Assembly: GCA_902386135.1 (NCBI GenBank)
Contig: CABMIB010000026.1
Location: forward strand, 1-41,030
DNA: 41,030 nt
Direction of reading: 5' to 3'
Source: an uncultured archaeon
GTDB taxonomy: Archaea; Halobacteriota; Methanosarcinia; Methanosarcinales; Methanoperedenaceae
Position numbers and translations under genes: made by a program. The notes beneath the pieces are model-generated. The model searched no databases. It saw only the letters and a program-made list of their open reading frames with translations, and was not told the origin of the DNA. How positions within the stretch are numbered: position 1 is the stretch's first letter; each line of letters begins with the position of its first letter. This document shows, piece after piece, positions 1 to 41,030 of this stretch.

Positions 1-1
1 G

Positions 2-121
2 GCTAAGAAATGGCTGGCAATAAGGTACTGGGAAAATAAGAGTGGATTAAAGAAACAACTGATTACGGCATTTGAGGAGGGTATCACTATGGTTCCAATT
101 TATGATTATTTGAGAACTTGA
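2..121 (+). CDS. C-terminal end of an unidentified protein (truncated by window edge)
   Basis: An open frame enters from the left edge and ends at TGA 119-121, giving 39 residues that begin AKKWLAIRYW and end VPIYDYLRT. The composition (mixed Lys/Glu with Trp/Tyr) looks like real protein. The TGA overlaps the TTG start of the next gene (TTGA), which suggests translational coupling. An ATG at 89, preceded by GAGGAGGG at 75-82, lies in the same frame and would give only a 10-residue peptide. I do not recognise the family from this fragment. The alternative is that this frame and the next are one gene broken by a frameshift near 110-120. Confidence 0.5.
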   Translation, partial: AKKWLAIRYWENKSGLKKQLITAFEEGITMVPIYDYLRT

Positions 122-792
122 CTATAGTTGACTTGAGAAATTCTACGATAATCACAAGAAGGATAAGTTGGGATAAAAGACTTCCTAAACATTTTGAATT
201 CATGATGAAATTACACGAAGAAGTTTACGAGACTCTCTATAATAACTGTGACCCAAATAAGTTCGCTTTCAATGATACAGGAGATGGCTATCTATGCGTT
301 TTTTGGGATGAATATCATGCCTTGACGTGCTTAGATATGGCTATACGAATCCGAGAATTCCTAGAGTCAAATCTGCCTGAACACAATAAAACACTTAAAC
401 TATCAAAAGGAGGGCTGCTCCCAGAGTTTAATTACGGGTTCGGTTTACATAGCGGTGCTAGTACGGTTTACAAGTGCACATATACTAAAGATTCTAAAGA
501 CCCTAAATCAATACAGAAGGATTTTATTTTTGGTATTGTTGCAAATACTGTGGCACGTTTAGAATCATTCACCAAGAATTATATTTCATATAACTTTTTA
601 ATTACTGCAAATTATAAAAAAAACTATTTGAACCAAGCAACAGATGAAAATCTAAAAAATTTATTTAAAAAAGAAAGCCCTTGTTATCGAAAACTGGGAA
701 AAGTTGATATAAAAGATGGCAAAAAAACGGGGCATTATATTTTTGCCTTGAACCCAGAATTTATTTCTAAATTTAAGGAATACTACGTATAA
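118..792 (+). CDS. Class III nucleotidyl cyclase-like protein
   Basis: 224 residues with the core landmarks of a class III adenylate/guanylate cyclase catalytic domain. A first metal-binding Asp (D5) lies in VDLRNST, a second (D56) in the TGDGYLCVF hairpin, FGLHSG follows in the middle, and ANTVARLE (about 142-149) matches the VNxAARLE motif with the Asn and Arg that stabilise the transition state. The base-selecting position, usually Lys (ATP) or Glu (GTP) three residues before GD, appears to be Asn52, so the substrate is uncertain. No transmembrane or sensor domain is fused, so it should be soluble. The TTG start leaves only four residues before D5, shorter than usual, so a start inside the upstream frame via frameshifting, or a broken gene, is possible. 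The domain call is fairly firm; product and role are inference. Confidence 0.68.
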   Translation: MTIVDLRNSTIITRRISWDKRLPKHFEFMMKLHEEVYETLYNNCDPNKFAFNDTGDGYLCVFWDEYHALTCLDMAIRIREFLESNLPEHNKTLKLSKGGLLPEFNYGFGLHSGASTVYKCTYTKDSKDPKSIQKDFIFGIVANTVARLESFTKNYISYNFLITANYKKNYLNQATDENLKNLFKKESPCYRKLGKVDIKDGKKTGHYIFALNPEFISKFKEYYV

Positions 793-923
793 TTTTTTGT
801 TTTACGCATTTCAAATACGGGATTACAGTAAATTGTGTTTACTCTTATCTAACCTATTGTTTCAAGAAAATAAAAATATTAACTTCACCACATTGTAAAT
901 ATTTGTTTTTAATAAAAGTGCAT

Positions 924-1166
924 TCAAAATCGAATATAACCACCATCACATCGTGGGTTTCTACATCGCAATGTCACAAACCCGCCCATACCATCTGGAT
1001 ATTCACTTTTACAACTTCCGTGACAGGTAGGACATATGATATACGTTACAACATGCCCCCCACAAGATTCATGTAAAAAAATGCGTTCTTGCGTTACATA
1101 TCTATCATGTTTTGTATATATTTCCCCTCCACACCGTGCACATCTTTCAACAGCATAATGATACAT
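924..1166 (-). CDS. Small cysteine-rich zinc-finger protein
   Basis: 80 residues with several metal-binding pairs: CARCGG near the N-terminus, HESCGG in the middle, CPTCHGSC, and CRNPRCDGG near the C-terminus. The last two resemble the CxxCxGxG-type knuckles of DnaJ-like zinc domains, but no J-domain is present. There is no signal peptide or membrane segment. It stands alone in AT-rich DNA between the cyclase-like gene and a toxin-antitoxin pair. The Cys pairs support a small structural zinc protein; a nucleic-acid or protein-binding role is inference. I cannot name a family. Confidence 0.6.
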   Translation of the reverse strand: MYHYAVERCARCGGEIYTKHDRYVTQERIFLHESCGGHVVTYIICPTCHGSCKSEYPDGMGGFVTLRCRNPRCDGGYIRF

Positions 1167-1313
1167 AATAACACCAAATTTAGTATCGTTATTCTTATAC
1201 TTAAATTCTTTCTATATGTAAATTTGGGATAAAATTATTTTGTGATCCGATATGCAAAAATCCATCTCCTGATATCAACGGTCAATTATTGTATATGTGC
1301 CGAGACGAGAGCG

Positions 1314-1417
1314 CCCCACTTCCGGGCGCGCCGCCGAAGGTTCGGCAAAGCCGAATCCCTGCGGGGACGGCGCGCCTCGAAGCGTGGGGAGGCTGGGCGA
1401 CCCTTCGAACTGCGAAG
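1314..1417. repeat. GC-rich nested palindrome in AT-rich DNA
   Basis: A GC-rich island inside AT-rich intergenic DNA. The outer arms CCCCAC (1314-1319) and GTGGGG (1384-1389) enclose 9-bp arms GGCGCGCCG (1325-1333) and CGGCGCGCC (1368-1376), which enclose a small hairpin TTCGGC-AAA-GCCGAA (1341-1355). A further short hairpin CTTCG/CGAAG follows at 1403-1417. The composition differs sharply from the flanks, which suggests a mobile or repeated palindromic element or a structured RNA. The open frame through it is low-complexity Arg-rich and not a credible gene. Confidence 0.6.
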
Positions 1418-1495
1418 CGTCGCGGATTTCTGTTCATTATGGTTTGAAGTTATCCACGTAAAAAGATTACCTGTGATTTATTTCGATAACATATA

Positions 1496-1756
1496 TCAAA
1501 TCAAAAATATCTCCGTTACCCATACGGTATTCCCCTCAACCGCATAAACGGCTCTGTAATCCCCTATCCTCAACCTGTATAAACTCTCTCTTCCTTTTGT
1601 GCCCTCTAATTTTTTAATATCAGCTTTTGGTCTATTCCTGAAAGGATCATTTTCCAGGTTCCTTAAGGCCAATTTTATCCTGTCTATTGTATCTGAATCT
1701 AATTCCCTCAGGAACTTGACAGCATCCGGATGAACCCTGATGTTATAACCCATCAA
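1496..1756 (-). CDS. RelE/ParE-family toxin
   Basis: 86 residues, typical of the RelE/ParE fold: an N-terminal YNIRVHPDAVKFLREL helix, a second helix DRIKLALRNLENDPF, then the hallmark C-terminal strands with KKLEGTKGRESLYRLRIGDYR and YAVEGNTVWV. Relatives of this type cleave mRNA on the ribosome or inhibit gyrase; which applies here cannot be read from sequence. The basic residues in the LYRLRIGDYR segment are in place, so it looks intact. Its start overlaps the stop of the upstream antitoxin gene by 4 bp, the usual arrangement for co-translated toxin-antitoxin pairs. Confidence 0.88.
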   Translation of the reverse strand: MMGYNIRVHPDAVKFLRELDSDTIDRIKLALRNLENDPFRNRPKADIKKLEGTKGRESLYRLRIGDYRAVYAVEGNTVWVTEIFLI

Positions 1757-1944
1757 ATTTCATCCAGGGAGACAAATTTATCTTTCTCTTGAAGGCGTCT
1801 GTACTGCCGCTCCATGAAATCTTCAATATCTACCTGCTTCATTATGCGGCGCAGGATGTTATCATAGGTTTCACCCTTTGAGCCGTATGATTTTAACATA
1901 TCTCTGACTTCTTTTGTCACCGGGATGGTAGTTATCTCGCTCAT
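1753..1944 (-). CDS. Antitoxin partner of the RelE-type toxin
   Basis: 63 residues. The N-terminal segment ITTIPVTKEVRDMLKSYG is followed by GETYDNILRRIMKQ, a short ribbon-helix-helix-like pattern common in archaeal VapB/RelB-like antitoxins. The C-terminal half is charged and probably wraps the toxin. It lies directly upstream of the toxin and overlaps it by 4 bp. A palindrome just upstream of its start (1954-1981) is a likely autoregulatory operator. The partner assignment rests mostly on position and size. Confidence 0.8.
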   Translation of the reverse strand: MSEITTIPVTKEVRDMLKSYGSKGETYDNILRRIMKQVDIEDFMERQYRRLQEKDKFVSLDEI

Positions 1945-1953
1945 ATATAATCA

Positions 1954-1981
1954 ACTTATAATAGTTATTAAAACTATAAGT
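1954..1981. promoter_or_regulatory. Candidate autoregulatory operator of the toxin-antitoxin pair
   Basis: The imperfect inverted repeat ACTTATA (1954-1960) / TATAAGT (1975-1981), with AGTT/AACT inside it, begins 9 bp upstream of the antitoxin ATG. The sequence is AT-rich and could contain the TATA box itself. Antitoxins of this size commonly bind such palindromes, so repression of the operon by the toxin-antitoxin complex is a reasonable inference. Confidence 0.45.
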
Positions 1982-2153
1982 ATTTATAAGCTTTTAAATG
2001 CCCCGATGGCATCCGGGATTAACGATACTCCTATAGCATCATAAAGCCGTTGGAAAATATCGTCAAGATTTGGTAGTCTCCATCTACAGACATTGTTTTT
2101 TGCTATTATAATATAGTATGTATTATAAATATAACTTAAAATAATAAAACCGA

Positions 2154-2234
2154 GAGTTCGTTTTGAGTTCGTTGAGTTCGTTGTTAAATCTTTATGTATA
2201 TAAACAACGAACTGAGACGAACTCCAACGAACTT
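2154..2234. repeat. Inverted array of GAGTTCGTT / AACGAACTC units
   Basis: Three direct units of GAGTTCGTT (2154-2162, 2165-2173, 2174-2182) face three inverted units of ACGAACT (about 2206-2234) across an AT-rich loop. The inner arms pair perfectly over about 11 bp (AGTTCGTTGTT with AACAACGAACT). A similar array is at 17471-17546, and a single inverted pair is at 12731-12751. No credible gene is seen in 1982-2267; the open frame there reads through the repeat and lacks protein-like composition. Confidence 0.7.
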
Positions 2235-2267
2235 TTGTTGTAGAGTACGTTATTTTCATAATCTACC

Positions 2268-2648
2268 CTAAATTAAATTTGGTATTCTTTCAACATCAAC
2301 TGTGTTTCTATCTCTGCTAAAATTGACCAGAACTCCGAGTTTTATCCCTGTAGCTTTTAGATAATTCAAAAGTTGTGCCTTGTGTATGCTTGTTATTTCA
2401 TTTACAGTTTTCATTTCTATAATTATCTTATTGACAATACACAAATCGGCGATGTAATCACCTACTATTTTATTCTTGTAGATAACCTTAATCGGATACT
2501 GTTGCTTGATTTCAAAACCTCGTTCCTCAAGTTCTATTTTCAATGCATTTTCATAAACCTTTTCAAGAAATCCCGGACCAAGTACATTCTTTATTTCAAT
2601 GCACGCTGACTTTATTTCATAAAATTCTTGTTTATATATTAATTCCAT
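2268..2648 (-). CDS. GxxExxY family protein (PD-(D/E)XK-like fold)
   Basis: 126 residues when started at the ATG at 2648, preceded by GAGGG; an upstream ATG would add 50 residues that do not resemble the family. The diagnostic motif GPGFLEKVYENAL is near residue 30, followed by Leu/Glu-rich helices. The later segment contains VGDYIADLCIVNKIIIEMK, which carries the acidic and Lys residues of a PDDEXK-like core, and ends with LLNYLKATGIKLGVLVNF. Function is not established for this family; a nuclease-like fold is known by similarity only. It is isolated, with no partner on the same strand. Confidence 0.85.
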   Translation of the reverse strand: MELIYKQEFYEIKSACIEIKNVLGPGFLEKVYENALKIELEERGFEIKQQYPIKVIYKNKIVGDYIADLCIVNKIIIEMKTVNEITSIHKAQLLNYLKATGIKLGVLVNFSRDRNTVDVERIPNLI

Positions 2649-2776
2649 CATATCCCTCTGCAACATTGTTAAGATAATCTGCTGTACAAGCTGCCACGAC
2701 AGATATCCTTCTGAATGTAAATCCCAGTGCCAAGCAGTGTGAAAATATTCGATACATTTAATAATATTATTAGGAG

Positions 2777-4210
2777 TTGGACTTTCATACCAATCCAACA
2801 GTTTATTGTCGCCATAGCGATACTCATCGGGATATATACGAACTCATAAATATTTGTCGGATACTTAAAGTATATCACAGAGCAAGAAAGAGATGTAACG
2901 TGTACGCAGAAATCATCAGGCACAGGATTCAATCATTGCTTGAGCAAGATAAATTCGCTTTACTTCTGAGCCTGATGATACAGATCCCCCTCGCCTTTTT
3001 CCTGGGTCACTTCTATGACATAAGAATATCAATGGGGACAGGATATCTTGTTGCCCATGGGTTGAATCCCTATGAACAGCACTACCTTGGTGGCATTTTC
3101 AATCACGAGATATTCCAGGGAATAACTCCAGGCATAGGGTATCCTCCTCCGTGGGCATTAATCCTTGGGCTCATCTATCTGCTTTCCTATAAAATCGTCC
3201 CTGACCTGTTCCTGTATAACTTCGCAATCAAGCTCCCTATAATAGCGGGAAACATATTCCTTGCCTATGCTGTAAGAAATATGCTGCTGCACGATCTGAA
3301 GATCGATCGAATAAAAGCCGCAAGTGCGTGGCTTCTTATTCTGTTTAATCCATTTATTCTGATCACGTCCTCTGCCTGGGGCCAGATCGACGGGATTGTT
3401 GCTTTCCTTGTGATATTATCATTTCATTACCTGCATCGCAAAATGACCGGCAGGTCTGCTGTCCTGCTTGCGCTTGCTATTTCCCTGAAACCTGTTGCTC
3501 TGCCGCTGCTTCCCCTTCCGATCATATACACGGCCCGTGGTTCGATGAAAAGTTGCGCAAAATATCTCATAATCTCTCTGGCATCGATTCTTGTTCTAAC
3601 AGTAGTGCCGTTCTACCTGTTAGACTGGAATCCTGGGATTATATTGAGAAATTGGGATGCTCACGAAACGGTTGCAGGAGGTTTATCCATCTTTGGTTTC
3701 ATGGAAACCCTGCACGGCGCATACCATATCCCTGATTCCCTGTACTTGCTCGGGTTTGTATGGATACCTGCTATAGCATTAGGCTACATCTTCCTGCATC
3801 CGCGGTTCAATTCGCCAGAGGAAATGATACGGAGCGCTTGCAGCATAATCCTGATATTCCTGCTCACTCGCGCCTGGGTTTCAGAGCCCAATCTTGACCT
3901 GCTCATACCATTCCTGGTAATGGTGATGACATTGAATAATATATCATGGCGGGTCTATACTTTAGCCTGGTCTGTACCTCTTGTTTTTGCATTCTTAAAT
4001 ACATCGATCCCGCAGCTCTTTGCACTGATATATCCACAGGTTATTGGAGACCTATCGGGTATTGACCTAAAGATACGTGGCGCAAGGCTGATGGCAGGTT
4101 ATCTTACAAATCTGGTGTGGCAGGTCACGGGCTGGTATATCGTTATCAGGTTGAACCGGCACTTATCGAGGAGCAGGTTCAATAGGATCACCTCACATAG
4201 TGAAAGTTGA
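2777..4210 (+). CDS. GT-C / GT87-like (DUF2029) polytopic glycosyltransferase
   Basis: Up to 477 residues with about ten hydrophobic segments. Family-like motifs are GYPPPWALILGL after the first large loop, FNPFILITSSAWGQIDG (WGQxDG is typical of DUF2029-type mannosyltransferases), and LAISLKPVALPLLPL. Such enzymes transfer mannose or a similar sugar from a polyprenyl phosphate donor on the outer face of the membrane. The first 41 residues look unlike protein and overlap the opposite-strand gene; a GTG at 2900 after a purine-rich stretch is the likelier start and leaves a short cytoplasmic tail before the first membrane helix. Donor and acceptor are unknown. Confidence 0.8.
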   Translation: MDFHTNPTVYCRHSDTHRDIYELINICRILKVYHRARKRCNVYAEIIRHRIQSLLEQDKFALLLSLMIQIPLAFFLGHFYDIRISMGTGYLVAHGLNPYEQHYLGGIFNHEIFQGITPGIGYPPPWALILGLIYLLSYKIVPDLFLYNFAIKLPIIAGNIFLAYAVRNMLLHDLKIDRIKAASAWLLILFNPFILITSSAWGQIDGIVAFLVILSFHYLHRKMTGRSAVLLALAISLKPVALPLLPLPIIYTARGSMKSCAKYLIISLASILVLTVVPFYLLDWNPGIILRNWDAHETVAGGLSIFGFMETLHGAYHIPDSLYLLGFVWIPAIALGYIFLHPRFNSPEEMIRSACSIILIFLLTRAWVSEPNLDLLIPFLVMVMTLNNISWRVYTLAWSVPLVFAFLNTSIPQLFALIYPQVIGDLSGIDLKIRGARLMAGYLTNLVWQVTGWYIVIRLNRHLSRSRFNRITSHSES

Positions 4211-4380
4211 TTGTCGCATTAATAGTTTTACTGTGTAGTCCCGAAATCTTTGACCTTCTCTCTCTCAAACACCCGCCCGGTACTGTCAAGTCTTTGTCAG
4301 CTATAAGGATATCACTTCTCGCAAGAAGGCAATCACTAACGATATGATGATTTATATAATATTAACAAACGCAGACTTGA

Positions 4381-4515
4381 CAGAACCCTTTCGACTCAGG
4401 GCCTATAAGTAGCGGGCAAACGTTTAGCTACACATTTAATAATGCCGGTACTTTTGAATATTCCTGTACTATCCACCCGAGTATTCCGCACGGAACAGTA
4501 ATTGTGACCGGGTAA
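4381..4515 (+). pseudogene. C-terminal remnant of a plastocyanin/halocyanin-like cupredoxin
   Basis: After a TGA at 4378-4380 an open frame of 44 codons ends at TAA 4513-4515. It contains FDSGPISSGQTFSYTF, then GTFEYSCTIHP, then HGTVIVTG, the last third of a blue-copper domain. The Cys and His of the type 1 copper site (CTIHP) are kept; the Met ligand position of HPxM is replaced (HPSIPHG). The N-terminal two thirds and a signal peptide are missing, and no start codon lies in frame. It reads as a decayed gene or a deletion scar. The family call is firm for the motif; coding status is probably null. Confidence 0.75.
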
Positions 4516-4575
4516 CGGTCTCAATTACTTTTTCAGGTGAAATAGTAATCTAACAGGGGAATTGATTACTTTCAC

Positions 4576-4607
4576 CCCGCTTGGAGCGCCCATATATACC
4601 GAGCGGG
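4576..4607. other. Hairpin before a short ORF
   Basis: CCCGCTTGG (4576-4584) can pair with CCGAGCGGG (4599-4607) except for one mismatch, around a loop that contains ATATATA. It is followed by TTATTTTTGG. It may end transcription from the upstream side or fold in the leader of the 44-codon ORF that starts at 4632. Confidence 0.3.
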
Positions 4608-4631
4608 TTATTTTTGGTTGAGGTGACTAAT

Positions 4632-4766
4632 ATGGATTTATTCTGGAGCGGTCTTGTAAACCGTGCTTCTGAGCACACATGGAATGGAAGAAGAAGCCAG
4701 TTCAGCAAGGTATTTGAAATTGCTGCACAGGACATAGTAATAGAGAAGCAGGAAGAGAGTGTATAG
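4632..4766 (+). CDS. Small hypothetical protein (44 aa)
   Basis: ATG at 4632 follows AGGTGA with 5 bases between, an excellent archaeal ribosome-binding site. The product begins MDLFWSGLVNRASEHTWNGR and ends with an acidic, amphipathic-looking tail. No signal peptide, membrane span or Cys pairs are present. An in-frame upstream extension to 4581 runs through a hairpin and is unlikely. I do not recognise a family. The RBS and the low-bias composition are the only support for translation. Confidence 0.45.
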   Translation: MDLFWSGLVNRASEHTWNGRRSQFSKVFEIAAQDIVIEKQEESV

Positions 4767-5017
4767 ATAATATTTTATGCTTAAGGGATGTCCTGGGACA
4801 TCCTTCACTCCTTACCCCTGCGAAAATGTGCTGAGCTACATATCGAAGTTGGGGGAGCCTGATATGTCGGCTGGCGCTTCATTCAGGAAAGATCATTAAA
4901 TTTTTTAAGCCGGATTTTTCCACGATAATAATCATAACTACCATTATTATTCAGATGGACAAATATTTATGTTCTATGATTGTAAGTACGGCAAACAATC
5001 AGTCCGGGAGCCAGGCT

Positions 5018-5875
5018 ATGGACAATAGAATATTAATCCCAACGATGATAATAACATTAATATTGTTCTCTTCTGCAGGTCCTTTTGCAGCTCTTCTTAA
5101 TAATCCTCTACAGAAGCTCTTCGGTGATTACTCTTTGAATTGGGCAGGTTATTATGTGAGCGGTTCCAGCTATAATTATGCTAACGCTACCTGGATAGTA
5201 CCTGCAGTTTTGAATGGGACTGGTGGTTATTCCTCCGCCTGGGTTGGCATTGGTGGTATTAATGGAAGCGGTAATCTGATCCAGGCTGGAACCGAGCAGG
5301 AATGCTTATCAGATATAACTACAGGAGATGAGGGAAAAGTTCACGGTCAGGTCCTGGTTGATATGCCTTCATCAGGCGGGAATAAAGGTGGCTCAGGCTC
5401 TTTTTCCGGTTGTACACCTGTCTATTATGCCTGGTGGGAAACATATCCTGCGAACAAAGAACAAAAGATCGATACGATCGCCGTGTCACCGGGGGACACG
5501 ATATCTGCATTTATCCAGCAAATATCGCCAGGGGTCTGGATAATAAATATAACCGATATTACAAAGGGACAATCATTCCAGACCACTGAAAACTTTTATC
5601 CGGATCAAACCACTGCAGAAGCAATAATAGAGAGACCATTACTGTGTCTTGAGACGTGCCAGTTAACAGACCTGGCTGACTTTGGAAGTATTAGGTTTTC
5701 AGGTGCATTTGCAGTGAGTACAAAGGGAGATTATTTTGACCTGCTTCCGGATAATACACCGATAAAGATGGTTGATAACAACTCCAAAATAATGGCTTCC
5801 CCTACTACTATAGTCAATCAGGGTACATTCGATGTAAACGGGGTGGGTAAAATCAATTCCATAATTTATGTTTAA
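5018..5875 (+). CDS. Secreted G1-family (eqolisin-like) glutamic peptidase
   Basis: 285 residues from the ATG at 5018, which sits after GGGAG and directly opens a signal peptide (MDNRILIPTMIITLILFSSA). A start at 4955 would add 21 residues. The mature part has the eqolisin order: NWAGYYV near the start, ATWIVPAV, SAWVGIGG, then IQAGTEQE with the catalytic Gln (Q89), YYAWWETYP, VSPGDTISAFI, and AEAIIERP with the catalytic Glu (E205). Fungal members are acid-active beta-sandwich endopeptidases; archaeal relatives are less studied. It should act outside the cell. It lies alone in an accessory region. Fold and catalytic residues are clear by motif; the substrate is unknown. Confidence 0.85.
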   Translation: MDNRILIPTMIITLILFSSAGPFAALLNNPLQKLFGDYSLNWAGYYVSGSSYNYANATWIVPAVLNGTGGYSSAWVGIGGINGSGNLIQAGTEQECLSDITTGDEGKVHGQVLVDMPSSGGNKGGSGSFSGCTPVYYAWWETYPANKEQKIDTIAVSPGDTISAFIQQISPGVWIINITDITKGQSFQTTENFYPDQTTAEAIIERPLLCLETCQLTDLADFGSIRFSGAFAVSTKGDYFDLLPDNTPIKMVDNNSKIMASPTTIVNQGTFDVNGVGKINSIIYV

Positions 5876-5877
5876 CA

Positions 5878-6033
5878 CTATGCCCGGGAGCGATCTTCCT
5901 GCTCCAGCTCTACCCCGATTAACATATATTCTCCACATATACAAACAGGCTCACCATGTTTCTTAACCAGTTCGATGTTATGTTCTACTTTAAACCTGCA
6001 TTTCGGGCATTGCCATATTATTCTGGTGCGCAT
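5878..6033 (-). CDS. Small zinc-ribbon protein (51 aa)
   Basis: The ATG is at 6033-6031 on the minus strand and the stop is at 5878. The protein starts MRTRIIWQCPKCRF and has CPKC at residues 9-12 and CICG at 31-34, the two knuckles of a zinc ribbon, followed by an acidic tail. A purine-rich GGGGGAT lies about 7 bases upstream of the start. It converges on the G1 peptidase gene with a 2-bp gap. The two Cys pairs at ribbon spacing make it a credible gene despite its size; a role in nucleic acid or protein binding is a guess. Confidence 0.68.
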   Translation of the reverse strand: MRTRIIWQCPKCRFKVEHNIELVKKHGEPVCICGEYMLIGVELEQEDRSRA

Positions 6034-6185
6034 ATTGCATTATCCCCCGGTTTTGTAATTCGTATATGATTAATCTTGAGAGTTTAAAGGATATAAAAGG
6101 TTACTGCATAGAGAATTTTATCAGGACTTTTCCACGATACCTTTTTATGAGATTATGTCATTTGATTCCAAAGGTGTACTGAAGG

Positions 6186-6728
6186 ATGCGACAAAAACGT
6201 TTAAAATCGTTAGCAGTTGTTCTGTTATTATTTATTGCCATTGGCTGCATTGAAAAGAGTGGGAATCCGGTTGTAGCAGAGACTACTCCAAAAGTTACGG
6301 ATATTCAGCCTGTATCAACTGCCGATCAACTACCTTCTGCCTGTACAAACCCGGAGCCTTTAAAACATGTTTACAATCCCAAAAGGCTTGCCGTTCTTGA
6401 CCCGTGTAAAACAGTTTCTGGTACTGTTGTAAAAATAATCAGGGAGAATGACGGGGATACTCATATCAGACTGAAAGTTGACCCCCAGTACGCAGATACC
6501 ATTAACCAGGTCAATGTTGATAAGCAGGGCGGCAATCTGGTTGTGGAGATCGTCTGTGCCTTTGAAATTACCCAGGCGGATGCAATAAACGCATGCAGCG
6601 GATATGAAAATAAAATACCATTGCCAGAGGTAAACGAACACGTTGTTATCACGGGACAATTCGTTTCAGATACCGAACACGGGGGATGGAACGAGATACA
6701 TCCGGTGTATGGGATTAGCGTAAAATAA
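6186..6728 (+). CDS. Predicted lipoprotein with an OB-fold-like C-terminal domain
   Basis: 180 residues. The N-terminus MRQKRLKSLAVVLLLFIAIGC has a basic start, a hydrophobic core and a lipobox-like IGC, so Cys21 is the likely lipid attachment point. A Thr/Pro/Val-rich linker runs to about residue 60. The rest contains NPKRLAVLDPCKTVSGTVV, DGDTHIRLKVDP, VITGQFV and GWNEIHPVYGI, a pattern seen in small secreted OB-fold-like domains of unknown role. It should sit on the outer membrane face. No operon partner is adjacent. The lipoprotein call is strong; the function is unknown. Confidence 0.72.
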   Translation: MRQKRLKSLAVVLLLFIAIGCIEKSGNPVVAETTPKVTDIQPVSTADQLPSACTNPEPLKHVYNPKRLAVLDPCKTVSGTVVKIIRENDGDTHIRLKVDPQYADTINQVNVDKQGGNLVVEIVCAFEITQADAINACSGYENKIPLPEVNEHVVITGQFVSDTEHGGWNEIHPVYGISVK

Positions 6729-6799
6729 TAAGAGGATAACATCAATACTTTCATGTCGCTTAAGAAAAGTTATTTTATTATAAGAACTATATCTGGCGT

Positions 6800-7207
6800 A
6801 TGAAAACCGTTTATCTTGCAGCACCACTTTTTTCGGGGGCTGAGCTTGATTTTAACCGCATGCTCAGGGATGAGATAAAGAAAGCAGGCTTCGATGTTTT
6901 CCTGCCGCAGGAGGACTCAAATAACATAAAGGATGAGAAAAACAGGCAGAAAATTATCTTTGATAAAAACCTGGCCGCGATCGATAAAGCGGATATACTC
7001 GTTGCTGTAGTTGATGGGGCTGATGTTGATTCCGGCACCTCGTGGGAAATCGGGTACGTCTACGCGCTCGGTAAGCCGGTACTTGGGCTGAGGACTGATT
7101 TTCGCACTCTGGGCATTGAAGGTACTGTAAATCTTATGATTGAGCGATCGGTCATTCTCTGTTCAGGCGTTCCGGAGTTATTAGCTCGTTTAAAGAACTT
7201 CAAGTAA
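6800..7207 (+). CDS. Nucleoside 2-deoxyribosyltransferase family protein
   Basis: 135 residues matching the family from end to end: VYLAAPLFSGAELDFNRML at the N-terminus, FDVFLPQED, DKADILVAVVDGADVDSGTSWEIGYVYALGKPVLGLRTDFR. The Glu in SGTSWEIGY is the catalytic nucleophile in characterised enzymes, which exchange or hydrolyse the base of deoxynucleosides or nucleotides. It could therefore work in nucleotide salvage or clean-up; whether it acts on nucleosides or on monophosphates cannot be read here. It is monocistronic and faces a convergent AbrB-like gene 14 bp away. Confidence 0.88.
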   Translation: MKTVYLAAPLFSGAELDFNRMLRDEIKKAGFDVFLPQEDSNNIKDEKNRQKIIFDKNLAAIDKADILVAVVDGADVDSGTSWEIGYVYALGKPVLGLRTDFRTLGIEGTVNLMIERSVILCSGVPELLARLKNFK

Positions 7208-7221
7208 ACTATAAAAAAGTA

Positions 7222-7422
7222 TTAATTAGTTGACGGTGCGTTTTTCTCAATAATCAGACGCTTATTCTCAGCATCCACCGTGATCGTCAGCTTCTCACCT
7301 TCCTTAAACGGGAAAAGCCCGTCCCTTGCAACCTCGGCAGGTACATATATGAAAAACCTATCGTATTCTTTTCCAGCCGTCTTTGTCCGGCGATTAATTA
7401 ATTTCCCTTGTCCAGAAATCAC
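7222..7422 (-). CDS. AbrB/SpoVT-type DNA-binding protein
   Basis: 66 residues. The segment FFIYVPAEVARDGLFPFKEGEKLTI followed by RLIIEK is the swapped-hairpin AbrB pattern (start strand, VPxEvxxdxxfxfkeGe, end strand). Such proteins are dimeric transcription regulators or antitoxins; no toxin gene is adjacent, so regulation is the likelier role. GGTAT (7471-7475) and ATACC (7492-7496) form an inverted repeat about 50 bp upstream of its start and could be an operator. Confidence 0.78.
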   Translation of the reverse strand: MISGQGKLINRRTKTAGKEYDRFFIYVPAEVARDGLFPFKEGEKLTITVDAENKRLIIEKNAPSTN

Positions 7423-7554
7423 GTTTTTCTCACGGCGCTAACATATTTTTTTATCCTTATCTATTTTATGGGTATCTATTATGTAGTTTGTATACCTATA
7501 TTGGTAGCAGAAACTATATAAACAATTAAAAGGTATTAAACCGAGGTTGTGGGC

Positions 7555-7599
7555 CGCGGTTAGCACTATTTTTATTAACCCCCCCACTCCCCAACCGCG
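7555..7599. repeat. GC-rich inverted repeat
   Basis: CGCGGTT (7555-7561) is repeated inverted as AACCGCG (7593-7599) around an AT-rich loop with a run of C residues. Another GC-rich stretch, CGTCGGCGCGC, follows. It lies in a gene-free stretch (7423-7873) that also holds the larger palindrome at 7686-7817. Confidence 0.4.
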
Positions 7600-7685
7600 A
7601 ACCGTCGGCGCGCAACTTGTGCTGATAAATTATAGTTATTACGGCAAGTTCAAATATACGGTAGCTTTCTAAAGTATTCCATGGA

Positions 7686-7817
7686 ATGATCAGGTTAAAC
7701 ACCGCAAAGAGCGCAAAGAACGCAAAGCATAGCAGCAATAATCTTTGCGAACTTTGCGTTCTTCGCGGTGAGTTCATTGTTTGTTGCGTGAGTTCATTAT
7801 TTGTTGCAACTGATCAT
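7686..7817. repeat. Nested palindromic element with 9-bp iterated units
   Basis: The left arm 7701-7727 is three 9-mers, ACCGCAAAG AGCGCAAAG AACGCAAAG read in units. The right arm 7743-7769 is three inverted 9-mers ending CGCGGT. Outside lie two direct 20-bp copies starting GTGAGTTCATT (7768-7787 and 7788-7807, one mismatch). ATGATCAGGTT (7686) and AACTGATCAT (about 7808) close the element as imperfect terminal inverted repeats. It resembles a small non-autonomous palindromic element. The open frame across it is not a credible gene. Confidence 0.68.
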
Positions 7818-7873
7818 GGATACTAAAGCTAAACTTTGGGGTTAATTACTATAGGTCTCCTTTCTGGACCCGC

Positions 7874-8245
7874 TCAACCTAAACCAAACACTTTTTTACA
7901 ATCCAGCATTTTCCTGGCAACAGCGCCAAAATCATCGTAGCATGCAAGCAGATAGAACAACATGAAAAGAGGCGTAGAATATGCCCATCCGCCTGCGATC
8001 ACCGGAGGCAGCCCGAAAGCAATGCCCAGCATATGCCCGTAGACCTTCTTATCTTTTATCCGGTCCCAGTCGGCAGCTACTGTTATATTGCCGCCCTTGA
8101 ACAAAACCCTGTATTCAAGATGATTTAACCTGGCAAAAAGAATATGACCCAGTTCATGCAGGCCCACAGATATTACAAGAAAAACAAGCGTCACCAGAAG
8201 ATATGAACCAAAACCGTAAAGAAGAACATAATATGATGATAACAT
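7874..8245 (-). CDS. Small M50-like membrane metalloprotease homologue
   Basis: 123 residues. An N-terminal hydrophobic segment (about 9-30) leads into VGLHELGHILFARL, which holds an HExxH zinc motif (HELGH) within a membrane helix, as in site-2 protease relatives. Two more hydrophobic stretches follow (GIAFGLPPVIAGG and TPLFMLFYLLACYDD). An Asp is present in CYDDFG, a place where M50 enzymes hold the third ligand, but this is uncertain. It is shorter than classical S2P enzymes and lacks a PDZ domain. It stands alone, followed by Trm5-like and mtxX genes on the same strand. Confidence 0.7.
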   Translation of the reverse strand: MLSSYYVLLYGFGSYLLVTLVFLVISVGLHELGHILFARLNHLEYRVLFKGGNITVAADWDRIKDKKVYGHMLGIAFGLPPVIAGGWAYSTPLFMLFYLLACYDDFGAVARKMLDCKKVFGLG

Positions 8246-8290
8246 ACTGTCTTAACCTGTCATGACATACGTCAGATGAACTTATTTAAG

Positions 8291-9085
8291 TTATCGCCTT
8301 TGCATATCAAAGACGTATCTCTTTACCCGCGGCGCTACCCCGCCGCAATCTCTATAAAAATCTATATGCCATCCTTTTTCTTCAAGTAACCTTTTAAAAT
8401 GGGGTATCTCAAAATCCTTTTTGAACGTATAAAAGTGGATCGTCCCCCCGGATTTCAATATGGGACAGGCAAGCATTAGAAAGTGGTCCTGACTATAAGG
8501 GGCAGGCATCACTATCCTGTCAAAAGGTTTTTTGAAAAGATCAGCCATTAAATTCGCATCGCCAAGGATGATATCAGCCCCGATATTATTGAGTTCTGCG
8601 TTCTTTCTGAATAAAGCGCATGCATCCGGATTATTATCAAGTCCTGTTATATTTACGTTCCTCCTCTTCTTGATCGGAATCAGAAACGGTCCCACGCCGC
8701 AGAATAAAACAAGGATATTCTCGCCATCTTTTGCACTTTCTGATATCCTGTTCCTTTCAAAAGCCAGTTTTCCTGAAAAATATGTCTTTGCTATATCCAC
8801 TTGAAAAATGCAGCCGTTCTCCCTGTGCAGCGTTCCGGTCGTATTACCAAGCAGCAGCTCAAATTCCCCGATGCGCTTTTCCCCTTTTAGCTTATCTACC
8901 TTGCGCAGGACTGTCCTGATATCTTTCCTGTGGGACGCCAGTGCCTGTGCGATAAGATACTTTTCATCATCAAGTGCTGAAGGGATATTGATTATCCCGA
9001 TTTCCCCGATTACCTCAAAGCCGCCCGGGAGGAGAGTGAGTTTTTCCTGCGGCAGCTTGCCTTTCAGGAGGTCTTTAAGGGACAT
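8291..9085 (-). CDS. Trm5-family class I SAM methyltransferase
   Basis: 264 residues when started at the ATG at 9085, which overlaps the end of mtxX by 11 bp. The body follows the Trm5/TYW2 layout: a small alpha/beta domain, then RENGCIFQVDIAKTYFSGKLAFERNRI, then LVLFCGVGPFLIPI (SAM-binding loop, about 125-137), GLDNNPDACALFRKN and ILGDAN. Family members methylate N1 of G37 in tRNA or carry out the related wyosine step. The usual NLP motif after motif IV is here MPAPYSQDHFL, so target specificity is unsure. Co-linear with mtxX and proC. Confidence 0.8.
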   Translation of the reverse strand: MSLKDLLKGKLPQEKLTLLPGGFEVIGEIGIINIPSALDDEKYLIAQALASHRKDIRTVLRKVDKLKGEKRIGEFELLLGNTTGTLHRENGCIFQVDIAKTYFSGKLAFERNRISESAKDGENILVLFCGVGPFLIPIKKRRNVNITGLDNNPDACALFRKNAELNNIGADIILGDANLMADLFKKPFDRIVMPAPYSQDHFLMLACPILKSGGTIHFYTFKKDFEIPHFKRLLEEKGWHIDFYRDCGGVAPRVKRYVFDMQRR

Positions 9086-9893
9086 TGGTATCGAGGTTCT
9101 TAAGCGCGCTTGCAAGCATAATAGCCCTTGCAGCATCCTCTTTTACCCTGGAAGTATCCACGAACACCTTTTTCATCAATACGGGTGCGCCATAACCGTG
9201 TCCTCCGCCCAGGAACACAAGTGTCCTGAAAATTAGGTTGCCGGATATTCCATCAGGCGCGATAATGAAATTTGCCTCCCCGATTGCATCCTCTATCAGG
9301 ATTGAATAGTTCTTTGCGTTAATCCCCAACTCACATACTTTTTTCGTAACAAGCTCAGCCTCTGCAAGCGTCCTGTCCACCTGTTTGTCCCTGCCGGCAT
9401 CCTCGAAACGACCGCCTGAGAGAATCCCGACTCTCACCTGGATACCGAGGCGTTCGATATATTCAACACCGCGCTTTACCAGTTCAACCTTGTCCTCAAC
9501 CGAATTTCCTTCATCGATACCCACAGGCGCAAGAAAAAACGGCGTCCCCTCCGCTGTTTCAAGTAATGCCACCCTGTACAGCTTCTTCATACCAAGCGAG
9601 CTTTTTAGCGCAGTGAGAGTTTTTGTGGCGCCAAGCGTTCCCCGTACAGCCCCGTCTATCTCCCCGCCGACCAGCATCTCTACCAATTTCCCGGACGGCT
9701 CTGTGGAATGTACTATTTTAAGGCTTGTACCCGTCGTTCTTATCTGTTCTTCATCGCCTACGAGCACAACCTCGGCATAATCGCCGACATCCTCTGCACT
9801 TTTAATGAACTCTTCGGATATCCTGCCGATACCAAGCCCTATCCTGGCATGGTTTTCCCTTGCTTTTCTTTCGATATCAGAAATAATTCCCAT
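9075..9893 (-). CDS. mtxX: MtxX, methanogenesis marker protein 4
   Basis: 272 residues. The order of conserved blocks is [86 protein letters not shown] and [23 protein letters not shown]. This is the MtxX family, related in fold to phosphate acetyl/butyryltransferases. It is found almost only in archaea that carry methyl-coenzyme M reductase, hence the methanogenesis marker name; its reaction is not settled. It is followed by a Trm5-like methylase with overlapping ends, and proC ends 18 bp upstream. Length is typical. Confidence 0.9.
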
Positions 9894-9911
9894 AAACCGG
9901 TGAGATTACGA

Positions 9912-10742
9912 TCATTTCTTTTTTCCCAGTTCCTTTGACCGCTCGCATGCAGCAATTACAGCGTTCATCATTGCAACCCGGACGCCGCGCTCTTCTATAA
10001 CCCTGATGCCCCGGATCGTCGTCCCGCCGGGTGAGGTAACCATATCCTTTAATTCGCCTGTATGAGTCACATTTGAAAGTACCATTTTAGCTGCCCCGAG
10101 GACTGTCTGCGCCGCAAGCAGCTTTGCCGTGTTCCTGTCAAGACCTTCATGTACGCCGCCGTCTGCAAGCGCTTCTATTATCATGAAGATATATGCCGGT
10201 CCGCTTCCGGATAATCCCGTAACTGCATCCATCAGATGTTCCGGTAATATTACGGTCCTGCCAATGGAACTGAATATCTCGCTCACCAGGGATGCGTCCT
10301 CTTTAGATACAGCGCTTCCCAGGCTGATCGCGCAGGCGGCTTCTCTTACGGTAGCGGCTATATTGGGCATCACCCTGACCACTTTTGTTCCCTGAGGTAG
10401 CGCTTTTTCAAAGGTCTCTATCGGGACGCCGGCTGCTATAGATACGATGAGATGTTTCTTTACAGAACCTTTTATTTCTTCCAGAACCGCCGGGATGGTC
10501 TGGGGCTTGACCGCGATTACGATTATATCCGAACCGAGGACAACATCACAATTATCTTTGCAAATGTTGATTTTACATTCTTTCCCCAGCAGCTCCAGTT
10601 TTACTTGGTCAGCGTCGCCTGCATAGATTTTCGAAGGTGCAATGAGTTTAGCCGCAAGAATTCCTTTGATCAGGGCTTCACCCATTTTTCCAGTGCCGAT
10701 AAATCCTATTTTTTTATTATCCGTGCCAGTCATTGCCTCCAT
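9912..10742 (-). CDS. proC: Pyrroline-5-carboxylate reductase
   Basis: 276 residues. The NADP-binding start KIGFIGTGKMGEALIKGIL is followed by the C-terminal ProC signature GLSGSGPAYIFMIIEALADGGV and SPGGTTIRGIRVIEERGVR. It reduces pyrroline-5-carboxylate to proline in the cytoplasm. Length matches the family. The first ATG (10742) or the fourth codon, also ATG and after a GGAGG placed unusually close, could start translation. It heads a short same-strand run with mtxX and the Trm5-like gene. Confidence 0.95.
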   Translation of the reverse strand: MEAMTGTDNKKIGFIGTGKMGEALIKGILAAKLIAPSKIYAGDADQVKLELLGKECKINICKDNCDVVLGSDIIVIAVKPQTIPAVLEEIKGSVKKHLIVSIAAGVPIETFEKALPQGTKVVRVMPNIAATVREAACAISLGSAVSKEDASLVSEIFSSIGRTVILPEHLMDAVTGLSGSGPAYIFMIIEALADGGVHEGLDRNTAKLLAAQTVLGAAKMVLSNVTHTGELKDMVTSPGGTTIRGIRVIEERGVRVAMMNAVIAACERSKELGKKK

Positions 10743-10792
10743 TAAAGTGACTGAATCGATAAAAACATTTTCATGAGATTAAGGATTAAGCG

Positions 10793-10830
10793 AAAAAATT
10801 AAAAACTAACCGGTTTAAACTAACCGGTTT
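10793..10830 (-). terminator. Transcription terminator after nac, with 14-bp direct repeat
   Basis: On the minus strand the nac stop codon lies inside two head-to-tail 14-bp copies of AAACCGGTTAGTTT (10803-10816 and 10817-10830). Each contains the palindrome AACCGGTT. They are followed by TTTTTAATTTTTTC. The T-rich tail fits archaeal termination; the duplicated palindrome may strengthen it. Confidence 0.6.
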
Positions 10831-11173
10831 TACTGAGTTTCAAGATTGCGGCTGCAATATCCCCTTTTGTTTCTTTGAGCGCACTCCTGGCATCGTTCTC
10901 GCTTGCCTTCGTCTGCTCCATCACAAGTTTGATATCTTCTTCCGGGATTTTTGCTTCGCGCGCCACTTCCTGGGCAGTTCCGACAACCTGATACGTCTTC
11001 ATGCCCTTGGCATCCATTATCGTGACCTGCGCATCCTTGATAATAAAATCCTTCTCAGCGGTCCGGATTATCACTTCTTCCACATTTTCTATCTCGTTGA
11101 TGTCAATTCCCATCTGCTTCATCATTGAAGCCATCTTGCGGGGATTGATACCCTTGCCAAGTCCCGGGAACAT
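10820..11173 (-). CDS. nac: Archaeal nascent polypeptide-associated complex protein (alpha-NAC)
   Basis: 117 residues. The N-terminus MFPGLGKGINPRKMASMMKQMGI is typical of archaeal NAC, followed by the six-strand NAC domain (VIIRTAEKDFIIKDAQVTIMDAKGMKTYQVVG) and a C-terminal UBA domain (about 78-117, with ASENDARSALKETKGDIAAAILKL). It binds the ribosome near the exit tunnel and contacts emerging chains as a homodimer. Five bp separate it from the upstream HesB-like gene, so the two are probably co-transcribed. Confidence 0.95.
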   Translation of the reverse strand: MFPGLGKGINPRKMASMMKQMGIDINEIENVEEVIIRTAEKDFIIKDAQVTIMDAKGMKTYQVVGTAQEVAREAKIPEEDIKLVMEQTKASENDARSALKETKGDIAAAILKLSKTG

Positions 11174-11178
11174 CTAAC

Positions 11179-11496
11179 TCACCCGCAACTGCCGCATCCC
11201 GAGCCGCACCTGGCATGGGGATTATCTATAATGAAACCCTTTCCGTGATCGTTATCTATATAATCGATTTTGAATTCATCGATATCTTCCTGGAGGTCTT
11301 TATTGAAGAATATCTTTATCCCGTTACTCTCCAGAACCGTATCGTCACTTTTTGGGGATTTTTCAAGTGTAAGACCGTACTGTACCCCGCTGCATCCCAT
11401 CCCGGCTGCGAATATGCGCAATCCATGGTCGCTTTTCTTTTCATTTTCAAGTATTTGTTTCAATTCTAATGCGGCTGCATCTGTAATTTCTATCAT
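11179..11496 (-). CDS. HesB/IscA-like iron-sulfur carrier
   Basis: 105 residues with a HesB-type core: MIEITDAAALELKQIL, then LRIFAAGMGCSGVQYGLTLE with Cys35 at the first ligand position, and a C-terminal CGSGCGSCG (Cys97, 101, 104). Characterised A-type carriers hold Fe or Fe-S clusters with three Cys; the extra spacing here resembles the HesB-like group of methanogens. It acts in cytoplasmic Fe-S assembly or trafficking. It is the first gene of a pair with nac. Confidence 0.88.
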   Translation of the reverse strand: MIEITDAAALELKQILENEKKSDHGLRIFAAGMGCSGVQYGLTLEKSPKSDDTVLESNGIKIFFNKDLQEDIDEFKIDYIDNDHGKGFIIDNPHARCGSGCGSCG

Positions 11497-11614
11497 TCGG
11501 ATCTCCTTCTTTCCCTCTATGTTTTGGATATATATAAAAATATCAGTGCTTTACCGGTAACTTTCGGTCAAATGTATTTAATTGTATTTAATTTGTGATT
11601 TTATACTTTTATCC

Positions 11615-11836
11615 TCACCGATCCTCACTATTGAGTTTATCTATCTTATCATTTAAGTGAATAAAAGCCAAGCTTCCTAGACCACCCAATAGGAGCAAAA
11701 AAGAAATCGTAATCAAAAAATATCTTTGAACTTCAGAGAGACTAGCTGTCATCAAAAAGACGATAAATCCGAACGTCCCACTAATAACAACTGATATGAC
11801 CGATATCCATTTAGGGAATTCTGTCATGTATTTCAC
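11615..11836 (-). CDS. Small membrane protein with two predicted spans
   Basis: 73 residues. Two hydrophobic helices (about 11-31 and 39-60: ISVISVVISGTFGFIVFLMT and FLITISFLLLLGGLGSLAFI) with a short polar loop, and a charged C-terminal tail (KIDKLNSEDR). The ATG overlaps the TGA of the upstream 57-residue gene as ATGA, a sign of coupled translation. I do not recognise a family. The paired small-membrane layout could be an accessory, phage-like or regulatory module. Confidence 0.62.
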   Translation of the reverse strand: MKYMTEFPKWISVISVVISGTFGFIVFLMTASLSEVQRYFLITISFLLLLGGLGSLAFIHLNDKIDKLNSEDR

Positions 11837-12006
11837 CTTTTAAAGATTGATAAGACTGCGCCAGCTATCATCAAAATTGCAGCGATTAAAAATAATATCC
11901 CGAACAAAATATTAATTTGAGAAATGACTTGCCAAAATACCCAAATCAGAAGAATTGACACAAATATTGTCACAATCGTTTCAATGATATTTCCTCGTCT
12001 TCTCAT
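11833..12006 (-). CDS. Small membrane protein (57 aa)
   Basis: Minus-strand ATG at 12006-12004, TGA at 11835-11833. The sequence begins MRRRGNIIETIVTIFVSILL, a positively charged start, and has two hydrophobic stretches (about 7-28 and 32-53). The ATGA overlap with the next gene supports translation. No family recognised. The two overlapping genes look like a two-component membrane pair of unknown function. Confidence 0.6.
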   Translation of the reverse strand: MRRRGNIIETIVTIFVSILLIWVFWQVISQINILFGILFLIAAILMIAGAVLSIFKR

Positions 12007-12166
12007 ATAACACCAGCTTAATAATTCAACAATAGATAGATATTAAAGAATTTAATACTATCCTTTGCACTTAACACATTTACATCATACCCCATTAAAA
12101 CCCGCCATAACCCATCTAATGCGTTCCTGACACTGAAACAAACGTCTTGCAACACGCAACCATTTT

Positions 12167-12418
12167 TTAGATATCTGGATGCACGGAATTACGATCAAAC
12201 CAATCGTCAGCGAAAAGGTCAGAACAAAGTTCATCGCAATACCATCCGTTCAACTCAGGTTCACTACAACCCATGACTTTAATATGTTTTTCGGTATTGG
12301 GCTCAAAAACACTTCCACATTTTTTACATATGGCTATGATTCCCATATCCTTTAATCCATTTTCTATTCTATTCAACCTCTTTTCTAATTCATCCACTCT
12401 TTTGTCTGTTTCGTTCAT
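12167..12418 (-). CDS. Small coiled-coil zinc-finger protein
   Basis: 83 residues from the ATG at 12418; a TTG three codons upstream is a less likely start. The N-terminal 25 residues (MNETDKRVDELEKRLNRIEN) predict a short coiled coil. The rest has ICKKCGSVFEP, then GCSEPELNGWYCDELC, so four or more Cys at zinc-binding spacing. This is the layout of many small archaeal and viral zinc proteins. The weak upstream ribosome-binding signal lowers certainty about the exact start, not the gene. Confidence 0.68.
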   Translation of the reverse strand: MNETDKRVDELEKRLNRIENGLKDMGIIAICKKCGSVFEPNTEKHIKVMGCSEPELNGWYCDELCSDLFADDWFDRNSVHPDI

Positions 12419-12477
12419 AATTATCAACTGTGTTATCTTTTTGGTTATTTATTTTATCATGCTCATTTTATTTTAAA

Positions 12478-12510
12478 AAAATTAAAAAATAGAAGGGAAT
12501 TGCTCCCTTC
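12478..12510 (-). terminator. Hairpin terminator of the 48-aa membrane protein gene
   Basis: On the minus strand GAAGGGA-GCAAT-TCCCTTC (12510 to 12492) forms a 7-bp stem directly after the stop codon and is followed by TATTTTTTAATTTTTTT. This is a clear stem-loop plus T-run. Confidence 0.72.
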
Positions 12511-12655
12511 AAGCTTTGTAAAGTATCTTTAGGCTTAATGTACCAAACAATCCTGCCATTACAACAACAGCAGCAACCGTTGGGTTGACGCCGCTCCCGA
12601 CAAACAGGCTGTATGCAACGACGAGGATTATCAAGTACTCTTGAAGATTACTCAT
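12509..12655 (-). CDS. Small two-span membrane protein (48 aa)
   Basis: Minus-strand ATG at 12655-12653, directly after GGAGGTGA (perfect ribosome-binding site), and a TGA at 12511-12509. It starts MSNLQEYLIILVVAYSLFVG and has two hydrophobic helices split by a Gly/Asn/Pro turn (GSGVNPT), then AAVVVMAGLFGTLSLKIL. A TATA box and palindrome lie upstream (12726-12751) and a hairpin terminator follows, so the gene is framed on both sides. No family recognised. The composition recalls short holin-like or pilin-like membrane proteins, but that is only resemblance. Confidence 0.68.
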   Translation of the reverse strand: MSNLQEYLIILVVAYSLFVGSGVNPTVAAVVVMAGLFGTLSLKILYKA

Positions 12656-12725
12656 TCACCTCCATATCCTATTCCTTATCCTATGTTTCGCTCGCTCTAT
12701 CCTGCAAACAGCCAAGAACAAAAGC

Positions 12726-12751
12726 GTTATATAGTTCGTAAAACGAACTAT
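12726..12751 (-). promoter_or_regulatory. TATA box overlapped by a palindrome (probable operator)
   Basis: On the minus strand ACTATATAAC (12735-12725) fits an archaeal TATA box about 70 bp upstream of the 48-aa gene. The perfect inverted repeat ATAGTTCGT (12731-12739) / ACGAACTAT (12743-12751), with a 3-bp spacer, overlaps its upstream half. A repressor bound there would block TBP/TFB. The ACGAACT core is the unit also iterated at 2154-2234 and 17471-17546. Confidence 0.5.
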
Positions 12752-12793
12752 GTATTGAGGTTAACGCCTTCATTTCTTGGGCAAATTTGCTCA

Positions 12794-12818
12794 ACGGCAG
12801 TGTTCGTACCACTGCCGT
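12794..12818. other. Perfect 9-bp hairpin in intergenic DNA
   Basis: ACGGCAGTG (12794-12802), loop TTCGTAC, CACTGCCGT (12810-12818). A 10-bp palindrome GCAAATTTGC (12781-12790) lies just before it and a T8 run follows at 12851-12858. It could be part of a small plus-strand RNA or a second protein-binding site. From here to 13180 the DNA is AT-rich with no gene seen. Confidence 0.4.
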
Positions 12819-13180
12819 CTATATGTTATCAGGTTAGAATCTTATATAACTTTTTTTTAGACCATATTTGAATACAATTAATTACTAATTGTTACCAGAT
12901 ATTTTATCAAATATTTTACCAGATAACAGCATTATAATAAAGCACACTATTATAAAGATATTATTTTTGTTTTAGACACTTTAATTTTTTATAAAAATAA
13001 AATTTAAGACTGCTTATTTTACACGGATAAATATAAGTTATGACAGCGAAGTACAGGATAAGAATACTTCAATTTAATACAAATTTTAAAATTTAGCGTA
13101 AACTCAATAAATAATTGTATTTAATTATAATTCAGAAAAGTATATATATTATGAAAGAAAGTTTTAAATAAGGTGATACG

Positions 13181-13504
13181 ATGGAGCCCCTCAGGCTTAG
13201 AATAAAAAGGCGCCTTGAAGTATACCTGGAACTTGATATAGACGGGATAAGGAAATTTGTAATAAACATGCTGCTGGAATTAAAAAAGGTAACTGTAGAC
13301 ATGCTGTATCGTGAGATAAATAAGAAATTCAAAGTTTCTTACAGTGCTGTGGCTTCAACACTGGGTTATATCCACTCCAAACTCGGCATCCTGCATGCCT
13401 TCAAAGAATCGTATAAAACACCCACGGTGTACTCATTAAAAGAAGAGTACGTGGATTTAATCAAAAGCGCTTTAATTGATAAAAAACCTATTAGCATACC
13501 ATAG
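13181..13504 (+). CDS. DUF2551 family winged-helix-like protein
   Basis: 107 residues, preceded by AAGGTGAT six bases before the ATG and by a TATA-like AGTATATATATTA near 13139. The N-terminal IKRRLEVYLELDIDGIRKFVINMLLELKKVTVDMLYREI and the middle YSAVASTLGYIHSKLGILHAFKES resemble a winged-helix DNA-binding protein and match the small DUF2551 family of methanogen-related archaea. Its role is unknown; gene regulation is plausible. Its end overlaps the convergent HD gene by 14 bp. Confidence 0.78.
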   Translation: MEPLRLRIKRRLEVYLELDIDGIRKFVINMLLELKKVTVDMLYREINKKFKVSYSAVASTLGYIHSKLGILHAFKESYKTPTVYSLKEEYVDLIKSALIDKKPISIP

Positions 13505-14018
13505 AGTCAATCTCATTTTTTAACTCAATAAAGCGTTTGATTATTTTTTCATCGAACTGTTTTTCTTTCAGGCTCAGTACCAGTTCATCCATAGTGCCGA
13601 CCATGGAGCCGGACACAAGATTATCCGCATGCGCAACTATCTTTTCTTCAAGCGTTACCGGAAGATAATCCCTGGCTGGAAGCCCGAAAGCGACAGCTTC
13701 TTCCCCGGTAATGCCCGCCCCTATGTGCCGTTCTATAATATTCACTATTTTATCGCCGAGCCCGTTCTCAAGGGCTATCCTGGCGCCTTTAACTGCATGG
13801 TCGATACCGTGTGTTTTTGACCTGCCGATATCATGAAGTAGCCCGCCTAAGAAAACAGCGTCCACATCCACTTTTATTGATGTCCCTCTTTTTTGTGCGC
13901 ACCTGTTGATATCAAGTGCTATTTTCCTGGCATACCGCGCTACGGTCTTACAGTGCTCAACCACATTCGGTGAACATCCTGAACTGGTCAGCAGGTTTAT
14001 CGCATCAGTTTCTATCAA
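13491..14018 (-). CDS. HD-domain phosphohydrolase family protein
   Basis: 175 residues with an HD fold: VVEHCKTVARYARKIA (first His), GGLLHDIGRS (the His-Asp pair), GIDHAVKGARI, ERHIGAG and KIVAHADNLVSG (the last Asp). The TIGR00295-type archaeal group has this spacing. HD proteins hydrolyse phosphate bonds with metal ions; the substrate here is unknown. The start overlaps the stop of tfe by 4 bp, so it is the last gene of the aCPSF2-trm56-ATP-grasp-tfe operon. Confidence 0.88.
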   Translation of the reverse strand: MIETDAINLLTSSGCSPNVVEHCKTVARYARKIALDINRCAQKRGTSIKVDVDAVFLGGLLHDIGRSKTHGIDHAVKGARIALENGLGDKIVNIIERHIGAGITGEEAVAFGLPARDYLPVTLEEKIVAHADNLVSGSMVGTMDELVLSLKEKQFDEKIIKRFIELKNEIDSMVC

Positions 14019-14527
14019 GCAGGTGCACCTGCGGTCATTTCCTCAAGCTCTGAAATCCTCTGTTTCAGGGCTTTAATGACAGGTTCATTGTCCTGGTATG
14101 CCAGGTCTTCACCGCATACCGGGCAGAGGAAATCAAGCTCGGTCGCATCATCGAAAAGATAACGCCCGCACTGGTTCTTGCATGTGTAGAAAACTTTCCC
14201 GTCCTCGAATTCAAGCTTGGCCCTGAGGTTCCTTAAGGTTCTTTTAGCCTCAATTTCAAGCTGGCGGTTCAGGCTGCCCAGGTCAAGCTTCCATAGATAT
14301 GTGAGCCAGCCGCTATCGGTATCCCTTACCCTGCGATACAGTGCAAGCCTGTTCTCATATAAAATGAAAAGGGTCCTTCTCACGATGTTCAATAGAACAC
14401 CGGTCACCTCGGCTATCTTCTCGTCTGTAACCTCGCCTTCGGGCATCTTTTGCACGACTTTGAAACCCTCGTCGCCAACCAGATTTATGAAATAACCTCT
14501 GATAACAGGATCATCCAAATCAACCAA
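14015..14527 (-). CDS. tfe: Transcription factor E (TFIIE alpha homologue)
   Basis: 170 residues. An N-terminal winged helix (1-85: VIRGYFINLVGDEGFKVV, VTDEKIAEVTGVLLNIVRRTLFILYENRLA) is followed by a linker helix and a zinc ribbon with Cys116, Cys120, Cys135 and Cys138. It stabilises the open promoter complex of archaeal RNA polymerase. The length and architecture are standard. It sits downstream of a predicted ATP-grasp gene with a 36-bp gap and overlaps the HD gene. Confidence 0.96.
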   Translation of the reverse strand: MVDLDDPVIRGYFINLVGDEGFKVVQKMPEGEVTDEKIAEVTGVLLNIVRRTLFILYENRLALYRRVRDTDSGWLTYLWKLDLGSLNRQLEIEAKRTLRNLRAKLEFEDGKVFYTCKNQCGRYLFDDATELDFLCPVCGEDLAYQDNEPVIKALKQRISELEEMTAGAPA

Positions 14528-14563
14528 AAATCATCACCGTCCTATTCTTGTCTTATTATGGCT

Positions 14564-15667
14564 TTAAGTTTCCGTAATGACCTTAATACTATTTGCATAT
14601 TTGCCCGCCTCTCCTAAAGATATTTCGCGTGTTCCTCCCGTTCCAAGGAACGTGGTCACAGGTTCATCAGGCTGCATGGTACACCCGGTTTGAGGAATAT
14701 CCACAGCATGTCCGGTATTCATGTATTTAATTAACCTGTCTGAGAGCTTCCGATCTATAACGACTCTCCTGTCTGCGTACAGTATGGTCTTGGCTGCAAA
14801 ACAGCCGGCTTTTTTTGGTTTCGGAAGCCCGCCTTTAAATGACTCCACATGTGCTTTAAAAATATTCATCCCAGTTGACAGCTCCACAGTGTCGATACTC
14901 CCCTGGAAACGCGGATTGACCTCAATGGCGACTATCCCGTTTTCCGTCTGGATGAAATCTACGCCGTTTGTACCCGCAAGCCCGAATTCCAGAGCTATCT
15001 GCGTCGAATATCTTATCATTTCTTCACTAAATCCTGTAACGAAGGGTGTGATATTGCCGCAATAAGCAAAAGACAGTCTTGTAAGCCATGGAACCCCTAT
15101 CAACTGCTCATTCAGGGATACGACAACAGCCTCGTCTCCTGTACCTATTAAAGAAGCGCTGCACGGTACGCCTTCTACAAATTCCTGTGCTATGAGCTCG
15201 CCTGCGTCATCCCGTGCGCTAAAAAGAGCCAGTTCATCTTCATTCCTGGCGATAGCATTCCTCATGCCCCCGGAACCCGACCTTGGTTTTATCATCAGGG
15301 GAAATCCAAGTCCCGACGCTTTATCCAGTGGTTCGGTCTCAGGATGAGGTATATCCATCGACCTGAATTTCTTTGCTATCTTTAACTTGTCATTCACTTC
15401 TTCTATTACCGACAGCCTGTTATTCAGGATGTTTTTGAATTCCAGTTTTTCAAAGCCCGGTCCGAGTACCACAGCATCGACATCGCCAAAAGAACCGGCC
15501 AGCTCATATATTCCCGTTTCAGGGATATTTCCAAAAGAGCGCGCCTTATCCGCGCATTTAATCATGTCCGCATCGCTGAAATGGTCAAGGGCATAGACAG
15601 TGTATCCCGCTTTTTTTGCAGAGCATACAATACTGCGGCTGCTCTTGCAAATCACAAGGATTTTCAT
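14564..15667 (-). CDS. ATP-grasp carboxylate-amine ligase-like protein (COG2232 type)
   Basis: 367 residues. The N-terminal Rossmann-like part (MKILVICKSSRSIVCSAKKA) precedes an ATP-grasp core: FPLMIKPRSGSGGMRNAI (ATP lysine and flexible loop), LIAQEFVEGVPCSASLI, then GTNGVDFIQTENGIVAIEVNPRFQGSIDTVE, which carries the metal-binding Glu and Asn. Such enzymes form amide bonds through acyl phosphates; the COG2232 group is archaeal and its substrate is unassigned. Its start overlaps the stop of trm56 by 4 bp, so it belongs to this tight operon. Confidence 0.85.
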   Translation of the reverse strand: MKILVICKSSRSIVCSAKKAGYTVYALDHFSDADMIKCADKARSFGNIPETGIYELAGSFGDVDAVVLGPGFEKLEFKNILNNRLSVIEEVNDKLKIAKKFRSMDIPHPETEPLDKASGLGFPLMIKPRSGSGGMRNAIARNEDELALFSARDDAGELIAQEFVEGVPCSASLIGTGDEAVVVSLNEQLIGVPWLTRLSFAYCGNITPFVTGFSEEMIRYSTQIALEFGLAGTNGVDFIQTENGIVAIEVNPRFQGSIDTVELSTGMNIFKAHVESFKGGLPKPKKAGCFAAKTILYADRRVVIDRKLSDRLIKYMNTGHAVDIPQTGCTMQPDEPVTTFLGTGGTREISLGEAGKYANSIKVITET

Positions 15668-16197
15668 TTGCTCTTTACCTCTTTACCTTTCCTGCATGGG
15701 ATGATCTCGATCTCGCCGCCTGTAAACCGGGAGCTTAGAGGATCTTTGCCCGATGATGCATTAAGCCTATCAAGCACGATCGCAAGGGCTGCAACCTCGG
15801 AGTGCGGCTGGTTCCCCACAGCGACATTCCAGTCTGCAAGCTCATAGACCTCAGGCGGCACTTTTTCAGCCCCCACGACTATCATAAGGCTGCCTGTCGT
15901 GATCTCATCGACAGCATCCGGAAGATTGATCCCGTACATCGTGAGGTGCATCACTTTGCCTCCGGCTTCTTTCCATTTTTTGATCTCACTTTTCCAGCTC
16001 GTAATTCTCCTGACGTAGAAAGAGCCGCCCCACCTGTCTTTTACTTCGTCCAGGCTTTTTTCGATACCTGCGTCATCAGAATCAAGGAGCACCCCCTCAG
16101 CGCCCAGGGCGCGCGCTGTGAGCGCCACATGCGTGGTTATCCGCTGGTCCCTTTGAATTCTGTGCCCGAGTCTTAAAATTACTATTCTCATACTCAA
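15664..16197 (-). CDS. trm56: tRNA (cytidine(56)-2'-O)-methyltransferase
   Basis: 177 residues of the archaeal aTrm56 SPOUT family: MRIVILRLGHRIQRDQRITTHVALTARALGA at the N-terminus, a central YGINLPDAV, then VVGAEKVPPEVYELADWNVAVGNQPHSEVAALAIVLDRL, the knotted SAM-binding region. It methylates the ribose of C56 in the T-loop of archaeal tRNAs. It overlaps the neighbours at both ends by 4 bp, so translation is coupled. The first or third Met could be the start. Confidence 0.95.
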   Translation of the reverse strand: MSMRIVILRLGHRIQRDQRITTHVALTARALGAEGVLLDSDDAGIEKSLDEVKDRWGGSFYVRRITSWKSEIKKWKEAGGKVMHLTMYGINLPDAVDEITTGSLMIVVGAEKVPPEVYELADWNVAVGNQPHSEVAALAIVLDRLNASSGKDPLSSRFTGGEIEIIPCRKGKEVKSK

Positions 16198-17432
16198 ATG
16201 TAAACAGTTTCTCCGTTGGCAGGAGCAATCGAGTCCACGCCCAACTCTTCTTTTATCCAGCTCGCAAAGCCGCCCGCATTATCCCCGTGAACAGGGATAA
16301 CTGTTTGCGTTCCGTTATCGCAGGATTTTTTTACGACTTCTTTTAGCTGCGCATCCCCGCAGTGCGCCGAGAAATCGTAGAGCTCAAGCCTGCATTTGAG
16401 GTGGGTTATTTTGTTCCTGTCTTCTATATACCCGCTTTCCAGTGCTTTTCTCCCGTTCGTTCCTTCGACCTGGTAACCCGTGAAGTGGATCTTTGATCTC
16501 GGGTCGTCATATATCTCGCTGATATAATAGAGCACAGGACCACCGTTCAGCATCCCGGCGCTGGTCACGATCACAGAGGGTTCGCTGATAATATCCTTGC
16601 GCTGCTCATGCTCTACGATATTTAAGCTTGTGAATGCCTTTCCAAGTTTGTTTATGTCCTTCACATGTTCAGGCGATCTTTTTATCAGGTTGAATACATC
16701 GACTCCCATGCCATCGACATAAGCATGAATCCCGTGCTTTCTCAGGATGAGCATTATTTCCTGCGTTCTCCCTATACTGAAAGCTGCGATCACGGCTTTC
16801 CCGCCGATGTCAAGGGTATCTCTTACCGATCCGATGAACCGCTCTTCCAGTTCCTTCCTGGGTGTGTGGTTCTTTCCAAAATACGTGCTCTCTATCAGCA
16901 GTATATCGTTTTCCGGATAATCCATATCAGCGCCTTTCTGGAGTTCGGTCTCGATGGTGTTTAAGTCCCCGGTATAGAACAGGCTCTGGTTGCCTTTTAC
17001 AAGGTGTACCGAAGATGAGCCGGGAATATGACCTGCATCATACAGGCATGCCTGGTAGCCATGTGTCTCGAACTCCTGCCTGTATTTTACTGCTCTTGCG
17101 CGCCTCTCGAACTCTTGTATCTCTTCGTTGTAGTAAGGTATGTTATGACCTCTATTCTCGCTTATCTTGAGGGTATCCCTTGCCAGCAGTCCTGACAGCT
17201 TTGATGTCGTGCCCGTACAGTATATCTCCGGCTCAAGGTCCATGAGATTGGGCGCAAGCCCGCAATGGTCAAGGTGCCCGTGCGAGATTATCAGGGTTTT
17301 CGGACGCATGCCGTTCAAAGGATAGGTTGGCGGGTCTGTTGGTTTGATGCCGTAGTCAAGAAGCAGTTCCTCATTGACAAGTATTGCGGACCTTCCGACT
17401 TCGCCTGCTCCTCCTAAAAATCGTATGTTAAT
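16194..17432 (-). CDS. aCPSF2-like MBL/beta-CASP ribonuclease with apparent AUU start
   Basis: 412 residues if begun at ATT 17432-17430. The reading frame holds N-terminal family sequence NIRFLGGAGEVGRSAILV and LLLDYGIKPTDPPTYPL, followed by the metal site SHGHLDH (about 50-56), AGHIPGSSS, YTGDLN and beta-CASP motifs SIGRTQEIM and HFTGYQVEGT. This is the KH-less aCPSF2 layout; relatives are RNA endo/5'-3' exonucleases. Between an in-frame TGA at 17444 and the TTG at 17318 there is no ATG, GTG or TTG. GAGGCGA lies 4 bases upstream of the ATT, at a normal distance. The TTG at 17318 would delete the first strands of the fold. Confidence 0.82.
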   Translation of the reverse strand: MNIRFLGGAGEVGRSAILVNEELLLDYGIKPTDPPTYPLNGMRPKTLIISHGHLDHCGLAPNLMDLEPEIYCTGTTSKLSGLLARDTLKISENRGHNIPYYNEEIQEFERRARAVKYRQEFETHGYQACLYDAGHIPGSSSVHLVKGNQSLFYTGDLNTIETELQKGADMDYPENDILLIESTYFGKNHTPRKELEERFIGSVRDTLDIGGKAVIAAFSIGRTQEIMLILRKHGIHAYVDGMGVDVFNLIKRSPEHVKDINKLGKAFTSLNIVEHEQRKDIISEPSVIVTSAGMLNGGPVLYYISEIYDDPRSKIHFTGYQVEGTNGRKALESGYIEDRNKITHLKCRLELYDFSAHCGDAQLKEVVKKSCDNGTQTVIPVHGDNAGGFASWIKEELGVDSIAPANGETVYI

Positions 17433-17470
17433 GTTATCGCCTCAGCTTGTTGTAGTTTATAGCATAAAGA

Positions 17471-17546
17471 TAAAACAACGAACTAATACGAACTCTTTGC
17501 GAACTCAGGTTGAGTTCGACGTTAGTCCGTTCCAAACCCGTTGTTT
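17471..17546. repeat. Inverted array of ACGAACT-type units
   Basis: The left arm has ACGAACT at 17478, ACGAACTC at 17488 and GCGAACTC at 17499. The right arm has GAGTTCG (17512-17518), AGTCCGTT (17524-17531) and CCCGTTGTTT (17537-17546), the complements in inverted order around loop AGGTT. The outer arms AAAACAACG and CGTTGTTT also pair. It matches the architecture of the element at 2154-2234. It lies upstream of the aCPSF2-like gene, whose TATA-like GCTATAAAC is near 17457. Confidence 0.65.
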
Positions 17547-17614
17547 ATTTAATTATAAATTGTTATGATTCAATATAAACCCTTATGGCTAATGCTGCTG
17601 GAAATCCGGGCCAA

Positions 17615-18760
17615 TTAAATCTCAAGCTTCTCAAGCCGCCGTGCAGCCTCCATTAAAGTCTCATCCTTCTTCGAGAACGTGAACCGAAGCTTATGTCTTC
17701 CTGCTTCGCTCTTATAAAAGCTGCTCCCCGGCACAGCCGCAACTCCGACCTTGCTTACCATGTATCTTGCAAAAGCCATGTCGTCCATACCTGTGCCCTC
17801 AGGTATATCCGCCAGTATGTAATACGCGCCCTCTGGCATACGACATTTAAAGCCTGCTTTTATTAAAGCCTTATAGAGCAGCTTTCTCTTCCCGTCGTAC
17901 ATCCGCGCAAGCTCTTTATAATACGAATCTGGGAATCCCATGGCCGTTACGCATGCGTGCTGGAGCGGTGCGGGGGCACCCACAGTGAGGAAATCATGCA
18001 CCTTCCGTATCGCTGAGGTCAGGTTCTTACCTGCAAGCGCGTAGCCTATCCTCCATCCCGTAACGCTGTAGGTCTTTGAAAATCCGCTTATGGTTATTGT
18101 CCTGTCCTTCATCCCATCCAGCGACCCGATGCTGATATGCTTTTTATTATCGTACAGGATGTATTCGTATATCTCATCGGTCACAGCAATAACATCGTAG
18201 TCCACGCATAGTTCCGTGATCAGTTTTAGCTCATTTGCAGTGAACACTTTCCCGCATGGGTTGTTTGGCGTGTTGAGGATAAGGGCGCGTGTATTCTTAT
18301 TAAAAGCAGAAACAAGAGCCTCTTCATCTATGCTGTTATCATCATTTAAAGGCACGAACCGCGGCACTGCCCCTGAAACTGCTGAATCGGGGCCGTAGTT
18401 CTCGTAAAACGGCTCAAATACAACGACATCATCCCCCTCGTTTATTAAAGCGAGCATGGAAGCCATCATGGCTTCGGTCGAGCCGCAGGTTACCGTAATC
18501 TCTGTTTCGGGGTCGGCTTCGATATGATTATATTCGCGGGCTTTTCGTGATATCTCTTCCCGCAGATCTTTCGCGCCCCAGGTAATGGAATACTGGTTGT
18601 AATCCTCCAGGATCGCCGAAGCCGCTGCGCGCTTTAGCTCTTCCGGCGCCGGGAAATCAGGGAATCCCTGCGCCAGGTTGATCGCACCGTGTTTTAATGA
18701 GAGACGCGTCATGTCGCGGATGACCGACTCCACAAAATGGTCTACTCTGCGGGACAACAT
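17615..18760 (-). CDS. Class I/II PLP-dependent aminotransferase
   Basis: 381 residues. Fold type I landmarks are in place: INLAQGFPDFPAP, GSTEAMMAS, NTPNNPCGKVF (Asn167), VTDEIYEY (Asp195, Tyr198), the Schiff-base Lys229 in SGFSKTYSVTGWRIGY, and a C-terminal LRFTFSKKDE with the carboxylate-binding Arg. The LAQGFPDFPAP start resembles the kynurenine aminotransferase-like group, broad for aromatic or methionine-related keto acids. The true substrate cannot be read. It is monocistronic, with the ACGAACT array downstream of its stop and a palindromic repeat upstream. Confidence 0.92.
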   Translation of the reverse strand: MLSRRVDHFVESVIRDMTRLSLKHGAINLAQGFPDFPAPEELKRAAASAILEDYNQYSITWGAKDLREEISRKAREYNHIEADPETEITVTCGSTEAMMASMLALINEGDDVVVFEPFYENYGPDSAVSGAVPRFVPLNDDNSIDEEALVSAFNKNTRALILNTPNNPCGKVFTANELKLITELCVDYDVIAVTDEIYEYILYDNKKHISIGSLDGMKDRTITISGFSKTYSVTGWRIGYALAGKNLTSAIRKVHDFLTVGAPAPLQHACVTAMGFPDSYYKELARMYDGKRKLLYKALIKAGFKCRMPEGAYYILADIPEGTGMDDMAFARYMVSKVGVAAVPGSSFYKSEAGRHKLRFTFSKKDETLMEAARRLEKLEI

Positions 18761-18936
18761 ATGCCTCCTGAAAGGTATGATAGATATTTAAATTTCGCGT
18801 ATCCACTATGATTTTTCTAACAGGAGGAAATCCGGTCAAAGTCACCGACTGCAGATTATAGTCATCCGTAAAATTTAACATAATTAATGTAAAAAATTTT
18901 CTGAGATTTATTAAAATGAGCCAAAGCAAGATAATC

Positions 18937-19000
18937 AACCACAGAGTGCACAGAGGACACAGAGCAAAAACCAACTCTCTGTGTTCTCTGTGGTTTATAG
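18937..19000. repeat. CACAGAG-type palindromic repeat
   Basis: The left arm 18937-18964 is three 9-mers, ACCACAGAG, TGCACAGAG and GACACAGAG. After a loop, CTCTCTGTGTT and CTCTGTGGT (18975-18993) form the inverted arm. It shares the three-unit, 9-bp-period plan of the element at 7701-7770 (CACAGAG against CGCAAAG). No gene is seen in 18761-19066; the open frame crossing it is repeat-derived. Confidence 0.68.
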
Positions 19001-19066
19001 ACTATTATCGAATGTTATACAAGAGCCGATAAAATCCCAAAAGGTATCTGCGTAAATGCTTCTCTC

Positions 19067-19579
19067 TCAGTGACCTCCTTCACCCATTTTGACTTCCTGC
19101 ATAATAGGTGCAGCTTCACGCTTTTGTTCGCTTCCTGGCCTGGTATGTATCTTTTTCACTTTAACGGCGATATCTTTTCCCAGACGTTTGCATTCTTCAA
19201 GATCTTTATCAGTAGGTTGATATTGAATACGCAATACCGGATCTATCACTTCCATGCCGAGCTTTCGCATTTTTTCTGCGATCATTACAGGTGCCTCACC
19301 ACTCCAACCATAGGAACCGAAAGCTGCTCCTAATTTAGCTTTTATCTTTGCTTTTTCAAGGCTTTCAATGAATTTCTCCATTGGAGGCAGCATTCTATAG
19401 TAAAATGTGGAAGATCCTATTGCAATTGCGTCTGCATCTTCCAATTCTTCTATCCTTGCCTCATTGAAATTCATGGCTATTGCTTCAACATTTCTTGATT
19501 GAATCCCTGCTACAATGGCATCAGCCATCAATTTTGTGTTTCCAGACGTGCTCAGATATACGACTACTACTTTTGGCAT
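19067..19579 (-). CDS. Flavodoxin-domain protein
   Basis: 170 residues. The FMN phosphate loop is STSGNTKLMADAI (about 10-22), followed by IAIGSSTFYYRMLPPMEKFIESL and GAAFGSYGWSGEAPVMIAEKM, the FMN-isoalloxazine loops in the style of the FprA C-terminal domain. No diiron domain is fused, so it is a free-standing electron carrier or a partner of a separate oxidase. The C-terminal tail is charged and probably flexible. A GGGGAGAG site precedes the ATG. Single gene. Confidence 0.9.
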   Translation of the reverse strand: MPKVVVVYLSTSGNTKLMADAIVAGIQSRNVEAIAMNFNEARIEELEDADAIAIGSSTFYYRMLPPMEKFIESLEKAKIKAKLGAAFGSYGWSGEAPVMIAEKMRKLGMEVIDPVLRIQYQPTDKDLEECKRLGKDIAVKVKKIHTRPGSEQKREAAPIMQEVKMGEGGH

Positions 19580-19787
19580 ATTTCTCTCCCCGTGTTATTA
19601 AATGAGTGATTTTTTAGCTCTCACTCACATATTAATGTTATATGTTATATCGGTAAAAGCTTTCGCTCAATGAAGGCTATGGAAACAGGTTTTTCAGAAA
19701 GTCTTCTTTTAGTTTGAATTTATACCGGTTCGCTTGATTTCTGCAGCATCTCTTCAGGCGCATGGCTCAATTTAAAATACGGTAGCG

Positions 19788-20510
19788 TTATTTTGTCCCT
19801 ATTATCGTAACTAATCCGTTTTCAACGCCCATAAATTCTATTTTAAATCCTGCATCTTCAAAATAGTCCTCTATTACATTGCGTGGAATTACCAATTTTT
19901 TATATGAGCTTATTTTTTGGATCCATCTCCCGTTCTCCTTTTCGTAAATTATATCAAAAACTTTTACATAAGTATAATGATATTCCAAAAAGCAAGTAAA
20001 GATCCTATTATCATCACTTCTAACAGGAATAAATCTCTGTTCTTCCTTGAGTTCAAGTGTCGAATCCCTGAACGTTAAAATCAGTTTCCCGGATTTTAAA
20101 AGTATTTTATAGTTATTTTTAATTAATTCCTGAATAGACTCCAGACTATCAAGGTGGGTGATAGTATCTCCCATGCAGACTATTAATTCAGGTTTGCAGT
20201 TAGAGTAAACATCAAAATCTAAAATATTGTCTTCTATTGCTTCGATACTTAAGCCGTTACTTTTACTTTTTAATTCATCCAGTAGTTTTTTACTAAAATC
20301 AATTGCTTTAACCTTAAATCCGATTTTTGCCAGCGGAATTGATTGAAAGCCGCAACCTGCCCCCAGATCAATAGCGGTTTTCGATAAAACCGGTTTGATA
20401 TTATGGCACTCGAAAAACCGCTGGTTTTCGTTCAGTTTAGCATTAAAATCACCGAACATCCAGGAGTAATAGTTCGCCAGGTGATTCTCATAATGTTCTT
20501 TTATGTCCAT
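19788..20510 (-). CDS. Class I SAM-dependent methyltransferase
   Basis: 240 residues. Motif I is TAIDLGAGCGFQSIPLA (about 46-62), motif II VKAIDFSKKLLDELK, and motif IV LIVCMGDTITHLDSLE with post-motif LLKSGKLILTFRD. The substrate is unknown. Codons are rich in A/T compared with the RNA polymerase genes, which hints at horizontal transfer. The upstream methyltransferase gene ends 9 bp away, so the two probably form one transcript. Confidence 0.85.
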   Translation of the reverse strand: MDIKEHYENHLANYYSWMFGDFNAKLNENQRFFECHNIKPVLSKTAIDLGAGCGFQSIPLAKIGFKVKAIDFSKKLLDELKSKSNGLSIEAIEDNILDFDVYSNCKPELIVCMGDTITHLDSLESIQELIKNNYKILLKSGKLILTFRDSTLELKEEQRFIPVRSDDNRIFTCFLEYHYTYVKVFDIIYEKENGRWIQKISSYKKLVIPRNVIEDYFEDAGFKIEFMGVENGLVTIIGTK

Positions 20511-20519
20511 TGCTTCCTC

Positions 20520-21179
20520 CTATCTTTGCCCTGTATGCTCCGCTATGAGTATCCATGAAATGTGATGATGCGTCTCTCCTTGAGCTCTGGGTTCATCATA
20601 CCTGTGCTCATAAAGTTCCTTAATAGAGAGAAATCGGAAATCCTCTTCCAGCTCTTCTCTCGTGCAGAAATGAAGATACTTATTATTTATAAACGAACGG
20701 GGTTCATCCGGGCAGGGCTCTCCTTTACCATATTCTTCCGGGTCGTTCGTTGAGAGATTATTCAGGAATAATAAACCTTCAGGTTTAAGGAGATTGGCGA
20801 TTTTTTCCCTGAGTTCTTCTCTCTGCCTTCCCTGTAGTATCTGGTACTGGTTAGAAGCGAACACAACGTCATATTTACATTGATCGAGATCCATAAAACT
20901 ACAACACTTAAATTCAATCGCCTTTGTGTATGGCTCAGCTATTGAATTTTTTAAAATTTCTATGGCCTTTTGAGATGTATCTATTCCGAAAATGCAGCAA
21001 TTGAGGTGTTTCGCCAAATATAAACAATCCCGACCATAACCACAACCGATATCTATTATATTTAGAAACTTTTTGTTTAACCGATGATTTTGGAGGTATT
21101 TTACCGTAATGACTGCCAGTTCACTCGGTCCATCTCCCCAGATGCGTGAAGAGTTTTCATATTCCTTATCCCAAAACAA
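20520..21179 (-). CDS. Class I SAM-dependent methyltransferase (TehB-like layout)
   Basis: 219 residues. It starts MFWDKEYENSSRIWGDGPSE, a form common in small-molecule methyltransferases. Motif I is IIDIGCGYGRDCLYLAKHL, then CIFGIDTSQKAIEILK, DVVFASNQYQILQG and LLKPEGLLFLNNLS. The C-terminus has RAQGETHHHISWILIAEH. Substrate unknown. It is A/T-rich in codons like its neighbour. It lies just beyond the rps7 terminator, so it is not part of the ribosomal operon. Confidence 0.85.
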   Translation of the reverse strand: MFWDKEYENSSRIWGDGPSELAVITVKYLQNHRLNKKFLNIIDIGCGYGRDCLYLAKHLNCCIFGIDTSQKAIEILKNSIAEPYTKAIEFKCCSFMDLDQCKYDVVFASNQYQILQGRQREELREKIANLLKPEGLLFLNNLSTNDPEEYGKGEPCPDEPRSFINNKYLHFCTREELEEDFRFLSIKELYEHRYDEPRAQGETHHHISWILIAEHTGQR

Positions 21180-21244
21180 GATTACACCTTTATTGCGGAA
21201 GGCCGATGTATTAAATATGGCTCAGCCGCAGCTAATATTTACAT

Positions 21245-21280
21245 AAAAAATAATAAAACATCGCCTTTTCAAAAAGGCGA
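21245..21280 (-). terminator. Hairpin terminator after rps7
   Basis: On the minus strand CGCCTTTT-TG-AAAAGGCG (21279-21262) forms an 8-bp stem just downstream of the rps7 stop and is followed by ATGTTTTATTATTTTTTATG. It marks the end of the RNA polymerase/ribosomal operon. Confidence 0.75.
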
Positions 21281-21285
21281 AGTAT

Positions 21286-21846
21286 TTACCTCGCCGCTTT
21301 CGCAACCCGCTCGATGTTATCCTTCTTGCCCATGGCAAAACCTTTAACATCATAGTTGGCTGCTGCGATTATCTCATCTGCAAGCGCATCGACGTATGCT
21401 TTCCTTGTGCCGAATGATGCCTGCTGTGCACCCTGAGCGATTAATCTCAGCGCAGTATCCACGCGGCGCTGCGGTGCGGTATCAACGGATTTCGGGACAG
21501 CGATGCCGCCGTATTGCAGCCTGACGGTCTCTTCTCTTGGTCCTGCGTTTGAAACAGCATTGACAAGCACCTGCAGCGGGTTCTGCCCTGTCTTTTTATT
21601 GATGATCTCAAAGGCGTCCTGTACCATCCGGATTGCGGTGATCTTCTGACCGGTATTGTTCTCTTCGCGTATTATCTTGTTGATAAGCCGCTCGACGATG
21701 TTCAGGCTCGATTTGCTGAACTGCTGTTTTGCGTTCTTTCCGCCGCTGTGCGGTATGGTTACAGGCGAAAGATTGACATAGCCTTTGATGCTCGGGTCTT
21801 TGACCTCAACCTCGGTAAAATCCCATTTTCCAAACAATTTATGCAT
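21286..21846 (-). CDS. rps7: Ribosomal protein S7 (uS7)
   Basis: 186 residues. It starts [20 protein letters not shown], then [65 protein letters not shown], and a C-terminal [17 protein letters not shown]. These match archaeal S7, which binds the 3' domain of 16S rRNA near the exit site. It follows rps12 with a 1-bp gap and its own GGTGA. In many archaea EF-2 and EF-1 alpha come next; here a terminator does. Confidence 0.97.
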
Positions 21847-21847
21847 A

Positions 21848-22276
21848 TTATCTCACCGGTTTTTCCTTCTTGCCGAGAACCAGTTGTCTTAGGTCCACGT
21901 TATTGACGGCCACTACCTTCCAGCGTACACCGGGTATATCTCCCATTGCGCCGCCCATCCTTCCGCCTATCCTTTCCACGACAACCTCATCATGTTCGTC
22001 AATATAGTTGATAGCACCGTCACCGGGGCAGAAAGCGGATATCTGTTTTCCATTTTTGATAAGCTGAAGCCGTATGCATTTGCGGATAGCTGAGTTTGGC
22101 TGCTTGGCCTCGACCCCGACCTTCTCAAGCGCAATGCCGCGGGCCATAGGTGCCCCTCCAAGCGGGTCTGCCTTTACATCAAGATTAAGTGCGCGTCTGC
22201 TATAATTCCTGTCGCTCCATCTGAATTTCTTATGTTCGCTCTTTAGTTTGCGAGCGGCGTATATTCCTTTTCCCAT
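21848..22276 (-). CDS. rps12: Ribosomal protein S12 (uS12)
   Basis: 142 residues. The archaeal N-terminus [20 protein letters not shown] is followed by the decoding-centre region [25 protein letters not shown] and the universal loops [25 protein letters not shown]. Together these are diagnostic. It is part of the 30S A-site. Its leader contains the tandem repeat with two hairpin pairs (22314-22475). GGAGGAAC lies 4 bases before the ATG. Confidence 0.97.
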
Positions 22277-22313
22277 GAAGTTATGTTCCTCCGGTGTATA
22301 TAATTTTCATTTT

Positions 22314-22475
22314 AGTCGATTGCGTATCCACATATTGCGTGAAGCAATACGTGCCTGTGTCTTCAAAGGGTCAACCCTTGACAACTGTCACGCCAGTTGA
22401 TTGCGTATCCACATATGCCTGCAGGCATACGTGTCTGAGTCCTCAAGGGGCTCAACCCTTGATAATCACATCATC
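22314..22475 (-). repeat. Tandem 81-bp repeat with conserved hairpins in the nusA-rps12 spacer
   Basis: Two head-to-tail imperfect copies, 22314-22394 and 22395-22475, offset by exactly 81 bp. The copy nearer nusA includes the last NusA codons and stop. In the sense RNA each copy has CAAGGG pairing with CCCTTG around a short loop, then a stem CACGUAU / AUAUGUG with a G-U wobble. The inner three pairs are UGC/GCA in one copy and GCC/GGC in the other. The sequence change keeps pairing, which points to a selected RNA structure. A related palindrome lies between 23S and 5S at 40712-40728. Confidence 0.75.
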
Positions 22476-22886
22476 TATATTATGGTGCCTCAAGGAGAGC
22501 TTTTTTACCTTTTCGATATTTTTGCCGTCTCTCCCGATGGCAAGCCCCTTCTCCTTAGTAAGTACCTCTACATAAGCTATGCGCTTGTCGTCCTTAACAG
22601 TAATATTAACATTCTTTATTGAGACAGGGTGAAAAGCATTTTTCACGAACTCAACAGGATCCTCCGAGTGCTCGATCACCTCGACATGCCTGCCAACAGC
22701 TTTCTTGACGCGGTTGATGCGGTCCCCGCCTTTTCCGATAGCCAGCCCCATGTCCCCGCTTTTTACTACGAATACAAGCCTGTTGTTCTCGGCATCCTCA
22801 AAGCAATCCCTTGCTCTTGCCCCTGTCAGGCTCTCAAATAACGCAATATATCTTATCCCGTCCGTACTTAATTTGACTTCACTCAT
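22452..22886 (-). CDS. nusA: NusA-like KH-domain protein
   Basis: 144 residues with two KH domains: VFVVKSGDMGLAIGKGGDRINRVKKAVG and VEVLTKEKGLAIGRDGKNIEKVKKL, each with the GxxG-type loop. It lacks the RNA polymerase-binding N-terminal domain of bacterial NusA, as usual in archaea. It binds RNA and may link transcription to ribosome assembly. It overlaps L30e by 8 bp. The stop lies in the first copy (in transcript order) of the 81-bp tandem repeat. Confidence 0.95.
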   Translation of the reverse strand: MSEVKLSTDGIRYIALFESLTGARARDCFEDAENNRLVFVVKSGDMGLAIGKGGDRINRVKKAVGRHVEVIEHSEDPVEFVKNAFHPVSIKNVNITVKDDKRIAYVEVLTKEKGLAIGRDGKNIEKVKKLSLRHHNIDDVIIKG

Positions 22887-23172
22887 TCGTGCTCCCGAAA
22901 GAAAGTATCCCCGATTCCCCAGGTTCCAGTACTACAAGTGTTGTAATTGCATACGGCTTGCCGCATGCGGCACCCAAGTCAACGCCTGTTCCCGGGTATT
23001 TTATTACGGGCACTCCCTTGAGTTCGTTTAGAGTTTGTTCCATACAATTGGAAGCTACTACAACGACTTGTGCTTTCCCGTTCTTCACAGCATCAATAGT
23101 CTGCCTTGCGCCAATAAGTACTTTACCAGTGGATATAGTGCTTCGCAGTACTTTGCTCATATCGGTTTCCAT
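22879..23172 (-). CDS. rpl30e: Ribosomal protein L30e
   Basis: 97 residues. STGKVLIGARQTIDAVKNGKAQVVVVASNC, then LKGVPVIKYPGTGVDLGAACGKPYAITTLVVLEPGESGIL, is the L7Ae/L30e RNA-binding fold with L30e-type ends. It is a large-subunit protein that can bind kink-turns. It is co-transcribed with rpoA'' (12-bp gap) and overlaps nusA. Confidence 0.95.
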   Translation of the reverse strand: METDMSKVLRSTISTGKVLIGARQTIDAVKNGKAQVVVVASNCMEQTLNELKGVPVIKYPGTGVDLGAACGKPYAITTLVVLEPGESGILSFGSTNE

Positions 23173-23184
23173 AATTTAACTCCT

Positions 23185-26957
<3,773 letters not shown>

Positions 26958-26966
26958 GATATCCTC

Positions 26967-28781
26967 CTAAACGGCGTCCTCCAGCACAAGACGCGGCGCA
27001 ACGCCGAGGGATAGTATCTCGTCAAGCAGTAGTTTGAACGCATAGCTCATTTCTACAGGATGTATGCCCGTTTCCGCATCGCAGGCAGGACATACGGTGA
27101 TGTTCTTCCTTTTATCCAGGGTGCCTATCATGCCGCAGTTGGAACAGACATATTCCACTACCCTGTCTGATTCATCAAGCAGCCTCTCTTTCAAAGCCAT
27201 TGCAGCGCCATGCCCGATAAGGACATCACGCTCCATTTCACCGAACCTCAGGCCTCCTTCCCTTGCCCTGCCTTCGGTCGGCTGCCTGGTCAGTACCTGT
27301 ACAGGTCCTCTTGACCGCGCATGCATCTTTGAGGAAACCATGTGGTAGAGTTTCTGGTACAGGATAACACCCACGAATATATCCACCTGGATCCTCTTGC
27401 CAGTTATACCGTCATACAGTGCCTCTTTACCGCTGTTCGAAAAACCAAATTTCAGAAGGGCAGAACGTAATTCCTCTTCAGACGCTCCCGAGAAGGGAGT
27501 GCCGTCAACCTGTCTTCCTTCAAGCGAACCTACTTTGCCGCCTATCATTTCAAGAACGTGCCCTACTGTCATTCTTGAGGGTATGGCATGCGGATTGACA
27601 ATAAGGTCGGGAACAGTACCGTTCTCCGAGAACGGCATATCCTCATGCGGCACTATGAGACCAATCACTCCTTTCTGACCGTGCCGGGATGCGAACTTAT
27701 CCCCGACTTCGGGGACTCTCTGGTCACGCGTCCTGACCTTTGCAAGCCGGGAACCGTTCTCCGATTCTGTCAGTATCACAGTATCAACTATGCCTTTCTC
27801 ATTCGAGCGCATCGTTACCGAACTCTCTCTTCTCTGGAGAGGACTGATCCCAAGCTCGGTGGGTTCTTCCAGGAACCTTGGCGGACTTGTTTTTCCTATG
27901 AGGACATCATTCGGTCCTACGGGGATTTCCGCATTCACAAGACCGTCGCTGTCAAGCTGCTTGTAGACCTCTGCGCCCCTGGCTCCTCTTACCTCGGCAT
28001 CTGGGATCTCGAACTTATCTTCCTGCCCTCCGGGATATTTGCGCTCCTCACCTTCGTTTGTCCTGAAGAAATGGCTCCTTCCGAGCCCGCGCTCAATCGA
28101 ACCTTTGTTTATGATAAGCGCATCCTCTATATTGTAACCTTCATAAGACAGCACAGCTACCACGAAATTCTGCCCCGCAGGTCGTTTATCAAAGCCGATG
28201 GCTTCTGCGGTCTGCGTCGATACCAGTGCTTTTTGCGGGTAATGCAGGACGTGCGCCCTCGTATCGGGACGCAGCTTCAGGTTTGGCGTAGACATTCCCA
28301 GGCATTGTTTTATCATGCCTGCCCCCATCGTATTCCTGGGGGATGCATTGTGTTCCGGGAAGGGAACCATGCCTGTACAGATACCCAGGATCAATGCGGG
28401 GTCGATCTCAAGATGCGTATGCTTTTCCGTAATATCCTTTTCATCTATCGCTATGAGCGCATTTTCTTCTTCCTCTGCGTCCAGGTACTCTATCAGTCCT
28501 TCATTTACGAGGCCTTCTAAATTGACTTCTCCTTTATTTAACCGCTCGATATGTTCTTTCGTCACAAGCGGCATGCTTTTTTCTACGATTATGGCGGGGC
28601 GCCTGGCTCTTCCCTGATCGGAGTTGATGTATATCTCGTTCGTATCCTCGTAGTAGATAATATTTACCTGTTTCTTGAGCTCGCCCTGCCTTCGCTTTTT
28701 TCGCAGATCTGCTGCAAGCTCTTTCGGATTATCGTGAGTTCCTATGAGTTCACCATTCAGGAAAATCCTTGTCTTATTCAA
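26967..28781 (-). CDS. rpoB1: RNA polymerase subunit B' (Rpo2C)
   Basis: 604 residues when started at TTG 28781-28779, six bases after GAGGAGGTTG and overlapping the end of rpoB'' by 8 bp. An upstream in-frame ATG inside rpoB'' would add Lys/Arg-rich junk. It contains [57 protein letters not shown] and a zinc ribbon CSNCG/CPAC (about Cys546 to Cys567). This is the C-terminal half of the second-largest subunit, split from B'' as in methanogens. The 604-residue length agrees with the family. Confidence 0.96.
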
Positions 28782-30369
28782 AGACTTCAACCTCCTCTTC
28801 CGGTTGTTCGACTTTAAGTTCTTCTTCCTCTTCAAGCGCCTCAAGTTCGGTTGCATAAGTGGTGACCACTTCTTCAACTCCTACAAGCTGCGGGATGATC
28901 GGCGATACGCCCAGTTCGTAAAGATGGTTTTTAAGTAATTTCTCATCACCCGCGCTGGTTGAAATTTCGACAAGCTGCGCAAAATTCTTCACAAGACCGC
29001 AGTTAGGTCCTTCAGGTGTTTCCGACGGGCATACCCTGCCCCACTGGGTGGGATGTAAGTCCCTTGCCTCGAAATGGGGCTGCGACCTTGACAGAGGTGA
29101 TATGACCCTTCTCAGGTGCGAGAGGGTGGCAATATAGTCCGTGCGGTCAAGCAGTTGGGATACACCTGTCCTGCCTCCTACCCAGTTGCCCGTAGCCAGC
29201 GGATGCACGAGCCTCTCCGTCAGTACATCCGAGCGCACAACTGTAGCGACATTCAGGTCCCTGTTCCTCATACTGGCCCTTTCCAACTGGTATTTGACAT
29301 CCCTGGTAAGCCTGTTGAACGATACCCTGAACAGGTCTTCCATCAGGTCACCTGCCAGTTTTAGCCTTTTATTAGCATAATGGTCTTTATCATCGCTTTC
29401 CCTCTTGCCAAGCGCAAGTTCGAAGCATGCCTGAGCCATGCGTCCGAGGAACTGCGCCTTCAGCAGGCGGTGGGCTTCATCATTCCCAAGATGTGGCAAC
29501 AGGTACCTGTCAATGACATAGTTAGCCCTCTTTATCTGGTATTCCCTTGCCTGGCCAGATGCCACGCGCGTCCCGATCTTCTCCATTGCTTTCTCTTTAT
29601 CCGGGACCTCGGCTTCTTCCAGGTTCTCAAGCATGAATTTAACGATCTCAGGGTCACTGGACACTGCGTTCACGATATCCTGGTCAGTCTCGACACCGAG
29701 CGCCCTCATCATTGTGACAAAATTGATCCTTCCGGATATAGACGGGAACGAGACCTCAAGGATGGATTTCCTGTTCCTCTCCACGACCACAAGCGCACGA
29801 TAACCACGGCGCTGGGAGAATACTTTCGTGACCTCGATATTCTCACCGTACCGTTCCTCGAATTCCACAAGTATCTTATTCGGGGCCAGATCTTCAAGCG
29901 TCGTGATAACGCGTTCCGTACCGTTGATTATAAAGTATCCGCCCGGGTCCTGCGGGTCTTCCCCCAGCTCGACCATTTCCTTTTCAGTCAGCCCGACAAG
30001 ATTGCACTTTTTTGACCAGATCATCATCGGCATAAGTCCTATTTCAGCTTCTTTCTCTTCTTTTTCGCCGTCGGGGCTTATGATCGTCATACCAAGATAA
30101 AGCGGCGCAGCATAGGTTATGTTCCTAAGCCTTGCTTCTGTGGGATAGAGTTTATCGACCGCGCCGTCAGCCTCTCTTACCACCGGATGACTTACCCGGA
30201 TCTTTCCGAGTTTCACGTACGTACCTTCGATCTCGGTCTCGATAATCCTCTGCTCATCAATAACTTTCTGGAGGCCAGAATCCAGGAAGTCATTGAAAGA
30301 ATCCACATGGTGGCGCACTATATTCTCACTTGTAAAATACGCTTTTGATAATACTCTTCTATCTAACAT
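28774..30369 (-). CDS. rpoB2: RNA polymerase subunit B'' (Rpo2N)
   Basis: 531 residues. It starts [29 protein letters not shown] and contains [64 protein letters not shown], the universal fork and rifampicin-pocket region. The C-terminus is an acidic Glu/Val-rich tail. It is the N-terminal half of the second subunit. The operon order rpoH-B''-B'-A'-A'' is the archaeal standard. Confidence 0.97.
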
Positions 30370-30388
30370 ATAACCTCATGATTCGGAT

Positions 30389-30646
30389 CTATGCAATAAC
30401 CAGGCGGTAGAAAATGGCTTTACCCGCGGTCGGGCTGTCACGGATGATGCGGACAACATCGCCAACTTTGGCTTTTATGGCAACAGCCGCAGGATCTGAA
30501 ACGCGGATCTTGGGCATCTGTTCTTTTTCTATTTTATACTCCGCCAGTATTTTCGTAAGATCGTTCTCTTCCAATATCTCATGCCTTGGTACCAGTTTAT
30601 GTTCTAGGGGATTAAAATCCCTTTCAGTATGCTCTTTCTCCTTCAT
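30389..30646 (-). CDS. rpoH: RNA polymerase subunit H (Rpo5)
   Basis: 85 residues from the ATG at 30646, preceded by GGGAGGT. An upstream open frame runs into the tRNA gene and is not used. The protein has FNPLEHKLVPRHEILEENDLTKILAEYKI and RVSDPAAVAIKAKVGDVVRIIRDSPTAGKAIFYRLVI, the C-terminal domain of eukaryotic RPB5. It binds downstream DNA and the jaw of the polymerase. The ATG is only 20 bp after the 3' end of tRNA-Lys. Confidence 0.96.
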   Translation of the reverse strand: MKEKEHTERDFNPLEHKLVPRHEILEENDLTKILAEYKIEKEQMPKIRVSDPAAVAIKAKVGDVVRIIRDSPTAGKAIFYRLVIA

Positions 30647-30666
30647 ACGATTACCTCCCAGGCAAA

Positions 30667-30767
30667 CGGGCTCGGGGGGATTTGAACCCTCGACCATCGG
30701 GTATCTTTTCCACGTAATTTACGCCGGAATAAAAGCCCGGTGCTCTGCCTGACTGAGCTACGAGCCC
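30667..30767 (-). tRNA. tRNA-Lys (UUU) with a 27-nt bulge-helix-bulge intron
   Basis: Acceptor GGGCTCG pairs with CGAGCCC, discriminator G. Anticodon loop is CTTTTA plus A after removal of a 27-nt intron between positions 37 and 38. A canonical BHB is visible: anticodon stem, 4-bp CUUU/AAAG central helix, 3-nt bulges UAU and AUA, and an intron hairpin closed by UCC/GGA. After splicing two pairs are mismatched: C27 with A43 and A50 with C64 (TPsiC stem GAGGG against CCCCC). Likely precursor of the rpo operon transcript. The TATA-like TATTTATC near 30810 is in the right place. Confidence 0.85.
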
Positions 30768-30908
30768 AAACCTGTCATCATCTATCCTTACGCTGCCAAA
30801 CACTGAAGATAAATACTCTCTAACAAATCGCAATTCTGTTAAAACCTCGTAGACGTGCGCCCCTTGAACACAACCTCATTTAACTTAAACCTTTCTCTGT
30901 TTTCATAT

Positions 30909-30917
30909 TAAAAAAAC
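30909..30917 (-). terminator. T-run downstream of tpiA
   Basis: On the minus strand AAAGTTTTTTTAATATG follows the tpiA stop by about 20 bp. This type of oligo-T run is the usual archaeal terminator; no hairpin is needed. Confidence 0.45.
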
Positions 30918-30935
30918 TTTTGCATTGCATCAGAA

Positions 30936-31607
30936 TCATACGTTTTTCACAAGGTCAAGCAGTGCAGCCCTGGGGTCTTTTGCTTTGATGACTCCGGACG
31001 CAAGAAGCACGCCCGCAGTACCGAGTTCAAGTGCCGCAGCAACGTCCTCGCCTCTGGAGATGCCCGCGCCGCAGAGGACTTCAACATCCGGGGCTATCTT
31101 TTTTACAGCCGCGACAGAACCCCTCACTATATCAGGGTCGGCTTTTGAGACCGGGATGCCTGAGCCAATAAGTTCCGGGGGCTCGATGGCCACGAACCCG
31201 GGTGCAAGCACGGCTGCCGCTTTCGTGACCGCGATATTATTCGTACATATAATAGCCGCGAGCCCAGACCTCTTTGCAGCCTGGAGTGCGGAATCTATGT
31301 CAGCCAGTACGAGGCGGCGTTCAGAATGGTTGATAAGCGTACCTCTTGCACCTGCAGCCTTGACGCAATCCGCTGTGATATGTCCCGTATAGCTCCCTCC
31401 CCCTACGCCATCGATATGCTGGGCGAAAACCGGTATTTTTACCGACGACGCTACCCTGTATATGTCCGGTGTCTGGGGGCATGCTATGATTTCAACCCCG
31501 GAATCCCTGCTTACCTCCTCGCAATATTTTGCCATCCTGACGGCGTTTTCACCCGTACCTTCCGTGTAAGTTTTAAAATTAACCACTATCAACGGCTTTA
31601 TTCCCAT
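30936..31607 (-). CDS. tpiA: Triosephosphate isomerase
   Basis: 223 residues, the compact archaeal length. VVNFKTYTEGTG carries the N-terminal Asn and Lys, INHSERR holds the catalytic His, AIEPPELIGSG the catalytic Glu, then CGAGISRGEDVAAALELGTAGVLLASGV the phosphate loops. It interconverts glyceraldehyde-3-phosphate and DHAP in central carbon metabolism. AGAGGTGGGACC precedes the ATG. It is 27 bp downstream of the KaiC-type gene and may be co-transcribed. Confidence 0.97.
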   Translation of the reverse strand: MGIKPLIVVNFKTYTEGTGENAVRMAKYCEEVSRDSGVEIIACPQTPDIYRVASSVKIPVFAQHIDGVGGGSYTGHITADCVKAAGARGTLINHSERRLVLADIDSALQAAKRSGLAAIICTNNIAVTKAAAVLAPGFVAIEPPELIGSGIPVSKADPDIVRGSVAAVKKIAPDVEVLCGAGISRGEDVAAALELGTAGVLLASGVIKAKDPRAALLDLVKNV

Positions 31608-31634
31608 GGTCCCACCTCTGGAAAAAATTAAAAA

Positions 31635-32405
31635 TTAACCAGTGTAAACTTCTTCATGCGGATGTACCACTATGCCGCTTGAGGTTATCTCATAAGGATG
31701 GATATTCTGGCTGTGGTTTGAGCCTCTCATCTTGAATATCTCGATGCTGCGTACCCTTACGGCGTCTGCCCGTTTATAGTACATCAGGACAGTGCCCTCA
31801 GTGACGAAGGTCTCGACGCCGAAGCGGCTGACCGAGTTCTCATCCGCAATCTCGCAGGTCATTAATGAGGTCAATCCGAGGATCTCAAGGGTTGTGCTCA
31901 ATTTCAGTAGTTCCACCCTTATCTTTGCCGGGTCCTGGAGGTAGAAACCTATGGATGTGGTCCCGTCGACTAAAGCCCTTTTTGCATCGATATCTTCCTG
32001 TATCGCTATGACCTGGTCCATCATCGAACGCATATCGAAAGGCCTGACATCGACATACTTCTCATGCGAGGGTATGCCTATTTTGGTTGAACATGCATCA
32101 AGTATCGCGAGTTTACCTTCATCTTCCAGCGCTTCAAAATCCCACCCGAACTGTTTTACATGCTCCCTTACCTGTTCAGGGCGCTCTTCCGTGGCAATGT
32201 ATATGCCGTTCTCCCCGTACTTGGTAATGCCATTGTAAATGTATTGGAGCCCGAATATGGTCTTGCCTGCACCAGCCGCCCCTGACAGGAGATATGTCCT
32301 GTTCCTGAGCAGCCCCCCGCCACATAATTCATCAAACCCCGGTATTCCTGTGGGGACTCGTTTGGAATCAGTTGCTTCAGTTTTGGTCTGCTTTTTATCT
32401 GCCAT
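31635..32405 (-). CDS. Single-domain KaiC/RadA-type ATPase
   Basis: 256 residues. GIPGFDELCGGGLLRNRTYLLSGAAGAGKTIFGLQYI contains the Walker A loop (about 42-49). The Walker B region RALVDGTTSIGFY carries the Asp. YIATEERPEQVREHVKQFGWD is the typical KaiC segment. The C-terminal part IEIFKMRGSNHSQNIHPYEITSSGIVV is the usual closing domain. Archaeal single-domain KaiC proteins are thought to act in signalling, and their partners vary. A T-rich stretch separates it from tpiA. Confidence 0.88.
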   Translation of the reverse strand: MADKKQTKTEATDSKRVPTGIPGFDELCGGGLLRNRTYLLSGAAGAGKTIFGLQYIYNGITKYGENGIYIATEERPEQVREHVKQFGWDFEALEDEGKLAILDACSTKIGIPSHEKYVDVRPFDMRSMMDQVIAIQEDIDAKRALVDGTTSIGFYLQDPAKIRVELLKLSTTLEILGLTSLMTCEIADENSVSRFGVETFVTEGTVLMYYKRADAVRVRSIEIFKMRGSNHSQNIHPYEITSSGIVVHPHEEVYTG

Positions 32406-32601
32406 AGCTAAACACCGAGTGGATAATATAGTATTACATGTAGAAATACTTATTTCATATTAATTATTATCATGAATGAAACCCTGGTCCAAAAAAGTCA
32501 TGCGCCTGCGTATCTTTTAAAGCTTTTTATAAAAATTAGAACTTATAAAGGTACAAAAAATATATCTCATAGTAGTACGTTTCCGATGCGGTGGAAATCA
32601 T

Positions 32602-33306
32602 ATGGTACTTCCGGATAAATTCAAGTGCGTCATAACGAACTGGGACTATATTTACGATCTTTGCAGGCACGTCGCCGACGATGTTAAGAACTCGGGTTAC
32701 AAGCCTGATACGATAATCGCGCTGGCTCGCGGCGGCTGGTTCGCAGGAAGGGTACTATGCGATTTTCTCGGGCTCAATGACCTGACAAGCCTCAAGATCG
32801 AGCATTATACAGGTACAGCCTCGGCCGGCAGCGGACCTGCTATAAGATACCCTCTTGCAAATAACGCAGTGGCTGGCAAAAAAGTGCTTATCGTTGATGA
32901 TATCACGGATACGGGCAAGAGCATCGTGCATGCAAAGGAATATGTTTCCGGGCAGAACCCTGCCGAAGTGAAGACTGCAGTTCTCCAGTACCTTTATACA
33001 TCCGATGTAAAACCCGATTACGTCGGCGAGGTCGTGGAAGAGTGGGCATGGATAGTATATCCCTGGAATTTCATTGAGGATATGATCGATATAATCTCCC
33101 GTCTTATGGCAAAGGAGAAGCTCTCCGAATGGACAGTCGAAAAGATAAGGTCGGGACTGTTGAAATACCATAATATCGATCCTATCAGTTTTGAGATAGC
33201 CCAGCCAAACCGGATAGAGGAAATACTACAGGAGATGGTCCGTAGAGGAGTACTTAAAATAAGAACGGTTTCAGGCCAAAAAACATGGAAGTACGAAGGA
33301 GCGTGA
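32602..33306 (+). CDS. Phosphoribosyltransferase with C-terminal helical extension
   Basis: 234 residues. The type I PRTase core has IIALARGGWFAGRVL and the PRPP-binding VLIVDDITDTGKS (about 95-107). WAWIVYPWNFIEDM resembles the archaeal hypoxanthine/guanine-like PRTases. The last 60 residues (IEEILQEMVRRGVLKIRTVSGQKTWKY) look like a winged-helix or helical tail. Likely purine base salvage. The 3-bp gap to mtnP makes a purine salvage pair. GGTGG precedes the ATG. Confidence 0.88.
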   Translation: MVLPDKFKCVITNWDYIYDLCRHVADDVKNSGYKPDTIIALARGGWFAGRVLCDFLGLNDLTSLKIEHYTGTASAGSGPAIRYPLANNAVAGKKVLIVDDITDTGKSIVHAKEYVSGQNPAEVKTAVLQYLYTSDVKPDYVGEVVEEWAWIVYPWNFIEDMIDIISRLMAKEKLSEWTVEKIRSGLLKYHNIDPISFEIAQPNRIEEILQEMVRRGVLKIRTVSGQKTWKYEGA

Positions 33307-33309
33307 ATT

Positions 33310-34161
33310 GTGCAGGCAGATATAGCAGTAATCGGAGGAAGCGGTGTATATGACGCTTCCATGCTTGATAACGTGAAGGAAGTTGAGATAAATACACCCT
33401 TCGGGAAGCCGTCGGATGCTATTACACTCGGGTCTTTTGGGGATATTAATGTCGCATTTCTCCCCAGGCATGGCAAAGGACACAGGATATCCCCGAGCAA
33501 ATTGAATTCCAGGGCAAATATCCTTGCTCTCAAGAAGCTTGGCGTAAAAAGGATAATCTCAGCCTCCGCGGTGGGGAGCCTCAAACTTGAGCTTAAGCCG
33601 CTTGATATCGTGATCCCCGACCAGATATTTGACAGGACAAGAATACGCGACAGCACGTTCTTTGAAGACGGGATCGTTGTCCATATAGGCTTTGCAGACC
33701 CGTTCTGCCCTGAGATGAACTCCATACTGGCGGATATTACAGGCGACCTCGGATACAGTGTGCACAGGAAGGGAACGTATGTTTGCATGGAAGGACCGCA
33801 GTTTTCCACGCGGGCGGAATCAAAGGTCTACCAGAAGCTCGGATTTGATATAATCGGTATGACCGCGCTTCCGGAGGCGAAATTAGCAAGGGAAGCGGAG
33901 ATGTGCTACAGCATAATCGCAACTGTGACTGATTATGATGTGTGGCACGAGGAGGACGTCACCATAGAGACCGTGATCGAGAATGCGATGAAAAACGAAG
34001 AAGCGGTCCGCAATGTCATCAAGGAGGCTATCACAAAGATACCGCTTGAGAGGAGCTGTGTCTGCTCAAATGCATTATCAGGGGCAATATTAACTGCGCC
34101 AGATAAGATCCCTGTTGAGACCAAAAGGAAGCTCGGCGATCTGATAGGAAAATACGTTTAA
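33310..34161 (+). CDS. mtnP: MTA/MTI phosphorylase (5'-methylthioadenosine or thioinosine)
   Basis: 283 residues from a GTG start. The phosphate loop GGSGVYDA, FLPRHGKGHRISPSKLNSRANI, VGSLKLELKPLDIVIPDQ, YVCMEGPQFSTRAES, GMTALPEAKLAREAEMCYSII and TDYDVWHEEDV are the family landmarks. It cleaves methylthioadenosine or methylthioinosine to a base and methylthioribose-1-phosphate. The active-site Asp in TDYD could favour amino- or oxo-purine; I do not separate the two. Its neighbour PRTase would recycle the freed base. Confidence 0.9.
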   Translation: MQADIAVIGGSGVYDASMLDNVKEVEINTPFGKPSDAITLGSFGDINVAFLPRHGKGHRISPSKLNSRANILALKKLGVKRIISASAVGSLKLELKPLDIVIPDQIFDRTRIRDSTFFEDGIVVHIGFADPFCPEMNSILADITGDLGYSVHRKGTYVCMEGPQFSTRAESKVYQKLGFDIIGMTALPEAKLAREAEMCYSIIATVTDYDVWHEEDVTIETVIENAMKNEEAVRNVIKEAITKIPLERSCVCSNALSGAILTAPDKIPVETKRKLGDLIGKYV

Positions 34162-34232
34162 TGATATTTTAAACCGGAAGCCTGCGCAGGTGCGGTCCTG
34201 TGTTTGCTTAAAAAAGTATACCGCTGAGGTAG

Positions 34233-34742
34233 ATGAGTGAGCCCATGGATGAACATATGGCATCAAAAAACGAGATTTATTTCCAGGAAGGGCGGGACGT
34301 AATTCTTGTGGAGATGGGTCGGGATGACGTAACAGTCTCCTGCACCCAGGGCAAGATCACGCTCTGGTTCGGCAGGCAGGTCAGCGAACCCATAATACGG
34401 CATGTACTTTTCGGGATATCCAATGTTGATTCCTCTATAATTTATGAACTGGAAATAGTATGTAGTTTTAATACGATCTCGGAGTACGAAAGCATGGGCT
34501 ATACATTAATATCATATGCAAAATCCAGGGGTGGGTACAGGGCCATATTCAACCTGCCGTTCTCAAAAAGAATCGCGCTGGCGCATTTTGCAAATTCGAT
34601 CTTCAACCAGTTAAAAGAAAGGGATGTAAGAAAGGTTCTCCACTGGGACGGGAGCTTTGGCATGGTAATCCTGGTACATGGTGAGTTAAAAAAGCTTGAC
34701 GACTGGGTTATTAAGCGAATCGAATATAAGGCTGTAGAATAA
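34233..34742 (+). CDS. Hypothetical protein, 169 aa
   Basis: A GAGGT ribosome-binding site precedes the ATG. No signal peptide or membrane segment is seen, and no catalytic motif is obvious. It has YFQEGRDVILVEMGRDDVTVSC and ITLWFGRQVSEPIIRHVLFGIS, then FNTISEYESMGYTLISYAKSRGGYRAIFNLPF, a regular alternation of strands and helices. It sits between mtnP and hxlB on the same strand, 13 bp from hxlB, so it may work with them. Family unknown to me. Confidence 0.72.
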   Translation: MSEPMDEHMASKNEIYFQEGRDVILVEMGRDDVTVSCTQGKITLWFGRQVSEPIIRHVLFGISNVDSSIIYELEIVCSFNTISEYESMGYTLISYAKSRGGYRAIFNLPFSKRIALAHFANSIFNQLKERDVRKVLHWDGSFGMVILVHGELKKLDDWVIKRIEYKAVE

Positions 34743-34755
34743 AAGAGGTACCTGC

Positions 34756-35363
34756 ATGAACGGCGATAAAAAAGATTGTGAAGCTACTATCGAATCGATG
34801 AATTTTATTGCAAATCATATAAAAAGGATAGCGTTGAATCTGGATACGGATTCCGTGACATCTCTTGTTGATAGCATAATGAACGCAAAAAGGATATTCC
34901 TGATGGGCGCAGGCAGGTCCGGTCTTGCAGCAAGAGCCTTTGCAATGAGACTGATGCATATGGGATTTAATGTGTATGTCGTGGGAGAGACCACTACCCC
35001 TGCTGTACAGGTGGAAGATCTTGTGATCGCAGTATCCGGTTCAGGTGAGACTACATCTATCGCGGGTCTTGGCCAGATCGCAAAAAGGATAGGCTCAAAA
35101 CTGGCTACCATAACCTCAAATAAGGATTCTTCTCTTGGGAAGATATCGGATATCGTCGTTGTAATCCCGGGCCGCCCCAAAGATGATGTGATCTATGAAA
35201 ATTATCACGAACGCAGGATGATAGGGTACCCGCAATTAGCGCCCCTGGGAACAGTTTTTGAGATATCTGCGCTTGTTTTCCTTGATGCCGTTATCTCGGA
35301 AATGATGGTCAGGACCGATGCTAACGAAGCCGAGTTGAAGAAAAGGCACACAGTGTTTGAGTG

Positions 35364-35364
<1 letters not shown>
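34756..35364 (+). CDS. hxlB: 6-phospho-3-hexuloisomerase
   Basis: 202 residues, a single SIS domain: IFLMGAGRSGLAARAFAMRLMHMGFNVYVVGE and DLVIAVSGSGETTSIAGLGQIAKRIGSKLATITSNKDS, then PLGTVFEISALVFLDAVISEMM. It converts hexulose-6-phosphate to fructose-6-phosphate; in methanogenic archaea it works with Fae-Hps to make ribulose-5-phosphate by running the RuMP path in reverse. The TGA overlaps the next ATG by one base (TGATG). Confidence 0.93.
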
Positions 35365-36470
<1,106 letters not shown>

Positions 36471-36485
36471 GAACTCTGAATAAGA

Positions 36486-36568
36486 TGCGGGGGAAGGGAT
36501 TTGAACCCTCGAACTCCTGCGAGAATAGATCTTGAGTCTATCACCTTTGGCCGCTTGGTTACCCCCGC
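36486..36568 (-). tRNA. tRNA-Leu (CAA)
   Basis: Acceptor GCGGGGG pairs with CCCCCGC, discriminator A. Anticodon stem ATAGA/TCTAT with loop CTCAAGA gives CAA. A long variable arm (TCTCGCAGGAG region) and T arm GAGGGTTCAAATCCCTT follow; the 83-nt length fits a class II leucine tRNA. No intron is seen. TTTATATATT near 36620 is a likely TATA box for it. Confidence 0.92.
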
Positions 36569-36723
36569 GTGGGGCTGTGCTGAATTATCCTTATTGAACA
36601 TAAGGGTGTCGTTCTTTAATATATAAATCGTCGTATCCAAAAGTATTAAGTATTGAATGCTTTATTAAGCATTTGATTTGTGAATGTTCACAACTTTAAT
36701 CATATTGACCCGGAGGAAATTAT

Positions 36724-37311
36724 TTGGCAGTAGCAAAAGCAGAAGGATGGAAATCCAAGCAATGGTACAACTTAGTTGCACCTGAAATGTTCGGAAAAGC
36801 GAATATCGGAGAGACCGTGGCTGATGTGCCCGAAAAACTGGTCGGACGGGTGGTTGAAGTAACCCTCGGGGAGTTGACCAACGACCTTACAAAACAGAAC
36901 ATAAAACTGGTCCTGAAAGTGGACAGCGTCGGGGGCGATTCGGCATATACTAAATTCGTAGGCCACCAGCTCACGCAGGATTACCTGCGCTCGCTCGTAA
37001 AGAGACAGACATCAAGTGTAGAGGCGAATATCTCGGTAAAGACCAAGGATGACTACACAATAAGAGTAAAGCCGTCGTGTTTCACTATAAAAAGAGCGCG
37101 GGCGAACCAGGTAAAAGAGATACGCCAGATAATGAACAATGTCATAATGTCACGGGCCAAGGAACTGGATATGGCGCAGTTCGTCCAGGAAATCGTGACC
37201 GGGAAGCTCTCAGCCGGCATTTACCATGATGTTAAGCCGATTTATCCACTGAGAAGGGTAGAGGTCAGGAAGACCGAAATAGAGGCTGAGCCCGGCTCTG
37301 TAGCCGCATAA
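36724..37311 (+). CDS. rps3ae: Ribosomal protein S3Ae (eS1)
   Basis: 195 residues from a TTG start, eight bases after CGGAGGA. It begins MAVAKAEGWKSKQWYNLVAP and has VTLGELTNDLTKQNIKLVLKV, DYLRSLVKRQTSSVEANI, KPSCFTIKRARANQVKEIRQIMNNVI and GIYHDVKPIYPLRRVEVRKTEIEAEP. These match archaeal eS1, a small-subunit platform protein. It is monocistronic and converges on ccmC with a 3-bp gap. Confidence 0.96.
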   Translation: MAVAKAEGWKSKQWYNLVAPEMFGKANIGETVADVPEKLVGRVVEVTLGELTNDLTKQNIKLVLKVDSVGGDSAYTKFVGHQLTQDYLRSLVKRQTSSVEANISVKTKDDYTIRVKPSCFTIKRARANQVKEIRQIMNNVIMSRAKELDMAQFVQEIVTGKLSAGIYHDVKPIYPLRRVEVRKTEIEAEPGSVAA

Positions 37312-37314
37312 TTT

Positions 37315-38016
37315 TTATAGGTTTTTTACCCTTTTCAGTTCGTTTATTTTTTCTTTCATCCGCTCATTATCTATCCTTAATACTATGAGCGATGCTACAA
37401 GCAGGAAAAAAGCTGCGAAGTTCACCAATAAAGTGATTATCAGCGGACTGTGTGTAGAATAATTCAGTTGAGCGACAGGATGCATCGTGGCCCTGTTCCA
37501 AAGCCTTATGGACATATAACTGAGCGGTACTCCGACGAACCCCACTATTCCGAATACGGCCGACAATCTGGCTCTTTTCTCAGGTTCCTCTACGGCCTGT
37601 CGTATCATAAGATAAGCAAGGTATATCAAAAACAGGACAAGCGATGTATTGAGCCTTACATCCCACGTCACCCAGTATGCCCCCCAGGCTGATTTTGCCC
37701 ATATCGACCCGCTGGCAAGTGTCAGGAAGGCAAAGATAACGCCAACCTCGGCAGCGGAGAGCGCTGTTATATCCCATTTCTGCTGTTTGCCCCTGAGGTA
37801 TAAGACGCTTGAGATGAACACCACAGCAAAAGCAAGATATGATGATATTGCAATCGGGAGGTGGAAATAGAATATTTTAAAATTTGCCGGGTCTCCCGGG
37901 GCATTTTTTACGCTTACCGGTATGGGGGAATAATCCGAAAACACCGCATATATGGAGATTATCATCAGCACCGCGGTTAATGCAAAAAGTATCTTTTTTA
38001 ACATATCTTTCTTCAC
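37315..38016 (-). CDS. ccmC: Heme exporter protein CcmC
   Basis: 233 residues with six hydrophobic helices. The Trp-rich periplasmic loop WAKSAWGAYWVTWDVRLNTS carries the WGxxWxWD-like heme-handling motif, flanked by His residues (FYFHLPIAIS and AQLNYSTHSPL). It presents heme to the cytochrome c maturation chaperone. With ccmB and ccmA on the same strand it makes a Ccm set, a sign of c-type cytochromes, which are unusual in most archaea but present in Methanosarcinales relatives. Confidence 0.92.
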   Translation of the reverse strand: MKKDMLKKILFALTAVLMIISIYAVFSDYSPIPVSVKNAPGDPANFKIFYFHLPIAISSYLAFAVVFISSVLYLRGKQQKWDITALSAAEVGVIFAFLTLASGSIWAKSAWGAYWVTWDVRLNTSLVLFLIYLAYLMIRQAVEEPEKRARLSAVFGIVGFVGVPLSYMSIRLWNRATMHPVAQLNYSTHSPLIITLLVNFAAFFLLVASLIVLRIDNERMKEKINELKRVKNL

Positions 38017-38073
38017 TTTACATTAGTTGTAATTATCTTCTTTATAACAGCAATCTTTATAATGATATTGGTT

Positions 38074-38763
38074 TCAGTCCTCGATCGTGTATTCGAACAC
38101 CAGTTGCGCTACGACGAAAAAAATGACATCATAGACAGCGAGTATTTGAAGTTCGCCTGCTATATCGGAGATTTGACCCGATGCAAGCATCGTCCCTGTT
38201 GCGGTCACGGCTGAGAGTATCACGGGGAGCAGTACAGGGAACAGGATTACAGGAAGCAGAATCTCACGCGTCCTTGTGTTCACAGCCAGCGCCGAGAGAA
38301 GCGTGCCCACAAAGATAAATCCGAAAGTCCCCAGCACCACGACCAGCAGCATGCCGGTGATATTTTTAATATCATAGCTGAAAAGCACGGCAAAAACCGG
38401 TATAGTTATGATTTCCATCAGGAACATCAGTACGGCATTGGAGATCACTTTCCCGTTGTATATATCGCTCCTGTCCACAGGGCAAAGCTTCAGACCTTCA
38501 AGGCAGCCTTCCTCTTTTTCGCCTGCAAACGACCTTGAAAGTCCGAGCATCCCTGCGAAAGTAAATGCTATCCATAGTATTCCGGGAGCGAGCAGGTCGA
38601 CGATCTTTTTATTTATGCCCTGAACGAATATCGATGCCTCGTTCCCGAACGCGAAGCTGAATATAACTATCACAAGAAGCGCAAAAATCATCATGGAATT
38701 GAGCATCTGCTTTGTGCGGAACTCTGCTCTCAGGTCTTTGCCTGCTATTTCAAGGAACTTCAT
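38074..38763 (-). CDS. ccmB: Heme exporter protein CcmB
   Basis: 229 residues from the ATG at 38763, which overlaps the ccmA stop by 4 bp; an upstream extension falls inside ccmA. MKFLEIAGKDLRAEFRTKQML is followed by about six membrane helices (MMIFALLVIVIFSFAFG, LLAPGILWIAFTFAGMLGLS, ILLPVILFPVLLPVIL) and the EEGCLEGLKLCPVDRSDIYNGK loop that contacts the ATPase. It forms the permease half of the CcmAB transporter. Confidence 0.92.
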   Translation of the reverse strand: MKFLEIAGKDLRAEFRTKQMLNSMMIFALLVIVIFSFAFGNEASIFVQGINKKIVDLLAPGILWIAFTFAGMLGLSRSFAGEKEEGCLEGLKLCPVDRSDIYNGKVISNAVLMFLMEIITIPVFAVLFSYDIKNITGMLLVVVLGTFGFIFVGTLLSALAVNTRTREILLPVILFPVLLPVILSAVTATGTMLASGQISDIAGELQILAVYDVIFFVVAQLVFEYTIED

Positions 38764-39467
38764 GTGCGCTCCACTACATGTTTCTCGTATATCGCCCTGC
38801 ACTGCACCAGGTCGCGGATTTCGGTCTCGCTCATCTCGTGAGCTATGCTGCCGTTTGTCAGGATGATAGCCCTGTCGCACATTGCAATGCCCCGCTCTAT
38901 GTCGTGGGAGATGAGTACACGGGTCTTGTCGTGCGCGTTCGTGCTGGAAAGTATCCTGTCAAAAGTGGCGCTTGCATGCTGGTCCAGGCCGGTGTAAGGC
39001 TCATCGAGCAAAAGTATGGGCGGGTCGTGGATCAACGCACGCGCTATCGAGAGACGCTGTTTCATTCCCCTGGAGAATGTCCTCACGCGGTCGTTCATCC
39101 TGTAGCCCAATCCCACCTGTTTTATCAGTTCGTCTATCCGGGCCTCAAGGTTCTTTGTATTGTACATCCTTCCGAAGAACAGCAGGTTCTCGGCAGCGGT
39201 CAGTTCATGGTACAGGTATGTCTCGTGGGAGATCACGCCGATTTTCTTCCTGATCTCGATTGGATTGTCCTTGATATCCATACCATCTATAGTGACCCTG
39301 CCTGCCGTGGGGCTTACAAGGGTGGAGATTATTTTGATAAGAGTAGTTTTTCCTGCCCCGTTGGGACCGAATATGGTCAGGAACTCGCCCTGCTCGATCT
39401 TGAGATTGATGTTCCGGAGAACTATATTGGTGCCGAATGCTTTTGAGAGGTTTTCAATGGAGATTAT
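38760..39467 (-). CDS. ccmA: Heme exporter ATPase CcmA with apparent AUA start
   Basis: 235 residues if it starts at ATA 39467-39465. The residues after it, ISIENLSKAFG, are family-like and lead to Walker A GPNGAGKTT (34-42), signature FSRGMKQR (about 131-138) and Walker B ILLLDEP (about 151-157). AGGTGA lies 7 bases upstream. Between the in-frame TGA upstream and the ATG at 39281 there is no ATG, GTG or TTG in frame, and that ATG would remove Walker A. ATC at 39464 and ATT further on are other candidate starts. It drives the heme transporter with CcmB. Confidence 0.85.
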   Translation of the reverse strand: MISIENLSKAFGTNIVLRNINLKIEQGEFLTIFGPNGAGKTTLIKIISTLVSPTAGRVTIDGMDIKDNPIEIRKKIGVISHETYLYHELTAAENLLFFGRMYNTKNLEARIDELIKQVGLGYRMNDRVRTFSRGMKQRLSIARALIHDPPILLLDEPYTGLDQHASATFDRILSSTNAHDKTRVLISHDIERGIAMCDRAIILTNGSIAHEMSETEIRDLVQCRAIYEKHVVERT

Positions 39468-39588
39468 ATGGAGTTCACCTGCTTTTTGTTTAAATAGGGC
39501 TACTCAAGTTTATATTTTTCTCTTCGAAATCATCTCAGGTGAGAAAGTTTTAACCTACAGTCTCAGTTAACTCATCGGGATTTTAGAA

Positions 39589-39662
39589 AGCCGCCGGAGG
39601 GGTTTGAACCCTCGATCTGCTGATTACGAATCAGCCGCTTTACCGGGCTAAGCCACGGCGGC
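39589..39662 (-). tRNA. tRNA-Thr (CGU)
   Basis: Acceptor GCCGCCG pairs with CGGCGGC, discriminator U. Anticodon stem GCTGA/TCAGC with loop TTCGTAA gives CGU. T arm GAGGGTTCAAACCCCTC. 74 nt, no intron. AACTATATAG near 39696 is a plausible TATA box upstream. Confidence 0.92.
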
Positions 39663-39752
39663 ATGGGAAAAAGTGTATAACGGTATTTTTGTCTATATAG
39701 TTTACCATTTTAACAGGATAATATTTTAAGTATAAAAAACAATTAAAAGAAT

Positions 39753-40508
39753 ATGCTGGATATTTTGAAGATATTATTCTGCACTCCGTTCCTGATTTAC
39801 TCATGTTATTCGGATATCAAAACGCGCCGCGTTACGAATAAACTCTGGTTGATAATGTTGGCCGGCAGCAGTTTTTTAGTACTTAATGACATTTACTGGA
39901 TAGGGTTTACATATATCCCCCGTTTATTAATCTCAGCAGGACTGATATTCGTTTTTGTCTATATTATTTTTCAACTGGGCACATTCGGAGGCGCTGATGC
40001 TAAATCGCTTATCGTGCTGTCGATAATCCTCCCCGCTTATCCAGAATTTAATGTTTTAGGGGTTAATTTCCCACTGAATAAGCCTTTGATTGATCTTTTT
40101 GCATTTGGCGTATTTGGAAATGCTGTCCTGCTGACAATTATCGTTCCTGTCGGGTTAGCTATATACAACCTGGCTAAGATGGGATTGCATATCGATAAAC
40201 CTGCATATATTTTCATAGGTTATAAAGCTAAAATCAAAGAGCTTGCAGGCAGGCATATCAAGTTGATTGAGAATTTTGAAGAGACAGACGGCACTGTTAG
40301 ACAGCATTTTAAACGGGGCGGCGTGGAGATTGATGATAAAGTAATTTCAAAGCTCCAAGCTCTTTCTAAAAAAGGTTTGATTAAAGAGGAGGTCTGGGTT
40401 ACTCCAGGACTGCCATTTATGATCTCAATAACTTTAGGGTTTTTCGTAGCTGTACTTTACGGAGATTTGATATTCGAATTAACAAAATATATTCTCATCA
40501 GAACTTGA
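39753..40508 (+). CDS. Archaeal prepilin peptidase (A24-type)
   Basis: 251 residues with N-terminal CYSDIKTRRVTNKLW (catalytic Asp21) and the GxGD-like GGADAKSLIVLS (Asp82), the two aspartates of this family. Five or six membrane helices are visible, with a long polar insert (about 150-210) before the last helix. It would cleave leader peptides of archaeal type IV pilins or archaellins. The insert is longer than in FlaK/EppA types. It is alone, next to the rRNA operon. Confidence 0.84.
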   Translation: MLDILKILFCTPFLIYSCYSDIKTRRVTNKLWLIMLAGSSFLVLNDIYWIGFTYIPRLLISAGLIFVFVYIIFQLGTFGGADAKSLIVLSIILPAYPEFNVLGVNFPLNKPLIDLFAFGVFGNAVLLTIIVPVGLAIYNLAKMGLHIDKPAYIFIGYKAKIKELAGRHIKLIENFEETDGTVRQHFKRGGVEIDDKVISKLQALSKKGLIKEEVWVTPGLPFMISITLGFFVAVLYGDLIFELTKYILIRT

Positions 40509-40540
40509 ACATTCTTAAAAAAGTTAAAGTAATAAGTGAG

Positions 40541-40661
40541 CATAGCAGCTTTCTGCAGTTCCCTAGAGTTCGCACATCATAGTACAATGCAGAACGTAGA
40601 CGGGCTTAACTGCTGTGTTCGAAATGGGTACAGGTGTTTCCCCGCCGCTTTGACCGCTATA
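40541..40661 (-). rRNA. rrf: 5S rRNA
   Basis: On the minus strand the sequence contains GCGGCGGGGAAACACC, CCCATTTCGAACACAGCAGT and AACTCTAGGGAACTGC, with ends ATAGCGGTC and GCTGCTAT pairing. These are the universal 5S helices and loop. Ends are accurate to a few bases. It follows 23S in the usual operon order. Confidence 0.93.
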
Positions 40662-40711
40662 CTCTCTTATGACGGTAATTGGCGTCGTGCCCGCCGCAAT
40701 ATAAACATACA

Positions 40712-40728
40712 TATGCCCTGCAGGCATA
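40712..40728. repeat. TATGCC/GGCATA palindrome in the 23S-5S spacer
   Basis: TATGCC (40712-40717), spacer CTGCA, GGCATA (40723-40728). It resembles the hairpin TATGCC-TGCA-GGCATA at 22414-22429 in the rps12 leader, with one extra base. The spacer, about 140 bp, holds nothing else I recognise. Confidence 0.5.
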
Positions 40729-40804
40729 CATAGATTATGGCGAGCCAACGCTTTTCCATGTATCATACACAATCTGAATATCGCCCGAATGTAGCAAAAC
40801 AAAA

Positions 40805-41030
40805 TCTAGCGCGGACGTTAGTAGTCGGCGGGCTGAACACCTCGTCACCTTGGTGCTTACACCCCGACTCTATCAAACTCGTCTTTTACGAGAGTCCTAA
40901 GAGGTCTCTTTTTAGGTGAGGTTTCAAGCTTAGATGCTTTCAGCTTTAATCCTTTAGTGCGTAGCTGCCCTGCGTTGCCTTGCCAGACAACAGGTCCACC
41001 AGTGGCACCGTTGCACAGTTCCTCTCGTAC
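40805..41030 (-). rRNA. rrl: 23S rRNA, 3' end (partial)
   Basis: From the right edge on the minus strand: the sarcin-ricin flank GTACGAGAGGAAC, GCAACGGTGCCACTGG, AGCTGAAAGCATCTAAGCTTG, and AGCCCGCCGACTACTAACG. This is the last about 220 nt of 23S rRNA. The exact 3' end is uncertain by some 10 bases; the gene continues beyond the window. Confidence 0.93.

Follow-up and report, generated by a model that had tools for sequence, protein, structure and literature searches.

The gene of an aCPSF2-like beta-CASP nuclease of Methanoperedens, a methane-oxidizing archaeon, appears to start at an AUU codon, and this reading is strongly supported by comparison with related genomes. At the start column, all 43 genomes compared have ATT, ATA or ATC (hereafter AUH), and none has ATG, GTG or TTG. 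It is very probable that translation begins at this AUU with the ordinary initiator Met-tRNA and that the weak codon has been fixed in a small set of genes, where it would be kept to limit initiation or to make it factor-dependent. The gene is located in a window of 41 030 nucleotides (the whole stretch of DNA analysed). As far as can be judged from the sequences, the trait is wider than the single gene of the preliminary description: it is conserved, it recurs in ccmA of the same window and it extends to several further genes. Methanoperedens and its relatives thus seem to start some of their proteins deliberately at a weak codon.

The aCPSF2-like frame spans positions 17444–16194 of the minus strand, with the stop codon at 16196–16194. 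The coding sequence proper (16194..17432, minus strand) has 412 codons counted from the AUU start codon (17430..17432). The frame is closed upstream by an in-frame TGA (17442..17444), and 17 of the 28 family members aligned likewise have a stop at codon −4. Read on the minus strand, TGA (17444–17442) is followed by GGC GAT AAC, by ATT (17432–17430) and then by AAC ATA CGA TTT TTA GGA GGA GCA GGC GAA GTC GGA AGG. The first canonical start codon, TTG at codon 39 (17316..17318, minus strand), lies exactly 38 codons beyond the ATT, and the interval from TGA to TTG contains no ATG, GTG or TTG, as the preliminary description had stated with correct coordinates. Its placing of ATT 17432 at normal Shine–Dalgarno spacing also holds: GAGG (17443–17440) stands 7 nt before the codon, in agreement with the GGAGG-to-ATG spacings of this genus, which peak at 6–7 nt. 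The Shine–Dalgarno sequence, GAGGCGAU, is strong, and its extended form GAGGCGAT (17436..17443, minus strand) is near-invariant in the family. Of the 16 matches to the pattern GAGGYGATNNNATH in the window's own genome, the aCPSF2 site alone precedes a long coding frame devoid of canonical starts. The downstream neighbour is the gene of the tRNA 2'-O-methyltransferase aTrm56 (15664..16191, minus strand; Pfam PF01994), whose ATG at 16191 lies 2 nt past the aCPSF2 stop.

Three Pfam domains score above cut-off in the product: metallo-beta-lactamase (PF00753), beta-CASP (PF10996) and RMMBL (PF07521). The best NCBIfam model, aCPSF1 (TIGR03675), matches at its positions 175–628 only, leaving the N-terminal 174 unmatched, and its score of 256 bits falls far short of the cut-off (580); the protein is therefore assigned to the KH-less, aCPSF2-like type. 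Unlike aCPSF1/FttA, the 412-residue product has no N-terminal KH domains, and a separate, longer aCPSF1-like paralogue is encoded in the same genome (G000:C107). The aCPSF2 of Sulfolobus is a 5'–3' exoribonuclease of RNA decay (PMC3792030); its likeness to the present protein, as a beta-CASP nuclease without KH domains, is one of architecture. The catalytic residues D26, H51-G-H53-L-D55-H56, H135 and D156 (the HxHxDH motif and the motif-1 Asp) are invariant.

The 38 N-terminal codons without ATG, GTG or TTG (17319..17432, minus strand) carry RFLGGAGEVGRS; the residues that they encode hold GGAGEVGRS and the metal-ligand Asp26 (LLLDYG), and HGHLDH follows at residues 51–56. The peptides FLGGAGEVGR and SAILVNEELLLDYGIKPTDPPTYPLNGMR are encoded at or upstream of TTG 17318. 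Seventeen full or near-full relatives, 74–95% identical, align from residue 1, and the solved structures 3af5, 2xr1, 2ycb, FttA 9bct and human CPSF73 align from residue 2–4. A model built with AlphaFold2 from 15 relatives was of poor quality (mean pLDDT 53) and was left unused. Among the 28 family members, the first and second positions of codons 2–38 are conserved and the third varies, with synonymous change and codon periodicity from codon 2 onwards. The 38 residues are therefore the family N-terminus, as had been proposed, and a start at TTG 17318 would, as also proposed, remove the first beta-strands. This TTG would be the choice of gene finders, it is the first canonical codon in frame and TTG belongs to the normal start codons of archaea; on this view, the conservation upstream of it would be incidental. 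Such a start is nevertheless extremely improbable, since it would cost the protein Asp26 and the conserved GGAGEVGRS, no Shine–Dalgarno sequence precedes the TTG, codons 2–38 evolve as coding sequence and TTG-39 is present in 4 of the 28 members only. None of the canonical codons further into the frame is conserved. The earliest of them is codon 60 or 64 in 8 of the 28 genomes, which puts it beyond H51, H53, D55 and H56 of HGHLDH, so that no canonical start there could yield an enzyme with its metal site.

The start column was compared in 43 genomes, most of them metagenome assemblies: 29 from the window's own family (f1; Methanoperedens and relatives) and 14 from a second family (f3) of the same order. 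In the window's own family, it comprises 18 ATT, 9 ATA and 1 ATC (28 loci), and one ATA in a third genus; in the second family, it comprises 7 ATT, 5 ATA and 2 ATC (14 loci). A Shine–Dalgarno core precedes the column in 43 of 43 genomes, and no in-frame ATG, GTG or TTG lies upstream in 38 of the 43 loci. The five exceptions (L045, L047, L050, L053 and L061) have such a codon, and another start is therefore possible there. Comparison among relatives locates the start, reveals no canonical alternative to it, and brings out both its conservation and the avoidance of AUG. The AUU start of the preliminary description is confirmed in this way, and the alignment of homologous starts that it had proposed as a check gives AUU, AUA or AUC throughout.

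Nearly every position of the block from codon −4 to codon −1 is conserved in the 28 family members, as expected of a Shine–Dalgarno sequence, and from codon −5 upward none is. A strong nested inverted repeat lies between an aminotransferase gene and aCPSF2 (17478–17545, minus strand) and is also present in the closest relative (L021); among the members folded, a strong leader hairpin is found only in these two.

A start at a different non-canonical codon in the vicinity, for instance the ATA of codon 3 (17426), which is close by and resembles AUG, is very improbable: many relatives have CTA, TTA or CTG in its place, and codon −1 is variable, whereas codon 1 is always ATH and stands at the spacing preferred in the genus. 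The chance that a sequencing error, a pseudogene, RNA editing or a frameshift out of an upstream mini-ORF conceals a canonical start is practically negligible. In some relatives, the mini-ORF ATG AGG CGA TAA does overlap the Shine–Dalgarno sequence, but the position of its ATG is not conserved (CTG, ATG, TTG, TCG or AAG). The frame runs uninterrupted through its 412 codons, AUU cannot become AUG by A-to-I editing, and independent assemblies agree. In 18 of 18 independent Methanoperedens contigs, ATT or ATA stands behind the same GAGGNGAT leader, which rules out the sequencing error restoring ATG or GTG that had earlier been named as a way to overturn the AUU start.

Outside these two families, the aCPSF2 gene is organized differently. 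In a third family (f4), ATG lies two codons upstream of the column in 10 of 10 genomes, without a Shine–Dalgarno core. In the Methanosarcina family (f5), one Methanosarcina-like genus (g26) has CTG at the column in 21 of 23, and the other genera mostly have ATG. Taken with the AUH codons of f1 and f3, the f4 and g26 patterns indicate that aCPSF2 start codons are unusually weak throughout the order. In several of the CTG-bearing genomes of the Methanosarcina-like genus (loci compared: L075–L079 and L090–L118), no canonical alternative lies upstream, and a conserved CUG start in aCPSF2 of this genus is possible.

A survey of the same window identified an open reading frame (38760–39503, minus strand) with 71 codons free of ATG, GTG and TTG that span the Walker A motif GPNGAGKTT. 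It encodes an ABC ATPase (PF00005), and the genes after it encode CcmB and a cytochrome c assembly protein, so the product was named CcmA-like. CcmA is a cytochrome c maturation protein, and the host organisms depend on multihaem cytochromes. The predicted protein (MISIENLSK..., 38760..39467, minus strand) would start at AUA (39465..39467), behind the Shine–Dalgarno sequence AGGTGA (39475..39480), which is AGGAGA in most relatives. The same column is ATA in 22 of 22 genomes of the window's own family, ATT in 4 of 4 of f3 and ATG in 2 of 2 of f4, the latter providing a direct outgroup control. Of all the evidence, this shows most cleanly that the column is a start codon at which AUG and AUA or AUU interchange. 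Canonical calling would place the start at ATG 39281, with loss of Walker A.

N-termini that score as coding but lack a canonical start were sought by coding potential in a 700-kb portion of the related genome G001, where 657 genes were called. The survey recovered aCPSF2 and a handful of other genes, roughly 1 per cent. A control genome (400 kb) yielded one or two separate candidates as well, and rare AUH starts may therefore reach wider in the order. An unsupervised expectation-maximization model of start sites in which any codon could serve as a start was noisy in its non-canonical calls for Methanoperedens and the control genome alike and was dropped.

Two of the further genes have comparative support. 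They encode a TrkA-N/DHH-type protein and a Csl4-like S1 protein, labels that, like radical-SAM-like below, come from our reading of the sequences and not from a family search. The TrkA-N/DHH gene (G001:C7:82979–84457, plus strand; also L195 and L213–L229) has a conserved GGAGGCTTTNNN-ATA/ATC start, and nearly every genome of f1 and f3 shows ATA or ATC 7 nt past GGAGG; the column is ATG in G010 and TTG in a genome of the Methanosarcina family (L208). In the Csl4-like gene (G001:C7:180606–181352, plus strand; compared at L159, L205–L207, L233–L239 and L281–L289), the conserved N-terminus IRIKRKK has only AUU and GUU codons at its start, where genomes of the Methanosarcina family have ATG. Its start could be either of two adjacent codons.

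The components expected to control start-codon choice look normal. G001 has one standard initiator tRNA with a CAU anticodon, A1 with U72 and a GGG:CCC anticodon stem, as read from its sequence. A search of G001 for an initiator-like tRNA with a different anticodon gave none, and a second initiator as the cause was rejected for this genome. Loss of KsgA/Dim1, which raises non-AUG initiation elsewhere (PMC7897474), was rejected because the protein is encoded in 24 of 24 genomes tested, and loss of aIF1 was rejected for the genomes examined, where its gene is present, with an ATG start. The simplest mechanism is therefore one in which the Shine–Dalgarno sequence positions Met-tRNAi on a codon mismatched at its third base.

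The AUH codons might also be merely tolerated, through a relaxed choice of start codon in these families and drift without regulatory benefit. The presence of the trait in several unrelated genes, the ATG of the TrkA-N gene in one genome and the frequent switching of the third base among T, A and C all agree with this, and we regard it as quite possible, though on balance doubtful. On the tree of 42 tips, the third base of the aCPSF2 start is T in 25, A in 14, C in 3 and G in none, with about eight changes by parsimony. A to G is an easy change, yet AUG is absent from all 43 genomes; by contrast, G is seen in at least one genome at 76 of 80 invariant fourfold sites (26 f1 genes). A neutral model fitted to fourfold sites gives a probability of 0.011 for observing no G. 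Selection against AUG at this start is moderately supported by these figures, and the third base may avoid G for non-regulatory reasons. Drift is also at odds with the ATA kept in every f1 ccmA, with the normal aIF1, KsgA/Dim1 and initiator tRNA, and with the use of ATG by most genes (301 of 377 Shine–Dalgarno-supported starts).

On the preferred reading, that of a weak codon under selection, GAGGCGAU would place the 30S subunit, from 7 nt away, at AUU 17432–17430, where the ordinary initiator Met-tRNA (CAU) would pair with A and U and mispair with the third base; the product would be a protein of 412 residues with Met at its N-terminus. The same weak codon would have been fixed in aCPSF2, ccmA, the TrkA-N gene and the Csl4-like gene in Methanoperedens and the second family of the order, and would either limit initiation or tie it to the stringency set by factors such as aIF1. 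We infer Met incorporation, low expression and regulation of aCPSF2 from this scheme. By analogy with the AUU codons of bacterial infC and pcnB, the codon is most likely kept because initiation is limited or factor-dependent, low or tunable output being the likely advantage. There is, in our estimation, an even chance that the two families hold a fixed set of AUH-initiated genes (aCPSF2, ccmA, TrkA-N/DHH, Csl4-like and probably more) under selection against AUG, which would constitute a natural archaeal class and probably a layer of start-codon control hinging on initiation-factor stringency.

In E. coli, genes that start naturally at AUU are a textbook rarity. The AUU of infC is conserved in relatives and, like the one described here, replaces AUG behind a Shine–Dalgarno sequence. 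The infC product, translation factor IF3, controls its own synthesis through this codon (Butler et al. 1987, as cited in PMC9845219). The archaeal case differs in that the product is a nuclease and not a factor discriminating against its own start codon, and the gene of the archaeal factor aIF1 starts with ATG. The second chromosomal AUU case reported from E. coli is pcnB, encoding poly(A) polymerase I, in which AUU limits expression (Binns and Masters 2002, as cited in PMC9764084). The pcnB product resembles the nuclease in being an RNA-decay enzyme, and its level is kept low by the weak AUU; however, pcnB is bacterial and has a poor ribosome-binding site, whereas the present trait involves at least four gene families in two archaeal families, with strong Shine–Dalgarno sequences. 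In aCPSF2, AUH occupies a column without canonical alternative behind a Shine–Dalgarno sequence at normal spacing. Relatives bearing AUG at the same column are found for ccmA and the TrkA-N gene; for aCPSF2, ATG is at the column in other genera and two codons upstream in a related family.

The pcnB example (as cited in PMC9764084), together with the sharing of the trait by aCPSF2, whose Sulfolobus counterpart acts in 5'–3' decay (PMC3792030), and the Csl4-like protein, could mean that AUU ties the synthesis of the nuclease, and of Csl4, to 5'-end events that the nuclease itself controls. Such autocontrol of RNA decay is unlikely: ccmA and the TrkA-N protein have no known link to RNA decay, and the leader beyond the Shine–Dalgarno sequence is not conserved. 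A dependence on initiation factors has a parallel in the work on Sulfolobus and Pyrococcus, where start selection depends on aIF1, which disfavours non-canonical starts (Sulfolobus data as cited in PMC6237735). By this property, aIF1 is the likely discriminating factor here, and the output of AUH starts should fall at high stringency. That work differs in being in vitro, and we found no mention in it of natural conserved AUU or AUA genes. Among open-access papers, we found no report of AUU or AUA starts in Methanoperedens or of CUG starts in Methanosarcina aCPSF2.

A conserved set of archaeal genes with AUU, AUA and AUC starts would offer a natural system in which to test start-codon fidelity. 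Such starts also cause standard gene finders to cut the front off these proteins: annotation restricted to ATG, GTG and TTG strips them of catalytic parts, so that aCPSF2 loses its metal-binding motif and CcmA its Walker A.

Two other genes of G001 show unusual sequences at their 5' ends. In a radical-SAM-like gene, fragmentary in G001 (G001:C7:453787–454362, plus strand), AGGAGG-ATTTTAT-ACG is conserved in three genomes (L192, L193 and L210), with ATG nearby in the homologues L231 and L232; a start at ACG is possible. A RuvC/DUF460-like gene (G001:C7:560112–560933, plus strand; L194–L202 and L211–L217) lies behind a conserved GGAGGGCTTTA[AG]-AGG-TAT-AA[AG]...ATA-GCN, and its start could be AGG (7 nt) or ATA (8–9 nt after AAAGG).
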